Positions 1 to 64,000 of a DNA stretch of 64,000 bases are shown here, one piece after another (position 1 is the stretch's first letter; each line of letters starts with the position of its first letter). The stretch spans positions 317,168-381,167 of the forward strand of contig JAHFRD010000001.1 in the NCBI GenBank assembly GCA_023258975.1, written 5' to 3'. The stretch comes from Hydrogenophilales bacterium (GTDB lineage Bacteria; Pseudomonadota; Gammaproteobacteria; Burkholderiales; Thiobacillaceae). The position numbers and the translations under genes were made by a program. The notes below the pieces were generated by a model. It was not told the origin of the DNA. It searched no databases and worked only from the letters and a program-made list of their open reading frames with translations.

Positions 1-210
1 CAGGTCGCCGCCGCGCTGACCCTGGCCGTCACCCAGGGCATCGCCCTGCGCGCGCGCCAGGGCGATCTGCCGGAACAGCGCCTGACGGAAACGCTACGCC
101 AGTTCCGCGACCAGGTCGGCTTCCCCTTCCTGGAGGAAGACCGCCCGCTGGAAGCCGAACTGCGCGCCACCCTGGAACGCATCCGCGCGCAAGACTGGGA
201 GTTGTATTGA
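1..210 (+). CDS. Aromatic amino acid ammonia-lyase (HutH/PAL/TAL family), C-terminal end, partial
   Basis: The last 69 codons of a gene that is already open at the window edge; it stops at TGA 208-210. The segment FPFLEEDRPL (visible residues 41-50) followed by a terminal helix is typical of the C-terminus of histidine/phenylalanine/tyrosine ammonia-lyases, which deaminate an aromatic amino acid with an MIO prosthetic group. The MIO loop lies outside the window, so substrate cannot be judged. Such lyases recur in aryl polyene clusters, where they are thought to help supply an aromatic starter acid. The stop overlaps the next start as TGATG, so the two genes are probably translationally coupled. 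The family call rests on a short fragment and is moderate. Confidence 0.6.
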   Translation, partial: QVAAALTLAVTQGIALRARQGDLPEQRLTETLRQFRDQVGFPFLEEDRPLEAELRATLERIRAQDWELY

Positions 211-641
211 TGCCGGCGCCGATCACCGAATGGAAGGCCGAAGTCGTCCTGGAAGTCCCCTTCCACGACGTCGATGTCATGGGTGTGGCCTGGCACGGCC
301 ACTATGTGAAGTACTTCGAGGCCGCGCGCGGCGCCCTCCTGCGCGCCCTCGACTACGACTACCCGCAGATGCGCGACTCCGGCTATCTCTGGCCGGTGGT
401 GGAATGCCAGTTGAAATACGTCCGCCCCGCGAAATACGGCCAGAAACTGCGCGTCACCGCCCTCCTGGTCGAATACGAAAACCGGCTGAAGATCGCCTAC
501 GAAATCTTCGACGCCGCCGGCGGCGAGCGCCTCACTCGCGGGCACACCGTCCAGGTCGCGGTGGATGCCTTCAGCGAGGAATTGCTGTTCGTGTCGCCGG
601 GTGCGTTGTTGAAGCAAGTGGAAAAGCCGCTTGATATATAG
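210..641 (+). CDS. Acyl-CoA/ACP thioesterase, 4-hydroxybenzoyl-CoA thioesterase type (aryl polyene cluster)
   Basis: A 143-residue single hotdog-fold protein, the usual length for this family. The N-terminal DVDVMGVAWHGHYVKYFEAA (about residues 20-39) is the 4HBT signature, with the catalytic-site Asp followed by the G-x-WHGHY turn. It would hydrolyse an acyl thioester. In aryl polyene clusters it sits just upstream of the LolA-like carrier and MMPL exporter (the apeK position in E. coli, from memory). The start is ATG 210, overlapping the lyase stop; a TTG three bases upstream is also open but less likely. In APE clusters the carrier gene normally follows directly; here two unrelated genes intervene. 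Confidence 0.85.
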   Translation: MPAPITEWKAEVVLEVPFHDVDVMGVAWHGHYVKYFEAARGALLRALDYDYPQMRDSGYLWPVVECQLKYVRPAKYGQKLRVTALLVEYENRLKIAYEIFDAAGGERLTRGHTVQVAVDAFSEELLFVSPGALLKQVEKPLDI

Positions 642-665
642 AAACCATTTCCATATGGTGAAGTC

Positions 666-896
666 GTGACGACGAAACATCGCTTCCGCAACAAGTACCG
701 GCTGCAAATACGCGAAAAGGATCACTTGCCCATGCATGTGCATCTGGTCGGCGGAGAAATCAACGTCAGGATTGATCTGATAACCGTAACGGTCAGCGAG
801 GGCGATTGCCCCGCCGGCCTGGCGCTGGAAGTGTTGGCTTGGGTCACGGAACACCGTGATGAACTGATAGAGGAATGGAAAAAATGGCATCCATGA
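666..896 (+). CDS. DUF4160 domain protein (toxin-antitoxin-like partner)
   Basis: A 76-residue protein starting at GTG 666. HFVHL-like spacing is seen as LPMHVHLVGG (about residues 19-28), followed by a strand pair and a C-terminal helix LIEEWKKWHP, which fits the DUF4160 family. DUF4160 genes are usually paired with DUF2442 genes, as here, and such pairs are often regarded as toxin-antitoxin-like; no biochemical function is established that I can name. It shares an ATGA overlap with the next gene. A perfect 8-bp palindrome CCATATGG (651-658) lies just upstream and could be an operator. The gene is foreign to the ordinary aryl polyene gene order. Confidence 0.7.
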   Translation: MTTKHRFRNKYRLQIREKDHLPMHVHLVGGEINVRIDLITVTVSEGDCPAGLALEVLAWVTEHRDELIEEWKKWHP

Positions 897-1339
897 AACG
901 CCCCCGACTCAAAGCGGTAACCGCGATGCCGCAACAACGGCTTAACCTGATGTTCACCGACGACAGCCGCTACACGGTTGACCTCTCACAGGACATAGAA
1001 CGCCTGCCGGGACTACATCCACTGCAAGATGCCACCGCCTTTGCACAAGTCATGGTCGCGGATGAGGGCTGGACGGTGGAGTGGCCCGGATACGACATTC
1101 AGATCGGCGCGGATACCTTATGGCTGGATGCCATCGAGCAAAACAGCCACGATGAAGCCCAACGTGAATTCCTGCGCTGGCGCGTCCGCCACACCCTTTC
1201 CCTATCCGCCGCCGGCCAGGCGCTCGGAATTACGCCCAGAACGGTAAGCGCCTATGGAACTGGCGCGCGTCCGGTCCCCAAAATGGTGCGGCTGGCCATC
1301 AAGGGCTGGGAATGCGAACACGACGCGAAGGGATCATGA
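893..1339 (+). CDS. DUF2442 domain protein with C-terminal helix-turn-helix
   Basis: A 148-residue protein. Residues about 1-85 match the DUF2442 layout (strand-rich, ending in WPGYDIQIGADTLWLDAI). Residues about 98-140 form a helix-turn-helix with AAGQALGITPRTVSAYGTG, resembling XRE-type DNA-binding domains. The product probably binds the DUF4160 protein and its own promoter, as an antitoxin-like repressor would; that is inferred from pairing and the HTH. ATG 893 is chosen because it overlaps the DUF4160 stop (ATGA 893-896); in-frame ATGs at 875 and 884 are alternatives. The stop overlaps the next gene's ATG 1336, so this pair is fitted into the pigment operon without free space downstream. 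Confidence 0.72.
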   Translation: MKRPRLKAVTAMPQQRLNLMFTDDSRYTVDLSQDIERLPGLHPLQDATAFAQVMVADEGWTVEWPGYDIQIGADTLWLDAIEQNSHDEAQREFLRWRVRHTLSLSAAGQALGITPRTVSAYGTGARPVPKMVRLAIKGWECEHDAKGS

Positions 1340-1986
1340 CCGTGACAATCCTTGCCGCCTCGATCAATCAACGGGTAATGCTCGGGATCATCTGCCTTGC
1401 GCTTCTGATCGGCGTAGCAGCCATCCCACCAGCACAAGCCGCGCCCGTTTTGTCCCGACTCACCGCCCGCCTCGACCAGGCCGGAGTGATCCATGCCGAT
1501 TTCACCCAGACCAAGACCCTGCAAGCCCTGAAACGTCCCCTGCGCACCAGTGGGCGACTGGTGTTCGCGCGCGGCCAGGGGGTGTTGTGGCTGATCGAAA
1601 AACCGTACCAGGCCAGCTATGCCTTGAGCGCGGAGCGCGTGACCGAGATCGGGCCGGACGGCGCCCGCCGGGTGCGGGCGGCACGGGAAGTGCCGGCGCT
1701 GGCGCAGGTCGGGCGGGTGTTTCAGGCCATTTTCCAGGGTGACATCAAGGGCCTGGAGGAGCATTTCGAGGTCACGGTGAGTGGTGATGCCGAACGCTGG
1801 CGAGTCGAACTGGCGCCGAAGCCGGCCCTGGCGCGTTTTCTGAATGGCATCAACGCGCGCGGCGGGCGGTTTCTCGACCTCATCGAGATCGAGGAGGCGC
1901 AGGGTGACCGCACCCGCATCGAATTCCGTGATTCGCGCCTGGATGTACCGTTGTCGGAAGCTGAAGCGCGATTGTTGAGGAATTGA
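1336..1986 (+). CDS. LolA-like outer-membrane lipoprotein carrier protein (aryl polyene cluster)
   Basis: A 216-residue exported protein. The N-terminus has a signal peptide with hydrophobic core MLGIICLALLIGVAAIPPAQ and likely cleavage after AQA (about residue 37). The mature part opens with a LolA-type pattern, ADFTQTKTLQALKRPLRTSG followed by a strand reading LWLIEKPY, as in LolA where a half-barrel binds acyl chains. In aryl polyene clusters this protein is thought to ferry the polyene or its lipid carrier across the periplasm together with the MMPL exporter. ATG 1336 overlaps the DUF2442 stop; ATG 1378 would still leave a signal peptide and may be the ancestral start. Confidence 0.85.
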   Translation: MTVTILAASINQRVMLGIICLALLIGVAAIPPAQAAPVLSRLTARLDQAGVIHADFTQTKTLQALKRPLRTSGRLVFARGQGVLWLIEKPYQASYALSAERVTEIGPDGARRVRAAREVPALAQVGRVFQAIFQGDIKGLEEHFEVTVSGDAERWRVELAPKPALARFLNGINARGGRFLDLIEIEEAQGDRTRIEFRDSRLDVPLSEAEARLLRN

Positions 1987-4403
1987 TGCGCCTGCGTGCC
2001 TACGTCTGGCTGTTCTGTGCCGCGCTGTTGCTGGTGGGAACGGTGGCGCGGTTCTTCCCTGAACCGCCGATCGAGACCGACCTGCTGGCGCTGTTGCCGC
2101 CGACCGAAAGGAATCCGCTGGCGGAGTTGGCGGCGACACGGCTGGGGCGGTTGACCGGGGAGCGGGCGGTGTTTCTGGTCGGCCTGCCCAGCGGAGAGGA
2201 GGCGCGGGCGGCAGCGGCGCTGCTTGCCGCTCGTCTCGAAAAAGGCAAGGTGTTCAAGAAGATCATCACTCGCATCCCCACCCCGGACCCGGCGGCTTTG
2301 CTGGATCTCTACACCCCATTTCGGACGGGCCTGATCGCGCCGGATCAGCGAGGCGAGGCCTACTCGGCGAAAGGCTTGGCGGCGCGGCTGGATGCTCACC
2401 TGGCCAGTCCCTTCGGCGCTACCGGAGCGCTGCCACTGGTGGCCGACCCGTTCGGCCTGTTCGATGCCTGGTTACAGGCGCTGCCCTATCGGCAGTTCCG
2501 CCTTACACCGGAGGACGGCTGGCTCACGGTGCGCGAGCGTGGTGATAACGGCGGCATGGCCTGGGTGCTGGTCAGTGGCGAATTGGCCGGATCGGCCTTC
2601 GACCCGGCCTTGCAGCAAGGTTTGCGGGCCACGCTGCCGGCGGCGGAGGAAGAATTAAAGCGGCTCTGGCCCGAGGTGCGGGTGCTGCGCGCCGGCGCGG
2701 TGTTCCATGCGACGGAGGCGCGGATCAGCGCGGAACGCGAAATGAATGTGATCGGCCTGGGCTCGCTGCTCGGCATCATCCTGCTGCTGTTGCTGGCATA
2801 CCGTTCGCCCGGCCCTCTGGCGCTGGGATTGTTGTCGGTGGCCGTCGGCGTGTGCACGGCGGTGTTGACCACCACCTGGGTATTCGGCCGACTGCACCTG
2901 ATGACCCTGGTATTCGGCGCCAGCCTGATCGGCGAGGCCATCGACTATGCCATCCAGTACTTCTCCGCGCGCCTGGGTGCCGGGCCCGGCTGGGATTCGC
3001 GGCGCGGCCTGGCGACGGTGTTTCCAGCCCTGGCGGTGGCGCTGGCGACCAGCGTGGTGGGCTATGCCGCGCTCGCCTTCACGCCCTTCCCCGCTCTACG
3101 CCAGATTGCCGTATTCGCCATCAGCGGCCTGGCGGCGGCCTGGCTCACCGTGGTACTGGTTCTGCCCTGGTGGCTGTCGCGCCCGCAATCCTGGACGCCG
3201 GGCCGCCTGCTGGCCTTGCCGGGGCGCTGGCTGAATCTTTGGCGAGAACGGGTTACGCCACGCGCGTTTCTGATCTTCACCGGGCTGGCCCTGCTGCTGG
3301 CCGCGCCCGGCTGGCTGCGCTTGACCGCCGATGACGACGTGCGCCAACTGATTCAGCCGCCGCCCGACCTGGCCGCGCAGGAGCAGCAACTACGCGCCCT
3401 CAGCGGCCTGGAGGCGGGCAGCCAGTTTTTACTGATCGAGGGCGAAAACACCGAACAAGTCCTGCAACGCGAGGAACTGCTGGCGGCAAAACTGGGCGCG
3501 CGCGGGGTCAAGACGCTGGGCGTCTCCCGCTTCGTGCCCTCATGCCGACAACAAAAACGCGACCACCAGCACCTGCGCGATGCGCTGCCTGGCGCGCGCC
3601 AGGCGCTGCAGGACGCCGGTTTCCGCGCGGCGGCGGTCGCCGACTGGAGCGGGCTGGTCGGCCGCCCCGGTGCCTGTCTCTCCCCGCAAGTATGGCTGGA
3701 TTCGCCCTTGTCCACGCCGTTCCGCCACCTCTGGCTGGGACGGACCGCGCGGGGTATTGCCTCACTCGTCCTCCCCTCCGGCTACGGTGAGGTTGGAGTT
3801 CTCGCCGAGGCGAGCCGGGGGCTGCCCGGCGTGACGCTGGTGGACAAACCCGGCGCGGTGTCGCGCCTGTTCGCGGAATACCGCCGCCTCGGCGTTTATG
3901 TGCTGGCCGCCGCCACATTGCTGATCTTCGCCGTCCTGGCCTGGCGCTATGGCCCGCGTGGCGGCGCGGCGGTGCTGGCGCCGGTGCTCCTTGCGCAGGC
4001 ACTGGCATCGGGACTGCTGGGCTATGCCGGGGTGGCGCAGAATCTTTTCAATCTGCTGGCGCTGCTGCTGGTGCTGGGAGTGGGCATCAATTACGCGATT
4101 TTCCTGTTCGAGGGCGCGCGCGGCGAAGCCACGCGGGAAGCCGCCGCCCTGCTTGGCGTGGTTCTGTCGGCGGCCACCACGCTGCTTTCCTTCGGGCTGC
4201 TGGGTTTGTCTTCCATGCCGGCACTGGCCGGTTTCGGCATCACTCTGGCGCTGGGTATCGGCATCGCGGTGCTGCTGGCGCCGGCGGTACTGGTACTCGC
4301 GGGACGATCGTCGGGGCGTCCCGGGAACGACCCGACCCCAGCGGAGGGCGGCTTGGCTGCTCTTTCCGAGCCGGATGCGCCGCGAACTCGGAGATCCCCA
4401 TGA
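1986..4403 (+). CDS. MMPL/RND-family exporter (aryl polyene cluster)
   Basis: An 805-residue inner-membrane protein with the RND/MMPL layout: an N-terminal helix, a large periplasmic domain (about residues 30-250), a hydrophobic block (about 255-400), a second periplasmic domain (about 440-630) and a second block ending near residue 770. The stretches GSLLGIILLLLLAYRSPGPL and LLALLLVLGVGINYAIFLFE mark the two membrane halves. It probably exports or inserts the aryl polyene lipid with the LolA-like carrier. ATG 1986 overlaps the carrier stop (TGATG). The last 33 residues, from GRSSGRPGNDPTP, are unlike the membrane core and resemble the insert in the SrkA-like gene at 14.2 kb, suggesting a repeat supplied the C-terminus. 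Confidence 0.88.
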   Translation: MRLRAYVWLFCAALLLVGTVARFFPEPPIETDLLALLPPTERNPLAELAATRLGRLTGERAVFLVGLPSGEEARAAAALLAARLEKGKVFKKIITRIPTPDPAALLDLYTPFRTGLIAPDQRGEAYSAKGLAARLDAHLASPFGATGALPLVADPFGLFDAWLQALPYRQFRLTPEDGWLTVRERGDNGGMAWVLVSGELAGSAFDPALQQGLRATLPAAEEELKRLWPEVRVLRAGAVFHATEARISAEREMNVIGLGSLLGIILLLLLAYRSPGPLALGLLSVAVGVCTAVLTTTWVFGRLHLMTLVFGASLIGEAIDYAIQYFSARLGAGPGWDSRRGLATVFPALAVALATSVVGYAALAFTPFPALRQIAVFAISGLAAAWLTVVLVLPWWLSRPQSWTPGRLLALPGRWLNLWRERVTPRAFLIFTGLALLLAAPGWLRLTADDDVRQLIQPPPDLAAQEQQLRALSGLEAGSQFLLIEGENTEQVLQREELLAAKLGARGVKTLGVSRFVPSCRQQKRDHQHLRDALPGARQALQDAGFRAAAVADWSGLVGRPGACLSPQVWLDSPLSTPFRHLWLGRTARGIASLVLPSGYGEVGVLAEASRGLPGVTLVDKPGAVSRLFAEYRRLGVYVLAAATLLIFAVLAWRYGPRGGAAVLAPVLLAQALASGLLGYAGVAQNLFNLLALLLVLGVGINYAIFLFEGARGEATREAAALLGVVLSAATTLLSFGLLGLSSMPALAGFGITLALGIGIAVLLAPAVLVLAGRSSGRPGNDPTPAEGGLAALSEPDAPRTRRSP
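4306..4335 (+). repeat. Copy A of a repeat shared with the SrkA-like gene, lying in the exporter's 3' end
   Basis: Thirty bases here align to 14184-14213 with 24 identities by eye, in the same reading frame. Both translate to a GRS-x-GR-P-x-ND peptide (GRSSGRPGND here, GRSPGRPRND there), in two unrelated proteins. The shared element is probably a dispersed repeat tolerated in frame. Confidence 0.45.
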
Positions 4404-4936
4404 AATACGGCCTCGTATCGTTGGCCCTGCTCGCCGGCTGCGCCAGCGACCCACGCTGCCCAGACATCCCCGGTGGCCCGCGCTATTGCCTGCAGGCAAG
4501 CTCGGCGGTCGCTCCTTATGTCGCCTTGCAGGACATCCGCATCCGTCGCGGCGATCTCGACGAGCGCCTGATCGCGCAACTGGAGGTGGATGCCGCCGGC
4601 ATGCATCTGGCCGGCCTGACGCCGATGGGGCAGCGCGTCCTGGAAGCGCATTTCGACAACCGGGTAGCCACCGCCGGCAGTCTGGCTGGCGACCGTTTCG
4701 ACGCGCGCGCGCTGCTCTCCCTGGTACAGATCGCGGTATGGCCAGCGGACAGCGTGCGCGCCGGTCTGGGCGAGGACTGGCAACTCGATGACGCCCCCGC
4801 CCGGCGCCGCCTGCTGCGTGACGGCACCTCGATCCTGGAAGTGGATCGTGTCGGCGAACCGCCACGCTACCAACTCTTGAATATCCACCTGCCCGACGCA
4901 GGACTGTCCCTCACCGTGCGAGCAATCGATGAGTGA
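4400..4936 (+). CDS. DUF3261 lipoprotein (aryl polyene cluster)
   Basis: A 178-residue lipoprotein. The signal peptide is short, with lipobox LLAGC placing the acylated Cys at residue 14; the +2 residue is Ala, consistent with outer-membrane sorting. The rest is strand-rich with the late motif WPADSVRAGLG (about residues 113-123), matching DUF3261, a family found almost exclusively with aryl polyene exporters. It probably helps place the pigment in the outer membrane; the molecular role is unproven. Its start overlaps the exporter stop (ATGA, 4400-4403) and its 3' end overlaps the next ketosynthase by eight bases, so the three are co-translated. Confidence 0.85.
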   Translation: MKYGLVSLALLAGCASDPRCPDIPGGPRYCLQASSAVAPYVALQDIRIRRGDLDERLIAQLEVDAAGMHLAGLTPMGQRVLEAHFDNRVATAGSLAGDRFDARALLSLVQIAVWPADSVRAGLGEDWQLDDAPARRRLLRDGTSILEVDRVGEPPRYQLLNIHLPDAGLSLTVRAIDE

Positions 4937-6143
4937 GCCGAAACGACTTCCCCCGGTCTACCTGACGGCTCTCGGCCTGGTGAACGCGCTGGGCAACACG
5001 CGCGACGAAGTGCGCGAACGCCTGCTCGCCGGCGACGGCTCCGGCATGGCGCGGGAAACCGGCTGGCTGGCCACCGGAGGAGAAGCACTGGTCGGCAAGG
5101 TACACGGTGATTTGCCGAGAGTTCCCGAGCGGCTCGCACGCTACGACTGCCGCAACAACCGCCTGCTCCTCGCCGCCCTGGCCCAGATCGAGGAAACGGT
5201 GGCGGAGGCCATCGGCCGTCATGGGCGCGCTCGCGTCGGCGTCGTGCTGGGCACCAGCACTTCCGGCATTGCCGAGGGTGAAGCCGCCATTGCCGCGCTC
5301 GACCGCGACGGCGCCATGCCGGGCGATTTCGATTACGCCTGCCAGGAAATCGGCACGGCTGCGCCTTTCCTGGCACGCTATCTCGGCCTGTTGGGGCCGG
5401 CCTATACGGTGTCCACCGCCTGCACCTCCAGCGCCAAGGCCCTGGTTTCCGCCCGCCTGCTGCTGGCGGCGGGGGTCTGCGACGCGGTGATCGCCGGCGG
5501 GGTGGATAGCCTCTGCCGCCTGACCGTGAGCGGCTTCACCGCGCTGGAATCGGTCAGCCCGGAACGCTGCAACCCGATGAGCGCGAATCGGCGCGGCATC
5601 AACCTCGGCGAGGCTGCGGCCTTGTTTCTGATGACCCGCGAAGCGCCCGCCGACGGTACGGCCATCGCCCTGCTCGGCCACGGCGAAAGCAGCGACGCCC
5701 ACCACATCTCGGCGCCGCATCCGGAGGGCGTGGGCGCGGAACAGGCGATGCGCGCGGCGCTTCACGACGCCGGCCTGAAACCGGACGACATCGCCTACGT
5801 CAACCTGCACGGCACCGCCACGCCGAAGAATGACGAGATGGAAAGCCGCGCGATGCGCCGAGTATTCCCCGCCGACACACCGGCCAGTTCCACCAAACCG
5901 CTGACCGGCCACACCCTGGGCGCGGCCGGCGCAACTGAAATGGCCTTCTGCTGGCTGGCCCTTACGGATGATAATGCGCGCCTGCCGCCGCATATCTGGG
6001 ATGGCGTCGCCGATCCGGCGCTGCCTCCCCTGAATCTGGCGCAAACGGGAGCGCGCATGCAATCAGATAAAAGGCGCGTGGCGATGAGCAATGGTTATGC
6101 CTTCGGCGGCAGCAATGTCAGCCTGATCATTGGAGAGCGGTAG
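4929..6143 (+). CDS. apeO: Beta-ketoacyl-ACP synthase, ApeO-like
   Basis: A 404-residue thiolase-fold ketosynthase. The full Cys-His-His triad is visible: VSTACTSSAKAL (Cys about residue 162), VNLHGTATPKND (His) and KPLTGHTLGAAG (His), with the C-terminal NGYAFGGSN glycine motif. It condenses malonyl-ACP with the growing polyene. It begins the block ketosynthase, dehydratase, ketoreductase, ketosynthase, which has the same order as apeO-apeP-apeQ-apeR in E. coli; the symbol is assigned on that basis. A chain-length-factor role is argued against by the intact triad, although partner formation with another ketosynthase is likely. Confidence 0.85.
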   Translation: MSEPKRLPPVYLTALGLVNALGNTRDEVRERLLAGDGSGMARETGWLATGGEALVGKVHGDLPRVPERLARYDCRNNRLLLAALAQIEETVAEAIGRHGRARVGVVLGTSTSGIAEGEAAIAALDRDGAMPGDFDYACQEIGTAAPFLARYLGLLGPAYTVSTACTSSAKALVSARLLLAAGVCDAVIAGGVDSLCRLTVSGFTALESVSPERCNPMSANRRGINLGEAAALFLMTREAPADGTAIALLGHGESSDAHHISAPHPEGVGAEQAMRAALHDAGLKPDDIAYVNLHGTATPKNDEMESRAMRRVFPADTPASSTKPLTGHTLGAAGATEMAFCWLALTDDNARLPPHIWDGVADPALPPLNLAQTGARMQSDKRRVAMSNGYAFGGSNVSLIIGER

Positions 6144-6599
6144 ATGGTTCCCCCGAGATTTCCAGCAATCGAAGAATTGCTGACGCATCGCGGCAACATG
6201 CTGCTGATCGACCACGTGCTCGCCTGTGGCCCGGAAGGCATTCGGGTCGCGGCGAGGGTGGACGGGGGCGCCTGGTACGCCGACATGGATGGGGCGATGC
6301 CGGCCTGGATCGGCATCGAACTGATGGCCCAGGCTATCGCCGCGCTGGTCGGCCTCACCGCGCGCGATCAGGGACTCCCTCCCAGACGGGGCCTGCTCCT
6401 GGGTACGCGCGCTTTCACCGCCAGCGTGCCGTCATTTGCCCGGAATGCGGCGCTGGTGGTGGCAGCCAGCGAGGTCTTTCAGGAAGCGAACGGCCTGGCC
6501 GCCTTCGACGCCCGCATCGAACTGGCTGATGAAACCGTGGCGGAGGCCACCCTGAAAGTATTCGAGCCGGCGGATTTCAAATCAATCCTGGACCAATGA
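6144..6599 (+). CDS. apeP: 3-hydroxyacyl-ACP dehydratase, ApeP-like hotdog protein
   Basis: A 151-residue single hotdog-fold protein. HRGNMLLIDHV near residue 15 and the helix WIGIELMAQAIAALVG (about residues 53-68) are the dehydratase hallmarks; the Glu in this helix corresponds to the acidic catalytic position. It removes water from 3-hydroxyacyl-ACP to create the conjugated double bonds of the polyene. It abuts the upstream ketosynthase without a spacer (TAG then ATG) and overlaps the reductase by one or a few bases. Length and position match E. coli ApeP; the second APE dehydratase (ApeI type) would be upstream of the window. Confidence 0.82.
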   Translation: MVPPRFPAIEELLTHRGNMLLIDHVLACGPEGIRVAARVDGGAWYADMDGAMPAWIGIELMAQAIAALVGLTARDQGLPPRRGLLLGTRAFTASVPSFARNAALVVAASEVFQEANGLAAFDARIELADETVAEATLKVFEPADFKSILDQ

Positions 6600-7327
6600 T
6601 GGACAAAAAGCGTGTACTGGTGACCGGCTCCAGCCGGGGGATAGGCCGGGAAATCGCCTTGCAACTCGCCCGCGACGGCTTTGCCGTGACGGTGCATTGC
6701 CGCAAAAGCCGCGCGGAGGGCGAAGCGGTAGTACACGAGATTCGGGCTGGCGGCGGCCAGGCCGACCTGCTGATTTTCGATGTCACCGACCGCGCCGGGG
6801 CGCGCCAGGCACTGGAAGAGGCCGTGGCGGCAAACGGCGCCTGGTGGGGCCTGGTGGTCAACGCCGGCATCGCCCGCGACGGCGCCTTTCCCGCCCTCTC
6901 CGAGGCGGACTGGGACGAGGTCATCGACACCGGCCTCGGCGGTTTCTTCAACATCACCCAGCCCCTGGTGATGCCGCTGGTGCGTCTGAAGAAAGGCGGG
7001 CGGATCGTGGTCATGACCTCCGTCTCCGGCGTCATCGGCAACCGTGGCCAAGTCAACTACAGCGCCGCCAAAGCGGGGCTGATCGGCGCCGCCAAGGCGC
7101 TGGCGGTGGAACTGGGCAGCCGTGGCATCACGGTCAACTGCGTCGCGCCCGGCCTCATCGACACCGACATGCTCAAAGCCCTGCCGCTGGAGGAAGCCAT
7201 GCGCATGGTGCCCATGAACCGCCTGGGCAAGCCGGAAGAAGTCGCCGCCGTAGTCGCCTTCCTCATGTCGGATGGCGCCGCCTATGTCACCCGCCAGGTC
7301 ATCGGCGTCAACGGAGGAATCGTCTGA
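6599..7327 (+). CDS. apeQ: 3-ketoacyl-ACP reductase, ApeQ-like (FabG family)
   Basis: A 242-residue short-chain dehydrogenase. The NADP(H) motif is VTGSSRGIGREIA (about residues 8-20); the catalytic Ser is in MTSVSGVIG and Tyr-Lys in NYSAAKAG. It reduces the 3-keto group made by the ketosynthases. It has the usual FabG C-terminal motif ending GVNGGIV. ATG 6599 is taken as the start; ATG 6596 adds one Met. Its stop overlaps the next ketosynthase start as TGATG at 7325-7329. Its position between dehydratase and ketosynthase is diagnostic of an aryl polyene core rather than of primary fatty acid synthesis. Confidence 0.88.
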   Translation: MDKKRVLVTGSSRGIGREIALQLARDGFAVTVHCRKSRAEGEAVVHEIRAGGGQADLLIFDVTDRAGARQALEEAVAANGAWWGLVVNAGIARDGAFPALSEADWDEVIDTGLGGFFNITQPLVMPLVRLKKGGRIVVMTSVSGVIGNRGQVNYSAAKAGLIGAAKALAVELGSRGITVNCVAPGLIDTDMLKALPLEEAMRMVPMNRLGKPEEVAAVVAFLMSDGAAYVTRQVIGVNGGIV

Positions 7328-8553
7328 TGCGCCGCGTCGTCGTCACCGGCATGGCCGGCATCACCTCCCTGGGCGATACCTGGCCGGAAATCGAGGCCCA
7401 TCTCCGCGCCGGCCGCACCGGCATCCGCGCCATGCCGGACTGGGTGCGCTTTGTCGATCTCAACACCCGCCTGGGCGGGCCGGTTGAACATTTCAGCGTC
7501 CCCGCGCATTACCCGCGCCGGATGGTTCGCTCAATGGGCCGGGTCGCCCTGCTCTCGGTACGCGCCACAGAAATGGCCCTGGCGGATGCCGGTCTGCTTG
7601 ATGAGCCAAGCATTCGCGACGGCCGCATGGGCATCGCCTACGGCTCATCTGCGGGCAGCATGGAACCCCTGCGGGCATTCGGCCAGATGCTGGAGACCGG
7701 CAGCATGCTGGGGGTCACCTCCACCAGTTACATCCAGATGATGAGCCATACCAGCGCGGTCAACATCGGCCTGTTCTTCGGACTCAAAGGCCGCGTCATC
7801 CCCACCAGCAGTGCCTGCACCTCGGGCAGCCAGGCCATCGGCTACGCCTATGAAGCCATCCGCTTCGGCCGCCAGGACATGATGGTCGCCGGCGGCGCGG
7901 AAGAACTCTCCGCTCTGGACGCCGCCGTGTTCGACACACTGTTCGCCACCAGCACAAAAAACGACACCCCGGAACGCACCCCGCGCCCCTTCGACGCCGC
8001 CCGCGATGGCCTGGTGGTGGGCGAAGGCGCGGCGACCCTGATCCTGGAAGAACGCGAACATGCGCTGGCGCGCGGCGCCACGATTTACGCGGAAATCATC
8101 GGCTTCGCCTGCAACTCCGACGGCGCCCACATCACCCAACCGGAAGCCGCCACCATGGCTACCGCGATGCGGCTGGCCCTGAAAGATGCCGGCCTGCCGC
8201 CGGAAGTGATTGGCTACGTCAACGCCCACGGCACCGCCACCGACCGCGGCGACATCGCGGAAAGCCAGGCCACCGCCGAAGTCCTGGGAAACCGGGTCAC
8301 CATTTCCTCCCTGAAAGGCCATTTTGGCCACACCCTGGGCGCCTGCGGCGCCATTGAAGCCTGGCTAGCCATCGAGATGATGCAGAACAACTGGTTCGCC
8401 CCGACCGCGAATCTGGAAAACATCGACCCGAATTGTGCCGAATTGGATTATCTGATGGGAACGGGACGGGAAATGGAAGTGGAAACCGTCATGAGCAACA
8501 ACTTTGCGTTTGGGGGGATCAATACATCGCTGATTTTTAAGCGAATTAAATAA
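7327..8553 (+). CDS. apeR: Beta-ketoacyl-ACP synthase, ApeR-like
   Basis: A 408-residue FabF/FabB-like ketosynthase. The triad is complete: PTSSACTSGSQAIG (Cys about residue 164), VNAHGTATDRGD (His) and LKGHFGHTLGACG (His), with the late NNFAFGGINTS motif. The reading frame is open far upstream into the reductase, but ATG 7327 overlaps the reductase stop and begins the conserved RRVVVTGMAGITSLG. It ends the O-P-Q-R-like block. The following DNA (8554-8694) is conspicuously A-rich, marking a change in base composition and probably the boundary of the ancestral pigment block. Confidence 0.85.
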   Translation: MRRVVVTGMAGITSLGDTWPEIEAHLRAGRTGIRAMPDWVRFVDLNTRLGGPVEHFSVPAHYPRRMVRSMGRVALLSVRATEMALADAGLLDEPSIRDGRMGIAYGSSAGSMEPLRAFGQMLETGSMLGVTSTSYIQMMSHTSAVNIGLFFGLKGRVIPTSSACTSGSQAIGYAYEAIRFGRQDMMVAGGAEELSALDAAVFDTLFATSTKNDTPERTPRPFDAARDGLVVGEGAATLILEEREHALARGATIYAEIIGFACNSDGAHITQPEAATMATAMRLALKDAGLPPEVIGYVNAHGTATDRGDIAESQATAEVLGNRVTISSLKGHFGHTLGACGAIEAWLAIEMMQNNWFAPTANLENIDPNCAELDYLMGTGREMEVETVMSNNFAFGGINTSLIFKRIK

Positions 8554-8694
8554 ATCCATATTCCATCACTCATTTATTTCAAAAAAACAACAGGAGCACA
8601 GCCAACACCAAACATAAACAAATAACAATGCAACAAACCGGAAACCATTCCAGCCAACGTACCAGCCAACCTATCATTATAAATGAGGTATTGC

Positions 8695-9162
8695 ATGTTC
8701 ATACAACCACTACGTTACACAGCACTCTCAATTCTAATCCTGTCCATTTCATTGCTCACGGGGTGCGCAGTAAACAGAGCCACAGCCACTGTGGATCCAT
8801 CCGCAAATCTCGGCAACATCAAAACAATCCATGTCAATAAATTCGGGCCGGACAAACATGCGCTCGACACGCTGATCGCGGACAAGGCAAAAAGCATGGG
8901 ATTGACCGCCGCCACAGGTGACACCCCCGCCGCCAACACGGATGCGGTCATCACCTACATCGATAAATGGATGTGGGATATCACCATGTACATGATTGAA
9001 CTCACCATACAAGTGCGTGATCCAAAAACGGGTTTTACGCTTGCCGTCGGCAACTCATTTCACACTTCGCTCACCAGAAAATCTCCGACCGAGATGGTGG
9101 ATGAAGTTATGACCAACATATTCAAGGGGGTGTCGCAAAATGCCAAACAAGCCGCTAACTAA
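8695..9162 (+). CDS. Predicted lipoprotein of unknown function
   Basis: A 155-residue lipoprotein with lipobox LLTGC (Cys about residue 24). ATG 8695 is chosen because GAGGT at 8685-8689 is well placed before it; an ATG at 8683 would lack a site. The mature protein has NLGNIKTIHVNKFGPDKHAL early and a strand-rich centre containing TMYMIELTIQVRDPKTG, a layout seen in small outer-membrane lipoproteins that I cannot place in a named family. It overlaps the next lipoprotein by 23 bases. Base composition is more A+T-rich than the pigment genes on either side, suggesting separate acquisition. Confidence 0.72.
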   Translation: MFIQPLRYTALSILILSISLLTGCAVNRATATVDPSANLGNIKTIHVNKFGPDKHALDTLIADKAKSMGLTAATGDTPAANTDAVITYIDKWMWDITMYMIELTIQVRDPKTGFTLAVGNSFHTSLTRKSPTEMVDEVMTNIFKGVSQNAKQAAN

Positions 9163-9688
9163 GGCGACCCTGTCCTGGGCCATACTGCTTCTCATCGCCA
9201 CCGGCCTACAAGGCTGCGCAAGTCCGGCGACAGTGCAAGGCATGGTTGCTCAGGCCCAAATAATTAAAACTCAACCTTTCGCGGTCACAGTCAACGCACG
9301 AGGTGGAAGTGAAACAGGCGCAATGGATCCATCCATGATATCGGATACCGATTTCGCCAAGGCCATTGAGGAATCCATCATCAACGGCCGTGTTTTCATA
9401 AAAGTGGTTCATGGCAAAGATTCGGACTACGAACTTGGTGTCACCTTGCTGAATTTCAACAAACCCATGTTCGGCGCAAGCTTCACCATCACACTGGAAA
9501 CCGGGTGGTCGCTGACCAATACCAAAACACGTGAAATCTATTTACGAAAAAACATTAAATCAACTCACACGGCATCATTTTCAGACAGCGCAGTCGGAGT
9601 AACCAGATTTCGACTTGCATTAGAAGGTGCCGCGCGTGAGAACATCAAGAATGGATTGGAAGAAATATCACGGCTACCATTGAAGTAA
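9140..9688 (+). CDS. Predicted lipoprotein of unknown function, partner of the preceding one
   Basis: A 182-residue lipoprotein; the signal peptide ends in lipobox LQGCA (Cys about residue 26). The mature part contains SDTDFAKAIEESIINGRVF and a later strand-rich segment ETGWSLTNTKTREIYLRKNI. The overall plan (short helix, then antiparallel strands, then a C-terminal helix) resembles the first lipoprotein, so both may be members of one expanded envelope family. The start lies inside the preceding gene, so the two are translated together. I do not recognise a characterised family; a structural role at the outer membrane is inference from export alone. Confidence 0.7.
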   Translation: MPNKPLTKATLSWAILLLIATGLQGCASPATVQGMVAQAQIIKTQPFAVTVNARGGSETGAMDPSMISDTDFAKAIEESIINGRVFIKVVHGKDSDYELGVTLLNFNKPMFGASFTITLETGWSLTNTKTREIYLRKNIKSTHTASFSDSAVGVTRFRLALEGAARENIKNGLEEISRLPLK

Positions 9689-9778
9689 TCAGGATGCCGC
9701 CTGTGAATATTTTCAGATCAGACCAACCCGAATCGGCTTGATTTTTAAATTCAGCGCTGTCGCTTATTGGTGATACTC

Positions 9779-10195
9779 ATGAAAAAACTGTTTATTTCAC
9801 TTCTGACCTGCACCCTGTTATTGACCAGCGTGGCGCACGCCCGATCCACCATTCCCATCACCAATCTGGAAAACGAAGCCATAGCGGCGGCCAGCGGCAA
9901 GGTTTTGACTCTGGACGATGTCGCCAAGGCACTGCGCCAGGCCGCCGTGGTTCGCGGCTGGAGTGTCGAAGATACCGGCCCCGGCAAAGCGGTGGCCACA
10001 CTAGATGTACGTGGCAAGCACACCATCAAGGTGGATATCGACTACACGGAAAAGGCCATGTCGTTCAAATACAAGGACAGCGTCAACATGAAGTACGGCA
10101 GAAACGACGAGAGCCAGGCGGTCATCCATCCCTTCTACATCAAATGGGTACGAAACCTGTTGAGCGACGTGCGCGCTGAACTGGGTCGATTTTGA
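9779..10195 (+). CDS. Secreted small protein of unknown function
   Basis: A 138-residue protein with a clear Sec signal peptide (MKKLFISLLTCTLLLTSVAH, cleavage after AHA near residue 22). ATG 9779 begins the typical MKK; a GTG-type start at 9767 is open but would disrupt the signal peptide. The mature domain has a helix LTLDDVAKALRQAAVVRGWS followed by strands (KAVATLDVRGKHTIKVDIDY), suggesting a small periplasmic alpha/beta fold. The stop overlaps the start of the methyltransferase (TTGA 10192-10195), which ties it to the pigment cluster transcript. No named family recognised. Confidence 0.7.
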   Translation: MKKLFISLLTCTLLLTSVAHARSTIPITNLENEAIAAASGKVLTLDDVAKALRQAAVVRGWSVEDTGPGKAVATLDVRGKHTIKVDIDYTEKAMSFKYKDSVNMKYGRNDESQAVIHPFYIKWVRNLLSDVRAELGRF

Positions 10196-11274
10196 GACCC
10201 GCGTCCGAATTGGTTGAATTCCCCCCCGCCCGTCTGCGCGGACTGCCGGCACGCTTCGAAGCGCAGAAGATCGCTTTCGGGCCGGTGGTCTTCCAGTGTG
10301 TTCGGGTGGCCTGGAAGAGCGGGTTGCTGTCGCGCCTGGATCAGACCGGCGGGGCCAGCGTCGCGGAACTGGCAACGGGTGATGGCCTGTCCGAATACGC
10401 CATTTCCGTGCTGCTTGAAACGGCACTTTCCGCTGGCGTGGTGCGGCGCGAGGACGGCCGCTACAGCCTGACCCCGGTCGGCGATAACGTGCTGCACGAC
10501 GAGATGACCCAGATCAACATCAACTACGTGCATGACGTCTGCTACCAGGGACTGTTCGCGCTTGATGCCTGTCTGCGCGAGGAAAAGCCGCTGGGCCTGA
10601 AGACTCTGGGCGATTGGCCGACAGTCTATGAAGGCTTGTCCACCCTGCCGGAACCGGCCCGCGCGAGCTGGTTCAATTTCGACCACTACTACTCGGATTC
10701 GGCCTTTGCCCAGGCCTTGCCGCATGTGTTCGCGCGCAAGCCGCGCATGTTGATGGACATCGGCGCCAATACCGGAAAGTGGTCGCTGCATTGCCTGCGC
10801 CACGACCCGGAGGTGCGCCTGACCCTGCTCGACCTGCCGGTCCAGTTGGCAGAAGCGCGTGCCACCCTGGACCAGGCCGGCCTGCTGGCGCGCGCCGACC
10901 TGCATCCGATCGACATCCTCGATTTCGCCGCGCCCTTCCCGGACGGCATGGATGCGGTGTGGATGAGCCAGTTCCTCACCTGTTTCAGCGCCGAGGCAAT
11001 CAGCCACATCTTCCGTCGCGCCGCCGCCTGTCTTTCGGCGCGCGGTTCGGTCTGGGTGCTGGATACCTTCTGGGATCGCCAACGCCACGACATCGCCAGC
11101 TATTGCCTGATCAACACCTCGCCCTATTTCACGGCCATCGCCAGCGGCAACAGCAAGATGTACGAATCCAGCGCCATCGTCGCCAGCGCGGAAGCCCAGG
11201 GCCTGCGCCTGGCGGAAACGATTGATGACCTCGGCATCTGCCACTCGCTGCTGCGCTTTGAGAGGGCGGAGTGA
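10192..11274 (+). CDS. SAM-dependent O-methyltransferase (plant-type, aryl polyene tailoring)
   Basis: A 360-residue methyltransferase with an N-terminal winged-helix dimerisation domain (about residues 20-110) and a C-terminal Rossmann domain. The SAM motif is LMDIGANTGKWS (about residues 184-195), followed by LTLLDLPVQL. This is the layout of the O-methyltransferase_2 family, and methylation of an aryl hydroxyl of the polyene head group is the obvious role by context. The start is TTG 10192, overlapping the previous stop; no better ATG precedes the conserved N-terminal helix. It is followed by the third ketosynthase with a one-base overlap. Confidence 0.8.
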   Translation: MRPASELVEFPPARLRGLPARFEAQKIAFGPVVFQCVRVAWKSGLLSRLDQTGGASVAELATGDGLSEYAISVLLETALSAGVVRREDGRYSLTPVGDNVLHDEMTQININYVHDVCYQGLFALDACLREEKPLGLKTLGDWPTVYEGLSTLPEPARASWFNFDHYYSDSAFAQALPHVFARKPRMLMDIGANTGKWSLHCLRHDPEVRLTLLDLPVQLAEARATLDQAGLLARADLHPIDILDFAAPFPDGMDAVWMSQFLTCFSAEAISHIFRRAAACLSARGSVWVLDTFWDRQRHDIASYCLINTSPYFTAIASGNSKMYESSAIVASAEAQGLRLAETIDDLGICHSLLRFERAE

Positions 11275-12494
11275 TGTCCGCGCCACGCCGAGTCGCGATT
11301 ACCGGCATGGGCATCGTCAGTTGCCTGGGGAACCGTCTCGATGACGTCGCCGCCGCCCTGCGCGAGGGGCGTTCCGGCATCCGGGCCGTTCCGGAATATG
11401 CGCAACACGGACTCAAGACCCAGGTGGCCGGTGTGCCCATCGTCGATGGTCTCCCCCCCATCGAGCGGCGCCATCGCCGCTTCATGGGCGAGGTCGCGCA
11501 ACACGCCTACGCGGCGCTGCGCGCGGCCATCGAGGATGCCGGCCTGGACGAGGCGCGGGTCAGGCATCCACGCAGCGGCCTGATCGCCGGTTCCGGCGTC
11601 GGCTCGGTGTATCAACATCATCAGGCGATGGAAACCGCGCGTCTGGAAGGCGCGCACAAGGTTTCGCCGTTCGCGGTGCCACAGATCATGGGCAGCACGG
11701 TATCCGCCGTGCTGTCCACCGCCTTCGGCATCACCGGCGCCAGTTATTCCATCACCTCGGCCTGCGCCACTTCGGCGCATTGCCTGGGCCACGGCATGGA
11801 ACTGATCCAGTTGGGCAAGCAGGACATCGTCTTCGCCGGCGGCGCCGAAGAACTGAAATGGACCACGACGATCATGTTCGATGCGATGGGCGCCCTTTCC
11901 TCCGCCTTCAACGCCGATCCCACGCGCGCCTCGCGTCCCTACGACCAGGCGCGCGACGGTTTCATCATCGCCGGCGGCGCCGGCATGCTGGTGCTGGAGG
12001 AAATGGAACACGCCCGTCGCCGCGGCGCCCGCATCCACGGTGAACTGGTGGGATACGGGGCCACCTCGGACGGCCAGGACATGCTGGCGCCCTCGAAAGA
12101 GGGGGCCGCCCGCGCCATACGCCTGGCTCTGGACGGGCTGGACGCGCGGCCGGATTACATCAACACCCACGCGACTTCGACCCGCGCCGGCGATCTGGTC
12201 GAAGTGGAGGCCATGCAAGGCGTATTCGGCGTCGACCTGCCGGTGTTTTCGTCCACCAAGGGACTGACCGGCCACCCCATCGGCGCGGCGGGTGCCCACG
12301 AGGCGATCTACACCCTGCTGATGATGCGCGACGGCTTCGCCGCCGGCTGCGCCAACCTGGAACAGTCCGACCCGATTCTGGATGGCCTGCCCTTGCTGCG
12401 AACCACCACCGATCACCGGATCGATCTGGCCATGTCCAACAGCTTCGGTTTTGGTGGCACCAATGCCTGTCTGGTGTTCAGGCGAATGGAATGA
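11274..12494 (+). CDS. Beta-ketoacyl-ACP synthase, FabB-like (third ketosynthase of the cluster)
   Basis: A 406-residue ketosynthase of the FabB type: SITSACATSAHCLG (Cys about residue 161), INTHATSTRAGD (His) and STKGLTGHPIGAAG (His), ending with NSFGFGGTNACL. All catalytic residues are present. Aryl polyene systems use heterodimeric ketosynthase/chain-length-factor pairs; this copy could be the partner of the ApeO-like or ApeR-like enzyme, but an intact active site means it need not be a pure chain-length factor. ATG 11274 overlaps the methyltransferase stop. It is the last biosynthetic gene before a long inverted-repeat element that probably ends the operon. Confidence 0.83.
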   Translation: MSAPRRVAITGMGIVSCLGNRLDDVAAALREGRSGIRAVPEYAQHGLKTQVAGVPIVDGLPPIERRHRRFMGEVAQHAYAALRAAIEDAGLDEARVRHPRSGLIAGSGVGSVYQHHQAMETARLEGAHKVSPFAVPQIMGSTVSAVLSTAFGITGASYSITSACATSAHCLGHGMELIQLGKQDIVFAGGAEELKWTTTIMFDAMGALSSAFNADPTRASRPYDQARDGFIIAGGAGMLVLEEMEHARRRGARIHGELVGYGATSDGQDMLAPSKEGAARAIRLALDGLDARPDYINTHATSTRAGDLVEVEAMQGVFGVDLPVFSSTKGLTGHPIGAAGAHEAIYTLLMMRDGFAAGCANLEQSDPILDGLPLLRTTTDHRIDLAMSNSFGFGGTNACLVFRRME

Positions 12495-12505
12495 CGATGT
12501 TTTTT

Positions 12506-12626
12506 CCGTGCTTATCCGGTTAACGCACACAGGCACCCGATGTGGTGGCCCGTGATTGGCGGCGCAACGCCGTGTAGCCGCCCGTAGCGCCGGCGGCGCT
12601 TGTATGCGTTAACCGGATAAGCACGG
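12506..12626. repeat. 121-bp inverted-repeat element with 22-bp perfect arms and a flanking T-run
   Basis: The arm at 12506-12527 (CCGTGCTTATCCGGTTAACG...) is the exact reverse complement of 12605-12626, separated by 77 bases. The right arm runs into seven T residues, so transcripts from the pigment operon could end here. The loop contains GTAGCGCCGGC (12584-12594), a motif found in three other intergenic places of the window. It looks like a dispersed, non-coding element rather than a plain terminator because the loop is long and structured. Confidence 0.65.
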
Positions 12627-12655
12627 TTTTTTTCTACTTCACAGGAGTTACAAAC

Positions 12656-13096
12656 ATGAAATGGCTTTTCGCCCTTGCCGGTATCGCGTTCCTGACGATT
12701 TCCATGAACGCCGCCGCGCGCGACGAACACAAGATGTTCCCGCTCAAAGAAGCCCTGGAATCACCCACCGCCCAGGAAAAACTGAGCAAATCAATCAAGC
12801 TCTATTTCGCCGGCCAGCCGCACCCCGTGGTCATCAAGGAACTGGGCAACTGGCCCACCAACAAGAAGACCAATGCCTTCGGCAAGTCCGATGCGGAAGC
12901 CTGCAACTGGGTCTTCCTCTCCGCCATGTTGTCCTTGCAGGAACGCGCGCAAAAAGAAGGTGGCAACGCGGTCATCGACATCAAGAGCAACTACCGGAAC
13001 AACGAAACGGCCAGTGATACCGAGTACATGTGCGGGGTGGGTGCCTTTGTGGCCGGAGCTGCGTTCAAGGGAAGCGTGGTGAAACTGGCCGAATAG
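12656..13096 (+). CDS. Conserved secreted protein of unknown function
   Basis: A 146-residue protein with a signal peptide (MKWLFALAGIAFLTISMNAA, cleavage near residue 22). A strong CAGGAG site lies 9-14 bases before ATG 12656. The C-terminal half carries GGNAVIDIKSNYRNNETASD followed by TEYMCGVGAFVAGAAFKG, with two Cys (ACNW and YMCG) that could form a disulphide. The same sequence type is often annotated in databases as an excinuclease-related subunit, which I consider a misnomer given the signal peptide. It has its own leader after the inverted repeat and may be expressed independently of the pigment genes. Confidence 0.7.
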   Translation: MKWLFALAGIAFLTISMNAAARDEHKMFPLKEALESPTAQEKLSKSIKLYFAGQPHPVVIKELGNWPTNKKTNAFGKSDAEACNWVFLSAMLSLQERAQKEGGNAVIDIKSNYRNNETASDTEYMCGVGAFVAGAAFKGSVVKLAE

Positions 13097-13125
13097 TCGG
13101 TGCAATACACCACAGGCAAGTTGCC

Positions 13126-13608
13126 GTGACCACTCCCCTCGCCCACCACAATCACGGGCAAATTCGCTCCTATGCCATCGTCGCGACTCTGATCGGCTTC
13201 CTGCTCATGGTGGGCTTCGAAAACATCGGGGCCGAAACCCCCAGCAGCCAACTGCAACTCCAGTTTGCATGGACAGCGGAGCAAACCCGTGTGGTATTGG
13301 TGGGCTGGGGAGAAGCGGGACGGGCACGGGTCGTCAACGGTATCTACGCCGACACCCTGTTCCTGATCGGTTACACCAGTCTGCTTTGGCAATGGCTGCG
13401 CGCCTGGCGTCAACCACGCTGGCTGGCCTGGGGCGTGGTGCTGGCGGGCGGGCTGGATGCGCTGGAGAACGTGTTTCTGCTGGGTTTCATCCGGGGTGAA
13501 ATCGATATCGGCTACACCTTGCCGGTCAGCCTGATGGCCACGCTTAAATTCAGCCTCATCGGCGTCGCTCTCTATTACCTGGCCCGACATCGCCGCGCCG
13601 GTGGGTAG
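13126..13608 (+). CDS. Small multi-pass membrane protein of unknown function
   Basis: A 160-residue hydrophobic protein. GTG 13126 is chosen because an AGGCAAG-like site precedes it and it leaves the first membrane helix (YAIVATLIGFLLMVGFENIG) close to the N-terminus; the frame is open further upstream but overlaps the previous gene. Four membrane segments are apparent: about residues 15-33, 72-90, 98-118 and 130-152. The stretch between helices 1 and 2 (about 35-70) is polar and probably periplasmic or cytoplasmic loop. I do not recognise a family with assigned function. Confidence 0.6.
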   Translation: MTTPLAHHNHGQIRSYAIVATLIGFLLMVGFENIGAETPSSQLQLQFAWTAEQTRVVLVGWGEAGRARVVNGIYADTLFLIGYTSLLWQWLRAWRQPRWLAWGVVLAGGLDALENVFLLGFIRGEIDIGYTLPVSLMATLKFSLIGVALYYLARHRRAGG

Positions 13609-13685
13609 TGCTTTGTCGGGCTGATGAAGCCCCTACCCTTCGGTAAGGCTACGCTATGCCCAGCCTACCCACCTACAATGTCGGC

Positions 13686-14771
13686 ATGCCGCCCTCACCG
13701 TCGCACACCCCCTACGCCACGCTGACCCCCGATTGCGTGCTCGACGCCCTCGAAAGCGTCGGTCTCGTGCCGGATGGCCGCCTGCTCGCGCTCAACAGCT
13801 TCGAGAACCGCGTCTACCAGGTGGGCATGGACGATGGGCCGCCGCTGGTGGTGAAGTTCTACCGCCCGGAACGCTGGTCGACCGCCGCGATTCAGGAGGA
13901 ACACGACTTCACCCTGGCTCTGGCTGAACGCGAGTTGCCGATAGTGGCGCCGCTCCGGTTCGCGGATGACGCGACGCTGCACGAGCACGCCGGATTTCTC
14001 TTCGCGGCCTACCCTCGACGAGGCGGGCGCATGCCGGAGTTCGACGACCCGGAAACTCTGGAATGGATGGGCCGTTTCATCGGCCGTATCCATGCCGTCG
14101 GCGCTCTCGAACCCTATGTTCACCGCCCCACCCTGGACATCGCCAGCTTCGGCGAGGAGTCGCGCGATTTCATTCAGGCGGGTCGTTCGCCGGGCCGCCC
14201 CAGGAACGACATGCCCCCCTCGGGGGGGAGTTCGGGCGATTTTCCCGAACAGGGGGCACCTCACTCCTGGCTGCCGGTCGATCTGCTGCCAGCCTGGCAA
14301 AGCGTCGTGGAACAGGCGCTGGTGGGTGTGCGGCATTGCTATGCAAGAGCGGGCCAGGTAGCAAATCTCAGATTGCATGGCGACTGCCACGCCGGCAACG
14401 TGCTGTGGACGGAGGGTACACAAATGAGAGGCCCCCACTTCGTCGATTTCGACGACAGCCGCATGGGGCCGGCGGTGCAGGACTTGTGGATGCTGCTCTC
14501 CGGCGATCGCGCCACCCAGACCCGGCAGCTCTCCGACGTATTGGCCGGCTACGAGGATTTCGCGGAATTCGACCGCCGCGAACTGCATTTGATCGAAGCC
14601 TTGCGCACCCTGCGCCTGATCCACCATTCCGCCTGGCTGGCGCGGCGCTGGGACGATCCCGCCTTCCCCGCCGCCTTCCCCTGGTTCGACACGCCGCATT
14701 ACTGGCAGGAACGCATCCTCGAACTACGCGAGCAGATCGCGTTGATGGAGGAAGAGCCGCTGCATGTGTAG
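13686..14771 (+). CDS. srkA: SrkA/YihE-type stress-response Ser/Thr protein kinase with an in-frame insert
   Basis: A 361-residue aminoglycoside-phosphotransferase-fold kinase. FENRVYQVGMDDGPPLVVKF (about residues 39-58) gives the nucleotide-binding Lys; LRLHGDCHAGNVLW is the catalytic loop and HFVDFDDSRMGP the metal-binding Asp. E. coli SrkA counters programmed death under envelope stress. Between DFIQAG and LPVDLLPAW lies an unusual 28-residue, Gly/Pro/Ser-rich segment (DNA 14184-14267) absent from family members I know, encoded by a hairpin-rich repeat. ATG 13686 is preferred; ATG 13656 adds ten residues. The reading frame stays open, so the protein may still fold. Confidence 0.82.
   Translation: MPPSPSHTPYATLTPDCVLDALESVGLVPDGRLLALNSFENRVYQVGMDDGPPLVVKFYRPERWSTAAIQEEHDFTLALAERELPIVAPLRFADDATLHEHAGFLFAAYPRRGGRMPEFDDPETLEWMGRFIGRIHAVGALEPYVHRPTLDIASFGEESRDFIQAGRSPGRPRNDMPPSGGSSGDFPEQGAPHSWLPVDLLPAWQSVVEQALVGVRHCYARAGQVANLRLHGDCHAGNVLWTEGTQMRGPHFVDFDDSRMGPAVQDLWMLLSGDRATQTRQLSDVLAGYEDFAEFDRRELHLIEALRTLRLIHHSAWLARRWDDPAFPAAFPWFDTPHYWQERILELREQIALMEEEPLHV
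14184..14267 (+). repeat. Copy B of an in-frame hairpin-rich repeat inside the SrkA-like gene
   Basis: An 84-base segment encoding 28 residues without a stop. It contains two internal hairpins, CCCCCCTCGGGGGG (around 14213-14226) and TTCGGG-loop-CCCGAA (around 14232-14250). Its first 30 bases match 4306-4335 at 24 positions. The insertion point is a loop between two conserved kinase segments. Confidence 0.55.
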
Positions 14772-14793
14772 CCACACCACCCTTGGTGGCGTG

Positions 14794-14859
14794 GGAGGCT
14801 CCGCTTGCGGGCCGATAAACGCACGCCGTGGCGGTTCGGCCCGCAAGCGGAGCCTCCTG
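14794..14859. repeat. REP-like inverted repeat, 21-bp perfect arms
   Basis: GGAGGCTCCGCTTGCGGGCC at 14794-14813 plus one base is exactly reverse-complementary to 14839-14859, with a 24-base loop. It fills most of the gap between the kinase and the amidotransferase genes. The arm resembles REP families of Pseudomonas-like genomes (alternating GC-rich half-sites with a CTTGC core). It could also fold in RNA as a transcriptional attenuator, but there is no T-run after it. Confidence 0.7.
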
Positions 14860-14888
14860 CCGCGACTATGCGGCATTGAGCGAACCCC

Positions 14889-16691
14889 ATGTGCGGCATA
14901 GCCGGTGAATTTCGTTTCGATGGCGGCATACCCGAGCGCGCCACCATCGCCCGCATGGCCGACCTCCTGGCGCGGCGCGGGCCGGACGCGGCGGGGTTCT
15001 GGAGCGGCGGCGCGGTGGCTTTCGGGCATCGCCGCCTGGCGATCATCGACCTCTCCGAGCGTTCCGCGCAGCCGATGACGGATGCCGACTCCGGCCTCAC
15101 CCTGGTATTCAACGGCACGATCTACAACTACCCGGAACTGCGCGCCGAGTTGCTGGCCAAGGGCCACCGTTTCCATTCCGACGGCGATACCGAAGTCCTC
15201 CTGCGCGCCTACGCCGAATGGGGCGAAGACTGCGTGCCGCGCCTGCACGGCATGTTCGCCTTCGCCATCCACGACGCGCGCCGGCAAACCGTGTTCCTCG
15301 CGCGTGACCGTCTCGGCATCAAACCGCTCTATTACAGCCTCACCGGCAAGCGCCTGCGCTTCGCCTCCAGTGTCCAGGCCCTGCTGGCGGCGGGCGATGT
15401 CGACACCCGTTTCGACCCGGTCGCGCTGCATCACCATTTCACCCTGCACGCGGTGGTTCCGGCGCCGCGCACCGTGCTGTCCGGCATCCGCAAACTGGCG
15501 CCGGCCAGCGGCCTGCGGGTGGATGCGCGCGGCGGCGCCGTGGAGACGCCTTATTGGCTCCTCGCCGCGCGACGCCCGGCCAGCCCATTGAGCGAAGGAG
15601 AATGGACGGAAGCCATCCATGCCAGCCTCAAGCGCGCCGTGCGCAAACGTCTGGCCATCGCCGACGTGAAGGTCGGCGTGCTGCTCTCCGGCGGCCTCGA
15701 TTCCAGCCTGCTGGTGGCGCTGCTGGCGGAACAGGGGGTGAGCGATCTGATGACCTTCTCGGTCGGCTTCGAGGATCAACCGGAGGAATCCGGCCATGAG
15801 TTCGAATACTCCGACGCCGTCGCCGCGCATTACGGCACCCGCCACCACCAGTTCCGCATCGCCAACAGCGAAGTGCTGAAGCGCCTGCCGGAGGCCGTGG
15901 ACAACATGGCCGAGCCGATGGTCGGCCAGGATGCGGTCGCCTTCTACCTTCTCTCGGAACAGGTTTCCAGAACCGTCAAGGTGGTGCAGAGCGGCCAGGG
16001 CGCCGACGAAGTCTTCGGCGGTTACTACTGGTACGAGAGGATGCGGGACGATGCCGCCGGATCGCCGCTGGAGCGCTTCCGCCGCCATTATTTCGACCGC
16101 GACCACGATGAAATGCTGAACATGCTGGCGCCGGCCTGGCATGGCCCGGACCACACCGCCGCCCTGATCGAGGCGCGCCTGAACGAAACCGGCGCCGACG
16201 ACTTCCTCGACCAGGTGCTGCGCATGGACACCACCATGTTGATTACCGATGACCCGGTAAAGCGGGTGGACAACATGACCATGGCCTGGGGCCTGGAAGC
16301 GCGGGTGCCGTTCCTCGACCACGAACTGGTGGAACTGGCCGCCGGCATGCCGCCGGAACTGAAGCTCGCCTCGGGCGGAAAACATGTGCTCAAGCAAATC
16401 GCGCGCGGCCTGCTGCCCGACGCGGTGATCGACCGCAAGAAGGGCTACTTCCCCATGCCGGCGCTGAAATACGTGCGCGGCGATTTCCTTGAATTCATGC
16501 GCGACATTCTCGATTCACGCGCCTGCCGCGAGCGCGGCCTGTATCAACGCGCCTACGTGGAACGCCTGCTGGCCGAACCGGAGCGCCACCACACCCGCAT
16601 CCAGGGCAGCAAGCTATGGCATCTGGCGCTGCTGGAATATTGGTTGCAGCGGAATGTGGACTCGCGCGGTGCTCCCCGGCCAACCCATTGA
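14889..16691 (+). CDS. Asparagine synthase-family amidotransferase, N-acetylglutaminylglutamine amidotransferase type
   Basis: A 600-residue AsnB-like enzyme. MCGIAGEFRFDG gives the N-terminal Cys2 glutaminase nucleophile; FNGTIYNYPEL and the class-II GATase domain cover about residues 2-210. The synthetase domain has the PP-loop VGVLLSGGLDSSLL (about residues 259-272) and QGADEVFGGYYWY. The MCGIAGE-x-RFDG opening and length are those of the NAGGN amidotransferases that amidate N-acetylglutaminylglutamine for the osmolyte NAGGN. The usual neighbour, an N-acetylglutaminylglutamine synthetase gene, is absent on both sides; the gene stands alone between two REP-like repeats. A different peptide or glycan substrate is therefore possible. 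Confidence 0.82.
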   Translation: MCGIAGEFRFDGGIPERATIARMADLLARRGPDAAGFWSGGAVAFGHRRLAIIDLSERSAQPMTDADSGLTLVFNGTIYNYPELRAELLAKGHRFHSDGDTEVLLRAYAEWGEDCVPRLHGMFAFAIHDARRQTVFLARDRLGIKPLYYSLTGKRLRFASSVQALLAAGDVDTRFDPVALHHHFTLHAVVPAPRTVLSGIRKLAPASGLRVDARGGAVETPYWLLAARRPASPLSEGEWTEAIHASLKRAVRKRLAIADVKVGVLLSGGLDSSLLVALLAEQGVSDLMTFSVGFEDQPEESGHEFEYSDAVAAHYGTRHHQFRIANSEVLKRLPEAVDNMAEPMVGQDAVAFYLLSEQVSRTVKVVQSGQGADEVFGGYYWYERMRDDAAGSPLERFRRHYFDRDHDEMLNMLAPAWHGPDHTAALIEARLNETGADDFLDQVLRMDTTMLITDDPVKRVDNMTMAWGLEARVPFLDHELVELAAGMPPELKLASGGKHVLKQIARGLLPDAVIDRKKGYFPMPALKYVRGDFLEFMRDILDSRACRERGLYQRAYVERLLAEPERHHTRIQGSKLWHLALLEYWLQRNVDSRGAPRPTH

Positions 16692-16798
16692 TCCTGGAAA
16701 CTGCGGTTGGTCATACGCAAAACGCTCGAAAACTGCGTGGGCAAATGCATGACCGGTGATTGTTCGCTTCACCCGCAGGGTGAGTGGAAACGTCACTC

Positions 16799-16855
16799 GT
16801 AGGAGCGGGCTTGCCGCGATAGAACGCGGCCATTCGCGGGCAAGCCCGCTCCTAC
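16799..16855. repeat. REP element (17-bp perfect inverted arms)
   Basis: GTAGGAGCGGGCTTGCC (16799-16815) pairs perfectly with 16839-16855, and both inner flanks are CGCGA-like. This is the classic REP arm known from Pseudomonas and relatives. It lies alone in the 250-base gap between the amidotransferase gene and the convergent DsrE-like gene, the usual position of REPs in 3' intergenic DNA. The rest of 16692-16941 shows no recognisable gene. Confidence 0.8.
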
Positions 16856-16941
16856 GGCACCTGCAACCGCAGGAAATAGGTTGATTCGAACGAAACCCTT
16901 CGCTTGCTCATAGATGGCCATTCGAGCGCGGACTCGGGCGG

Positions 16942-17475
16942 TCAGAATCCGCCCAGGTATGCGTAGCCATCGTTCTGCAATTTGATCAGACGGGTATAGC
17001 CGTCGTGGACGATGGTTACTCCGGGCAGGACGTCGCGCGGCTTCCAGCCCTTGCTTCTCATCGCGCTATGGCAGATTTCGACGCTGACGCCCAGATCCAG
17101 CAGATCCTGGACGATCTTGGCGTTGGGGTTGATCGCGAACGGGTCGTGGATGGCCGACTGGTAAGTCTCGTCGCTCAGGAGCATGACTGCGGCATCGCCA
17201 TGCAACACCAGATGCGCGCTCACCTGGGAGTCCGCCACGCCCTGTTTGCGGAAGGCCTCGAACAGGCCGCGGGCGTAGTACAGGCCGCGCGAGATGCCCG
17301 CCGCAAGCTCATCGCTGTGAATGTCGTAGACGACGCGATACCTGGCGGACTTCTCCACCATGACCAGGGGGCGAGTATCCGGCTGCGCGGAAGGTGTGTC
17401 GGCGTGGGCGTTGGGGAGCGCCAAAAGGGTGGTGGCAAGCAGGCTCAACAGCAGGGTGCGTTTCAGGGTTTGCAT
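16942..17475 (-). CDS. Periplasmic DsrE-family protein
   Basis: A 177-residue protein with a Sec signal peptide (MQTLKRTLLLSLLATTLLAL, cleavage after AHA near residue 25). The mature domain has the DsrE/DsrF-like alpha/beta pattern: a strand YRVVYDIHSD, a helix over GLYYARGLFEAFRKQG, strand AHLVLHGDAAVML, and the conserved late Cys in VSVEICHSAMRSKGW (about residue 137). DsrE-like proteins relay sulfur or bind small ligands; the exported versions are uncharacterised. It is convergent with the amidotransferase gene and has its own upstream region, so it is probably monocistronic. Confidence 0.78.
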   Translation of the reverse strand: MQTLKRTLLLSLLATTLLALPNAHADTPSAQPDTRPLVMVEKSARYRVVYDIHSDELAAGISRGLYYARGLFEAFRKQGVADSQVSAHLVLHGDAAVMLLSDETYQSAIHDPFAINPNAKIVQDLLDLGVSVEICHSAMRSKGWKPRDVLPGVTIVHDGYTRLIKLQNDGYAYLGGF

Positions 17476-17638
17476 GGTCGATTCCTTTCGTTCAGCAGCT
17501 GGTGAAGGAAGCTTGCGCGGTTGGCACCCGGGATTCGTGCGGCAGGGAGCGCGGCGGGCAGGTCATTTCGTCGCGCTTCCAGGAGTTGAACCCGGGAACG
17601 GTCGGGGCAGGCCCACGCCCGCCCCACAGGCCAGAGGC

Positions 17639-18745
17639 TTACAAGTGCGGCTCGATCATCCGCCGCAACCATTCATGGAAGTGCACCATGCCGTCTTCCA
17701 TCGGCGACTGGTAGGGGCCTTCCTGGCTGATGCCCTGCTCGTATAGCGCCTTGCGGCCCTTGTGCATGCCGTTGCAGATGTCGTCGTCCTCGATGGCGGT
17801 CTCTCGGTAGGCGGCCTGTTCGGCTTCCACGAATTCACGTTCGAACAGGACGATGTCTTCCGGGTAATAGAACTCGACGACGTTAAGGCAGGAGTCAACG
17901 CCGGTGGGGATGATGTTGCTGACCACCAGAGTGTGCGGGTACCACTCGACCATCAGCGCCGGGTAGTAGGTCAGCCAGATGGCGCCGTGCGCGGGATCCT
18001 TGCCGTCGCGGTAGCGTTTCACCTGCTGGTGCCAGCGGTTGTAGACGGCGCTGCCGGGTTGCGAAAGCTGTTTGTTGATGCCCACGCTCTGCACCGAGTA
18101 CATCTCGCCGTATTCCCATTTCAGCTCGTCGCAATTGACGAACTGGCCGAGGCCGGGGTGATAGGGAACGACGTGGTAATCCTCCAGATAGACCTCGATG
18201 AAGGTCTTCCAGTTGAACTTGTATTCGGTGATCTGGGTGCTGTCGTAGACGAAGCCGGAGAAATCCATGTCGGCGGCGACGCCGAGTTTGGCGAGGTCGG
18301 CATGGATGTCGCGCGGGCCGGCGAACTGCAGACCGCTCCAGTTGGACAGCTTCGTCTTGTCGAGATGCAGGCAGGGGGTTTCCGGAAAGTGCGGCGCGCC
18401 GAGAAGTTGGCCCTGGGTGTCGTAAGTCCAGCGATGGAACGGGCAGACGATGTTCCGGGCATTGCCGCGCCCTTGCAGCATTTGCGCCTGGCGATGCCGA
18501 CAGACGTTGGACAGCAGTTCGACGCCGTTCGGGTTGTTCACCAGCATCTTGCCGCCGCCATGCAGCCAGTCGAGTACATGGAAATCGCCCTGGTTGGGCG
18601 TCATGAGTTCATGTCCGACGTAATTCGCCCCGTTATTGAACAGGAGTCGCATCTCCAGTTCGTAAATCCTCGGGTCGAAGTACCAATGCACCGGCAGGGC
18701 CGGGCTGAGTTGGGTGAGAAGAGACGAGGCCGCCAGGTCGGACAT
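17639..18745 (-). CDS. Rieske-type aromatic-ring-hydroxylating/choline-monooxygenase-like oxygenase, alpha subunit
   Basis: A 368-residue Rieske non-haem iron oxygenase. The [2Fe-2S] ligands are CRHR (about residues 82-85) and CPFHRWTYD (about 101-109). The mononuclear iron site is in EVYLEDYHVVPYH (about residues 184-196), which has the two His; the third carboxylate ligand lies later. The N-terminal PVHWYFDPRIYELEMRLLFN is typical of the ring-hydroxylating family. No ferredoxin or reductase gene lies nearby, so electron partners must be elsewhere, and the substrate (aromatic, choline-like or other) cannot be read from the sequence. The start ATG 18745 gives the full-length Rieske domain. 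Confidence 0.87.
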   Translation of the reverse strand: MSDLAASSLLTQLSPALPVHWYFDPRIYELEMRLLFNNGANYVGHELMTPNQGDFHVLDWLHGGGKMLVNNPNGVELLSNVCRHRQAQMLQGRGNARNIVCPFHRWTYDTQGQLLGAPHFPETPCLHLDKTKLSNWSGLQFAGPRDIHADLAKLGVAADMDFSGFVYDSTQITEYKFNWKTFIEVYLEDYHVVPYHPGLGQFVNCDELKWEYGEMYSVQSVGINKQLSQPGSAVYNRWHQQVKRYRDGKDPAHGAIWLTYYPALMVEWYPHTLVVSNIIPTGVDSCLNVVEFYYPEDIVLFEREFVEAEQAAYRETAIEDDDICNGMHKGRKALYEQGISQEGPYQSPMEDGMVHFHEWLRRMIEPHL

Positions 18746-18806
18746 GGCCCAATTCCCCCTGAATCAATGAAAAACAAGTGAAATGGAACTGCAAAATGGG
18801 CCGGGA

Positions 18807-18989
18807 TTATGACCGCCCCACCCCCCTCGGGCAAGGCGCGCGCAGATGGGCGCGCAACAGGGTGAAATGATGCGCCTCCCCGGCCGCCACTCGCAGCCAG
18901 TCGCCATAAAACCCGAGGGGCAGGCCGGGAAATTTGATCGCGACGTCGCATTCCGCAAGGATCTCGCGGGTAGCGGCATGCACGTTCAC
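18807..18989 (-). pseudogene. DUF455 ferritin-like protein remnant (60 codons)
   Basis: A 60-codon frame from GTG 18989, overlapping the VanZ stop as GTGA. Its core GFYGDWLRVAAGEAHHFTLL is very close to the central iron-binding helix of DUF455/MiaE-like ferritin-like proteins, which are about 270 residues long. The N-terminal 16 codons also fit the family start region poorly, and the frame ends 15 codons after the core. I read it as a deletion-truncated gene rather than a working protein; a short functional product from translational coupling cannot be excluded. Confidence 0.6.
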
Positions 18990-19351
18990 GCGGCGAGCCT
19001 TGTGTCGATCCAGCGCAACCAGTCAGGCTTGAGCCGGGCGGATAGCCAGCCCAGGCCGACGCCCATGCTGTTGGCGGCCATGTCGAAAACATCCCCCTGG
19101 CGATAGTCGGTGAAGCTTTGCGCAATCTCCAGGGAAAGGCCCATGAGCACGAACAACAGGGCGAGGCGGCAATGGCGCGAATCAATCTGGCTCCACCAAC
19201 CCATCAAGGTGGCGTAGGCGAGCAAGTGGCCGACCTTGTCGATCCGGGAAATATCCGGCATCGGTGGATTCGGCGTCAGCGACAGGTAGGCCACCGCCAG
19301 CACCAGGCTCCAGCCCAAGGACAACCAGACGTTGCGCCTGGCCAAAACCAT
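18986..19351 (-). CDS. VanZ-family membrane protein
   Basis: A 121-residue membrane protein with four hydrophobic segments (about residues 8-26, 40-55, 62-78 and 88-106). The phrase DKVGHLLAYATLMGWWSQI and the later FTDYRQGDVFDMAANSMGVG are the VanZ-like hallmarks (the D-K-x-x-H near helix 2 and the R-x-x-D-x-x-D-x-x-x-N motif). VanZ proteins affect envelope or teicoplanin sensitivity in Gram-positives, but the function of proteobacterial members is not established. It overlaps the nitroreductase stop by one base (TGATG) and the DUF455 remnant start by four. Confidence 0.82.
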   Translation of the reverse strand: MVLARRNVWLSLGWSLVLAVAYLSLTPNPPMPDISRIDKVGHLLAYATLMGWWSQIDSRHCRLALLFVLMGLSLEIAQSFTDYRQGDVFDMAANSMGVGLGWLSARLKPDWLRWIDTRLAA

Positions 19352-19959
19352 CAGCGGTATTCCACCAGATCTTGCAGCGGCAGGCGCTGCTTCTCGCCAC
19401 CGCCCGTCGCGCAGTAACCGAAGGCCAGAATCAGGGCCGGCTCGAAGCGAATCGGGTCAATATCGAGCTGGCGCCGCACCTCGGCCGGATCGAAGCCGCC
19501 GATGGCGCAGGAATCAAGCCCCGCCGCCGTGGCGGCGGTCATCATGTTGGCGGCGGCGATGTGGCACTGGGTGGCGCTCCATGCCTTGACGTCGGTGGCG
19601 GCGTGGAAACCACGGTAATTCTTCAACGCGCCCTCGAACTGCTCGCCCGGATACTCGCGCGCCAGCAGGCGGCGCACATAGTCGGAATCCGGGTCCATGT
19701 CAGCCAGCTTGGCCAGAATCACCACCACCGCGCCAGCGCTGCCCACCTGCGGCTGGTTGAAACAGGCGGCCTGCAGCGCCCGCTTGTCGCCGGAAGTGGT
19801 CAGCACCACGAACTTCCATTGCTCCAGACCGAAGGATGATGGCGACAGGCGGCCCGCCTCCAGGAGGTAAGTCAGGTCGGCGGCGGCAATCGGTCGGTCG
19901 GCCTGGAACTGGTGACAAGCGAAGCGCCGCTGAAATAGTTCAAGTAGTTGCTGTTTCAT
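19351..19959 (-). CDS. Nitroreductase-family FMN oxidoreductase (NfsB-like)
   Basis: A 202-residue flavoprotein. RRFACHQFQADRPI near the N-terminus and LSPSSFGLEQWKFVVL (about residues 40-55) are the FMN-binding segments; GLDSCAIGGFDPAEV is the late conserved region. These enzymes reduce nitroaromatics, quinones or similar acceptors with NAD(P)H as homodimers. ATG 19959 is taken because the family N-terminus begins there; the frame continues upstream without homology. It is the first gene of a small operon with VanZ. The divergent M48 gene starts 60 bases away, so the two promoters share this gap. Confidence 0.85.
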   Translation of the reverse strand: MKQQLLELFQRRFACHQFQADRPIAAADLTYLLEAGRLSPSSFGLEQWKFVVLTTSGDKRALQAACFNQPQVGSAGAVVVILAKLADMDPDSDYVRRLLAREYPGEQFEGALKNYRGFHAATDVKAWSATQCHIAAANMMTAATAAGLDSCAIGGFDPAEVRRQLDIDPIRFEPALILAFGYCATGGGEKQRLPLQDLVEYR

Positions 19960-20020
19960 ACTGGAAGACTCGCTGAAAGCGGGGCATTCTACGCGCCCGC
20001 GCATAACGACGAACTTGCAC

Positions 20021-21115
20021 ATGGGCATCCCTATCCCGGAATTCAAGGTATTGCTCTATGGCCCCGAGCTACATCAGGCCGGACTGCGGGCGCGAGCGCG
20101 CTTCGAGGGCAATATTCTGGCGGTGATCGCGCACGGCAAGACCCTGATGGTTCCCGCCCATCGGCTATCCCTGAAGACCGGTGGCTTCGATGGCCGCCAG
20201 CGCCTGATCGTATGGGTAGCGGAGGACGGAACCTATTCGATCATGTTGCAGGGTGAAGATGCGTTGGAAGCCTTCATTCAGCTCGCGCCTCGGGAAATCG
20301 GCCGGCAACTGTTTCGGGCTCGCAATGACCATACACACACAGGGCGCCGCCTCATTCTCGGTGTGGCCCTGCTCGCTTTTCTATCCCTGTTACTCATGGG
20401 CATGCTCTGGGTGAATGCCGACCGTCTGAGCCAATGGGCGGTTTCTCATATCACGCGGGAACAGGAACAACAGTTGGGCGAACTGGCCTTTGCCCAGATG
20501 CGCCCCTCACTCAAACTGGCCGAACCAGGCACGGCAACTGCGGCGGTGGAAGCCATCGGCAAACGTCTGACCGCTGAATCGGACTACCACTATCAGTTTC
20601 ATGTCGCCGTGGATCCGCAGATCAACGCGTTCGCGCTGCCCGGCGGCCAGATCATGGTCTACACCGGCCTGCTCAAGGCGGCGGACAGCGCAACGGAAGT
20701 GGCCGGCGTACTGGCCCACCAGATCAGCCATGTGGAAAAACGCCATGCCCTGCGCAACCTGGCGTATGCCCTCGGCTGGCGCGCGGCTCTGGGGGTGGCG
20801 CTAAGTAACTTCTCAAGCGTGATCTGGGGCGATCTGGCTTCGCGCCTGGGCAGCCTCAACTACAGCCAGGAACTGGAAACCGAAGCAGATATGGAAGGCC
20901 TGGAAATCCTCCGCCGCGCGGGAATCGCGACGAACGGCGCGGAAACCTTCTTCGCCAAAATGGCGGCAAAAGGGAACGCGCCTCCGCATCTGCTCGACCG
21001 CCACCCGGCTGGCGAGGAACGTCTCGCCACCCTGCGCGCGGCCATCGCGCGCCAGCCGACGGACGCCATCTACCCGCTCCGGATCGACTGGGAACAGGTC
21101 AAGTCCGACCTGTGA
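20021..21115 (+). CDS. M48-family membrane metalloprotease-like protein lacking the catalytic Glu
   Basis: A 364-residue protein: a cytoplasmic domain (about residues 1-105), one membrane segment (RLILGVALLAFLSLLLMGML, about 110-130) and a periplasmic M48 domain. The zinc motif reads VLAHQISHVEKRHAL, that is HQISH where the family has HExxH; the CAG codon encodes Gln in place of Glu. The third-ligand motif NYSQELETEADMEG is intact. Without the Glu the general base is lost, so a binding or scaffolding pseudoprotease is likely unless the read is wrong. ATG 20021 is preferred over TTG 20015. The N-terminal ~100 residues (bearing VLLYGPELHQAG) are unusual for the family. Confidence 0.8.
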   Translation: MGIPIPEFKVLLYGPELHQAGLRARARFEGNILAVIAHGKTLMVPAHRLSLKTGGFDGRQRLIVWVAEDGTYSIMLQGEDALEAFIQLAPREIGRQLFRARNDHTHTGRRLILGVALLAFLSLLLMGMLWVNADRLSQWAVSHITREQEQQLGELAFAQMRPSLKLAEPGTATAAVEAIGKRLTAESDYHYQFHVAVDPQINAFALPGGQIMVYTGLLKAADSATEVAGVLAHQISHVEKRHALRNLAYALGWRAALGVALSNFSSVIWGDLASRLGSLNYSQELETEADMEGLEILRRAGIATNGAETFFAKMAAKGNAPPHLLDRHPAGEERLATLRAAIARQPTDAIYPLRIDWEQVKSDL

Positions 21116-21145
21116 ACCAGGGCACAGACCTTGCGTGAAGACACG

Positions 21146-21165
21146 GTGTAGACTCCGGTCTACAC
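21146..21165. promoter_or_regulatory. Candidate operator: 20-bp perfect palindrome upstream of the Crp-family gene
   Basis: GTGTAGAC-TCCG-GTCTACAC, with eight-base arms, 63 bases before the ATG of the Crp-family regulator. Its core GAC-TCCG-GTC resembles the core of a second palindrome downstream of the same gene (21984-21997). Autoregulation by the Crp-like protein is the simplest reading, but it does not match the CRP or FNR consensus. Confidence 0.5.
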
Positions 21166-21228
21166 ATACCCGATCATTTTTATCAACAATATAAGGCGCA
21201 GGGCGCCGCAAGACCTTGCTTACCGACC

Positions 21229-21954
21229 ATGCCAAACGAATCCAACCACCCCATCGAAGCCAAACTGATCGATCTGGCCGCCTTGCGACAGAAGAGCGTG
21301 CTGTTCGCCGCGCTGTCGGATGGGGAAGCCTGGGAACTGATCGGTCTTTCCCGTCAGGAAAATGCGTCGGCCCGGCAGGACATCTATCAGGTAGGCCAGA
21401 TCGGTGACAGTCTGCACATCGTTCTGGAGGGACGGGTCAAGGTCAGTCTGCTGTCGGAAGAAGGCAAGGAAGCCATCCTCAGCATCCTGGGCGCGGGCGA
21501 GGTGTTCGGCGAGATGTCGCTGTTCGATGGTGATCCTCGTAGCGCCACAGTCACCACGATGGAACCCTGCCGTTTTCTGGTTTTGCGCCGCCAGACGTTC
21601 CTGCCGTTTCTGGAAAAGCGCCCGCAGGTAATGCTGGAATTGATCGCGGAAATGTCGAGAAGGTTGCGCGCCACCAATACCCTGGTGGGCAATCTGAGTT
21701 TCCTCAACCTGTCGGCGCGGCTTGCGCGGATTCTGCTCAACCTGGTTCAGCAATACGGCAAGATGAGTCCGAAAGGCATCGTCATCGGCCTCAAACTGTC
21801 GCAGGAAGAACTCGGGCATTTGGTCGGCGTTTCTCGGGAAAGCGTGAATCGCCAGTTGCGTCTCTGGGTTGAATCCGGGCTGATCGAATACACCCAGGGA
21901 ACCTTGATCGTATTGAACTCGGATGCTTTGTTCCGTGAGGCTTTGGCCTCATGA
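21229..21954 (+). CDS. Crp/Fnr-family transcriptional regulator
   Basis: A 241-residue regulator with an N-terminal cyclic-nucleotide-binding-type beta-roll (about residues 25-145) and a C-terminal winged helix. GEVFGEMSLFDGDPRSATVT is the phosphate-binding-cassette region, keeping the FGE-x-S-L-x-DG-x-x-RSA pattern of cAMP-type proteins. The recognition helix is LSQEELGHLVGVSRESVNRQL. No Cys cluster for an FNR-type iron-sulfur site is present. It could respond to cAMP made by the cyclase at 35.2 kb; that is inference. It is flanked by two similar palindromes, one of them before the secreted repeat protein, which may be its target. Confidence 0.88.
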   Translation: MPNESNHPIEAKLIDLAALRQKSVLFAALSDGEAWELIGLSRQENASARQDIYQVGQIGDSLHIVLEGRVKVSLLSEEGKEAILSILGAGEVFGEMSLFDGDPRSATVTTMEPCRFLVLRRQTFLPFLEKRPQVMLELIAEMSRRLRATNTLVGNLSFLNLSARLARILLNLVQQYGKMSPKGIVIGLKLSQEELGHLVGVSRESVNRQLRLWVESGLIEYTQGTLIVLNSDALFREALAS

Positions 21955-21983
21955 GGGAAGTGTGCCCCGCAACCACGAGCGAG

Positions 21984-21997
21984 GTGACCCCGGTCAC
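21984..21997. promoter_or_regulatory. Candidate operator: 14-bp palindrome upstream of the secreted repeat protein
   Basis: GTGACC-CC-GGTCAC with perfect six-base arms, 71 bases before the repeat-protein start and just after the Crp-gene stop. It shares the core GAC-CCCG-GTC with the palindrome upstream of the regulator. Possible target site for that regulator. Confidence 0.45.
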
Positions 21998-22067
21998 TGG
22001 ATCGGGAGAAGCGAGGGTTTAGTCTTGTTCTATCTATATGAGATTGTTGCTCACAAGGAGAGTGGAA

Positions 22068-23492
22068 ATGCGTAACACACTATTGATGCTGAGTTCGTTG
22101 AGTATCGCCCTGACCACGGCCGGAATCGGCAACGTCCAGGCCGGCTCTTATTACGATCCCTCCAACACCGCCAGCAACACCGGCGTTACCAGCGGCGCCA
22201 ACCTGTACAAAACCATCGGCTGTCCTGGCCGCGGCATTCTGGAAAAACCATGCGAGGAAGACAAGCCGGCTCCCAAACCGGTGGCCAAGGCGGCTCCCAA
22301 GGTGGTCGTGGCGCCGAATCCGTGTCCGCTCCCGATGGGCGCCATCGCCGGCGACAACGTGCCATCAAATGCCCAGGCCGGGCAATGCTTCGCCCGGGTA
22401 GCCAAGCCCGCCACCTACCGTACCGATAGCCTTCGCAAGGTTGCCAAGGAAGCCAGCGAGCGCATTGAAACCATTCCCGCCGTGTATGAGACGGTCAAGG
22501 AACGCGTGCTGGTCAAGGAAGCCGGCGAACGCATCGAAATCGTCCCACCCGTCTACAAGGCGGTGAAGGTCCACGTCCAGAACGAGGAAGTGCAGGAAGT
22601 TGTTCCGGCCGTATTCGAGACGGTGAAGGAACGCGTCCTGGTCAAGGAAGCCAGCACTCGACTGGAAGAAGTTCCCACCGTTTATCAAGACGTCGAAGAA
22701 CGGGTTCTGGTCAAGCCGGCCTCCAAGAATGCCATCGAAGTACCGGCGGTGTACGAGACCGTCACCGAGAAGAAACTGGTGCGCGAGGCCTACACCACCT
22801 GGAAGCCCGGCACGCAGACCAACCTGCAGAAGATCGACGAGAAAACCGGCCAGGTGATGTGTCTGGTCGAGGTGCCCGCCGAGTACCAGACCATCTCCCG
22901 CCAGGTGGTAAAGGCCCCCGCGACCGTGCGCTACGAGGATGTCGCGGCGGAATACAAAACGGTCAAGAAACAGGCGCTGAAGTCCGCCGCCACGACGCGC
23001 GCCATTCAGATTCCCGCCGAGTACGCCGAGCGTGAAGTCACCAAGCTGGTGAAGCCCGCCACCACCGTCACCAAGGTGATCCCGGTCAACTATGAGCGTG
23101 AAATCATGACCATGGTGCAGCCCGCCACCGAGAAGCGCATCCCGATCCCGGCGGAATATGCCGAACGCGAGGTTACCAAGCTGGTATCGCCCGCCCGCGA
23201 GGTGCGCGTCCCGATCCCCGCCGAATACCGCGACGTGGCGCAGGAAGTCATGGTCTGCCCGGTTCAGGAGTACTGGACCCAGATTCTCTGCGACGTCAAC
23301 GCCACACCGGGGAAAATCACGGAAATCCAGAAAGCCTTGCAAGCCGCCGGCTTCTACCAAGGCGAACCCTCCGGCAACTCGGACGCCGCGACCCTGAGCG
23401 CCGTCGCCGCCTACCAGAAAGCCAAGGGCCTGCCGATGGATGGTTATATCAACATCGAAACCGTCAAGGCGCTTGGCGTATCGGCCAAGTAA
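22068..23492 (+). CDS. Secreted 23-residue-repeat protein with C-terminal peptidoglycan-binding domain
   Basis: A 474-residue protein, start ATG 22068 after AAGGAG. A signal peptide (MRNTLLMLSSLSIALTTAGI, cleavage after VQA near residue 25) leads into a Pro/Lys-rich linker with paired Cys, then about eleven repeats (residues about 136-403) of a 23-residue unit built on I/V-P-A-x-Y-x-x-V followed by V-L-V-K-x-A. One unit carries an extra 21 residues (TTWKPGTQTNLQKIDEKTG). The C-terminus (about 417-470) is a PG_binding_1 domain, ITEIQKALQAAGFYQGEPSG. The protein likely spans or anchors to the cell wall as a fibrous, beta-rich rod. A palindrome precedes it and a strong terminator follows, so it is monocistronic. 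Function unknown. Confidence 0.83.
   Translation: MRNTLLMLSSLSIALTTAGIGNVQAGSYYDPSNTASNTGVTSGANLYKTIGCPGRGILEKPCEEDKPAPKPVAKAAPKVVVAPNPCPLPMGAIAGDNVPSNAQAGQCFARVAKPATYRTDSLRKVAKEASERIETIPAVYETVKERVLVKEAGERIEIVPPVYKAVKVHVQNEEVQEVVPAVFETVKERVLVKEASTRLEEVPTVYQDVEERVLVKPASKNAIEVPAVYETVTEKKLVREAYTTWKPGTQTNLQKIDEKTGQVMCLVEVPAEYQTISRQVVKAPATVRYEDVAAEYKTVKKQALKSAATTRAIQIPAEYAEREVTKLVKPATTVTKVIPVNYEREIMTMVQPATEKRIPIPAEYAEREVTKLVSPAREVRVPIPAEYRDVAQEVMVCPVQEYWTQILCDVNATPGKITEIQKALQAAGFYQGEPSGNSDAATLSAVAAYQKAKGLPMDGYINIETVKALGVSAK
22473..23279 (+). repeat. Tandem 69-bp coding repeats (about 11 units)
   Basis: The Pro-Ala-x-Tyr marker of each unit recurs at spacings of 23, 20, 23, 23, 44, 23, 23, 23, 22 and 23 codons; the 44 is one unit plus an insert. 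Units are diverged at the DNA level, so the array is old and maintained at the protein level rather than freshly amplified. Confidence 0.75.
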
Positions 23493-23536
23493 GCAAGCAA
23501 TCCGTCACGACCCCCGGCATCGCCGGGGAATCTTCG

Positions 23537-23562
23537 ATGCGCCCAACCGGGCGCATTTTTTT
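23537..23562 (+). terminator. Rho-independent terminator of the repeat-protein gene
   Basis: ATGCGCCC-AACC-GGGCGCAT followed by seven T residues, 45 bases after the stop codon. A second stem, CCCCGG-CATCG-CCGGGG, lies just upstream (about 23512-23528). The remaining bases to 23741 hold no clear gene. Confidence 0.88.
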
Positions 23563-23741
23563 CGGCCGATGCACGGAAACCGAAGCCAGGCCGCCACCCC
23601 TTCGCGCAACGGACATCCCATCAGCATCAAACATTCAGCATTGGATATACCTCCAATCTACTGTGACCAGCTTCATAGGGCCTGCGCCCAGGGGAATGGA
23701 AACTCGCGGATGCTTTTATTCAGCGCGTTCTGGAGCACGTC

Positions 23742-24287
23742 GTGTCCGCCTCCCGTTTCACCCCCTATCAATTCGTGACCTTGCGCACCCATGAACGCGC
23801 GCCGCTTCTGGCCAAGGGGCCGTTGAAGCAACTGTTGCTCGACTGCTTCACGGATACCAAGAAACGCTTCAAGTTGACCGTCGCCGGCTATGTCGTGCTG
23901 GACGATCATGCCCACTTTCTGTTCAACGCGCCCGCCGAGCAGGAAAGCTCCGCCGTCATGAACGACCTGCGCGGCGGCTTCCTGCGCGCCTGGCGAAAAT
24001 CGGTGCCGCTCGTGCAACGTGATCTGGCCAACAGCATCCCATTCTGGGAACACGGCATCGAATATCGTGGCGCGCATACGACCGATGAACTGCGCGCCTA
24101 CCTGGATTTCATCCACTACGACCCGGTGCGGCACGGCCTTGCCGCGCGCGCGGCCGATTACCCCTGGTCGAGCCTGCCTACACGCATCGTACAGGGGCAC
24201 TATCTGGATACCTGGGCCGAACTCGGCCCGCCGGCCGCCATCTCGCGGGTGGCGCGCGAATGTGAGCCGCACAAGGACAGGACGTAA
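23742..24287 (+). CDS. REP-associated tyrosine transposase (RAYT, Y1_Tnp domain)
   Basis: A 181-residue single-domain Y1 transposase. The HUH-type metal motif is VVLDDHAHFLF (His-x-His about residues 54-56), and the C-terminal LDFIHYDPVRHGLA with DYPWSSL is the usual RAYT tail. These domesticated relatives of IS200/IS605 TnpA act on REP hairpins with a GTG-type tetranucleotide. It stands alone, without flanking terminal repeats or a TnpB, as RAYTs do. REP-like inverted repeats at 12.5, 14.8 and 16.8 kb are candidate substrates. The start is GTG 23742 after GGAG; no ATG is better placed. Confidence 0.82.
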   Translation: MSASRFTPYQFVTLRTHERAPLLAKGPLKQLLLDCFTDTKKRFKLTVAGYVVLDDHAHFLFNAPAEQESSAVMNDLRGGFLRAWRKSVPLVQRDLANSIPFWEHGIEYRGAHTTDELRAYLDFIHYDPVRHGLAARAADYPWSSLPTRIVQGHYLDTWAELGPPAAISRVARECEPHKDRT

Positions 24288-24350
24288 CGTGTTGGCCGCG
24301 ACGCGACGGCGTGGTAAACAATCGCCCCGCTTCGCGCACAGGAACCTTGC

Positions 24351-24914
24351 ATGTACCAGACCGCCAGCATCGGCATCATTTCCATCAGCGACCGCGCCAG
24401 TTCCGGCGTTTATGAGGACAAGGGGCTGCCCGCCCTGAAGGAATGGCTGACGGGCGCCTTGCACAACCCGCTCGCCTTCGTCGAACGCCTGATCCCGGAC
24501 GAACAGGCCGCCATCGAAGCCTCCCTGATTGAGCTTGCCGCGCAATGCTGCCTGGTACTCACCACCGGCGGAACCGGCCCGGCGCCGCGCGACGTCACCC
24601 CCGAGGCCACGCTGGCCGTGGCCGACAAGGTGTTGCCGGGGTTTGGCGAGCAGATGCGCGCGGTGAGCCTGAAGTACGTCCCCACCGCCATCCTCTCGCG
24701 CCAGGTCGGGGTGGTACGCGGCAACTGCCTGATTCTCAACCTGCCGGGCCAGCCCAAAGCCATCAAGGAAACGCTGGATGGGGTGTTCGCCGCCGTGCCC
24801 TACGGCATCGACCTGATCGGTGGGGCTTACCTGGAGACGCGGGAAGAGGTGGTCAAGGCATTCCGGCCGAAGTCGGCGATGAAACCGACACCGGTTCCAG
24901 CAGACGCTGGATGA
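24351..24914 (+). CDS. mog: Molybdopterin adenylyltransferase
   Basis: A 187-residue MoaB/Mog-fold enzyme. GIISISDRASSGVYEDKGLP at the N-terminus and LVLTTGGTGPAPRDVTPEAT (about residues 71-90) are the molybdopterin-binding signatures, and LNLPGQPKAIKETLDGVF is the C-terminal marker. It adenylates molybdopterin before molybdenum insertion. Its last 62 bases overlap, in the opposite direction, the 3' end of the tcdA gene; both reading frames keep family-typical ends except that the Mog tail beyond EVVKAFRP looks non-conserved. No other molybdenum cofactor genes are adjacent. Confidence 0.9.
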   Translation: MYQTASIGIISISDRASSGVYEDKGLPALKEWLTGALHNPLAFVERLIPDEQAAIEASLIELAAQCCLVLTTGGTGPAPRDVTPEATLAVADKVLPGFGEQMRAVSLKYVPTAILSRQVGVVRGNCLILNLPGQPKAIKETLDGVFAAVPYGIDLIGGAYLETREEVVKAFRPKSAMKPTPVPADAG

Positions 24915-25620
24915 CCGCGCCGGCCAGCATCAGGCCAAACAGTGGGGGCAGGTAGGAAATCGTGCCGTTCACCGCGCGCGCGCGGCCCTGGCTCACGGCT
25001 TCGGGCGGCAGCGGCGGGCGGCCGGGCTCGTCGCTCCATACGCACAGGACGCCCTTGTCCACGCCCTGGCGTCTCAGGCGTTTGCGCACCAGACGCGCAA
25101 ACGGGTCGACCTCGGTCTTGCCGATGTCCGAGACGCGCACCCGCGTCACATCCAGCTTGTTGCCCGCCCCCATGCTGGCGGCGACCGGCAGGCCGCGCCG
25201 ATGCGCTTCCACGATCAGCGCGACCTTGCAGTTGAGCGAGTCGATGCAGTCGATCACGAAATCCGCCTTATCTGGCAACTGAGCCGGCAGCAGCGCGGGA
25301 ATGTTGTCCGGAGTGAGGAAATCGGTGAGCACGGTGAGGCGGCAATCCGGGTTGATGTCGCGGATGCGCAGAGCCATGACCTCCGCCTTGAGCCGCCCCA
25401 CGGTGGAGTGCAGCGCCGGCAGTTGCCGATTGATGTTGGAGACGGCCACCGTATCCATGTCCACCAGGGTCAGCCGCCCCACCCCGGCCCGCGCCAGCGC
25501 CTCCGCGCACCAGGAACCGACGCCACCGAGGCCGGCGAGAAAAATATGGCATCCGGCAAGCCGCGCCACACCCTCGGCGCCGAGGAGGATTTGGGTACGT
25601 TCAAACTGGGGAAGCGTCAT
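24853..25620 (-). CDS. tcdA: tRNA threonylcarbamoyladenosine dehydratase (TcdA/CsdL)
   Basis: A 255-residue E1-like ATP-dependent dehydratase. The nucleotide site is IFLAGLGGVGSWCAEALARA (about residues 26-45), followed by LVDMDTVAVSNINRQLPAL; FVIDCIDSLNCKVALI and the DIGKTEVDPFARLVRKRLR segment are typical. It converts t6A37 in tRNA to the cyclic form. ATG 25620 opens the conserved N-terminus; upstream frame extension overlaps a repeat motif and is not used. The 3' end is convergent and overlapping with mog. Confidence 0.92.
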   Translation of the reverse strand: MTLPQFERTQILLGAEGVARLAGCHIFLAGLGGVGSWCAEALARAGVGRLTLVDMDTVAVSNINRQLPALHSTVGRLKAEVMALRIRDINPDCRLTVLTDFLTPDNIPALLPAQLPDKADFVIDCIDSLNCKVALIVEAHRRGLPVAASMGAGNKLDVTRVRVSDIGKTEVDPFARLVRKRLRRQGVDKGVLCVWSDEPGRPPLPPEAVSQGRARAVNGTISYLPPLFGLMLAGAVIQRLLEPVSVSSPTSAGMP

Positions 25621-25661
25621 GGCATTCCTGCAGCGCGGGGGCGGCACCCCTTTGGGGCCTT

Positions 25662-25672
25662 GCCGGCGCTAC
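25662..25672 (+). repeat. Dispersed GCCGGCGCTAC element
   Basis: This 11-mer lies in the gap between tcdA and the SEC-C gene, preceded by a GC-rich CCCCTTTGGGG stem. Identical copies occur at 48496-48506 and 56955-56965, and its reverse complement at 12584-12594, all intergenic. Confidence 0.5.
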
Positions 25673-25682
25673 AAATTCCCAC

Positions 25683-26405
25683 TCAATGCAGGGTCGGCCC
25701 GGCGCCGCAGCATTTCTTGAATTTCTTGCCGGAGCCGCACGGGCAAGGGTCGTTGCGGCCGACCTTGTCGCCGACGCGGCGCAGGGTGGCGGTCACCCGC
25801 GCCTGGGCGGCGGCTTCGCGTTGCGGCAGAAAGTGCAGGAAAATGGCCTCGACCATTTCCGGAATGATTTCATAAGCGGCGCGGATCGCGGGACGCTGGT
25901 CGGCATGATCGGGGTGCATCTCCTCCAGTTTTTCCCAGCCTTCCTCGGTGCCCAGCAGCATCATGGGCGCCAGCCATTCTCCGTGCGCGTCGAGGATCTG
26001 CCGCCAGACATCCTGAAACAGCGATACCCCCAGCATGAAGCCCATGCTCCAGCCTTCGGCGTCATAGAACTCGCCGCCATCTTCCTGGCGCATCTCATAC
26101 ATCAGAGGCGCGTAACGGCCCTCGCCGATCATCTCCTGAACGCTGTTGTAATGCCGCAGCAACAGGCCGTTGACGCGCTCGGCCTGTGCCAAGTTCTCGA
26201 ATACCGGGGTCTCCTCGCCGGCTTCCATGTCCCACACCCACGGCAGCCACTGGCTGGGCAGAACGAACTCGGGATTGAGCGCGATGGCGGCGAAGAAGCC
26301 ATCCAGGGAGGAAAGATCCATCGCCTCATCGGAGAGCGATTCCGACATCAGAAAGGCGTCGAGTTCGTCGAATTCCTCGTCGTTCAGGGCGTGATCGGCA
26401 TCCAT
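25683..26405 (-). CDS. UPF0149/YecA-family protein with C-terminal SEC-C zinc motif
   Basis: A 240-residue protein. The N-terminal two-thirds are helical, with [20 protein letters not shown] (about residues 32-51) matching the UPF0149/YecA fold. The last 25 residues hold the SEC-C zinc-binding motif [19 protein letters not shown], the same as in the SecA tail. Such proteins bind ribosomes or unfolded substrates, but the exact role is not established. Very acidic near the N-terminus. It is probably transcribed away from ubiA in the same direction, with the ubiA stop 14 bases upstream of its region. Confidence 0.85.
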
Positions 26406-26419
26406 TTCGATTCCTTGGC

Positions 26420-27286
26420 TTACAGGCGCAGCAGGCTGGCGGCGATGCCGGCGAACACCGCGCCGCCGAACCAGTTGTTATGCAGAAATGCCTTGAAGCA
26501 GCGCGCGGGATCTCGCTCGCGGATCAAGGTCCAGTGAAAAGCGGCCACCCCGGCGGCGGCGGCCAGCCCGCCATAAAACAGCCCGCCCAGATGCAGGCGG
26601 GAACCCACCCAGGCCAGGGTCAGCAGGGTGAGTCCGTAACAGGCCATGACCGCCACCACATCGTATTTGCCGAAGGTGATGGCCGAGGTCTTGATGCCGA
26701 TTTTCAGGTCGTCCGCGCGATCCACCATCGCGTATTCGGTGTCATAGGCGATGGCCCAGAACACATTGGCCAGCATCAACAACCAGGCTTCAGCGGGAAT
26801 GAACCCAAGCTGCGCGGCATAGGCCATGGGAATGCCGAAACCGAAGGCCACCCCGAGATACGCCTGCGGCACGGCGAAAAAACGCTTGGTGAAGGGATAG
26901 CTGGCGGCCAGGAAGACGGCGCCGAACGACAGGCCGAGCAGCAAAGTGTTCCGCAAGGGCAGGAGCAGGACGAAAGCCAGCAGCGCCAACCCACCGGCCA
27001 GCAACAGCGCCTCCTTCTCGCTCACCTGGCCGCTGGCCAGGGGGCGATTTTTGGTGCGCTCCACATGCGGGTCGAAATGGCGGTCGGCATAGTCGTTGAT
27101 TACACAGCCGGCGGAACGCATCAACACCACGCCCAGGGCGAATATCCAGAACACCAGCGGATCCGGCTCACCGGCGCCGGACAGCCACAAGCCCCACAAG
27201 GTCGGCCACGCGAGCAGCAGGATGCCGATGGGCTTGTCCAGGCGCATCAGCTTTTCGTAGAGGGAGAGACGTTCGGTGAGGGTCAT
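26420..27286 (-). CDS. ubiA: 4-hydroxybenzoate polyprenyltransferase
   Basis: A 288-residue integral membrane prenyltransferase with about eight membrane segments. The two Asp-rich metal-binding motifs are [20 protein letters not shown] (about residues 63-82) and [18 protein letters not shown]. It attaches the polyprenyl tail to 4-hydroxybenzoate in ubiquinone synthesis. No chorismate lyase (ubiC) lies next to it. The same aromatic intermediate could in principle link it to aryl pigments, but nothing in the sequence shows that. Confidence 0.95.
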
Positions 27287-27318
27287 ATCGGTTACGAATT
27301 ACGAGTTGCGAGTCGGCG

Positions 27319-28713
27319 TCAATCCGGCAACTTCTTCCCTGGATTCAGGATGCCCAGGGGGTCGAACAGGCGCTTCAGGCCGCGCATCAGTTCCAGGGTG
27401 GGGGCATCCACCTCCAGGGGCACGAAATGGCGTTTTTCGCTGCCGATGCCGTGCTCGCCGGAGAGGCTGCCGCCCAGGCCGATCACCGCCTGAACCAGGG
27501 CGGCGCGACAGGCGCGGGCGCGTTCCATTTCCTCCGCGTCGCCGTTGTCCACCATGATGTTCACGTGCAGGTTGCCATTCCCGGCATGGCCGAAAGCGAC
27601 GATGGGCAGATGATGAAAATCGGCGAGAGCGTCGATGGCATTGACCAGGTTGGCCAGGCGCCCCACCGGCACCACCACGTCCTCGTTGATCTTCAATGGC
27701 GCGATGCGCTTGACCGCGTGCGACAGCGATTTGCGCGCGGTCCACAAACGAACCGTATCTTCCTGGGTGAATCCGCTCTGGATTTCCAGCAGGTCCGGCC
27801 CGGCCAGCGCCTTTTCCAGGGCGACGATCTGGCGCGGCACATCTTCATGGTTACCGTCGGCTTCCACCATCAACACGGCCTTCGTGCCGGGGGGCAAACC
27901 CGCATTTTCAAACACCCCGCCACCGTACTCGCGAAGCGCGTCGATGGAACGGCGATCCATGAACTCCAGCGCGCAAGGCGTGGTCGGCTGGTTCATCACC
28001 CGGCTCACCGCCTCGCAGGCGCGCTGGTTGCTGGCGTAGCAGACCCGCAGCGTGGCCACGGATTCCGGCGCCGGCACCAGTTTCAGGGTGGCCTGGGTGA
28101 TGAAGGCCAGGGTGCCTTCGGATCCCACCAGCAGGCGGGTGAGGTCGTAGGCGGTGGCGTATTTGGTGGTACGCCCGCCGGTATGGATGACGCGGCCATC
28201 GCCGGTGACGGCGGTCAGGCCCAGCACATGATCGCGGGTGGCGCCGTATTTCACCGCGCGCGGGCCGGCGGCGTTCATCGCCAGATTGCCGCCGATGCGG
28301 CAATAGGCGCCGGAACCGGGGTCGGGCGCGTACATCAGGCCGTGCTTGCGGGCGAGGCGGTCGATCTCGTCGGTGACCACGCCGGGCTCCACCACCACCA
28401 GGCGGTTCGTTGCGTCGAACTCGACGATGCGCTGCATGCACTCGAAGCTCACCACCACGCTACCCGGCACCGGCATGGCCCCGCCGACATTGCCGGAACC
28501 GGCACCACGCGCGGTCAGCGCGACGCGATGCAGGTTGGCCAGACGCACGATTTCCACCACTTGTTCATGGCTGCCGGGAAACAGCACCGCCTCGGGCAGG
28601 CAGAACTTGGGCGTCTCGTCGCTGCCGTAGAGCGCCAGGGTATCGGCGTCGGCGCGCGCGCGCGCGGGGCCGAGAACGGCTTGAAACGCTTCGAGAAGAG
28701 CGGGGGAAAGCAT
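27319..28713 (-). CDS. FAD-linked D-2-hydroxyacid dehydrogenase (GlcD/D-lactate dehydrogenase type)
   Basis: A 464-residue flavoenzyme. The PCMH-type FAD domain has LTARGAGSGNVGGAMPVPGS (about residues 66-85) and PDPGSGAYCRIGGNLAMNAA (about 130-149); the C-terminal domain has VVAFGHAGNG-type HAGNGNLHVNI and GGSLSGEHGIGSEKRHF. It probably oxidises D-lactate or glycolate and feeds electrons to quinone. The long open frame extends upstream, but ATG 28713 is taken because it overlaps the preceding gene's stop (TAATG) and starts the conserved region. No GlcE/GlcF subunits are adjacent, so the one-subunit D-LDH role is favoured. Confidence 0.88.
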   Translation of the reverse strand: MLSPALLEAFQAVLGPARARADADTLALYGSDETPKFCLPEAVLFPGSHEQVVEIVRLANLHRVALTARGAGSGNVGGAMPVPGSVVVSFECMQRIVEFDATNRLVVVEPGVVTDEIDRLARKHGLMYAPDPGSGAYCRIGGNLAMNAAGPRAVKYGATRDHVLGLTAVTGDGRVIHTGGRTTKYATAYDLTRLLVGSEGTLAFITQATLKLVPAPESVATLRVCYASNQRACEAVSRVMNQPTTPCALEFMDRRSIDALREYGGGVFENAGLPPGTKAVLMVEADGNHEDVPRQIVALEKALAGPDLLEIQSGFTQEDTVRLWTARKSLSHAVKRIAPLKINEDVVVPVGRLANLVNAIDALADFHHLPIVAFGHAGNGNLHVNIMVDNGDAEEMERARACRAALVQAVIGLGGSLSGEHGIGSEKRHFVPLEVDAPTLELMRGLKRLFDPLGILNPGKKLPD

Positions 28714-29285
28714 TACCCCAGCGCCGCTTCGACCACTTCGGCCACGGCGGCCAGGGCGTCGGAGTCCTGGTAGCGCGCATGCACTTCCTGTACGGCGGCA
28801 TCGTAGACCAGGCGGTTGAACGGCGCGGCGGCCTGCTCGCGCAGGGCGTGCTTCAAAGCCTGGGTCATCACCTTGTCCAGAGACAGGATGCGGCGCGAAC
28901 GCACGATGCCGTCCTCCGTATCCACCAGGGTGAGTTTGAGGCGGGCGCGGTCGCCGGGCGCCTCGTTGGGAAGTTCGCGTTCGCTTTCCGGGATCAGATG
29001 CGCGTTGAACGAGGCGTCCGACCACTCACATACGTTCTTGATCTTGTACAACAGGAAAGCGGCCGGGCCGTGGCTGAACAGGCCCACTTCCACGTCGGCG
29101 TCGCGCAGCCCGGCCATCTCCGCCGGGGTCGGCGCGGGCCAGAACAGGGTCAACTCATGCGCGCCGTGGCGATAGACATAGCGCACGCCCTCGTCGTAAC
29201 GGTTGTACTCGGCCGACCAGCGTTCGCCGACGCCGGGTTCCGGCGGCAGAGAGTCCGGGCGCGGGAAGGTATGGAGGTCTTTCAT
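28713..29285 (-). CDS. Conserved hypothetical protein
   Basis: A 190-residue soluble protein with no signal peptide or membrane segment. It is mixed alpha/beta: strands around YVYRHGAHELTLFWPAPTPA and EVGLFSHGPAAFLLYKIKNV, then a basic region DRARLKLTLVDTEDGIVRSR and a helical C-terminus. I do not recognise the family. ATG 29285 is chosen as the first Met before the conserved-looking N-terminus, since the upstream open frame overlaps the SseB-domain gene. Coupled by TAATG to the dehydrogenase and 46 bases after the SseB-domain gene, so these three likely form one operon. Confidence 0.65.
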   Translation of the reverse strand: MKDLHTFPRPDSLPPEPGVGERWSAEYNRYDEGVRYVYRHGAHELTLFWPAPTPAEMAGLRDADVEVGLFSHGPAAFLLYKIKNVCEWSDASFNAHLIPESERELPNEAPGDRARLKLTLVDTEDGIVRSRRILSLDKVMTQALKHALREQAAAPFNRLVYDAAVQEVHARYQDSDALAAVAEVVEAALG

Positions 29286-29331
29286 TCGGAGATTCTCGGC
29301 ACGGGGGCACGGAGGCGGTTCAAAACACGGT

Positions 29332-29769
29332 TCACACCGCTTCCTCGGGAAGCACCGAGGCCAGCATCGCCACCATGTCGGCGTCGAAATCGAATCCCAT
29401 ATCCTGGCCGGGATTGATCGAGAGGCCCATATCGGCACCGATGCGGCGCAGTATCCAGGAAGCCTCGATGAGCAGGCCGCCGCCATAACCGGCGCATTGC
29501 TCGGGAAATTCGGAGGCGAATTCCTTGGCGCGTTCCGGCGAGGTAAAGGCGATCAGGACGCGATTGCCTTCCTCGTCCAGGATTACCAGGGGCTGCGCCT
29601 TGGTGGAAAGCTGGAAACCGGCGATATGGTGTTTTTCATCCTTGACCGGAATGAATATCTGCTGGTCAACCAGCGAGCGGGCAAAGTTCTCGGGCTCAAG
29701 ACGGCCCTCGTTCATTTCAATCAGCAGATGCTCGACTTCGTTGCGGGGGGTGAGATCGGAGGAGTTCAT
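29332..29769 (-). CDS. SseB-domain protein
   Basis: A 145-residue protein matching the SseB N-terminal domain: NEVEHLLIEMNEGRLEPENF at the start, then QQIFIPVKDEKHHIAGFQLS and a late IGADMGLSINPGQDMGFDFD. SseB-type domains were first described as enhancers of serine sensitivity and are also linked to secretion apparatus, but function is unclear. ATG 29769 is preferred over the upstream ATG that would add 23 residues with no family match. It starts a three-gene minus-strand operon and is divergent from the TonB-dependent receptor gene. Confidence 0.78.
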   Translation of the reverse strand: MNSSDLTPRNEVEHLLIEMNEGRLEPENFARSLVDQQIFIPVKDEKHHIAGFQLSTKAQPLVILDEEGNRVLIAFTSPERAKEFASEFPEQCAGYGGGLLIEASWILRRIGADMGLSINPGQDMGFDFDADMVAMLASVLPEEAV

Positions 29770-29826
29770 GGGCAATGCCGGACAGTACGCAAGGCGGGGC
29801 AGGATACCACCGCGCCACATCATTGA

Positions 29827-29855
29827 GTCACATCGCACCGGAAGCTGGATAGAAT
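29827..29855 (+). promoter_or_regulatory. Candidate sigma70-type promoter for the receptor-YfiR-GGDEF/EAL-ROK operon
   Basis: GTCACA (29827-29832, four of six matches to TTGACA) and TAGAAT (29850-29855) are separated by 17 bases. AGGAGA lies at 29864-29869 before ATG 29874. Tentative. Confidence 0.4.
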
Positions 29856-29873
29856 CGCGATCCAGGAGACTAC

Positions 29874-31826
29874 ATGCACCTTAAGTCATATATCTTATGG
29901 GCCATCGGCATGGCGATACTGGCCGCCGCCCCCGCCCGCGCCGACCTCACCGCCCTGCCCCTGGAAGCCCTGCTCTCCAGCGAAGTCATTGCCGCCTCGC
30001 GGTTTCCCCAACAGGCACGCGAAGCCCCCTCCGCCGTCAGCATCCTCACCGCGCGCGCGATCCGGGAACACGGCTGGCGCACCCTGGGCGAAGCCTTGAT
30101 GAGCGTGCGTGGCACCCTCGTGGCGAACGACCGCGCCTACAGCTATCTCGGGCCGCGCGGACTGTTGCGCCCATCCGACTACAACACCCATGTGCTGATC
30201 CTGCTGGACGGGGTGCGCCTCAATGACAACATCTACCATCAGGGGCCGTTGGGCACCGAATTCCCGCTGGATCTGGGCCTGGTGGAGCGCATCGAGTACG
30301 TGCCCGGCCCCGGCGCCTCCATTTACGGCAACAACGCGTTTCTCGGCGTGGTCAACGTCATTACCCGCAACGGCGCCGCCAGGCCCGGCGGCGAGGCCAG
30401 TATCGAGGCGGGCAATTACGGCTGGCGCCGCGCGCGCGCCAGCCTGGGTGGTATCGAGAACAGCCGTGACTGGCTGGTTTCACTCAGCCACAGCCGCCGC
30501 GAGGGCGTCAATTCCTACTCGGATGCAGTGGTCGGCAACGCGAGCCATCTCGATAGCGAGGAGAACACCCGCTTTTATGCCCGGTTGGGCCTGGGCGAAC
30601 TCAAAGTTTCGGCGCTGCTGGCCAGACGCGACAAGGCCGACCCGACCGCCCCTTACGACACCCTGATCGGCGATCCGCGCAGCCGTATCCGCGACCAACA
30701 CGGCCACCTCGACCTGGCCTGGCAATCCGAGCTCAAGGCCGGCCTGATTGGCGATTTCCTGGCCGACTACGGCGACTATCGTTTCCGGGGCGATTACCCG
30801 GGCGACCGCATCGCGCCGAATACCGATCTCAAGCGCGATACCGCCCTCGGCCGCTGGCTGAATCTGCAGGCGCGCCTGACCGATCACCGGCTGGCCGACC
30901 ACAAACTGGTGTGGGGCGCGGAATGGCAACTGGATCTGGAAAAACGCCAGCACGGCGAAAACGTCGACACCGCGACCCCTTACCTGGACTCCAACCCGCG
31001 CGGCCATCTGGCCGGCCTCTACGTTCAGGACGAATGGCGATTGAGCGAGGGCTGGCTGCTCAACCTGGGCGCGCGTTACGACCACCATTCCAGCTTCGGC
31101 GGCGCCTTCAATCCGCGCCTGGGGCTGATCCAGCGCGTCACGCCGCGCACCACCCTGAAATATCTGGCCGGCACGGCCTACCGCGCGCCCAATACCTACG
31201 AGTTGAACTACCAGGACGGCGGCGCCAGCCAGAAGGTCAATCCGGCCGGCCTCAAGCCGGAACGCATCCGTACCCTGGAATTCGTCGCCGAACATGAAAC
31301 CCGTTCCGACTGGCTGCTGACCGGCACCCTTTACCAGTACCACATCCGTGATCTCATCACCCAGGTCACGGATCCGGCCGACAGCCTGCTCATGTATACC
31401 AACCAGGACACGCTCGAATCCACGGGCTTGGGCCTGCAGGCGGAACGGCGCTGGGAGGATGGCCGTCATTTCCGTTTCAGCGTGTCCCGGCAACGCTCGC
31501 GCGACAATCGGGGAAACCGCGTCAGCCTGTCCCCCGATCTGCTCGCCAAGGCCACCGCCAGCCTGCCTCTGGGTGGCTGGAATCTCGGCCTGGAATGCCA
31601 TTTCGTGGGATCGCGGCGCGATAGCGCCGGCGGCGACATCGGCGCCTACAGCGTCACCCATCTCAACCTGATCGCGCCGCTTCTGGCCAACCGGGGCGAG
31701 ATTTCCCTGCGTATTCGCAACCTGTTCGACCGCCGCTACGGCGATCCGCCCGGCGACGAGCATGCGCAAACCTGGATCGCACAGGAAGGCCGCGGCATCG
31801 AAACTCGATTCAGATGGCCGTTCTGA
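29874..31826 (+). CDS. TonB-dependent outer-membrane receptor
   Basis: A 650-residue protein with signal peptide (MHLKSYILWAIGMAILAAAP, cleavage after ARA near residue 23), a plug domain (about 40-160; LILLDGVRLNDNIYHQGP, EYVPGPGASIYGNNAFLGVV) and a 22-strand-type beta barrel ending in the outer-membrane signature RFRWPF with terminal Phe. The N-terminal LPLEALLSSEVIAASR is the TonB-box-proximal segment of a common receptor class. No known siderophore or sugar motif indicates the ligand. It overlaps the yfiR gene by 13 bases, as in other receptor-YfiR-cyclase loci, suggesting that ligand import or occupancy is coupled to c-di-GMP. Confidence 0.9.
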   Translation: MHLKSYILWAIGMAILAAAPARADLTALPLEALLSSEVIAASRFPQQAREAPSAVSILTARAIREHGWRTLGEALMSVRGTLVANDRAYSYLGPRGLLRPSDYNTHVLILLDGVRLNDNIYHQGPLGTEFPLDLGLVERIEYVPGPGASIYGNNAFLGVVNVITRNGAARPGGEASIEAGNYGWRRARASLGGIENSRDWLVSLSHSRREGVNSYSDAVVGNASHLDSEENTRFYARLGLGELKVSALLARRDKADPTAPYDTLIGDPRSRIRDQHGHLDLAWQSELKAGLIGDFLADYGDYRFRGDYPGDRIAPNTDLKRDTALGRWLNLQARLTDHRLADHKLVWGAEWQLDLEKRQHGENVDTATPYLDSNPRGHLAGLYVQDEWRLSEGWLLNLGARYDHHSSFGGAFNPRLGLIQRVTPRTTLKYLAGTAYRAPNTYELNYQDGGASQKVNPAGLKPERIRTLEFVAEHETRSDWLLTGTLYQYHIRDLITQVTDPADSLLMYTNQDTLESTGLGLQAERRWEDGRHFRFSVSRQRSRDNRGNRVSLSPDLLAKATASLPLGGWNLGLECHFVGSRRDSAGGDIGAYSVTHLNLIAPLLANRGEISLRIRNLFDRRYGDPPGDEHAQTWIAQEGRGIETRFRWPF

Positions 31827-32344
31827 TACGCGTCCTATTCCCGCTGCTCGCCTCCGTCCTTCTCGCGCTGGCGCCGCCCGCCCGCGCCGCGCTGGAAGAA
31901 AACGAGGTCAAGGCCGCCGTGGTCTACCACCTCTCCCTGTTCGCCGACTGGCCGCCGGGCAGCCTGCGCGAGGGAAGCTTCAATCTGTGCGTGTTGACCG
32001 AGAACGAAGGCATGGCGGACGCCCTTTCCCGTCTCGGCGGCAAGACCGTGAAAGGCGTGCATCTGGTGGTCTGGCGCAAGCGCCCGATGCTCGATCTGGG
32101 CATCTGCCAGATGGTTTACCTGGGTGAGATGAGCGAGGGCGCGCGCGGCCGCGTCATCGCGCAACTGGCCGGCCAGCCGGTGCTGACCATCGCCAACGGC
32201 GGCATCCCGATACCGGGCGCGATGGTCAGCCTGGGCGTCTCCGGCGAGCGCGTCTATTTCGATATCGACCTGCCGGTGGTGCAACGCGGCGGCCTGCGCC
32301 TGGACGCCAAATTGCTGCGCCTGGCGCGCAGCGTGGTGAAATGA
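31814..32344 (+). CDS. YfiR-family periplasmic regulator (DUF4154)
   Basis: A 176-residue exported protein (signal MAVLIRVLFPLLASVLLALA, cleavage after ARA near residue 25). It has the YfiR pattern NEVKAAVVYHLSLFADWP, then FNLCVLTENEGM with Cys, and the late LTIANGGIPIPGAMVSLGVS. In Pseudomonas YfiR holds the inner-membrane cyclase YfiN in check until released by YfiB or other periplasmic cues. Here it sits between a TonB receptor and a GGDEF-EAL protein, so it is the likely periplasmic relay. It overlaps both neighbours (13 and 4 bases). Confidence 0.88.
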   Translation: MAVLIRVLFPLLASVLLALAPPARAALEENEVKAAVVYHLSLFADWPPGSLREGSFNLCVLTENEGMADALSRLGGKTVKGVHLVVWRKRPMLDLGICQMVYLGEMSEGARGRVIAQLAGQPVLTIANGGIPIPGAMVSLGVSGERVYFDIDLPVVQRGGLRLDAKLLRLARSVVK

Positions 32345-34146
32345 CCCGAATGCGGGCGCCCGATCACCGACGTGGCTGGGATCGCCTCAACTGGCTATCC
32401 ACCGCGTTGGCGCTGGGCATTGCCACTCTGCTGCTGATCTCCAGCGAGAGCGCCACCCTGCATGAGGATTTTCAGCATCGCCTGGCCACTCAGGCCAGCC
32501 TGGTCGCCGCCAACAGCGCGGCGGCGGTGGTTTTCCAGGACAAGATTTCCGCGCGCGACAATCTGGCCGCGTTGAGCCTGGCCCCGGAGATTCTCTCCGC
32601 CCGCATCGTCCTGCCCGACGGCACTCTTTTCGCCGGCTACGAGAAGGCGGGAGCGAGCGAGAAATCCCCTTTCTGGGCCGGATGGATCGGCCTGGATCGA
32701 ATCGAATACCAGCGGGGACTCGACGTGGAGAACACCGAAGTCGCCAACATTCACCTGATCGCCGACCTGACACCGCTACGCGCGCGCATCCTGGGCTTCG
32801 TCGCCGTGGTGCTCGGCGCCGGCCTGCTCGCCCTGCTCGCCGCCCATATCCTCATGGCCCGTTTGCGCCGCGCCATGCGCCGCGCCGAGGACGACATGGT
32901 GCACATGGCGCACTACGACGCGCTCACCGGCCTGCCCAACCGCGCTTTTTTTGAAACCCATACCGATCAGGTACTGGCGCGCACTACCCAGGCCGCCCTG
33001 CTGTTCTTCGACCTGGACAACTTCAAGGTGGTCAACGACAGCCTCGGCCACCCCGTCGGCGACCAGTTGCTCAAGGCGGTCGCCGCGCAACTCGGTCTGG
33101 TGGTACGGCAGACCGACAATCTCTCGCGCCTGGGGGGGGACGAATTCACCCTGTTGGTGGTGGGCGCGGGGCATCACCAGGCAAGCAGCGTGGCCGAGCA
33201 CGTGATCCAGGCGCTGCACCACCCCTTCACCATCGACGGCCATGAACTCAGCATCGGCGCGAGCATCGGCATCGCGCTGTTTCCCGAGGACGGCGACAAT
33301 GTGGACAAACTGTTGCGCAGCGCCGATAGCGCCCTCTATGCCGCCAAGGCGGCGGGCAAGCACACCTGGCGTTTCTTCTCGGCGGAAATGGATCAGCAGG
33401 CGCGCGACCGCCTCGCCCTGGAAGCCGGCCTGCGCCGCGCGCTCGATCGTGGCGAATTGCGCATGCTGTACCAGCCCATCGTCGACCTGGGCACGGGCCG
33501 CCACATCGGCTTCGAGGCGCTGATGCGCTGGACATCGCCGGAACTGGGCGAAGTCTCACCCAGCGTATTCATCCCGGTGGCGGAGGAGACCGGCCTGATC
33601 CACGCCTTCGGCGCCTTCGCCTTGCGCGAGGCTTGCGCTCAAGCCCGGCGCTGGCTGGAGGAAGGGCGGGGCGAGGTGGTCGTCTCGGTCAACGTCTCGG
33701 CGCGCCAGTTTCATGGGCACGGACTGGTGGACAGCGTGCGCCAAACCCTGCGCGAAACCGGCCTGCCGCCCAGCCACCTGGATCTGGAAATCACCGAAAC
33801 CGCCCTGATGGGCGCCGAGCGGGAAGTGATCGACATCCTCAACGAACTGCATGGACTGGGCGTCAGCCTGTCGCTCGACGACTTCGGCGTCGGCTATGCC
33901 TCGCTATCCCAGCTCAAGCGGTTGCCCATCCACAAACTCAAGATCGACCGAAGCTTCGTCATGGACATCCCGCGCGACAGCGATGATGCCGCCATCATCA
34001 CCGCCATCGTCGGCATGGCCGAGGCATTGGGGCTCTCCGTGGTGGCCGAAGGCGTGGAAACCCTGGAACAGCAAGCCTTCCTCGCCTCCCTCGGCTGCCG
34101 CCGGGGACAGGGCTACCTGTTCGGCAAACCGGAGCCGGCGGCGTGA
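32341..34146 (+). CDS. Membrane GGDEF-EAL protein with CHASE8-like periplasmic sensor
   Basis: A 601-residue YfiN-like c-di-GMP enzyme: helix 1 (about residues 20-37), a periplasmic CHASE8-type domain (about 40-145), helix 2 (about 148-170), GGDEF (about 185-345) and EAL (about 355-600). Cyclase motif SRLGGDEFTLLV is intact and preceded by RQTDNL, which supplies the RxxD inhibition site. The EAL domain keeps FEALMRW, VNVSARQF, LEITETAL, DDFGVGYASL and VVAEGVET, so hydrolysis is plausible too. Its output is probably set by YfiR. The stop overlaps the ROK kinase GTG (GTGA). Confidence 0.93.
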   Translation: MTRMRAPDHRRGWDRLNWLSTALALGIATLLLISSESATLHEDFQHRLATQASLVAANSAAAVVFQDKISARDNLAALSLAPEILSARIVLPDGTLFAGYEKAGASEKSPFWAGWIGLDRIEYQRGLDVENTEVANIHLIADLTPLRARILGFVAVVLGAGLLALLAAHILMARLRRAMRRAEDDMVHMAHYDALTGLPNRAFFETHTDQVLARTTQAALLFFDLDNFKVVNDSLGHPVGDQLLKAVAAQLGLVVRQTDNLSRLGGDEFTLLVVGAGHHQASSVAEHVIQALHHPFTIDGHELSIGASIGIALFPEDGDNVDKLLRSADSALYAAKAAGKHTWRFFSAEMDQQARDRLALEAGLRRALDRGELRMLYQPIVDLGTGRHIGFEALMRWTSPELGEVSPSVFIPVAEETGLIHAFGAFALREACAQARRWLEEGRGEVVVSVNVSARQFHGHGLVDSVRQTLRETGLPPSHLDLEITETALMGAEREVIDILNELHGLGVSLSLDDFGVGYASLSQLKRLPIHKLKIDRSFVMDIPRDSDDAAIITAIVGMAEALGLSVVAEGVETLEQQAFLASLGCRRGQGYLFGKPEPAA

Positions 34147-35039
34147 GGCCACGCATCGGCATCGACCTCGGCGGCACGAAAATCGAAATCGCCGCCTTCG
34201 CGGCGGATGGCGTGGAAATGCTGCGCCGCCGCGTCGCCACCCCGCAAGGCGATTACCGCGCCACGCTGCAAGCCGTGGCCGCGCTGGTGGCGGAGGTGGA
34301 ACGTGAACTGGGCGCGCGGGGCACGCTCGGCATCGGCATGCCCGGCGCGGAATCGCGCGCCACCGGCCGGATCAAGAACGCCAACTCCACCTGCCTGATC
34401 GGCCAACCCCTGCGCCACGATCTGGAATCGCTGCTGCAACGCGAGGTGCGCCTGGCCAACGATGCCAACTGCTTTGCGCTTTCCGAAGCGGTGGACGGCG
34501 CGGCGGCGGGCGCCGAGGTGGTATTCGGGGTCATCCTCGGCACCGGTTGCGGGGGTGGCGTGGTGGTACGCGGCCAGGTGTTGGGCGGCGCCAATGCCAT
34601 CGCCGGCGAGTGGGGCCACAACCCCCTGCCCTGGGCTCGCGACGAAGAACGCCCCGGCCCCGCCTGCTATTGCGGCAAACACGGCTGCATCGAAACCTGG
34701 CTGTCCGGGCCGGGGCTGGCCCGCGATCTGCGCGAGCGCGCGGGACGCGAATTGCGCGCGGAGGATATTGCCATCCTGGACGACCCCGACTGTCTGGCGG
34801 CGATGGCGCGTTACGAAGACCGCCTGGCGCGCGGCCTGGCGCAGGTCGTCAACCTGCTCGACCCGGAGGTGATCGTGCTTGGCGGCGGCCTGTCCCGAAT
34901 TACCCGCCTGTATGAAAACGTGCCGCGCCTGTGGGGCAGCTACATTTTTTCGGATACCGTGGCGACCCGCCTCGTGCCCCCCACGCACGGAGACTCCAGC
35001 GGTGTGCGCGGCGCGGCCTGGCTGTGGAATGGCGCATAG
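34143..35039 (+). CDS. ROK-family sugar kinase (fructokinase/N-acetylglucosamine-kinase type)
   Basis: A 298-residue kinase. IGIDLGGTKIEIAAF is the phosphate-binding motif, LANDANCFALSEA contains the catalytic Asp, and GHNPLPW with CYCGKHGCIETWLSGPG is the ROK zinc motif. Candidate substrates are fructose, mannose or N-acetyl-sugars; the sequence does not decide. GTG 34143 overlaps the GGDEF-EAL stop, which places a sugar kinase directly inside a c-di-GMP signalling operon and hints that the TonB receptor imports a glycan. That is inference; the kinase might simply be carried along by operon structure. Confidence 0.88.
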   Translation: MRPRIGIDLGGTKIEIAAFAADGVEMLRRRVATPQGDYRATLQAVAALVAEVERELGARGTLGIGMPGAESRATGRIKNANSTCLIGQPLRHDLESLLQREVRLANDANCFALSEAVDGAAAGAEVVFGVILGTGCGGGVVVRGQVLGGANAIAGEWGHNPLPWARDEERPGPACYCGKHGCIETWLSGPGLARDLRERAGRELRAEDIAILDDPDCLAAMARYEDRLARGLAQVVNLLDPEVIVLGGGLSRITRLYENVPRLWGSYIFSDTVATRLVPPTHGDSSGVRGAAWLWNGA

Positions 35040-35195
35040 CGCCGTACTTAAATAAAAAACCAACAGAATCAAAGAAGTACAAAACCATACCCGCGCATCG
35101 GAAATTTTTATCGGGTACACTGCGCCGCGTTGTCGGGCTCGTATGGCCTGACCCTGACAAAAGCAATACAAAGGAAGAGCGGGGCCATATAACCA

Positions 35196-37319
35196 ATGCG
35201 GTGGCTATTTCCCAACGGTATCAGCCTGAGAAAAGGCGTCACGCTCTCGTTCGGCGCGCTGATGATTCTGATCGTGGCGATCATCGCCACCAGCATCTAC
35301 CGGGTGAATGCGCGGCTCACCATCAAGACCGCGCACGACCTGCTCGACATCACCACGGAAGCCATTCTCTCCGATGTAGCCGCCGGCCTGCTGCCCATCG
35401 CCCGCGCGGTGGATGCGTCGGCTGCCCTCGGCGGCGACCATCCCGATGCCCTGCGGCGGCGGGAATTCCAGCGTTATTTCTTCCGCATGCTCGAATTGAA
35501 CCCGCAGGTCTACAGCGTGTATGCCGGCTTCGAGCGGGATGGCGATTTTTCCCAACTCATCCGCCTGCCCGACGGCATTGAGCACTTTGGCCCCAACGAC
35601 ACGCGTCCGCCCCCCGATGCCCAGTTCGTGCGCCGCCACGTCAGCCGCCACGGCGATGCCTGGGTGGATCACTACGACTATCTGGCCGGCCTGGATCGCG
35701 TGCTCAAGACGGAGGAAAGCATCAGCCGATTCGACCCGCGCCAGCGGCCGTTCTACCTGGCCGCCTGGGAGAAGGGCGACCTGGTCACTTCCGACGTGTT
35801 CATCCTCGGCAGTTCCGGACGCCCCGGCATTTCCATTTCCGCGCCCATCTCGGTGGGCGGTAAACGCTTCGGCGTGATCGCCGCCGATATCGCCCTCGAC
35901 AATCTCGCCCTGTTCCTGTCCAGCCATCAGATCGGCGAGCGCGGCGTCACCATGATCCTGGACGAGAAGAACCGGGTGGTGGCGCATCCGCAAATGGACA
36001 AGGCTTTGCGTATCGACGGCAAGGATGTGCGTCTGTCCTCGGCTGCGGAACTGGGCAATCCGGCGCTCAACGAGGCGGTGCGCCGCTATCGCGCCGGTGA
36101 AGGCACACGCCTGGTGTTCGACGAGCCGTCGAGCGGAACGCCTTATCTGGCTTCCTTTCACGCCTTCCCGCCGGCACTGGGCAAAAACTGGATGATCCTC
36201 ACTCTGGTTCCGCAGGAGGACTTCGTTGGCGAACTGCAACGCACCAACCACGTCATGCTGGCGTTCTCCGCCGCGTTGCTGCTCATGGGCCTGTTGCTGG
36301 TGGCCTTTCTGTCGCGCCTGCTGACCCGTCCGATCGCCGCCGTGATCGAGGAAACCCGAAAGATCAAGGCGCTGGAACTCAAGGACGATCTCAGCATCCG
36401 CTCCAACATCCGCGAGATCCGGCAACTGGTCGATGCCACCCAGGCGATGAAATCGACCATCCGCGCCTTCACCACCTTCGTCCCGCGTACTCTGGTGCAG
36501 CAATTGCTGTCCAGCGGCAAGACCCTGGAAGTGGGCGGCCAGAGCCGCTACCTCACCATCATGTTCACCGACATGGACGGCTTCTCGGCGCTGGCGGAAA
36601 CCACGCCGACGCGCGAACTGATGAACCGGGTCTCGCTTCACCTCGACACCGTCACCCAGGTGATCGACGCCCACCACGGCACGCTGGACAAATACATCGG
36701 CGACGCCGTCATGGCGTTCTGGGGCGCACCGCTGTCCGACGACGACCATGCCTACCATGCCTGTCTCACCGCGCTGAAGGCGCAACAAGCCATGAACACG
36801 GTCAACGAGGCCTGGCTGCGGGAAGGCAAGCAGCCCACCTCGTTCCGCATCGGCCTGCATACCGACGCCGTGCTGGTCGGCAACATCGGCTCGGCGGAGC
36901 GCCTCTCCTATACGGTGATGGGCGATGGCGTGAACATCGCCGCGCATCTGGAAACCCTCAACAAACGCTACGGCACCCGCATCTGCGTCAGCCATTCGGT
37001 GTTCAAGGAAGCCGGCGAGCGCATGTTGATGCGCCCCCTCGACCATGTCAGCGTGAAGGGCCGGCGCGGCGAACTCATCGTCTACGAACTCCTCGCCGCC
37101 ATCGGCCCGGACGCCGAAGCCGCCGGCATCGCCGCCACGCCGGAACAACGCCGCCTGGTCGAACTCACCCTGCCGGCGTTCGCCGCATGGCAGGCCGGCA
37201 AGCGGGAAGAAGCCCTGGCCCTGTATCACGCGGTTCTCGACGAATTTCCACGGGATGCCGTGGCGAGCCACTTCGTCACCCACCTCGTCGCGCATTGTGA
37301 GAAACCTCTCACGATCTGA
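35196..37319 (+). CDS. Membrane adenylate/guanylate cyclase with dCache sensor and class III catalytic domain
   Basis: A 707-residue protein: membrane helix (about residues 12-36), a double-Cache periplasmic sensor (about 45-345; PFYLAAWEKGDLVTSDVFIL), helix 2 (about 352-375), a HAMP-like linker, then a class III cyclase domain (about 440-620). Metal Asp residues lie in FTDMDGFSALAE and YIGDAVMAFWGAP, with the adenine-selecting Lys in LDKYIGD. The transition-state pair is odd: the usual N-x-A-A-R reads NIAAHLE, so the Arg is His. Activity may therefore be lowered. A C-terminal helix (about 640-700) follows. It is the first gene of a three-gene operon. Confidence 0.9.
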   Translation: MRWLFPNGISLRKGVTLSFGALMILIVAIIATSIYRVNARLTIKTAHDLLDITTEAILSDVAAGLLPIARAVDASAALGGDHPDALRRREFQRYFFRMLELNPQVYSVYAGFERDGDFSQLIRLPDGIEHFGPNDTRPPPDAQFVRRHVSRHGDAWVDHYDYLAGLDRVLKTEESISRFDPRQRPFYLAAWEKGDLVTSDVFILGSSGRPGISISAPISVGGKRFGVIAADIALDNLALFLSSHQIGERGVTMILDEKNRVVAHPQMDKALRIDGKDVRLSSAAELGNPALNEAVRRYRAGEGTRLVFDEPSSGTPYLASFHAFPPALGKNWMILTLVPQEDFVGELQRTNHVMLAFSAALLLMGLLLVAFLSRLLTRPIAAVIEETRKIKALELKDDLSIRSNIREIRQLVDATQAMKSTIRAFTTFVPRTLVQQLLSSGKTLEVGGQSRYLTIMFTDMDGFSALAETTPTRELMNRVSLHLDTVTQVIDAHHGTLDKYIGDAVMAFWGAPLSDDDHAYHACLTALKAQQAMNTVNEAWLREGKQPTSFRIGLHTDAVLVGNIGSAERLSYTVMGDGVNIAAHLETLNKRYGTRICVSHSVFKEAGERMLMRPLDHVSVKGRRGELIVYELLAAIGPDAEAAGIAATPEQRRLVELTLPAFAAWQAGKREEALALYHAVLDEFPRDAVASHFVTHLVAHCEKPLTI

Positions 37320-37363
37320 GAGAATCGAAAAAATTGAACCACGGAAGATTGCAAAAACTCCCC

Positions 37364-37810
37364 ATGCAGGTTTTTTTCAGGCTGAACCGGCACCTCCGCG
37401 CGCTCCTCGCGCTGCTTGCGTTCGCCCTTGCCTGGCCCGCCGCCGCCAGCGACCTCGTGGTGGTCACAGGCAGCCACAGCCCGATCAACCATCTCAGCCG
37501 CGAGCAGGTTGCCGATATCTACCTCGGCCGGGTCACCACCCTGCCCGGCGGTATCAGCGCCATCCCCCTGGATCTGCCCGCCTCCAGCCCGGAGCGCGAG
37601 GCGTTCTACAACCAGATCGCCGGCAAGAGCGCGGCCCAGATCAAAGTCTATTGGGCCAGGATGTCGTTCACCGGCAAGGGCATCCCGCCGAAACAGGTGG
37701 CCAGCAGCGCGGACATCAAGAAATTCGCCGGCGGCAAGCCCGGCGCCATCGCCTATCTCGACGAAGACGCCGTGGATGGCAGCGTCAAAGTACTGTGTTC
37801 ACTCAAATAA
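37364..37810 (+). CDS. Small periplasmic phosphate-binding-like protein
   Basis: A 148-residue exported protein (signal around RALLALLAFALAWPAAA, cleavage after AAS near residue 28). The mature domain matches the PstS-like small binding-protein family: VVTGSHSPINHLSREQVADI, YLGRVTTLPGG, then EREAFYNQIAGKSAAQIKVY and a C-terminal KPGAIAYLDEDAV. Such mini-binding proteins are often sensory rather than transport components. ATG 37364 is chosen; TTG 37334 in the same frame has no advantage. It lies between the cyclase and porin genes and may present a ligand to the cyclase sensor. Confidence 0.78.
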   Translation: MQVFFRLNRHLRALLALLAFALAWPAAASDLVVVTGSHSPINHLSREQVADIYLGRVTTLPGGISAIPLDLPASSPEREAFYNQIAGKSAAQIKVYWARMSFTGKGIPPKQVASSADIKKFAGGKPGAIAYLDEDAVDGSVKVLCSLK

Positions 37811-37835
37811 AATTCATAACAACGACGGAGAATTC

Positions 37836-39026
37836 ATGACGGGAAGCAAGCACTGGGCAGGCCGGGTTCTCGCCTGCCTCATCACCTGCGGGGGAGGCAC
37901 CTGCCTGGCGGCCGACCATGACGGCGGCCTGATCGAATTCGACGGTTCCGGTTTTTTCAGCCTCACCGTGGGCAAGATGCTGGGTGGCACGAAAGGCCGC
38001 GTCAACGATACGGACTGTCCCTGTTTCATCTCCGACTACGCCCAGACCGGCGTCTATACCGGCAAGGGCGGGCCGCAATGGCAACCGGACAGCAAACTCG
38101 GCCTGCAAGGCTCCTTATCCTTGAGCGACACCCCATTCTCCCTGACCGGCCAGATCGTCGCGCGCGGCGCGCGGGATGGCGCGGTCAACCTGGAATGGCT
38201 GTACGGCAATTACAAAATCGACAATGAACTGACACTGCAACTCGGCCGCAAGCGCCTGCCCATGTTCCTGTATTCCGACGCCCAGGACATCGGCTTCGCC
38301 CTGCCCTGGACCCACCTGCCGCCGCAGCTCTACGGCTGGGAAGCGGTGAACTACAACGGCGCCAACCTGACCTGGAACAGGCCCCTGAACAACGGCTGGC
38401 ACCTGACCGCCAACCTGCTGGCGGGCGCCGAGACCGTGAAGGAAAGCGGCTACTGGAAAATGTATCGCGGCCCGGACAACCGCACCGACGTGAAGTGGGA
38501 CGCCATCCTGGGGGGCGACCTCAACCTCAGCAACGATTGGCTGGAGACCCGCGTGGTCTACATCCAGTCGAAAACAAGCAGCCGCAATGTCACCGGCTCC
38601 TGGAATGGAACCAGCTACGGCGGCGGCATCGAATCGGACTACGGCAACCGCGCGCGCCAGCAGATCTATGGCCTCGCCTTCAACATCGACCGCGACGACT
38701 GGCTGCTGAAGAGCGAATTCATCCACATCAACCGGCCCGGCGCCAATTTCAGGGATTACGCCCAGATCGTCGCCATCGGCCGCCGCATCGGCAAGTGGCA
38801 ACCCATGCTGACCTGGTCGAATTACTACTCTAAACCCGCTCTGGGCGCCGACCCGGAAGCCCAGGAAGCCCACGCAACCACGGCGATTACCTTGCGCTAT
38901 GAAATGGACACCAGCAGCGCCGTAAAACTCCAGATCGACCAACAGCGCGATAAGACCGGCTCATTGTGGACCCCGAAGTACGGCGATGCGCGCCTGCTGA
39001 CCCTCAGTTACGACCGGGTTTTTTAG
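37836..39026 (+). CDS. Outer-membrane porin-like beta-barrel protein
   Basis: A 396-residue protein with signal peptide (cleavage after LAA near residue 26) and a beta-barrel pattern of alternating residues, ending in the aromatic DRVF. Aromatic girdle stretches such as WEAVNYNGANLTWNRPL and IDNELTLQLGRKRLPMFLYS are typical of porin-like barrels. Two Cys in TDCPCFIS (about residues 49-54) may form a small loop. GGAG precedes ATG 37836 (37828-37831). It closes the cyclase operon and is convergent with thyA five bases away. It could deliver the ligand recognised by the preceding binding protein; function is otherwise unknown. Confidence 0.8.
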   Translation: MTGSKHWAGRVLACLITCGGGTCLAADHDGGLIEFDGSGFFSLTVGKMLGGTKGRVNDTDCPCFISDYAQTGVYTGKGGPQWQPDSKLGLQGSLSLSDTPFSLTGQIVARGARDGAVNLEWLYGNYKIDNELTLQLGRKRLPMFLYSDAQDIGFALPWTHLPPQLYGWEAVNYNGANLTWNRPLNNGWHLTANLLAGAETVKESGYWKMYRGPDNRTDVKWDAILGGDLNLSNDWLETRVVYIQSKTSSRNVTGSWNGTSYGGGIESDYGNRARQQIYGLAFNIDRDDWLLKSEFIHINRPGANFRDYAQIVAIGRRIGKWQPMLTWSNYYSKPALGADPEAQEAHATTAITLRYEMDTSSAVKLQIDQQRDKTGSLWTPKYGDARLLTLSYDRVF

Positions 39027-39031
39027 TACGC

Positions 39032-39826
39032 CTACACCGCCACCGGCGCCTTGATGCCGGGGTGCGGGTCGTAGCCTTCCAGGGTGAAATCCTCGTATTG
39101 GAAGGCGAACAGATCAGTTACATCCGGATTGAGCCGCATCGTCGGCAGGGCGCGTGGCTCGCGGGAGAGTTGCAGCTTCACCTGTTCCAGATGGTTGAGG
39201 TAGATGTGCGCATCGCCCAGGGTATGCACGAAATCGCCCGGCTCCAGGCCGGTGGCGCGCGCCATCATCAGGGTGAGCAGGGCGTAACTGGCGATGTTGA
39301 ACGGCACACCCAGGAAGATGTCCGCGCTGCGCTGGTAAAGCTGGCAACTCAGCCGGCCGTCGGCCACGTAGAACTGGAAGAAGGCGTGGCAGGGCGGCAG
39401 CTTCATGTTGGGCAGTTCGCCCACGTTCCACGCGGAAACGATGATGCGGCGCGAATCCGGGTTCTTTTTCAGGGTTTCCAGCACTTCGCTGATCTGGTCG
39501 ATGTGGCGGCCGTCTGCGGCGGGCCAGGAACGCCACTGGTAGCCGTAGATCGGGCCGAGATCGCCGTGCTCGTCGGCCCATTCGTCCCAGATGGAAACAC
39601 CGTTGTCTTTCAAATACTGGATGTTGGTCTCGCCTTTCAGAAACCAGAGCAGTTCATGAATGATGGATTTGAGATGGACTTTCTTGGTGGTGAGCAGGGG
39701 GAAGCCGGCTTGCAGATCGAAGCGCATCTGGTGGCCGAACACCGAGATGGTGCCGGTACCGGTGCGGTCGTCCTTGCGCGTGCCGTGAGCCAGCACATGA
39801 TTCAGTAATTCGAGGTATTGCCGCAT
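39032..39826 (-). CDS. thyA: Thymidylate synthase
   Basis: A 264-residue enzyme, exactly the E. coli length. The catalytic Cys is in [12 protein letters not shown] (about residue 146), folate and dUMP contacts lie in [29 protein letters not shown] and [12 protein letters not shown]. It methylates dUMP using methylenetetrahydrofolate. ATG 39826 overlaps the stop of the upstream PilZ gene (TGATG), and no dihydrofolate reductase gene follows on this strand, so folA is elsewhere. The 3' end is five bases from the convergent porin gene. Confidence 0.97.
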
Positions 39827-40746
39827 CAGACGCCTTCCTTCAAGAGATGCTGATAGACCAGGTTCATGATGATGAGCCGCTGCGACTGGCCAAGCTCGCC
39901 GAACTGGATGCCGAAGGACTTCATGCGTTTGCCCTGTTCGTCGTCCTCCTCGCCCTCGGAACGAATTACCACCGGGGTTTTCACGTATTCCTCCATATCG
40001 CCCAGCCTGACCTTGAACGACAGCCACAAATTGTCATCCTTGCGGCCAATCTGCATGGGAGAAAGCATCCTGGCGCCGCCGACGCTGATATCCACCAGTT
40101 TGCCGGCGCCGATCTGCTTGCCCTCCTCGCTCTGCCGCACGGCGACGATGAGGCTGGCCGGCGCCCGCATCGCCTTTCTGATGCGCATGGCCTGTACCGC
40201 GTCCGGGTAGGAAAGATGCAGATACGGGAAGGGCTGCAATTGCGACTTCAGCACGCGGGCCTTGAAGGCGCAGACATTGAGGCCGGAGAAGGCGCGCACC
40301 AGATAGGTCTGGCCATCGCGCACGAAGATCAGCTTGCCATCCACGATCGGCATGGTGACCAACACGCTCTTCGGCTTCATCACGCCGATCACATGCACGG
40401 TGAAGCGTTCCGTCTGGCCTTCAAGCAAGGGCTGGAGTTGCAGGGCATCGCCCGGCATCAGCTTGACTGCGTCGAAACTGAGTGTTTCCTCCTGTGGCTT
40501 GGCGGTACCGCCCCCTTCACCCGGCTTGGCGTCATCGAGCCGGGCCGAGACATGGCCCGCTTTTTCCCGCACCCGCTCGCGAAACAGGCCCTTTTGCAAC
40601 AGCACTTCGACCTGATTGTCTGAAGTGACCGTTACGCCGCGATTCAGGAGCAGGTTGTGGTCGGTGTCGTAGACCGCGAACCCCAGAGGCTTGCCGATCT
40701 CGATCTCCGCCTTGCGCACCGGCACCATGAAACTGTCTTCGACCAT
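39826..40746 (-). CDS. PilZ-domain c-di-GMP effector with YcgR-like N-terminus
   Basis: A 306-residue protein: an N-terminal beta-rich domain (about residues 80-180; [20 protein letters not shown]) like YcgR, then a PilZ domain. The c-di-GMP motif is present as [10 protein letters not shown] (RxxxR about residues 187-196) and [13 protein letters not shown] (D-x-S-x-x-G). YcgR-type proteins slow flagella or adjust envelope machinery in response to c-di-GMP. The first 75 residues ([20 protein letters not shown]) form an extra domain not needed for c-di-GMP binding. Start ATG 40746 gives the longest frame; ATG 40728 is an alternative. It is the natural effector for the GGDEF-EAL protein in this region, though not in the same operon. 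Confidence 0.82.
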
Positions 40747-40783
40747 GCTTTCTCGTTCCTTCAGCGCAACACTTGTGTGGTCG

Positions 40784-41350
40784 TCATTGCAACCCCGACT
40801 TGCCCAATTCGCTCAGGATATCCAGCAACAACTGGCGTCCCAACGGCCCCATTCCCTTCATCAGCGCGTCACCGTCACGCTCGCCGTTGACCAGACGGCG
40901 CATGAGCCCTCCCAGGCGCGCCATGTCGCCACCGGCGCGAACCATCTGTTCGGCCATGTCGGCGAGCACGGCGAGCGCCTTGGCATCGCCGCGCCCGGCG
41001 GCGGCGATCATCGACGCCAGGCCGGGTGCCGCCGCGCGGCCATCCGGCCGCTGCTCCAGAGCGGGCAGGCTGGCCGGGTTCGCCAGCCCTTGCAACACGG
41101 TTTCGACGATGATCCGGTCTTCTTCATCCAGCCCCAGTTTCACGCTCGCATCGCGCTTGCCGTCGATGATCCGGCGCAGGGCGCCGGCCAGGCCGGGCCA
41201 GCCCTGCTGTTCCGCCGCCGCCAGGGTTCGCATCAATTCAGGAAGCGCCGCGCGGTCGCGCAAGGCGCCCACCACGGCATGAATGAAGGGCGCGTGCATG
41301 CGCCGCACCTGTTCCACCGCATCCGGCAATTCAACCACCGCATTCTTCAC
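40784..41350 (-). CDS. Helical protein of unknown function, coupled to bpt
   Basis: A 188-residue, strongly helical and Ala/Leu-rich protein without membrane segments. GTG 41350 is chosen: it overlaps the bpt 3' end by 20 bases and precedes the helix [21 protein letters not shown] later Met (ATG 41299) is possible. Central segments such as DASVKLGLDEEDRIIVETVL and the repeated Leu/Ala helices suggest an all-alpha scaffold. The Gly-rich C-terminus ends GMGPLGRQLLLDILSELGKS. I do not recognise a family; the coupling to bpt suggests a partner or a gene carried with it. Confidence 0.55.
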   Translation of the reverse strand: MKNAVVELPDAVEQVRRMHAPFIHAVVGALRDRAALPELMRTLAAAEQQGWPGLAGALRRIIDGKRDASVKLGLDEEDRIIVETVLQGLANPASLPALEQRPDGRAAAPGLASMIAAAGRGDAKALAVLADMAEQMVRAGGDMARLGGLMRRLVNGERDGDALMKGMGPLGRQLLLDILSELGKSGLQ

Positions 41351-42077
41351 TCTCGTTCTCCACGGCTTGCCAGCGCCCCCCCAACAACATTTCCAGCGGG
41401 CGGTAGGCGCGTTTGTAGGCCATCTTGCGGCAATCGGCGATCCAGTAGCCCAAGTAGAGATGGGGCAGGCCGAGTTCGCGCGCCAGCCTGATCTGTTGCA
41501 ACACCCCGAACACCCCGAGGCTGCGCCGTTCCAGGCCGGGTTCAAAAAAGGTGTAGACGGCGGAAAGCCCGTCCAGCAGGCGATCCACCAGCGCCACCAT
41601 GACGACTTCGCCGGCCAGACGATATTCGATCAGCGCGCTATCGACGCGGCTTTGCAGCAAAAAACCACGATATTGCTCACGGTCGTCCTGATCCATGCCG
41701 CCCCCGGCATGGCGCGCCGCCTGATAGCGGCGATACAGACGGTAATGCGCCTCGTCGAACAACAACGGTTTCAGGCGGATTTCCAGGTCTTCGTTCCTGG
41801 CCTGGCAGCGGCGCTGCGCGCGATTCGGCTGAAACGCCTCCACCCGCAACCGGGTTGAAGTACAGGCGCTGCAATGGTCGCAGTGCGGACGATACACATG
41901 CGGGCCGCTGCGCCGGAAGCCGACCCGCATCAGTTCGCTGTACACCAGGGTATCGACCATCCCGCCCGGCGCCGCCACCTGTGAGCGCGCGGTCTGATTG
42001 GCGAGATAGCTGCAGGGATAACTCGATGTCAGATAAAACTGCAGCCGGAAGATGGGCAGTTCGGCGGCGAAACTCAT
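41331..42077 (-). CDS. bpt: Arginyl-tRNA--protein transferase, bacterial Bpt type (leucyl transferase)
   Basis: A 248-residue GNAT-like aminoacyltransferase. The N-terminal [20 protein letters not shown] (about residues 69-88, Cys pair) and the C-terminal [20 protein letters not shown] are the ATE/Bpt signatures. Bpt attaches leucine to N-terminal Asp or Glu, creating N-degrons for ClpS-ClpAP. Its start overlaps the aat stop (ATGA), so the two N-end-rule transferases are co-translated. Cys residues PHCDHCSAC could also bind a metal cluster as reported for some ATEs. Confidence 0.92.
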
Positions 42078-42769
42078 GCGCCGCTCCAGGGGCCGGGTGT
42101 GTGGGCTTGCGGCGTCAACTCCGCCAGCAGGCGGCTGAACTCGCCGCGCGTGATCGCGCGCGCGCCCAGGGAAGCGAGATGCGCCGTTTTCATCTGGCAG
42201 TCGATGAGGCCGAAGCCGCGCTGTCTGAGGGCGGCGACCAGATGCGCCAGTGCGATCTTCGAGGCATCGGTCTTACGCGAGAACATGGATTCGCCGAAGA
42301 ATGCCCTACCCAGCGCGACTCCGTACAAACCCCCAACCAGTTCTTCACCGTCCTTGCCATCCATCCAGGTTTCAAAAGCGTGTGCATAGCCCGCCTCATG
42401 CAGTTCGCCGTAAGCCGCGATCATCGGCTCGCCGATCCAGGTACCGCCGCCCTCGCCACGCGGCGCGGCGCATTCCCGCATCACCCGGGTGAACGCCGTG
42501 TCCACCCGCACCTCGTAATCGGCACGCGCCAGCCTTTTCTTGAGCGAACGGGAGATTTTGAATTCCTCCGGGAACAAGACCATGCGCGGATCGGGCGACC
42601 ACCAGAGGATGGGTTCACCTTCGTTGAACCAGGGAAAGATGCCGCGCCGATACGCTTCCAGCAAGCGCCGCGAGGACAAATCCCCCCCCGCCGCGAGCAG
42701 ACCGTTGGGTTCCGTCAGCGCCTGTTCAAGCGGAGGAAACGCCGTGGTGGGTTGGAGCCAGGGGATCAT
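42074..42769 (-). CDS. aat: Leucyl/phenylalanyl-tRNA--protein transferase
   Basis: A 231-residue transferase with [20 protein letters not shown] (about residues 21-40), [20 protein letters not shown], and [20 protein letters not shown]. It adds Leu or Phe to N-terminal Lys or Arg for ClpS recognition. ATG 42769 overlaps the gloA stop (TGATG); the longer upstream frame is only read-through of gloA. With bpt directly after it, both branches of the bacterial N-end rule are encoded together. Confidence 0.93.
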
Positions 42770-43164
42770 CAGCCGCCGCGCGTGCCCTTCTCGATGAATT
42801 CGATCTTGTAGCCATCCGGATCCTCGACAAATGCGATCACCGTTCCGCCGTACTGCATCGGCCCGGCCGGCCGGGCCACCTTTCCGCCTTTGGCGGCCAC
42901 CTCCGCGCAAGCCCGGCTGGCATCCTCGACTTCGAGGGCGATATGGCCGAACGCCGTGCCCAGGTCATAACGCTCCACGCCCCAGTTGTAAGTCAGCTCC
43001 AGCACGGTGTGCTCGGACTCGTCGCCGTAACCGACGAAAGCCAGGGTAAATCTGCCTTCCGGGTAGTCCTTGCGGCGCAAGAGCTTCATTCCGAGAACAT
43101 CGGTGTAGAACGTGATGGATCGTTCCAGGTCGCCGACCCGAAGCATGGTGTGCAACATGCGCAT
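42769..43164 (-). CDS. gloA: Lactoylglutathione lyase (glyoxalase I)
   Basis: A 131-residue VOC-fold metalloenzyme. [20 protein letters not shown] opens it (first metal His), [31 protein letters not shown] (second His) and [10 protein letters not shown] carry the remaining ligands. It isomerises the hemithioacetal of methylglyoxal and glutathione. ATG 43164 is the second-position start used by the family; the upstream frame extends into the SnoaL-like gene. Coupled to aat by one base. Confidence 0.93.
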
Positions 43165-43187
43165 GGCGGATGTCTCCCTGGTGAAAT

Positions 43188-43559
43188 TCAGGCGGTTTGA
43201 AACAGCGGCGTGGGGTCGGTGTAAACCAGATAGTCGACGATGGCCGCATCGCGCATGTGGAACAGATTGAGGAAAGGCAGGGTGACCGCCGTCGCGCCGG
43301 GAAAATGGTAGGTCACCTCGCCCTGCACGAAACACGTGTCAGGCGATTGCCCCCACCAGAAGCCGGTCAACTCATGGCTGAGACCGTTCAAGCCTGCGAA
43401 AAAAGCCGCGACATGCTCGCGTACCGCTTCATTGCCGACCACGGCGGGCTGGCTGCCATAACGGAACGTGCCGTCCTCGGCCAGATACGCGGCGAAGGCG
43501 GTAGCGTCTCGCGCGTCGATGCTGAGGAACAACTGGCGTACCCAGACGGGGATTTCCAT
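43188..43559 (-). CDS. SnoaL-like (NTF2-fold) protein
   Basis: A 123-residue small alpha+beta protein. The helix [20 protein letters not shown] followed by [11 protein letters not shown] and late strand [20 protein letters not shown] follow the NTF2/SnoaL-like cone fold used by many isomerases, cyclases and hydrolases. No catalytic residue can be assigned. ATG 43559 is chosen for CAGGAG seven bases upstream. It lies 23 bases before gloA and may share its transcript. Confidence 0.75.
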
Positions 43560-43582
43560 GCGAATGGCTCCTGTGAACGGTT

Positions 43583-44293
43583 TCAGAACTGAAAATAAAG
43601 GCGGCCATTCTGCCGCAGTTCGCCGCGAATTTTTTTCCAATCCGGGAACAGGATGCCCACTTCGCGCCAGAACGCCGGGGAGTGGTTGCGTTGTTTGAAA
43701 TGGGCGAGCTCGTGGCAGATCACGTAGTCGATGGCCTCGGGCGGCGCCTTCAACAGGCGCCAGTTGAGGCTGATCACGCCCTTGGCCGAGTTGCTTCCCC
43801 AGCGGGTACGGGCGTTGGACAGGCGCAATGGCGGCATGGCGAGTCCGGCGCGGGCGGCATGATGGGCCAGGCGTTCGCCCAGCAGCGCGCGGGCGTGGCG
43901 TTGATACCAGCGCAACACCAGGGCCGGCGCCCGCGCGGGCGTGGCGTTGCAGAGCAGGGCCGCGCCGTCCCGTCGGGCTCGGGCCGGGCCGGGCTGATCG
44001 AGCAATTCGAGGATCAGATGCCCCCCCAGGTAGGGCAGCGGCGCGCCGTCCCGCCATTCGAAGCGGTGCTCCCGCGCGGCCAGCAGGCGGGTGCTGATCC
44101 ACTCCGCATGTTTGTTCAGGAAACCGTGGATGTCGTGTCGCGCGAGAAATAGAGGCGCGTTGACCACCACTTCACCAGCCTCGCTGACCTTGACGGACAA
44201 ACTACGACGGCGAGGACTGCGGCGCAGATGACATTGCAGCGCCTGCTCGCCCAGGCTGATGTGGAGTAATTCCTCCGTGATCCGGGAAGCCAA
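43583..44293 (-). CDS. YgjP/SprT-type zinc metallopeptidase (DUF45)
   Basis: A 236-residue protein. The zinc motif is YVICHELAHFKQRNHSPAFW (about residues 188-207), with both His of HExxH and a third His downstream; the N-terminal half is basic and DNA- or RNA-binding-like (RRSPRRRSLSVKV). YgjP-family proteins are metal-dependent and little characterised. It starts with TTG 44293, five bases after the frdB stop; no ATG is in frame near the N-terminus, and the family N-terminus begins here. Probably co-transcribed with frdB. Confidence 0.82.
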   Translation of the reverse strand: MASRITEELLHISLGEQALQCHLRRSPRRRSLSVKVSEAGEVVVNAPLFLARHDIHGFLNKHAEWISTRLLAAREHRFEWRDGAPLPYLGGHLILELLDQPGPARARRDGAALLCNATPARAPALVLRWYQRHARALLGERLAHHAARAGLAMPPLRLSNARTRWGSNSAKGVISLNWRLLKAPPEAIDYVICHELAHFKQRNHSPAFWREVGILFPDWKKIRGELRQNGRLYFQF

Positions 44294-44297
44294 GCGA

Positions 44298-45023
44298 CTA
44301 CAGCCCCTGCCGCGCCATCGCCCGGCGCATGAAGGCGATTTGGGTTTGCAGAGAAAGCTCCTTGGGGCAGACGTCCTGGCAGCCGAGCAGGCTCATGCAG
44401 CCGAAGATGCCGCTATCGTCGCCGATGAGCTGGTAATACTCGGCGTCGGAGCGGTCGTCGCGCGGGTCGAGGCGAAATCGAGCGAGTTTGTTCAGGCCCA
44501 CCGCGCCGACGAAATCCGGCCGCATCTGGGCGCTGCCGCAGGCGGCCACGCAGCAGCCACATTCGATGCAGCGGTCAAGTTCATAGATGGATTCGGCCAG
44601 TTCCGGATCCATCGCGATTTCAATCTCGTTCAAGTTCACCTCTCCGGCCGCGTGCACCCAGGCTTGCAGGCGCTCGCTCATGGCGCGCATCCATTTGCCG
44701 GTATTCACCGAGAGATCGGCGATCAACTCGAAACCGGGCAGCGGGAACAGGCTGATGTCGGCCGGGAGCTCGCCCGTGAGGCTGCGGCAGGCCAGGCCGG
44801 GGCGGCCGTTGATGAGCATCGCGCAGGAACCGCAGACCCCGGCGCGGCAGACGAAATCGAAGGAGAGGCCGGGATCGAACTCCTCGCGGATACGGGTCAG
44901 CGCGATGAACAGCGTCATGCCCGGCGCTTCCTCCACCTGGTAGTCGCGCACGCCGGGCACGCTGTCGGGATCGCGCGGGTTGTGGCGGAAGACGTGGAAA
45001 GTGAGTGTGCGGGAAGCGGTCAT
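44298..45023 (-). CDS. frdB: Fumarate reductase/succinate dehydrogenase iron-sulfur subunit
   Basis: A 241-residue subunit with the three cluster motifs: [21 protein letters not shown] (plant-type [2Fe-2S], first Cys about residue 59), [13 protein letters not shown] ([4Fe-4S]) and [16 protein letters not shown] ([3Fe-4S], its ligands also taken from the second motif's terminal Cys). It passes electrons between FrdA and the membrane subunit. ATG 45023 overlaps the frdA stop (ATGA). The order C-A-B with one large cytochrome subunit and no second membrane subunit is the Wolinella class-B arrangement. Confidence 0.93.
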
Positions 45024-46990
45024 GGCAAGGGTTCGTCCAGGCGCTCGTTGCGGCCGCGGTATTTCAGCGGCAGGAACTGCTTGAATGACATCAGGTAGGA
45101 CTGGGCGGCATGGCGGTCGAGTTTGGCCGCGTGCATTTCATCGACTTCGGCCTGGCGCGACGCGGCATCGGGATGTTCGATGAGGTTTTTCGCGCCGTAG
45201 CCGCGAAAACCGGGCGGCAATTCCATACGCGACACCTCCAGTTCCTCGTATTCCAGCGTCGGCAACGCCTCGCCCTCGTACCAGCAGGCCAGGGTGCGGT
45301 TGAGCCAGTCGCGGTCATTGCGCGCGGGGGCGTCCTCGCGGAAATGCGCGCCCCGGCTTTCCGCGCGGTTCAAGGCGCCCATCGCCACGGTGAGCGCGAC
45401 TTTCAACATGCGCGGCAGGCGATAGGCGAGCACCAGTTCGGGGTTGGCATCCAGGCCACCACGAACGCCGATTTCTTCACTGCGCGCGAGCAGGCCGGCC
45501 AACTCCGCCACCGCGCTTTCCAGATCGGGGCCGTTGCGGAACAGGCCGACCTTGTCGGTCATGATCTGTTCCATGCGCCGCCGCAGGCTTACGGCGTTCT
45601 CCCCGCCGGGTCGAGTGAGGAGTTGTTCCAGATGGCGCTGTTCGCGCAGCACGAAGTCACGCGCCAACGCGGTGGAAATTTCCAGGTCACCATGCGCGGA
45701 CTGGCAGAAATCGGCCACGTATTCGCCCACCAACATGCCCGCCACCACGGTTTCCGCCACCGAGTTGCCACCCAGGCGGTTGAAGCCGTGCAAGTCCCAG
45801 CAGGCGGCCTCGCCACAGGAGAACAGGCCGGACAGCCAGGGCGACTCGCCGCGATGGTCGGTGCGCACGCCCCCCATCGAGTAATGCTGGGTGGGGCGCA
45901 CCGGGATGAAGTCCTTCGCCGGGTCGATACCGAGGAAATAGCGGCAGATGTCCTTCACCTCGCGCAGATTCCTGTCGATGTGCGCGGCGCCCAGTTGCGT
46001 GATGTCCAGCCAGAGGTGCTCGCCATAGGACGAGCGGGCGCCCTTGCCCGCGCGCATGTGCTCGGCCATGCGGCGCGAGACCACATCGCGCGAGGCCAGG
46101 TCTTTCTTCTCCGGCTCGTAGTCCGGCATGAAGCGATGGCCGTCGGCGTCGCGCAACACGCCGCCGTCGCCGCGACAGCCTTCGGTCACCAGAATGCCGG
46201 CCGGAACGATGGCGGTGGGATGGAACTGCACCGCTTCCATGTTGCCCAGGCGCGCCACCCCGGTTTCCAGGGCCAGGGCCGCGCCCATGCCTTCGTTAAT
46301 CAGTGCGTTGGTGGAAATGCCGTAGAGGCGTCCGTAACCGCCGCTGGCGATGACCGTGGCGCGCGCCAGATGCGCGGAGAGTTCGCCGCTCATCAGGTCG
46401 CGCACCACCGCGCCGTGGCAACGCTGGCCGTCGTGGATCAGGGCCAGCGCTTCCTGGCGCTCCAGCACCGGGATGGATTCGGCGATGACCCGGTCGGAAA
46501 GGGTGTAGAGCATGGCGTGGCCGGTGCCGTCCGAGGTGTAGCAGGTGCGCCACTTGCGGGTGCCGCCGAAGTCGCGCGCGGTAATCAGGCCGTGCGCGGC
46601 CTCGCGTTCCGTCAGGGTCACCCGCTCACCGTTGATGACCACCTCGTGCTCGCCCGCGCGCACCCGATTCCAGGCCACGCCCCAGGCGGCCAGTTCGCGG
46701 ATCGCCTTGGGCGCCACATGGGCGAACATGCGCGCCACCCGTTGATCGCAGCCCCAGTCGGAACCGCGCACGGTGTCCTCGAAATGCACGTCCTCGTTGT
46801 CGCCCTCGCCCTTGAAACAGTTCGCCAGGCTGGCCTGCATGCCGCCCTGGGCGGCGACCGAATGCGAACGCTTGGCCGGCACCAGCGACAGGATGGAAGG
46901 TTCCAGGCCACGCCGCTTCACCGCCAGAGCGAGGCGCTGCCCGGCCAGGCCGCCGCCGATGACCAGCACATCGGAATGGAGGATCTTCAT
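45020..46990 (-). CDS. frdA: Fumarate reductase flavoprotein subunit
   Basis: A 656-residue flavoprotein. [20 protein letters not shown] (about residues 10-29) binds [19 protein letters not shown] carries the covalent-FAD His (AQGG region), and [14 protein letters not shown] holds the active-site substrate residues. [21 protein letters not shown] is the second FAD segment. The length is longer than E. coli FrdA (602) and matches epsilon-type enzymes. The enzyme may run as fumarate reductase in anaerobic growth or, with suitable quinone, as succinate dehydrogenase. It overlaps both neighbours by four bases. Confidence 0.93.
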
Positions 46991-47727
46991 GACGCGGCTC
47001 TCTGCCAGGTGGGCACGTAGGGTTCACCCACACGCGGCGCATGTTCCATGCCCAGTTTGAGGTAAGCCGCCAGGGTGGTCAGGCCAAGTACCAGAAAGAA
47101 CACGGTCAGACTCCATTTCAGGCGTTTCAACCTGCGTCGCGCGGCGATTGCATCCTTGAAGTCGCCCCATTTCACCGCAAGCCGGTAGAGGCCGATGCCG
47201 CCATGCAATTCCACCAGGAACAGCAGCACCAGATAGAGCGGCCACATGCGCCCGCTCCAGACCCGGTCGGCGGATTCATACGGGCCGATCAGTTCCGGGT
47301 GGGTCAGCATCAGGTAGAGGTGAACCGGCGCCAGGAAGAACATGGCGAAGCCGGTGATGACCTGCGCGAACCAGAGGATCGTGTCTTCGTGGTGCATGGC
47401 GCGCATGAGTCGCAAATAAGCCATGTGCTGGCCCCAATGCGTGGGGAACTTGCGCAACGCCAGCCAGGCATGCGTCACGAACAGCGCGAACACCGTCGCC
47501 ACGAAAGCGGAGACCAGCCAGGGCAAGGGGCTGCCGAAGAAGAAATACCCTTCGAAGAATCGCGCCACGGCCCACATGGCGTCGTTGCCCAGCAGAATGG
47601 ACGAGACGAACAGCATGTGCAGCCACATGAACAGGCCAAGGAAGAGGCCGCTGGCGCTTTGCAGCAGATCCAGGCGCGCGGGCCAGCGGTCGATGCGGGG
47701 GAGGAGGAAGGAATCGGGGTCTTTCAT
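46987..47727 (-). CDS. frdC: Fumarate reductase di-heme cytochrome b subunit
   Basis: A 246-residue membrane protein with five segments. Four conserved-type His lie in or near them: [42 protein letters not shown] and [13 protein letters not shown], plus a further [15 protein letters not shown]. This matches the two-haem Wolinella succinogenes FrdC, not the haem-free E. coli FrdCD. Such enzymes reduce fumarate with menaquinol across the membrane. ATG 47727 is chosen for family length; the upstream frame extension runs into the plsC region. It begins the frdCAB operon. Confidence 0.88.
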
Positions 47728-47743
47728 GATCGAGCAGCGTGGA

Positions 47744-48445
47744 TCAGAGGCGCGCCATCGTCGCCTCAATCCAGGTTTCGGCTTCCGCGAGGACGGCGCT
47801 GGCCTTGCGGCCCTGGGTGGCAATGGCCGGGCCGATCACCACCGTGATTTCACCCGGCCGCTTGATGAAGGCGTTCTTCGGCCAGCAACGCCCGGCGTTG
47901 TGCGCCACCGGCACCACCGGCACACCGCACTTGGCCGCCAGCCAGGCGCCGCCGATCTGGTAATCGCCCTTCTCGCCCACGCCCACGCGCGTGCCTTCCG
48001 GGAAGACCAGCACCCAGAAGCCCGTATTCAGGCGCGCCCGCCCCTGCGCTTCCAGTTGTTTCAAGGCCTCGCGCCCGGCCCCACGGTCGATGGCGATGGG
48101 TGAAAACAACGCCAGGCCCCAGCCAAAAAACGGGATGCGCAACAGGCTCTTCTTCAACACGAACGACAGCGGCGGAAAAATCTGCTGAAAGGCGATGGTC
48201 TCCCAGGCGGACTGGTGCTTGGCCAGCACCACGGCCGGTTCTTTCGGCAGGTTCTCGCGGCCCTCGACGCGGAAGGAGATACCCACCATCCAGCGCGCCA
48301 GCCAGATCACCACCCGCCCCCACAGGGTGATGAAGCGATAACGCGGCAGCGCCGGCACCGGCGCGGCGAGCAGGATCAGCAGGCTGAAGGGGATGGTCAG
48401 CGCGGTCTTGACCAGGAAATAGAGGAGGGAGCGGAGGAATGGCAT
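47744..48445 (-). CDS. plsC: 1-acyl-sn-glycerol-3-phosphate acyltransferase
   Basis: A 233-residue membrane acyltransferase: one N-terminal helix (FLVKTALTIPFSLLILLAAP), then VVLAKHQSAWETIAFQ (the H-x4-D/E motif reads HQSAWE) and VLVFPEGTRVGVGEKGDYQI (FPEGTR, glycerophosphate binding), with VPVVPVAHNAGRCW. It makes phosphatidic acid. ATG 48445 is favoured by GGAGGAAT just before it. The frdC start is 17 bases downstream, so the two may be read together. Confidence 0.92.
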   Translation of the reverse strand: MPFLRSLLYFLVKTALTIPFSLLILLAAPVPALPRYRFITLWGRVVIWLARWMVGISFRVEGRENLPKEPAVVLAKHQSAWETIAFQQIFPPLSFVLKKSLLRIPFFGWGLALFSPIAIDRGAGREALKQLEAQGRARLNTGFWVLVFPEGTRVGVGEKGDYQIGGAWLAAKCGVPVVPVAHNAGRCWPKNAFIKRPGEITVVIGPAIATQGRKASAVLAEAETWIEATMARL

Positions 48446-48483
48446 GGAACTCGTGTCGGCATCCTGCCGGCGGGTTAACAATC

Positions 48484-48506
48484 GCCGGCAAGCGCGCCGG
48501 CGCTAC
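48484..48506 (+). repeat. Intergenic GCCGGC hairpin with dispersed GCCGGCGCTAC motif
   Basis: GCCGGC-loop-GCCGGC (48484-48501) followed by GCTAC. It sits in the 79-base gap between the gmhB 3' end and the plsC start. Identical 11-mers are seen at 25662 and 56955, reverse complement at 12584. Confidence 0.5.
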
Positions 48507-48524
48507 AGGGTGGGTTCGCCGGGA

Positions 48525-49067
48525 TCACGCCGCCTCGGCGAGGATGGCCCGCACGGCATCGGCGAGATCTTCATAGACCGGCGTGCCTTCCGGCATCTGG
48601 CCGCCTTCCAGGGTACGAATACCCTTGCCGGTCTTCACCAGCATCGGCCGCGCGCCCACCGCATGTGCCGCCTGCATGTCGCGCAGGGAATCGCCGATGG
48701 CCGGCACCCCGCGCAGATCGCGGCGCATCCGGGTGGCGATCTCCTGGAACAGACCCGGCTTCGGCTTGCGGCAGGCGCAACGGGAGTCGGCCGCGTGCGG
48801 ACAGAAAAACACCGCGTCGATTCGGCCACCGGCCTGGGCCACCAGCTTGTGCATCTTGGCGTGGATGGCGTTGAGCGTGGACATATCGAACAGGCCGCGC
48901 CCGACCCCGGACTGATTCGACGCCACCACCACGCGATACCCCGCCTGGCACAGTCGGGCGATGGCCTCCAGGCTGCCCGGAATCGGCTGCCATTCCTGTG
49001 GGTTCTTGATGAACTGGTCGGAGTCGAAATTGATGACGCCGTCGCGGTCGAGAATGACGAGTTTCAT
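48525..49067 (-). CDS. gmhB: D-glycero-beta-D-manno-heptose-1,7-bisphosphate 7-phosphatase
   Basis: A 180-residue HAD phosphatase. KLVILDRDGVINFDSD gives the two catalytic Asp (residues about 7 and 9), VVVASNQSGVGRG the second motif, and VFFCPHAADSRCACRKPKPG the zinc-binding Cys/His loop typical of GmhB. It dephosphorylates the heptose intermediate for LPS inner core. ATG 49067 fits the family start; ATG 49109 is too early. No other heptose gene is nearby. Confidence 0.92.
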   Translation of the reverse strand: MKLVILDRDGVINFDSDQFIKNPQEWQPIPGSLEAIARLCQAGYRVVVASNQSGVGRGLFDMSTLNAIHAKMHKLVAQAGGRIDAVFFCPHAADSRCACRKPKPGLFQEIATRMRRDLRGVPAIGDSLRDMQAAHAVGARPMLVKTGKGIRTLEGGQMPEGTPVYEDLADAVRAILAEAA

Positions 49068-49157
49068 GCGATTTCCTTCATACGGCCAGAGCTGTAGACC
49101 AGAAGGCACTCCGATCCATAAACATGGACGTGAGTATGCCGTAAGCCGGATTCACGA

Positions 49158-51266
49158 TCACACCGCCAGCCTGGACAAATCCGCCACCCGGTTCATGGCG
49201 CGGTGCAGGCGCGCGAGCAGGCCTAAGCGGTTGTTGCGCAGGTTGGCGTCTTCCACGTTGACCATGACGCCATCGAAGAAGTCGTCCACCGGGCCTTTCA
49301 GCGCCGCCAGGGCTTGCAGCGAGGCGGCGTAATCGCCCGCGTCGAAAGCCGCGTCCGCGACCGGCTCGACCTCGGCCAGGGCGGCGTTGAGGGCGATCTC
49401 CGCCGCTTCCTGGAGCAGGTAGGGGTTGCTCACCGGCTCCACCACGCCCTCGACCTTTTTCAGGATGTTGCCCACCCGCTTGTTGGCGGCGGCAAGAGCG
49501 GGCGCCTCCGGCAACGCGGCGAAAGCGCGCACGGCGGCCAGGCGTTGGGGGATGTCGCCCAGGCGTTGCGGGCGCTGCGATACCACCGCATCCACTTCCT
49601 GGGCCGTATAACCCTGCTCGCGCAGCAGGCCGGAGAGCCGCTCGAACATGAAGGCGCCGACCTGGGTGGCCACTTCTTCCGGGAACCCACGCACACCGGC
49701 CGCCACGACCAGCAGGGTATCCAGATGCAGCGGCAGGTTGCGTTCCATCAGGATGCGGATGACGCCGAGCGCGTGGCGACGCAGGGCAAAAGGATCCTTG
49801 TCCCCGGTCGGTATCTGGCCGATGCCGAACAGGCCGACCAGGGTTTCCAGTTTGTCGGCCAGGGCGACGCACAGGCCGACCTCGTTGCGCGGCAGTTCAT
49901 CCCCGGCGAAACGCGGCTTGTAGTGGTCCTCGATGGCATCGGCCACCTCGCCGGGCAGGCCGTCGTTGAGCGCGTAGTAGCGCCCCATGACGCCCTGCAA
50001 CTCGGGGAACTCGCCCACCATGTCGGTGAGCAGGTCGGTTTTGGCCAGCGACGCCGCCTGGGTCACCTGGGCCTCCAGTTCCTTGCCGCCCAGCATCGCC
50101 GCGATGGCGGCGGCGATCATCCGCACCTTCTGGCCGCGCGCCCCCTGGCTGCCCAGCTTGTTGTGATAGACCACGCGGTCCAGCGCCTCGACGCGGGAAG
50201 CGAGCGTCTTCTTGCGATCCTGGTCATAGAAGAACTTGGCGTCGGCCAGACGCGGGCGCACCACCCGCTCGTTGCCACCGATCACCGCGCTCGGGTCGGC
50301 CGGGGAGATGTTGGAAACGATGAGGAACTGGTGGGTCAGTTTCCCGGCGGCGTCCAGGAGCGGGAAATACTTCTGGTTGGCCTTCATGGTGAGAATCAGG
50401 CACTCCTGCGGCACTTCCAGATATTCCGTCTCGAACTGGCACAGAAGCACGTTGGGGCGCTCGACCAGGGCGGTGACCTCGTCCAGCAGGGCGTCATCCT
50501 CGATGGGTTTGACGCCACCACCGACCTTGGCCGCCGCTTCGTGAAGCTGACGCGCGATCTCGGCGCGGCGCGCGGCGAAGCTGGCGATCACCGCGCCTTC
50601 CGCTTGCAACTGCGCGGCGTAGCTGTCCGCTTCCTTGATGGCAACGGGGTGAACGGCGGCCTCGAAACGATGGCCTTGGGTATCGCGGCCGGCATTGAGG
50701 CCGAGGGTGGAAATCGCCACCACGTCCGCGCCATGCAGGGCAACGAGACCGTGCGCCGGGCGCACGAAGTTGACCGTGCTCCAGCCGTCCGCCAATTGAT
50801 AGGTCATGACCTTGGGAATCGGCAGTTTGGCCAAGGCCTCGTCCAGCGCCTTCTGTAGCGCGTCGGCCAGGGTGGCGCCCTCGGCGATGCTGTCATGGAA
50901 CAGGGCTTCGGCCTTACCGTCGGATGCGCGCCTGAGTTGCGGCACAACCGAGGCATCCAGGCCCATCGCGCCCAATCTTTTCAGCAACGCCGGAGTGGCC
51001 TGGCCCTCGGCGGTGAGCGCGATGCCGACCGGCATCAGTTTGTGCGACACCGGCTTGTCAGCGGCCCGCGCCACGACGTTCGTGAGATGCGCGGCCAGAC
51101 GGCGTGGCGAGGCAAAGGACGAGACGACGCTATCAACGGTGACCAGTCCCTGCACCCTGAGGCTGTCGGCGAGGGTAAGGGCAAAGGACTCACCCAGTTT
51201 TTTCAGGGCCTTGGGCGGCAGTTCTTCGACGAACAGTTCTACGAGCAGGGAATGGGTCAAGGTCAT
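49158..51266 (-). CDS. glyS: Glycine--tRNA ligase beta subunit
   Basis: A 702-residue beta subunit, the usual length. LLVELFVEELPPKALKKLGE opens it; EVPQECLILTMKANQKYFPL and VSNISPADPSAVIGGNERVV are central markers, with the C-terminal anticodon-binding-like domain ending FFDGVMVNVEDANLRNNRLG. It forms the alpha2beta2 enzyme with glyQ. Its ATG 51266 overlaps the stop of an unrelated ATPase-DUF4325 gene (ATGA) instead of following glyQ directly. Confidence 0.96.
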   Translation of the reverse strand: MTLTHSLLVELFVEELPPKALKKLGESFALTLADSLRVQGLVTVDSVVSSFASPRRLAAHLTNVVARAADKPVSHKLMPVGIALTAEGQATPALLKRLGAMGLDASVVPQLRRASDGKAEALFHDSIAEGATLADALQKALDEALAKLPIPKVMTYQLADGWSTVNFVRPAHGLVALHGADVVAISTLGLNAGRDTQGHRFEAAVHPVAIKEADSYAAQLQAEGAVIASFAARRAEIARQLHEAAAKVGGGVKPIEDDALLDEVTALVERPNVLLCQFETEYLEVPQECLILTMKANQKYFPLLDAAGKLTHQFLIVSNISPADPSAVIGGNERVVRPRLADAKFFYDQDRKKTLASRVEALDRVVYHNKLGSQGARGQKVRMIAAAIAAMLGGKELEAQVTQAASLAKTDLLTDMVGEFPELQGVMGRYYALNDGLPGEVADAIEDHYKPRFAGDELPRNEVGLCVALADKLETLVGLFGIGQIPTGDKDPFALRRHALGVIRILMERNLPLHLDTLLVVAAGVRGFPEEVATQVGAFMFERLSGLLREQGYTAQEVDAVVSQRPQRLGDIPQRLAAVRAFAALPEAPALAAANKRVGNILKKVEGVVEPVSNPYLLQEAAEIALNAALAEVEPVADAAFDAGDYAASLQALAALKGPVDDFFDGVMVNVEDANLRNNRLGLLARLHRAMNRVADLSRLAV

Positions 51267-52483
51267 TTTTTTACGTGTGACTGGATAATTCTGGATTGCA
51301 CGACATCATCAATGATGCCGCGACAGAATTTGTTTACATTTACAAACCGGATACGCGAGCCAAAGCCGACAAAACCTAGCATCAAGGCTAATTTTCCAAA
51401 TACTTCATCAGCAAACGAGGACGCGATCAATTCAACACCGGAAAAGTCTATTTCCAGAACATCGTTCGGCGCCGTGGCCAACAGGTTCTCGATCTTGTTA
51501 CGGATTCTCAATCCGGTGAGGCGGTTGCCGAATCTCGCGGCTTCGTCCGCCAATTGCATTCGCATCACGCCAATGGTGGTGTCTTTTCCATATAGCGCGT
51601 CGTTGAAAGGATAGGCCGGCGCATCTCCCCATAATGCCCGTTCAATTTCTATCGGAACCGCTGTATTGAGTTGTATATCCACAAAGGTTCCAGGAAACGG
51701 TGGGAAGTCGCCCTTGATCTCCATACGATCATTCATCCATTCCACCCGCCCTTTCTGGGAATGGATGGACAACCGCCCACCCTGGTTTATCTTGACGATC
51801 TGCAATGTCCCGGTAAGCCCTTTGCCCTGCCCGAAATCCGGGCGGGAAGTAATGCCTTCCTTGAGGGCATGCGCGATGGCGTCCTCGTCGTGTTCCTGCA
51901 TGGGGAAGGCCGCACGTATGGTCTGTGGGATGCCCACCCCCCCATCCGCCACCACAACCGCCATATGTTGCGTTTTCGGATGGACGACAACCTGCATCCA
52001 GCCGTGATCGACGCCGGCATGCACCAACACATTGCCCGCCACCTCGTTGAGCATCCACTCGAAAGACTGCAACACGCCTTGCGCGTAGGTCGCGCGTTCC
52101 AGAACCTGATGAATCTGGCTGTCTATCAATTCGTTCAGGCTGGTGTCATCGGAAAAACGGTGCAGCGCATTGGGCTTGTCCGTGATCGGGTGTCCGCCAT
52201 CCGGGCATAAACACGCCGCATAATTGGAATCCAGGATGTAACGCCTGCACACTTCCTCATCGGGCAAAACCAGAGCGAAATCCACTCCATGTGAATATCT
52301 ATATCGTTCGGCCAACACAATCAACGGCACAAAACCATTTGGGAATACGAGCTTCAGATTGGAAAAATTCAGCCGAATATCCCGATGCCCTTGTTTCTCC
52401 ACCAGATTGAACAGGATGGATTGCGCCTTCTGGAAAGCCTGCCAATCGAAACGATCCCAGTTGAAGGCGATTTCGTTGTTCAC
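51263..52483 (-). CDS. GHKL-type ATP-binding protein with C-terminal DUF4325 (STAS-like) domain
   Basis: A 406-residue protein lying between glyQ and glyS. An N-terminal region (about residues 1-125) leads to a histidine-kinase-like ATPase fold: FEWMLNEVAGNVLVHAG has the N-box-type Glu/Asn, AVVVADGGVGIPQTI the G1 box and FGQGKGLTGTLQIVK a later nucleotide motif. The C-terminal about 95 residues (NDVLEIDFSGVELIASSFAD) match DUF4325, a STAS-like domain. No phospho-acceptor His box is seen. The gene is more A+T-rich than its neighbours. GTG 52483 lies two bases after the glyQ stop, and its stop overlaps glyS. A switch or anti-sigma-like role is inferred; nothing here shows a target. Confidence 0.75.
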   Translation of the reverse strand: MNNEIAFNWDRFDWQAFQKAQSILFNLVEKQGHRDIRLNFSNLKLVFPNGFVPLIVLAERYRYSHGVDFALVLPDEEVCRRYILDSNYAACLCPDGGHPITDKPNALHRFSDDTSLNELIDSQIHQVLERATYAQGVLQSFEWMLNEVAGNVLVHAGVDHGWMQVVVHPKTQHMAVVVADGGVGIPQTIRAAFPMQEHDEDAIAHALKEGITSRPDFGQGKGLTGTLQIVKINQGGRLSIHSQKGRVEWMNDRMEIKGDFPPFPGTFVDIQLNTAVPIEIERALWGDAPAYPFNDALYGKDTTIGVMRMQLADEAARFGNRLTGLRIRNKIENLLATAPNDVLEIDFSGVELIASSFADEVFGKLALMLGFVGFGSRIRFVNVNKFCRGIIDDVVQSRIIQSHVKK

Positions 52484-52485
52484 GC

Positions 52486-53427
52486 TCAGGCCCCCTCGAC
52501 CTTGCTCTGGGCAGGCGCTTTCTTCTCGATCTCGGCCAAGGTTTCCTCGGCCCAATCTTTCGGCGCCATAGGGAAGCCGAGACGGGCACGGGAGTCCAGA
52601 TAGGCCTGCGCGACGGCGCGTGCCAGGTTGCGGATGCGGCCGATGTAAGCGGCGCGTTCGGTGACCGAGATGGCGCCGCGCGCGTCGAGCAGGTTGAAGG
52701 TGTGGGCGGCTTTCAGCACCTGTTCATAGCCCGGCAGGGCCAGTTGGTTATCCATCAGGTGTTTGGCCTGCTTCTCGTGGGCGTTGAAGGCGATGAGCAG
52801 GAATTCGACGTCGCTGTGCTCGAAGTTGTAGGTGGACTGTTCCACTTCGTTCTGGTGAAACACGTCGCCGTAACTGACGCCGGGCGAGTATTCCAGGTCG
52901 AACACGTTATCCACGCCTTGCAGATACATGGCCAGGCGTTCCAGGCCATAGGTAATCTCGCCGGTGATCGGCTTGCAGTTGATGCCGCCAACCTGCTGGA
53001 AGTAGGTGAACTGGGTGACTTCCATGCCGTTCAGCCACACCTCCCAACCCAGGCCCCAGGCGCCCAGGGTGGGGTTCTCCCAGTCGTCCTCGACGAAGCG
53101 GATGTCGTTCTGTTTCAGGTCGAAACCGAGAGCTTCGAGCGAGCCGAGATACAACTCCAGGATGTTTTCCGGCGCCGGCTTCAGGACTACCTGGAACTGG
53201 TAGTAGTGCTGCAGGCGATTGGGGTTCTTGCCGTAACGGCCGTCCTTGGGGCGGCGCGAGGGCTGCACATAGGCGGCTTTCCAGGGTTCCGGGCCGAGCG
53301 AGCGGAGAAAGGTGGCGGTATGGCTGGTGCCGGCGCCGACTTCGAGATCGTAGGGTTGCAGCAGGGTGCAGCCCTGTTCCCCCCAGAAGCGCTGGAGGGT
53401 GAGGAGGATGTCCTGAAAAGCGGGCAT
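52486..53427 (-). CDS. glyQ: Glycine--tRNA ligase alpha subunit
   Basis: A 313-residue class II aminoacyl-tRNA synthetase subunit. [20 protein letters not shown] and [20 protein letters not shown] open it, [20 protein letters not shown] is motif 2-like, and [16 protein letters not shown]-type [20 protein letters not shown] is motif 3. ATG 53427 is the family start; the long upstream frame is unused. glyQ normally abuts glyS; here the ATPase gene is interposed. Confidence 0.96.
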
Positions 53428-53682
53428 GTTGGTGTAGCCGTAGCGAAAGGGGAGTGATTTTACCCGTGATTCCGCCCATATCCGCCACCACGCCCCCGGC
53501 ACGACACGGCAGTCATGCCGGTCGTGGTGTCGGAAATCCGGCGAACCAGGCAAAGATCGGACAGTCCCCCCCGGCGAGGGCATGCCGCGACGCAACATCC
53601 CGGCGGCATGGCGGGAAGACGGACGCTCGGGAATGCCGGGCATGTAATTTGCTAAAAAGAAATCGTCACCGTGGAGAACATC

Positions 53683-53838
53683 ATGACACTCACCCTCACC
53701 CCCAGCCTGACCATCCGCTTCCGCTGCGCGGCGGACACCGCATGGCACATGATCCGCACGCACTCGCGGCGCCTGTCCATCGTCAGCCTGTCCTTCCTGA
53801 AGATGGAAGTGCTGGTGTTCAAGTACCACGGGAAATGA
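53683..53838 (+). CDS. Small protein of unknown function (51 residues)
   Basis: A 51-codon frame with GGAG seven to ten bases before ATG 53683. The product [20 protein letters not shown]... is basic, with many Ser/Thr/Arg and a C-terminal [17 protein letters not shown]. It is too short for most gene callers and overlaps the convergent kinase 3' end by 20 bases. The 255 bases upstream (53428-53682) hold a GC-rich palindromic stretch around 53500-53530 but no other gene. Whether it is expressed is uncertain. Confidence 0.4.
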
Positions 53839-55138
53839 TCAGGGCCGCGTCGAGTCCACCGCCCGCGCGGTGGCTGAATTCGATGCGCCAGCCATAGGCA
53901 TCCGCCAACTGCCGCGCGATCGCCAGCCCCAGCCCACTGCCGCCGCTATCCCGGCTACGCGAGCCTTCCAGGCGATGGAACGGCCGGAACACCGCCACCC
54001 GCTGATCCTCCGGAATCCCGGGTCCGCGATCCAGCACGGAAATGCGCGCCTCCTCCTCTGCGCAGCGCAGTTCCAGATCAATCGTTTCCTCGCCGCCATA
54101 GCGCCTCGCGTTGTCCAGCAGGTTGCCGACGATGCGGCGTAGCGCGGCCTCGCCCGCTTTCACCGTGCAAGCCGCCGCAGGTGGTCGCCAGTTCACCGGC
54201 CCCAGGCGCGCGGCGGTTTCCGCCAGGTCGCCCAATAGCTCCGTCAGATTGCAGTCCTTAAGGTCGTTGGCCTGAAGCGCGCGGGAGAACACCAGCATGT
54301 CGCCGATCAGCCGGTTCATTTCGTCCAGATCGCGCTCCATGCGGCCCACCTGCGCGGCATCGGCGTCGTCCAGCATGGACAGCGCCAGCTTCAAGCGGGT
54401 GATCGGCGTGCGCAGATCGTGGGAGATGCCGGAGAGCAGCACGGTACGGTTTTCCAGGAGCGCATGGACTTCACCGGCCATGCGATTGAAAGCGGCCGTG
54501 AGTTCGCGGATTTCCCTGGGGCCGGTTTCCGGCAGCGGCACCGGGTCGCGCCCCTGCCCCACTTCACCGGCTTTCTCGGCCAGGCTGTTCAACTGGCGGC
54601 TGGCGCGGCCAACCATGAGCAGCGCGGTCACCACGGTCAGGGCGGCGCCCAGCAGGAAGACGCCGACCGCCGCCAGCGGGGCTTGCAGCGCATAGCGATC
54701 CTGGCTGAAGCCGACGCGCAACTGTTTGTCCGCCACCTGTAGATCCAGCCACACCCAGTTGGCGTCCGACCCGCGTTTGAGCACCACCGTCTGCCGCATG
54801 CGCTGACCAAGGGAAGCCGTCAGGAGATCGCCGAACAGGGTATGGGGCGCCATATCGGCTGGAACGTTCGCGAGCAGCGGCTTCGTCGCCGCCCCCAGGC
54901 CCAGATCATGCCGGAACGCCAACTCCATTTCGTAATCGGTGCGGGTCTGCGGCGGCAGTTCCACCCAGGTCTTGGCCGCCAGGGAAATCTTCGCCGCCAG
55001 ATCGTCCGCCGAACGTTCCGCCATCGGCCGGATCAGGGTCTGCCAGACCACCGCGAAGGCCAGGGTCTCGAACACCAGAAACGCCGCCAGCAGGGCGGCG
55101 GCGGTGCGGCCGAACAGGGTGCGGGGGAGCAGGCTCAA
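53819..55138 (-). CDS. Sensor histidine kinase, EnvZ type
   Basis: A 439-residue kinase: helix 1 ([20 protein letters not shown]), periplasmic loop (about residues 35-150), helix 2 ([16 protein letters not shown]), HAMP (about 175-225), then HisKA with [17 protein letters not shown] and a HATPase with [14 protein letters not shown] and [18 protein letters not shown]. Such kinases respond to osmotic or envelope state and phosphorylate an OmpR-like partner. Its start overlaps the regulator stop, so they are co-translated, regulator first. The periplasmic sensor is not one I can assign to a ligand. Confidence 0.92.
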
Positions 55139-55839
55139 CCGCCACGCCCCTTGGGCGCGAACAGATAGCCCTGGCCCCAGACCGTGCGGATGTAGAAGGG
55201 ATTGGCGGGGTCGTCTTCCAGTTTGCGGCGCAGGCGGGTCACCCGCACGTCGATGGAACGGTCGAAGGGGTCGCGCTCGAAGCCCTTCAGCCAGTCCATG
55301 ATCTGGTCGCGCGAGAGCGCCCGGTTGGGGTGCTCGACGAACACCTTGAGCAGGGTGAACTCCGCCTGGGTGAGGGGGATGTCCTCACCTTCCCGAGACA
55401 GGCGTTGCGCCGCGAGATCCAGCGCGAAGGGGCCGAAACGGGCGTTCTCATCCTTCTCCCGCGCCATCGGCTCGCCGCCGCCACGCCGCATGACCGCGCG
55501 GATGCGCGCCAGCAATTCGCGTGGATTGAACGGCTTGGCCAGATAGTCGTCGGCGCCGACTTCCAGCCCGACGATGCGGTCGATATCCTCGCCCCGCGCC
55601 GACAGCATGATGACTGGAATGTGGCGCAGCGCCTTGATGCGCCGGGTCAGGCTCAACCCGTCCTCGCCCGGTAGCATCAGATCCATGACCACGAGATCGG
55701 GCATGGCCGCCGCCATGCGCTCGTCCATCTCGCGGCCGTCGCGCGCGGTTTCCACCACGAAACCCTGTTTCACCAGATATTCCGAGAGCAGGTCACGCAG
55801 GCCCGCGTCGTCATCCACCACCAATACTCGTTCAGTCAT
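55135..55839 (-). CDS. OmpR-family response regulator
   Basis: A 234-residue regulator: receiver (about residues 1-120) with phosphorylatable Asp in DLVVMDLMLPGEDGLSLTRR, and a winged-helix DNA-binding domain (about 135-234) with SRDQIMDWLKGFERDPFDRS and VWGQGYLFAP. The sequence around AKPFNPRELLARIRAVMRR is close to OmpR/RstA. ATG 55839 is chosen; upstream ATGs in the frame extend into the divergent region. Likely targets are the divergent secreted-protein genes and itself, with a TACACACTGTTACA site in the shared gap (55854-55867). Confidence 0.92.
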   Translation of the reverse strand: MTERVLVVDDDAGLRDLLSEYLVKQGFVVETARDGREMDERMAAAMPDLVVMDLMLPGEDGLSLTRRIKALRHIPVIMLSARGEDIDRIVGLEVGADDYLAKPFNPRELLARIRAVMRRGGGEPMAREKDENARFGPFALDLAAQRLSREGEDIPLTQAEFTLLKVFVEHPNRALSRDQIMDWLKGFERDPFDRSIDVRVTRLRRKLEDDPANPFYIRTVWGQGYLFAPKGRGG

Positions 55840-55853
55840 GCTCCAACCCTCGA

Positions 55854-55898
55854 TACACACTGTTACAAATCTAACGGAAGCGGAAACCCCCGTGTTAC
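55854..55898. promoter_or_regulatory. Candidate OmpR/RstA-type binding region between the regulator and the secreted-protein genes
   Basis: TACACACTGTTACA at 55854-55867 matches the RstA box TACATNTNGTTACA at all but two fixed positions; the hexamer TGTTAC recurs at 55861-55866 and 55893-55898, 32 bases apart on the same strand, and GTTA-N6-TAAC overlaps the first. OmpR-type proteins bind such direct repeats. Tentative. Confidence 0.4.
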
Positions 55899-55939
55899 CT
55901 CCCCTGCCTAGCATGCAGGTCATGGAAAGGAGATTTGCG

Positions 55940-56374
55940 ATGAAAGCGAAAGTTCTGATGCCCCTGCTGTTGAGCGTACTCGCCGCGCCGGCCCTGGCAA
56001 GCGACGCGGTCGAGAGCATGTTCATCGGTGCCGCCTTCCAGGTCGCCCAGATGGGCCCGGAAGTGCGCCGCATGATGCGCGAGCGCTGGGAACAAGCCAG
56101 CCCGGAAGAGCGCATGGAGATGCGGCGCCAGTTTCAGGAACGCCCGCAACAACGCCAACAGGAGCAACGCGGGCAATGGGCCGGCAGGATACCCAATCCC
56201 CCAGGCCCTGCGGACTTCGCGGGCATGGGTGGCAACCTCGGTGGCAATTTCGGTGGCGCTTTCGGAACCGGCTTCGAACAACGTCGCCCCGACCCATCCG
56301 CTCCGGACGATAACGCGCCGGGTTTCGACCCACGCAACCGATTCAACCAGCCCGCCGGTAGAAACCGGCGCTAA
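55940..56374 (+). CDS. Secreted Gln/Arg/Gly-rich protein of unknown function
   Basis: A 144-residue exported protein (signal MKAKVLMPLLLSVLAAPALA, cleavage after ALA near residue 20). A helical segment EVRRMMRERWEQASPEERME with repeated Arg/Glu is followed by a Gln/Arg-rich stretch (QERPQQRQQEQRGQW) and a Gly/Asn-rich tail (GMGGNLGGNFGGAFGTGF). The AAGGAGA site at 55927-55933 fixes ATG 55940. The charged, low-complexity sequence looks like a stress or surface protein; no known family. Probably under the divergent OmpR-type regulator. Confidence 0.7.
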   Translation: MKAKVLMPLLLSVLAAPALASDAVESMFIGAAFQVAQMGPEVRRMMRERWEQASPEERMEMRRQFQERPQQRQQEQRGQWAGRIPNPPGPADFAGMGGNLGGNFGGAFGTGFEQRRPDPSAPDDNAPGFDPRNRFNQPAGRNRR

Positions 56375-56407
56375 CCCTCGATTTTTGAATTGACCAAGGA
56401 GTCCATC

Positions 56408-56923
56408 ATGAAAAAAACCGCGCTCACACTCGCCCTGATCGGCCTGACTGGTCTGGCCTTCAGCACCCCCGGCATGGCGTCCGGCTTCCAGGATCGCGCC
56501 GAAGTCGTCGGCAGCACACCGGTTTACGAATCGTTCAACGAACCCCGGCGCGATTGCTGGGACGAGCAGGTCGGCTATGAAGCCCCACGGCGGCGCGAGT
56601 ATGGCGGCGCGGTGCTGGGCGGCCTGGTCGGCGGCCTGCTCGGCCGCCAGATTGGCGGAGGCTCCGGACGCAACTGGAGCACGGCCGTCGGCGCCGCCAC
56701 CGGCGCAATCGTCGGCGACAACATCGACAACGACGGACACCGGGCCGTCGCCGGCGCGCCGCGATATGAACAACGCTGCCGCCAGATCGACAACTGGAGC
56801 CGCCGCCTCACCGGCTACAACGTCAGCTACCGCTACCAGGGCCAGACCTACTCGGCATTCCTGCCCTATGACCCGGGCCAGACGGTGCGCGTGAACGTCA
56901 ACGTCTCGCTGGCTGAACACTGA
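56408..56923 (+). CDS. Glycine-zipper (Rick_17kDa/SlyB-like) envelope protein
   Basis: A 171-residue exported protein: signal MKKTALTLALIGLTGLAFST (cleavage after MAS near residue 24), then a glycine-zipper membrane segment GGAVLGGLVGGLLGRQIGGG with GAATGAIVGDNID (about residues 65-105), typical of Rick_17kDa/SlyB lipoprotein-like proteins. The C-terminus (YEQRCRQIDNWSRRLTGYNV) is a surface-exposed Arg-rich domain of the family. No lipobox Cys is present, so it is soluble or integral. AAGGAG precedes ATG 56408. It follows the secreted protein by 33 bases, likely an operon. Confidence 0.82.
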   Translation: MKKTALTLALIGLTGLAFSTPGMASGFQDRAEVVGSTPVYESFNEPRRDCWDEQVGYEAPRRREYGGAVLGGLVGGLLGRQIGGGSGRNWSTAVGAATGAIVGDNIDNDGHRAVAGAPRYEQRCRQIDNWSRRLTGYNVSYRYQGQTYSAFLPYDPGQTVRVNVNVSLAEH

Positions 56924-56942
56924 TACACCAGCAACAAAAGAC

Positions 56943-56998
56943 GCCGGCAAGGATGCCGGCGCTACCAGTGGCGCCACGACTGGAGTGCCGGCATTTTT
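56943..56998 (+). terminator. Stem-loop region ending in a T-run, containing the dispersed GCCGGCGCTAC motif
   Basis: GCCGGCA-AGGA-TGCCGGC (56943-56960) is followed by a second GC-rich stem (CCAGT ... ACTGG) and GTGCCGGCATTTTT. It lies just after the glycine-zipper gene. The shared GCCGGCGCTAC is at 56955-56965. Confidence 0.6.
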
Positions 56999-57119
56999 CG
57001 TTTCAACGTGAGTGACAGGTCGCTTCTTTGGCGGAAACCGCCATCGGATCATGCAAGGTTGTGGGGGCCGGCTGTATTGCCGGCTGCTAGAATGCCGCTC
57101 CCCCCGCGCGCGCCAACCC

Positions 57120-57932
57120 ATGTCCCTGCTTACCGCCATTCTTCTCGCTAGTACCGCCGGTGGAGTGCTGTCGGTGCTGTTGGCGACGGTCGCGTTGCGG
57201 ATGAAAGCGGAGTGGGTGCCGGTGATGGTCAGTTATGCCATCGGCGCCCTGCTCGGCGCGGCATTTCTGGAAATTCTGCCGCACGCGCTGGAACATGCCG
57301 GCAGCATGGAAGCGCTGACCACCACGGTGCTCGGAGGCATCCTCGGCTTCTTCATCCTGGAAAAACTGGTGCTCTGGCGGCATTGCCATACCGAACATTG
57401 CGAGGTGCACGGAGCCGAGGTGCACGGAACCGATGCCGCGGCCCGCACAGCCCCGCCGCAGCATGACCACGGCCGCTCCGGCATGATGATCACGGTGGGC
57501 GACACGGTGCACAACTTCGTCGATGGCGTGATGATCGCCGCCGCCTTTCTGGTGGATTTCAAGCTGGGCGTGGTGACCGCTTTCGCCATCGCGGCCCATG
57601 AAGTGCCGCAGGAGCTGGGCGACTTCCTCATCCTGCTGCATTCCGGCTACAGCAAAACGCAGGCGCTCCTGCTCAACCTGCTGTCCAGTCTGGCGATGCT
57701 GGTGGGCGCCCTGCTCGGCTACTTCCTGCTTGCCGAGTTGCAATGGATACTGCCCTACATGCTGGCCATCGCCGCGTCCGGCATGATCTACGTCGCGGTG
57801 GCGGATCTCATCCCCGGCCTGCACAAGCGGGTCGAATTGGCCCACACCGGACAGCAGGCATTGCTCATCGGCCTGGGTATATTCACGGTCTGGGCGGCGA
57901 GCACGCTCGCCCATGAGTGGATGCACGGATAA
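57120..57932 (+). CDS. ZIP-family divalent metal transporter
   Basis: A 270-residue membrane protein with eight segments. The binding-site helices read VGDTVHNFVDGVMIAAAF (helix IV, His-Asn) and FAIAAHEVPQELGDFLILLH (helix V, His-Glu). A His-rich cytoplasmic loop (HCHTEHCEVHG) lies after helix III. It imports Zn, Fe or Mn; the substrate is not readable. ATG 57120 is preferred; upstream frame is read-through of the repeat region. It is 28 bases before an MBL-fold protein gene. Confidence 0.9.
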   Translation: MSLLTAILLASTAGGVLSVLLATVALRMKAEWVPVMVSYAIGALLGAAFLEILPHALEHAGSMEALTTTVLGGILGFFILEKLVLWRHCHTEHCEVHGAEVHGTDAAARTAPPQHDHGRSGMMITVGDTVHNFVDGVMIAAAFLVDFKLGVVTAFAIAAHEVPQELGDFLILLHSGYSKTQALLLNLLSSLAMLVGALLGYFLLAELQWILPYMLAIAASGMIYVAVADLIPGLHKRVELAHTGQQALLIGLGIFTVWAASTLAHEWMHG

Positions 57933-57960
57933 AAAACAGCAACTTTTCGGGATCAAGAAA

Positions 57961-58743
57961 ATGGCTATCGAACTTTTCAACGACGGAAAACACGTCTGCC
58001 TCATGTTCAACGATCTGGTGGACGATACCGGCAGCGATGCCGTCCAGGCCAACCAGTTCATGATCGTCTCGGATGGCGAGGGCGCGCTGATCGACCCGGC
58101 CGGCAACATGACCTACAACGCCCTGATCATGGCCATGCACCGATTCTTCCCGTTCCGCCACCTGAAATATATTTTCGCCTCGCACCAGGATCCGGACATC
58201 ATCGCCTCGCTCAACAAGTGGCTCACCGCCACCGAGTGCACGCTGTACGTTTCCAGCCTGTGGGAGCGCTTCCTGCCGCACTTCTGTACCGCCAACCGCA
58301 CCGAGGGCCGCATCATCGGCATTCCCGACCCGGGCGCGGCCATCCCGATGCGCGACACCACCATCTACGCGATCCCCGCCCACTTCCTGCACGCCGAGGG
58401 CAATTTCCAGTTCTACGACAGCAAGTCGAAGATCCTGTTCTCCGGCGACATGGGCGCCTCCCTGGTGCATCACGACGCGATCGTCGAACCGATCACCAGC
58501 AAGGCCCAGTTCCAGGCGCACCTGGCCTACATGGATGGTTTCCACCGCCGCTACATGGTGTCGAACAAGGTCTGCCGCTTCTGGGTGCGCATGGTGCGGG
58601 AAATGGATGTGGACATGCTGGTGCCGCAACATGGCCGCTGGTTCAAGGGCAAGGAGGCCATCGGCGCCTTCCTCGACTGGGTCGAAAACCTCAACTGCGG
58701 CATCGACCTGTTCACCCAGGACCATTACAGGATGCCAAGCTGA
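57961..58743 (+). CDS. MBL-fold di-iron protein (oxygen-binding di-iron protein type)
   Basis: A 260-residue beta-lactamase-fold protein without the flavodoxin part of flavodiiron enzymes. The di-iron ligands are in FASHQDPDIIASL (H-x-D-x-D), PAHFLHAEGNFQFYD (His, Glu), LFSGDMGASLVHHD (Asp) and VPQHGRWFKGKE (His). Such proteins bind oxygen or NO as sensors, as in the ODP chemotaxis family. ATG 57961 is taken; the frame opens a little earlier. Adjacent genes are a ZIP transporter and a methyltransferase; no chemotaxis gene is seen, so a signalling partner is unknown. Confidence 0.8.
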   Translation: MAIELFNDGKHVCLMFNDLVDDTGSDAVQANQFMIVSDGEGALIDPAGNMTYNALIMAMHRFFPFRHLKYIFASHQDPDIIASLNKWLTATECTLYVSSLWERFLPHFCTANRTEGRIIGIPDPGAAIPMRDTTIYAIPAHFLHAEGNFQFYDSKSKILFSGDMGASLVHHDAIVEPITSKAQFQAHLAYMDGFHRRYMVSNKVCRFWVRMVREMDVDMLVPQHGRWFKGKEAIGAFLDWVENLNCGIDLFTQDHYRMPS

Positions 58744-58758
58744 TCCGCGCCGATCGGG

Positions 58759-59613
58759 GTGGCCGTGAACGTATCGACTGAACGCTACATCCATTCCTTC
58801 GAGCCGGCCGAACAGGCGCGGTTGATTCGCCAGGGCCGGTTTCTCGAACCGTGGATACATCCCCGTGTGGATTTCTCCGCGTGCGCATCGGTGCTGGAAG
58901 TCGGTTGCGGCGTCGGCGCGCAACTTCAGATTCTGCTGCGGCGATTTCCCGAACTTCACCTCACCGGCGTCGACGTTTCCGCTCTTCAGTTGCACAGCGC
59001 GCGAGAACGCTTGGTCGACGCCATCGCGGTGGGCCAGGTCGATCTGCTGGAGGCTTCCGCCTGCCAGTTGCCTTTCCCGGACGACAGTTTCGATGGCGCC
59101 TGCGTTTTCTGGGTGCTGGAACATCTGAACGATCACGCGGGCGCGCTCCGGGAACTGCGCCGCGTGCTGAAACCCGGTGGCGTGCTGTATTGCACCGAAG
59201 TCTTCAACAGCGGCCTGTACGCCCGGCCGCGCCAGCCGGCTCTGGAAAGTTATTGGCGAGCCTTCAATGACTTGCAGGAAGAACTGGGGGGCGATCCCGA
59301 TGTCGGGATCAAGCTGGGCGCCCTGTTCGCCGCCACCGGCTTCGAGCGGATCGAACTCCATGAAGCCTCCCCACTCCTGGACAGACGCCTCGAAGACCCC
59401 GCAGCGCGACGAAACTTCCTCGATTTCTGGCAAAGCCTGCTGTTGAGTGGCGCGCCCAAACTCCTGGAGCATGACCGCGCCACGGAACACGACATCGCCG
59501 CCCTGAAAGCCGCCTTCGCCACCCTGGCCGCGACGCCGGAAGCCATCTTCCGCTACACCGCCATGCAGGCGTGTGGTTACAAGCCCGCCTCAACAGAAGC
59601 GATAGAAACATGA
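58759..59613 (+). CDS. SAM-dependent methyltransferase (Methyltransf_11)
   Basis: A 284-residue class I methyltransferase. VLEVGCGVGAQLQILLRRFP (about residues 45-64) is the SAM-binding loop, LTGVDVSALQLHSARERL follows, and FPDDSFDGACVFWVLEHLND is motif IV-V. The C-terminus is a less conserved helical cap. The substrate is unknown. GTG 58759 or GTG 58765 is the start; both precede NVSTERYIHSFEP. It lies 15 bases after the MBL-fold gene and probably shares its transcript. Confidence 0.82.
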   Translation: MAVNVSTERYIHSFEPAEQARLIRQGRFLEPWIHPRVDFSACASVLEVGCGVGAQLQILLRRFPELHLTGVDVSALQLHSARERLVDAIAVGQVDLLEASACQLPFPDDSFDGACVFWVLEHLNDHAGALRELRRVLKPGGVLYCTEVFNSGLYARPRQPALESYWRAFNDLQEELGGDPDVGIKLGALFAATGFERIELHEASPLLDRRLEDPAARRNFLDFWQSLLLSGAPKLLEHDRATEHDIAALKAAFATLAATPEAIFRYTAMQACGYKPASTEAIET

Positions 59614-59684
59614 AATCCATCCTGAAAATCGGCTTCGCCTCCCTCGGCTGGCTGCGTGAGACCTTCGCGTTGACGCATCACGCC

Positions 59685-59815
59685 AGCGCAGGGGCGACGG
59701 GGCGGGGCTGGGGCTCGCGATCGTCAAATCCATCGTGGAAGCGCATGGCGGATCCATCACGGCGACTTCCGCCAACGGCAAAACCCGCTTCCGGATTCAA
59801 CTCCCCTTTTTTTGA
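59685..59815 (+). pseudogene. Histidine kinase C-terminal remnant
   Basis: A fragment encoding [20 protein letters not shown] followed by [19 protein letters not shown] and TGA at 59813-59815. This is the G2 box and terminal strands of a histidine-kinase ATPase domain. No upstream kinase sequence is present; the frame begins abruptly in the preceding intergenic DNA, where another frame (MKSILKIGFASLG from 59610) is open but matches nothing. It overlaps the end of rlhA on the other strand. A deletion or rearrangement scar. Confidence 0.65.
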
Positions 59816-61749
59816 TCCCCCCTTCTTTCAGCCCGTATCCCGGGCTTCATCTTGCCGATGACATGCATTTCGCAGGCGCGGCAATCGAACTTGAGCGTCA
59901 GGCGTTCATTGCCGTTCACCAGCGTCATCGGCTCGGCGCGCACCTGGCCCTGCACGCCGGTGACGCCCTTGGCCTGTTTCGGGCACAGGCTGAACGAATA
60001 GCGCAGGCAGTGCTTGGTAATCATCAGGGAAACCTCGCCGGTTTCCGCGCGCGCCTCATAAGCGGCGGCGATCAGCTTGACGCCATGCCGGGCGTAGAAC
60101 GCGCGAGCGGCCTGGTTGTAGACATTGGCGAGGTAGGTCAGCGCCTCCTCCGGGTACGGCGCGGGCGGTTCGACGGCGGCCTTGCGTGGGGGGCGCCGGT
60201 AATCGGCCAGGCGCGCGGCCCGCAGGCGACTCACCGCCTCGCGGCGCAGCTTGTTGGCGGCCGAGGCGGGCACGAACCAGGGCTGGCTCCAGGCCACCGT
60301 CAATTCCAGCAGGGAGAACTCGCTGCCGCCGAAACGGGCGAGTTGTTCGCGCAGGGCGGCTTCCGCCTTGTCCGGCTCACGCGCCGGCTGCTTTTCCCAA
60401 GGCAGGCTGGCGCTGGCGCTGACGCCGTCGGCATCGTGCAGGGTCAATGCGAAACCCGCGTCGGTCTCGGCGAATCCGGCCCAGATGTCGATATGGCGCT
60501 CGGACGAGGCTTTGTTCAGCGCCAGTTCCCAAACGTGGTCGCGGTTGCGGCTGATCGCCGTTCCCACGCCGAGGCCCGGCATCGCCGCCGGCGGCTCGTT
60601 TGGTTCGATGCGCCAGAGCGACGGGCCGACGGCGCGCGCCGTGTTCGCCCGCAAGCCCATCACCTCGCGCTTGTGCATGTAGGTGAGGCCGTCGCCATTG
60701 GCGAGCGCTTCTTCCGCTTCGATTTCAAACCAGTCCGCGCCGATGCGCGTGACCGTTCCCAAGGGCAGGCCGACGAAGGCGGGAGTGTCGAAAGCGCCGA
60801 TGTCCGCCTTGCGGCCATTGGAAAAATAATCGGTGGCGCCGCGATGGAAGGTCTTGTCCGGATCGGGCGTGAACAGCAGTTGCGTGTGGCCGCTGGAAGC
60901 GCGCGCGAGGTACGGCAGATGCGGCGGGCGCTTTTCCAGGATTTCGTCGAGCAAGCGGCGGTAATGGCCGGTGATGTTCTTCACATAGCCGACATCCTTG
61001 TAGCGCCCCTCGATCTTGAAACTGCGCACGCCGGCGTCGATCAGGGCTTCCAGGTTGCCGCTCTGGTTGTTGTCCTTCACCGACAGCAGGTGTTTGTCGA
61101 AGGCGACCACGCGGCCCAGATCGTCCCGCAGGGTGTAGGGCAGACGGCAGGCCTGCGAGCAGTCGCCCCGGTTGGCGCTGCGGCCGGTGTGGGCATGGCT
61201 GATGTTGCACTGCCCGGAAAAAGCCACGCACAGGGCGCCGTGGATGAAGTGTTCGAGCACGGTGTCGGGCGGCACGGCGGCGCGGATTTCCGCGATTTCC
61301 CGAATCGTGAGTTCGCGCGCCAGGACGATCTGGGAAAAGCCCACGTCGGCCAGAAAACGCGCCTTCTCCGGGGTGCGGATGTCGCATTGCGTGGAGGCGT
61401 GCAGGGCGATCGGCGGCAGATCCACTTGTAGCAAGCCCATGTCCTGCACGATCAGCGCATCCACCCCGGCGTCATACAGTTCATGCGCCAGCTTGCGCGC
61501 CGGCTCCAGTTCCGCGTCGTTCAGGATGGTGTTGAGGGTGGCGAAGATGCGCGCGTGGTAGCGATGCGCGAACGCCACCAGCGCGGCGATCTCGCTCACC
61601 GTGTTGCCCGCGTTGTGGCGGGCGCCAAATGCCGGCCCGCCGATATAGACCGCGTCGGCGCCATGTAGAACGGCCTCGCGGCCGATCTCGGCATTCCTGG
61701 CCGGAGCGAGGAGTTCGAGAGTATCGAGGGAAGTTTGAGGAAGCATCAT
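59797..61749 (-). CDS. rlhA: 23S rRNA 5-hydroxycytidine C2501 synthase (peptidase U32 family)
   Basis: A 650-residue U32-family protein, close to E. coli RlhA (653). [20 protein letters not shown] opens it, [20 protein letters not shown] with CSQACRLPY supplies the Cys-rich iron-sulfur region (about residues 165-200), and the C-terminal domain has [14 protein letters not shown] and [14 protein letters not shown] with further Cys. It hydroxylates C2501 of 23S rRNA. ATG 61749 (or 61746) is used; GGAGG precedes. The last codons overlap the histidine-kinase remnant. Confidence 0.88.
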
Positions 61750-61926
61750 GGAGGCGTGGCGGCGGCGCGCCGGGCTGGATCGCGCCGGACTATATCCCAT
61801 GCGGGTCGCGCGGCGCTTCCGCAGCGGAGAGCCGAGCGCCGCTTCCCTTCCGTCCGCGCAAGAAAAAGCGCCCGATTGGCCAAAGGCCGCACGGGCGCCG
61901 GAGGAGCGCGGTACTGCCGGTGAAGC

Positions 61927-62298
61927 TCAGGCGGCGGCTTTCATGGCGGCGCTGGAAACCTGGGCCACTTGTTCCTGAGCCAGCTTGATGCCTTCCTGGA
62001 ACAGGTTGCCGTATTCGGTGCTGGTGGCATGGACGTCGGTCATGCCGGCGCGCGCGGCGGCCATGTTGCGCTCGCCCAGTTCGCGGGCCAGCGCGGTCTG
62101 GCCGGCCATCAGATCCTGGTAACCCTTGGCCTTGGTCAGCATTTCCATGCCACGAACGCTGGCATCCATGTAGAAAGCGGCCATTTCGGCTTGTTGCTGG
62201 AACATCTTGTCGAAAGTGCGCATGTTCAGTTCGGCGAACTTGCGGGCGGCTTCCAGAACGGTTTCATTGCTCTTTTCGATGATTTCGATGACTTGCAT
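61927..62298 (-). CDS. Phasin-family PHA granule protein
   Basis: A 123-residue helical protein matching Phasin_2: IEKSNETVLEAARKFAELNM, RTFDKMFQQQAEMAAFYMDA and LFQEGIKLAQEQVAQVSSAA. Phasins coat polyhydroxyalkanoate granules. AGGAG lies just before ATG 62298. The promoter region (62341-62371) holds TGCACAA-type repeats suited to PhaR. It is the first of the minus-strand genes after the PHA block, with phaR on the same strand upstream. Confidence 0.88.
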   Translation of the reverse strand: MQVIEIIEKSNETVLEAARKFAELNMRTFDKMFQQQAEMAAFYMDASVRGMEMLTKAKGYQDLMAGQTALARELGERNMAAARAGMTDVHATSTEYGNLFQEGIKLAQEQVAQVSSAAMKAAA

Positions 62299-62340
62299 GG
62301 TGGTTCTCCTGAAAGTTGAGTGAGCCGGGAATCCTGGGAT

Positions 62341-62371
62341 TTGTGCAGTGCACAAATGCTGCGGTGCACAA
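62341..62371. promoter_or_regulatory. Candidate PhaR operator upstream of the phasin gene
   Basis: TTGTGCA-G-TGCACAA (62341-62355) is a near-perfect palindrome, followed by TGCTGC and a second GTGCACAA (62364-62371). PhaR repressors bind TGC/GCA-rich sites at phasin promoters, and phaR lies 62 bases further along. Operator position 43-73 bases before the phasin ATG fits repression. Confidence 0.6.
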
Positions 62372-62432
62372 TACCCAGACGCATTTCAACTGTCAACACT
62401 CCTGCATCAGAAATCAAAACTGCCGCGTCGAA

Positions 62433-62909
62433 TCAGGCTTTGGATCCGCGGCCGTTGTCGCCGCCGGGCGGCAGCGAGTTGCGGTAGGCCTCTTCCATGT
62501 CTTTCCAGAAGCTCATGTTCTGCTGCCCGAGCTTCATCCAGAAGTCCATCGGATTGCCACCCCAGACCCCCTGCATCTGTTCGGTGAACATGCGTTGCTG
62601 CTTGATGAACAGGTCCAGGCTTTGATCGAGAAAGGCGGTGAACGCGGCTTGTGTGGTATCGCCGTAGAAGCGGATGAAACGCTCCAGCATGGTGGCGGTG
62701 AACAGCGGGCTGCCGCTGGCCTCCTGTTCCATGATGATTTGCAGCAGGATCGCGCGCGTGATGTCGGTCTCGCTTTGCGAATCGACCACGCGGAAGGGCA
62801 CCGCATGCATGACCAGATCCTTCACCTCGGCCAGCGTGATGTAGCGGCTCTCCTCGGTGTCGTAGAGGCGCCGATTCGGATATTTCTTGATCAGGCGTTC
62901 GGTCGTCAT
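62433..62909 (-). CDS. phaR: Polyhydroxyalkanoate synthesis repressor
   Basis: A 158-residue regulator. RLIKKYPNRRLYDTEESRYI (about residues 5-24) is the PHB_acc_N DNA-binding domain; the remaining helices (GDTTQAAFTAFLDQSLDLFI, WMKLGQQNMSFWKDMEEAYR) form the PHA-binding part. PhaR represses phasin genes until granules form and titrate it. ATG 62909 is the family start. Next to phaB on the same strand; the terminator at 62928-62957 separates their transcripts. Confidence 0.9.
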   Translation of the reverse strand: MTTERLIKKYPNRRLYDTEESRYITLAEVKDLVMHAVPFRVVDSQSETDITRAILLQIIMEQEASGSPLFTATMLERFIRFYGDTTQAAFTAFLDQSLDLFIKQQRMFTEQMQGVWGGNPMDFWMKLGQQNMSFWKDMEEAYRNSLPPGGDNGRGSKA

Positions 62910-62927
62910 GGTGAGGCTCCCCCAATA

Positions 62928-62957
62928 CAAAAACACCAACGGCTGCAGCCGTTGGTG
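62928..62957 (-). terminator. Rho-independent terminator after phaB
   Basis: CACCAACGGCTGCAGCCGTT plus GGTG (62934-62957) is a perfect 24-base palindrome; reading leftward on the minus strand it is followed by five T residues. It ends the phaA-phaB transcript before phaR. Confidence 0.88.
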
Positions 62958-62969
62958 ATGTTTACAGCA

Positions 62970-63716
62970 TCAACACATGTGCTGGCCGCCATTGGCCGCG
63001 ATGTTGGCGCCGGTGATGAAAGCGCCGTCTTCGCTGGCCAGGAAGGCCACCAGAGCGGCGATCTCCTCCGGCTTGCCGAGACGGCCCACGGGTATTTGCG
63101 CGACGATTCCGTTGCGCACGTCTTCGGGAATCGCCATCACCATTTCCGTGCCGATATAGCCGGGGGAAATGGAGTTGACGGTGACGCCCTTCTTCGCCGT
63201 CTCCTGGGCCAGGGACATGGTAAAGCCATGCATCCCGGCCTTGGCGGCTGCGTAGTTGGTCTGGCCGAACTGGCCCTTCTGGCCGTTGATCGAGGAAATG
63301 TTGATGACGCGCCCCCAACCCTTGTTCAGCATGCCGTCGACCACCTGTTTGGTGACGTTGAACACGGAGACCAGATTCACGTTCAGCACGGCATTCCATT
63401 GATCCGGCCCCATCTTGCGGAAGGTGCCGTCCTTGGTGATGCCGGCGTTGTTGACCAGCACATCGACGCCGCCGAAATCGGCGTTGAGCTTCTCGCCCAT
63501 CGCCTTGCAATCGTCGAAGTTGGAGACATCGCACTTGACCAGGGCCATGTCGTGGCCGGCCTCGGCCATCTTCGCCTTCCATTCATTGGCCTGGGCTTCG
63601 TCCACGTAGGTGGACACCACCTTGCAACCCGCCTGCGCCAGCTTCATGCAAATGGCGCTGCCGATGCCACCGGTGCCGCCGGTGATGAGGGCTACTTTTC
63701 CATTCAATCCGTTCAT
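62970..63716 (-). CDS. phaB: Acetoacetyl-CoA reductase
   Basis: A 248-residue short-chain dehydrogenase. ALITGGTGGIGSAICMKLAQ binds NADPH; NNAGITKDGTFRKM, INISSINGQKGQFGQTNYAA and AKAGMHGF carry the catalytic Ser, Tyr and Lys. It makes (R)-3-hydroxybutyryl-CoA for PHB. AAGGAAAAG precedes ATG 63716. The ketothiolase phaA lies 11 bases upstream; no phaC synthase is in the window, so it must be further away. Confidence 0.93.
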   Translation of the reverse strand: MNGLNGKVALITGGTGGIGSAICMKLAQAGCKVVSTYVDEAQANEWKAKMAEAGHDMALVKCDVSNFDDCKAMGEKLNADFGGVDVLVNNAGITKDGTFRKMGPDQWNAVLNVNLVSVFNVTKQVVDGMLNKGWGRVINISSINGQKGQFGQTNYAAAKAGMHGFTMSLAQETAKKGVTVNSISPGYIGTEMVMAIPEDVRNGIVAQIPVGRLGKPEEIAALVAFLASEDGAFITGANIAANGGQHMC

Positions 63717-63727
63717 GTTCTTTTCCT

Positions 63728-64000
63728 TTAAATCCGTTCCACGGCGAGAGCCACGCCCTGGCCGCCGCCGATACACAGGGTGGCGAGACCCTTGTTCGCG
63801 CCACTGCGTTGCATGCCATAGAGCAGCGTCACCAGGATGCGCGCGCCGGAGGCGCCGATGGGGTGGCCGATGGAGATGGCGCCGCCGCTGACGTTGACCT
63901 TGGCCGGATCGAAACCGAGTTCCTGGTTGACCGACAGGGCCTGCGCGGCGAACGCTTCGTTGGCCTCGATCATGTCGAGATCGGCAACCGACCAGCCGGC
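63728..64000 (-). CDS. phaA: Acetyl-CoA acetyltransferase (beta-ketothiolase), C-terminal end, partial
   Basis: The last 90 residues of a thiolase; the gene runs off the window. [40 protein letters not shown] (active-site His) and [18 protein letters not shown] (second Cys) are diagnostic. It condenses two acetyl-CoA. The stop lies 11 bases before phaB. Confidence 0.93.

Follow-up and report, generated by a model that had tools for sequence, protein, structure and literature searches.

Introduction

PMC13373217 (EMBO J 2026) describes the CapK/CapS–VapKSC switches, in which anti-phage toxins are turned on after DNA damage. In the toxin-antitoxin system VapKSC (PDB 9z7o), VapK is a STAS-GHKL kinase, VapS a STAS antitoxin and VapC a PIN nuclease. 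In the same paper an HTH stands at the N terminus of CapK and a wHTH at the C terminus of CapS, and an aromatic residue of the kinase binds ssDNA (F54 in VapK, W68 in CapK). CapK and CapS form a kinase/STAS-substrate pair and are often found close to R-M and other immune genes. A similar division into a kinase and a STAS partner is found in SpoIIAB/SpoIIAA and RsbW/RsbV, which are separate proteins in a sigma-factor circuit. Ser/Thr kinases of this SpoIIAB/RsbW type require no His box.

For VapKSC we found PMC13373217 alone in the literature. Our searches returned no paper on PF14213, the Pfam family DUF4325, nor on an insertion between glyQ and glyS, and DUF4325 appeared in table mentions only in the parts of papers retrieved. 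No other paper recognised as dealing with the family described here came up in a broader search, passages of PMC13092281, PMC7824862 and PMC7159879 included. The terms 'fusion', 'single protein' and 'single polypeptide' are absent from the main text of PMC13373217, and 'fused' refers in its passages to tags or to a reference; the datasets of that paper may list single-chain forms.

Results

In the window, by which we mean the whole 64-kb stretch of DNA that was analysed, a minus-strand gene at 51263..52483 encodes a 406-residue STAS-GHKL-STAS (DUF4325) fusion with a GTG start, here called KS. It lies between glyQ (glycyl-tRNA synthetase alpha, 52486..53427; PF02091, 3.7e-148) and glyS (glycyl-tRNA synthetase beta, 49158..51266; PF02092, 1.1e-181), both on the minus strand and both matching their Pfam models over the full length. 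The glyQ stop is TGA and the KS start follows after two bases, GC (52484..52488), while the KS stop TGA shares an ATGA with the glyS ATG (51263..51266). This confirms the placement of the gene in the original prediction, as do the base composition and the domain call for the claims of AT-richness and of a DUF4325 domain: GC is 52.1% in KS and 63.6% in the whole window, GC3 is 0.62 against 0.83–0.85 for glyQ and glyS, and DUF4325 scores 46.2 bits (cut-off 23, E 3.7e-12). HATPase_c, at 26.2 bits, falls marginally below its cut-off of 26.4. The reading frame is more than a product of chance, since it is kept whole in four other genomes (G006, G011, G017 and G366) at the same place, with a dN/dS of 0.06–0.13 among the four carriers of the genus. 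This is about as low as for glyS, and KS is thus under purifying selection within the genus.

The original prediction held that the gene was inserted without disturbing either neighbour. This is correct for the reading frames. It does not hold beyond them: the Shine-Dalgarno-like hexamer before glyS is missing in all five carriers (best match to AGGAGG 2–3/6), whereas 45 of 54 non-carriers have a match of at least 4/6. Sixty loci entered the comparison, one of them without a readable glyS. The junction count for the genus dropped G009 (contig end) as well as G013 and G002 (no glyS match), and the 40 junctions from other genera, hand-picked among the best-scoring matches listed (247 of 250 genomes matched), lean to closer relatives; the glyS start of L094 comes from that genome search itself. 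Hence translation of glyS probably depends on the insert, and judging from the sequences it is probably by way of KS that ribosomes come to be loaded onto glyS. Such a takeover would secure constant expression of KS and make its loss by frameshift costly. The proposed coupling to glyS expression is therefore plausible, and is sharpened by the absent site.

Predicted structures let KS be read as STAS – GHKL kinase – STAS. Residues 1–100 (52184..52483, minus strand, as for all parts below) form an N-terminal STAS domain, the model of which (residues 1–94) superposes on SpoIIAA chain 1thn_B with Z 9.3 and 2.5 A over 91 residues. The GHKL domain covers residues 104–276 (51656..52174) and has its best structural match in SpoIIAB 1til_E (Z 14.5, 2.4 A, 132 residues); the ranking runs from SpoIIAB (Z 13.8–14.5) over RsbW 6m36_A (11.5) and LvrC (11.4) to topoisomerase (9.7). 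The C-terminal DUF4325 domain, residues 304–406 (51266..51574), was modelled separately (pLDDT 92.9) and matches STAS domains of the RsbS/SpoIIAA fold with modest Z of 6–8; VapS 9z7o is not among the listed fold matches of the KS models in a structure library to April 2026. The top Foldseek rows for KS (Hsp90, TRAP1, TopoVI) were set aside on account of low TM-scores. A Pfam scan of KS at E up to 1 returned no HTH family, and the model has no extra domain. Neither a wHTH nor a PIN domain is fused to the protein.

The kinase boxes are intact. The N-box (E147...N151 with H155 beyond; 52031..52045) and the G1 box (D180-x-G182-x-G184; 51932..51946) are invariant in all 23 aligned rows, the window included. 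So are G220 and G222 of the G2 box QGKGLTG (219–225; 51809..51829), in which L223 is invariant as well. In the C-terminal domain the pair S355-S356 (51416..51421) is the predicted phosphosite. The S355 column aligns with chain residue 66, a serine, of VapS in 9z7o, which from the 18-residue tag offset is presumably S48 of PMC13373217. All 11 fused proteins in the alignment (A5) have Ser at both positions, position 355 is S or T in 20 of 23 rows, and the remaining three have S at 356. One small protein in A5, from Gordonia phage Phishy (L060), owes its inclusion to its position rather than to Pfam. A related fusion in the BREX locus of the window's own genome has Gln-Ala in place of Ser, so phosphorylation at this position is not universal among related fusions. 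Position 47 is F or Y in 10 of 11 fused proteins (R in L051). F47 and the F in the WFDA motif of VapK-type proteins stand in adjacent columns, with Escherichia VapK/CapK sequences outside the alignment, so that the ssDNA-contact aromatic of VapK/CapK has no clear counterpart in KS and was set aside as support.

Kinship with VapS comes from the C-terminal sequence. A profile of 23 DUF4325 domains matches VapS of 9z7o with E 5.2e-15, by which the C-terminal domain of KS is homologous to the substrate of the CapK/CapS–VapKSC switch. The original prediction saw no visible partner for the ATPase; the match indicates a VapS-like substrate fused in cis. It also supplies a function for a domain that Pfam lists as of 'unknown function'. 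Two small STAS proteins scanned from K-S-PIN operons are DUF4325 by Pfam, and a Deinococcus PIN protein from such an operon matches VapC of 9z7o (E 1e-8). Split forms, with two genes (K+S) or three (K+S+PIN), occur at L039, L053, L054, L062, L132, L134 and L137 and show which parts were fused in KS. Even within the genus a VapKSC-like three-gene operon is present (G018), adjoining Hma genes. Like KS, VapKSC combines a STAS-GHKL kinase with a VapS-type STAS domain that has Ser at the acceptor position; unlike KS, its kinase and substrate are separate genes accompanied by vapC, whereas KS is one polypeptide flanked by glyQ and glyS.

A vapC (PIN) gene is absent next to KS, where the neighbours are glyQ and glyS. 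With an E limit of 0.01, the VapKSC-type PIN profile A7 matched no carrier genome (0/5) but all three control genomes, one of which (G131) was not used in A7; a search of the carriers with one distant query, which shows little alone, also found none. The window's genome does have PIN genes belonging to other families, one example being in the BREX locus. The PADLOC model of DrmA (PDLC02567, DISARM) matches the KS architecture at about positions 56–395 of 1750, and the window protein at 126–392 only. DrmA-type proteins of other genomes match it at about 637–1736, a part without counterpart in the window's KS. DISARM membership was rejected because the helicase part of DrmA is absent from KS, and the matches obtained from 299 genomes included no K-S-DrmA fusion of full length.

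Discussion

We consider it reasonably likely that KS is a single-chain partner-switch of the VapK–VapS kind, and by analogy its role is probably defensive. Its STAS and GHKL serine kinase would be the counterpart of VapK or CapK, and the STAS domain that follows in the same chain a VapS-like substrate. A signal, for example ssDNA from damage or phage replication, might be bound by the N-terminal STAS and kinase domains between them, as in CapK/VapK. The kinase could then phosphorylate the C-terminal STAS at S355 (or S356), whereupon a partner protein carrying the response might be released or recruited. Kinase activity, signal and defensive role are all inferred. A CapS-type repressor acting by itself is unlikely given that KS has no detected HTH. 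The gene is horizontally mobile and has its place between glyQ and glyS. What looked like an orphan 'histidine kinase' thus becomes open to testing as a serine-kinase switch whose residues can be named, and a single-chain form without VapC or wHTH raises the question of what else such a switch controls.

A classical anti-sigma/anti-anti-sigma regulator, with the C-terminal STAS binding or freeing a sigma factor or transcription regulator in housekeeping stress and no role against phages, would fit the nearest solved kinase folds, SpoIIAB and RsbW, and the RsbS/SpoIIAA fold of the C-terminal domain. We nevertheless regard it as unlikely. The sequence of the C-terminal domain shows kinship with VapS, whereas STAS anti-sigma antagonists reach only E 0.7 or worse against the DUF4325 profile; SpoIIAB itself has weak similarity to the KS family profile (E 0.14–0.23). 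The one-chain and two-gene relatives are repeatedly temperate phage or plasmid cargo or stand in defence loci, a survey made without a control set; besides the BREX locus mentioned above these settings include hsdR-KS-hsdM and an HmaA/HmaB locus, and the resemblance to the first part of the DrmA model is of the same kind. They lend support to the original prediction, in which defence genes were named beside growth-control genes. KS is also patchily distributed and has been exchanged between species, as detailed below.

A kinase that acts on GlyQ/GlyS to regulate glycyl-tRNA synthetase or translation, with a functional reason for its location in the operon, would agree with the exact glyQ–glyS position of KS in all five carriers and its tight coupling to glyS. 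This seems improbable to us, since relatives of the same architecture are found elsewhere (phage contigs, an hsd locus, a plasmid) and most genomes with glyQS have no KS. The slot also takes other sequence: in the congener G012 it is occupied by an unrelated AAA ATPase gene and in six congeners by short repeats, which argues that the junction is insertion-tolerant. The glyQS neighbourhood of KS is housekeeping and not a defence island, a point against the defensive reading preferred above. The junction may be seen as an accessory-gene slot whose insert probably loads ribosomes for an essential gene, and KS as an example of a defence-type gene that lies away from defence islands. A slightly less probable variant still is that KS, as a self-contained, DNA-damage-activated switch, uses as effector in place of VapC the glycyl-tRNA synthetase with whose subunits it is co-translated, whether it binds or phosphorylates the enzyme or controls re-initiation at glyS.

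We give little credit to the possibility that KS is a conserved translational operon member of the lineage, secondarily lost in most species. The same slot is used in two families, and the four genus carriers form one group in the glyS tree (93/94, below the star of the program). Yet the glyS of G366 falls among those of the family to which this genome belongs (100/99), in which the other eight of nine genomes lack KS, as do 397 of 399 in the order-wide draw; the tree likewise disfavours a whole-operon transfer to G366. In the genus 4 of 23 genomes carry KS (the window genome, G006, G011 and G017). The order-wide and genus counts include the window genome, and some of the genomes counted are incomplete. 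The search of other genomes thus bore out an accessory gene that is not within glyQS in most relatives. Moreover, recombination between G017 and G011 left a gene-sized tract, and KS was exchanged between species. The near-identical pair G017/G011 aside (98% in the N-terminal STAS, 99% in the kinase), amino acid identity between carriers is 51–80% in the N-terminal STAS, the fastest-evolving part, and 86–93% in the kinase domain.

That KS is a sensor histidine kinase in which the His box has been lost, or a functionless passenger in decay, was rejected and has next to no probability, although Pfam names HATPase_c and the GC content is unlike the host: there is no HisKA match in KS at E up to 1 (the neighbouring ORF 53822–55138 gives 7.2e-12), the histidine kinase CpxA reaches Z 9.5, well under the 14.5 of SpoIIAB, all GHKL boxes are intact, and dN/dS is low among the four genus carriers (dS against G366 is not estimable). 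The 'histidine-kinase-like ATPase' of the original prediction therefore keeps its GHKL ATPase fold, clear in the predicted structure, and loses the histidine kinase; by the model the domain is a Ser/Thr kinase of the SpoIIAB/RsbW type, and the missing His box, once taken to leave the function open, is not called for by this fold.

Two further observations on relatives were read by eye from translations. The K+S pair of G040 stands beside a gene read as nrdB, which likewise speaks against the defensive reading, and L047 is adjoined by a gene read as 'holin/endolysin'.

Gene and predicted structure

The gene had been predicted to lie between glyQ and glyS and to be richer in AT than its surroundings, and our reading of the open frames bore out both points. 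All three genes are on the minus strand. The end of glyQ at 52486 is separated by two bases from a 406-aa frame with kinase and STAS parts fused (KS gene, 51263-52483, GTG start, TGA stop at 51263-51265), and the TGA of this frame shares an ATGA overlap with the ATG of glyS. Its GC content is 52.1% compared with 63.6% for the window. Pfam recognizes DUF4325 at 46.2 bits (cut-off 23) and HATPase_c at 26.2 bits, slightly under its cut-off of 26.4, and the Pfam scan returned no domain for the N-terminal ∼100 residues. In an AlphaFold2 model built from eight aligned sequences including the protein's own (mean pLDDT 85.5, pTM 0.82), the domain order reads as STAS-GHKL-STAS. Using VIA-align, the modelled middle domain best matched SpoIIAB (1til_E: Z 14.5, 2.4 Å, 132 residues), followed by RsbW (Z 11.5), with the histidine kinase CpxA well below both (Z 9.5); residues 1-94 matched SpoIIAA (1thn_B: Z 9.3, 2.5 Å, 91 residues). 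The C-terminal domain, modelled separately (pLDDT 92.9), gave modest STAS matches (SLC26A11 8.2, RsbS 7.4, SpoIIAA 6.2), and the top PDB rows from Foldseek were Hsp90, TRAP1 and TopoVI domains with low TM. Kinases of the SpoIIAB/RsbW type phosphorylate a STAS protein at serine, and a His box is unnecessary. The GHKL residues E147, N151, H155, D180, G182, G184, G220, G222, L223 and G265-T266 are kept in all 23 rows of an alignment of fused and two-gene relatives that includes the window protein.

A probable STAS partner in the same chain

The original prediction had seen no partner for the ATPase; the partner is probably a VapS-like substrate fused to it. A profile of the 23 DUF4325 domains compared with the PDB matched 'Escherichia VapS' (9z7o) at E 5.2e-15, the second best match being at 0.13. 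The VapS/VapC structure 9z7o comes from a study of June 2026, according to which CapK is an ssDNA-activated GHKL kinase that acts on CapS, a STAS repressor, by phosphorylating one of its serines, and the toxin VapC of VapKSC is inhibited by the STAS protein VapS but not by its phosphomimic S48E (PMC13373217). The same study describes ∼2 logs of protection by the VapKSC operon against one E. coli phage, and an activation of VapK by ssDNA that was predicted and mutated, without biochemical demonstration (PMC13373217). Whereas VapK and VapS are separate, the window protein in effect unites both in a single chain.

Relatives occur either as one chain or as an adjacent gene pair, in which a ∼300-aa ATPase is followed by a ∼100-aa DUF4325 protein. 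We found pairs on Alicyclobacillus and Hymenobacter plasmids, in streptococcal prophages and in the compared genome G040. A PIN nuclease gene is added on Deinococcus plasmid P5 (where it matches VapC of 9z7o at 9.7e-9), in G018 of the window's genus, on viral contig L053 and fecal contig L062, and in G131, G128 and G268 of a phylum-wide profile search. That search matched 14 of 398 genomes, mostly with the kinase alone or the two- or three-gene form; one-chain forms were a minority, seen in the window's own genome, in G243 and, as proteins of 423-424 aa that are less closely related, in G109 and G129.

The phosphoacceptor column of the DUF4325 alignment corresponds to S355, the predicted site. 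All 11 fused proteins of the alignment have Ser at 355 as well as at 356, and position 355 is S or T in 20 of the 23 rows, the other three having Ser at 356; against this acceptor stands a related fusion of the window's own genome with Gln-Ala there. F47 lies one column off the F of the VapK-type WFDA, and the ssDNA-contact aromatic thus has no mapped counterpart. In the likeliest mechanism a signal, by analogy ssDNA, would act on the GHKL kinase, which would phosphorylate S355/S356 of the fused STAS in cis or inside a dimer, and the phosphorylated STAS would then bind a third protein differently. A profile of VapKSC-type PIN proteins matched none of the five carriers of the KS gene (the window's genome, its congeners G006, G011 and G017, and G366 of another family) and all three control genomes, one of them not used in the profile; PIN genes of other families are present in the window's genome. 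That the window protein combines kinase and substrate seems likely to us.

Genomic company and defence

Outside the five carriers, the one-chain form of MT837999 is flanked by HsdR (ResIII, EcoEI_R_C) and HsdM matches, that of Nostoc lies on a plasmid typed conjugative, and others occur on viral contigs (L047-L051, L065), the L047 copy being preceded by ORFs reading as lysis genes; the G243 form sits on a 3.6-kb contig with uninformative neighbours. Two-gene forms are held in accessory regions of temperate phages (streptococcal, Marinitoga MPV1, Gordonia Phishy), and the STAS-GHKL-DUF4325 module is the start of a PADLOC DrmA model. Counter-examples are the G040 pair, beside a gene reading as nrdB, and the window's own locus. 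The link of the family to defence is an association, with neighbour counts that have no control set, and the balance tips slightly towards a defensive role. Taken as a whole, a single-chain VapK-VapS-like switch, probably defensive, is the description that we favour. New here is the single-chain form, with no known effector, inside a tRNA-synthetase operon; the literature searched contained no description of it.

Several related loci were noted in the genus. In G018 the three-gene, VapKSC-like operon lies beside HmaA, HmaB and a PDC-M38 pair (L039, 49-10377). Contig C29 of the window's genome carries, between BREX BrxC and PglX, a 334-aa wHTH-GHKL-DUF4325 fusion (L159, 4374-5378) whose HTH and GHKL parts score under the Pfam cut-offs; it has Gln-Ala at the usual phosphosite and a PIN gene near (3261-3683). 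At the corresponding place in the BREX locus of G017 (L161, C33), a 235-aa ORF (4934-5641) reads as a PIN domain plus the C-terminal DUF4325 part of such a fusion. A separate kinase and DUF4325 pair (L160, 5712-7191 of C22:412000-424000) lies 37 kb past the window, among small ORFs.

The glyQ-glyS slot

A gene found within glyQS in most relatives would be a conserved operon member; we looked for this and found the gene to be rare. Close homologues occur in 4 of 23 genus genomes (own included). A draw of 399 genomes across the order yielded 2, the window's own and G366, and the 9 genomes of the family to which G366 belongs yielded 1, absences being approximate as some searched genomes are incomplete. 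All five carriers have the gene in this slot. Twenty genus genomes have a readable junction: 4 hold the KS gene, 9 show overlap or few-base spacing, and 6 measure 99-106 bp, with inverted repeats in all three examined of these. A second accessory gene occupies the junction of the congener G012 (L037, 9904-11640), a 578-aa AAA_21/AAA_15 ATPase with PADLOC matches to AriA (3e-24), NsnB and Old-type. Among 40 junctions picked from other genera, one of them G366, the spacing is -13 to 85 bp in 38; G494 (L071) has a 430-bp insert with a 94-aa GIY-YIG ORF (2259-2543), the sole such case. Since other inserts and repeats occupy it, the junction appears insertion-tolerant, and hence the placement can be explained without a functional link to GlyRS.

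In the glyS tree G366 falls with its own family (100/99) and the four genus carriers form one group (93/94); therefore the gene either arrived in this slot on two or more occasions or has undergone very frequent loss. Between G017 and G011 it shows 97.3% identity (dS 0.08), compared with 86.4% (dS 0.76) for glyS and 94.0% (dS 0.36) for glyQ, the high-identity tract running from near the glyQ end to slightly inside glyS. This gene has been recently exchanged, most simply by recombination between the flanks. Compared across the four carriers of the genus, it has a dN/dS of 0.06-0.13, and glyS one of 0.07-0.11. With the near-identical G017/G011 pair excluded, the most rapidly evolving part is the N-terminal STAS (51-80% identity between carriers, kinase domain 86-93%, DUF4325 76-97%), as expected of a sensing surface.

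The claim that the insertion disturbs neither neighbour held for the reading frames, but not for the start of glyS, where all five carriers lack a Shine-Dalgarno-like site. In non-carriers this hexamer usually lies within the glyQ tail: in 45 of 54, glyS is preceded by a hexamer that agrees with AGGAGG at 4 or more of its 6 positions, and among the 9 with fewer matches are three of the six congeners that carry repeats, as well as G012, which has an insert of its own. The best match is 2 or 3 in each carrier, a small sample with four close relatives. Because of the ATGA overlap and the lack of such a hexamer, ribosomes probably re-initiate at glyS once they have translated the KS gene, which would keep KS expression constant and make its loss by frameshift difficult. 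In G020 (L026/L029) and G005 (L028/L030) the glyS match itself falls into two pieces of a single open frame, 135 and 69 bp apart, reflecting an in-frame insertion near query residue 525.
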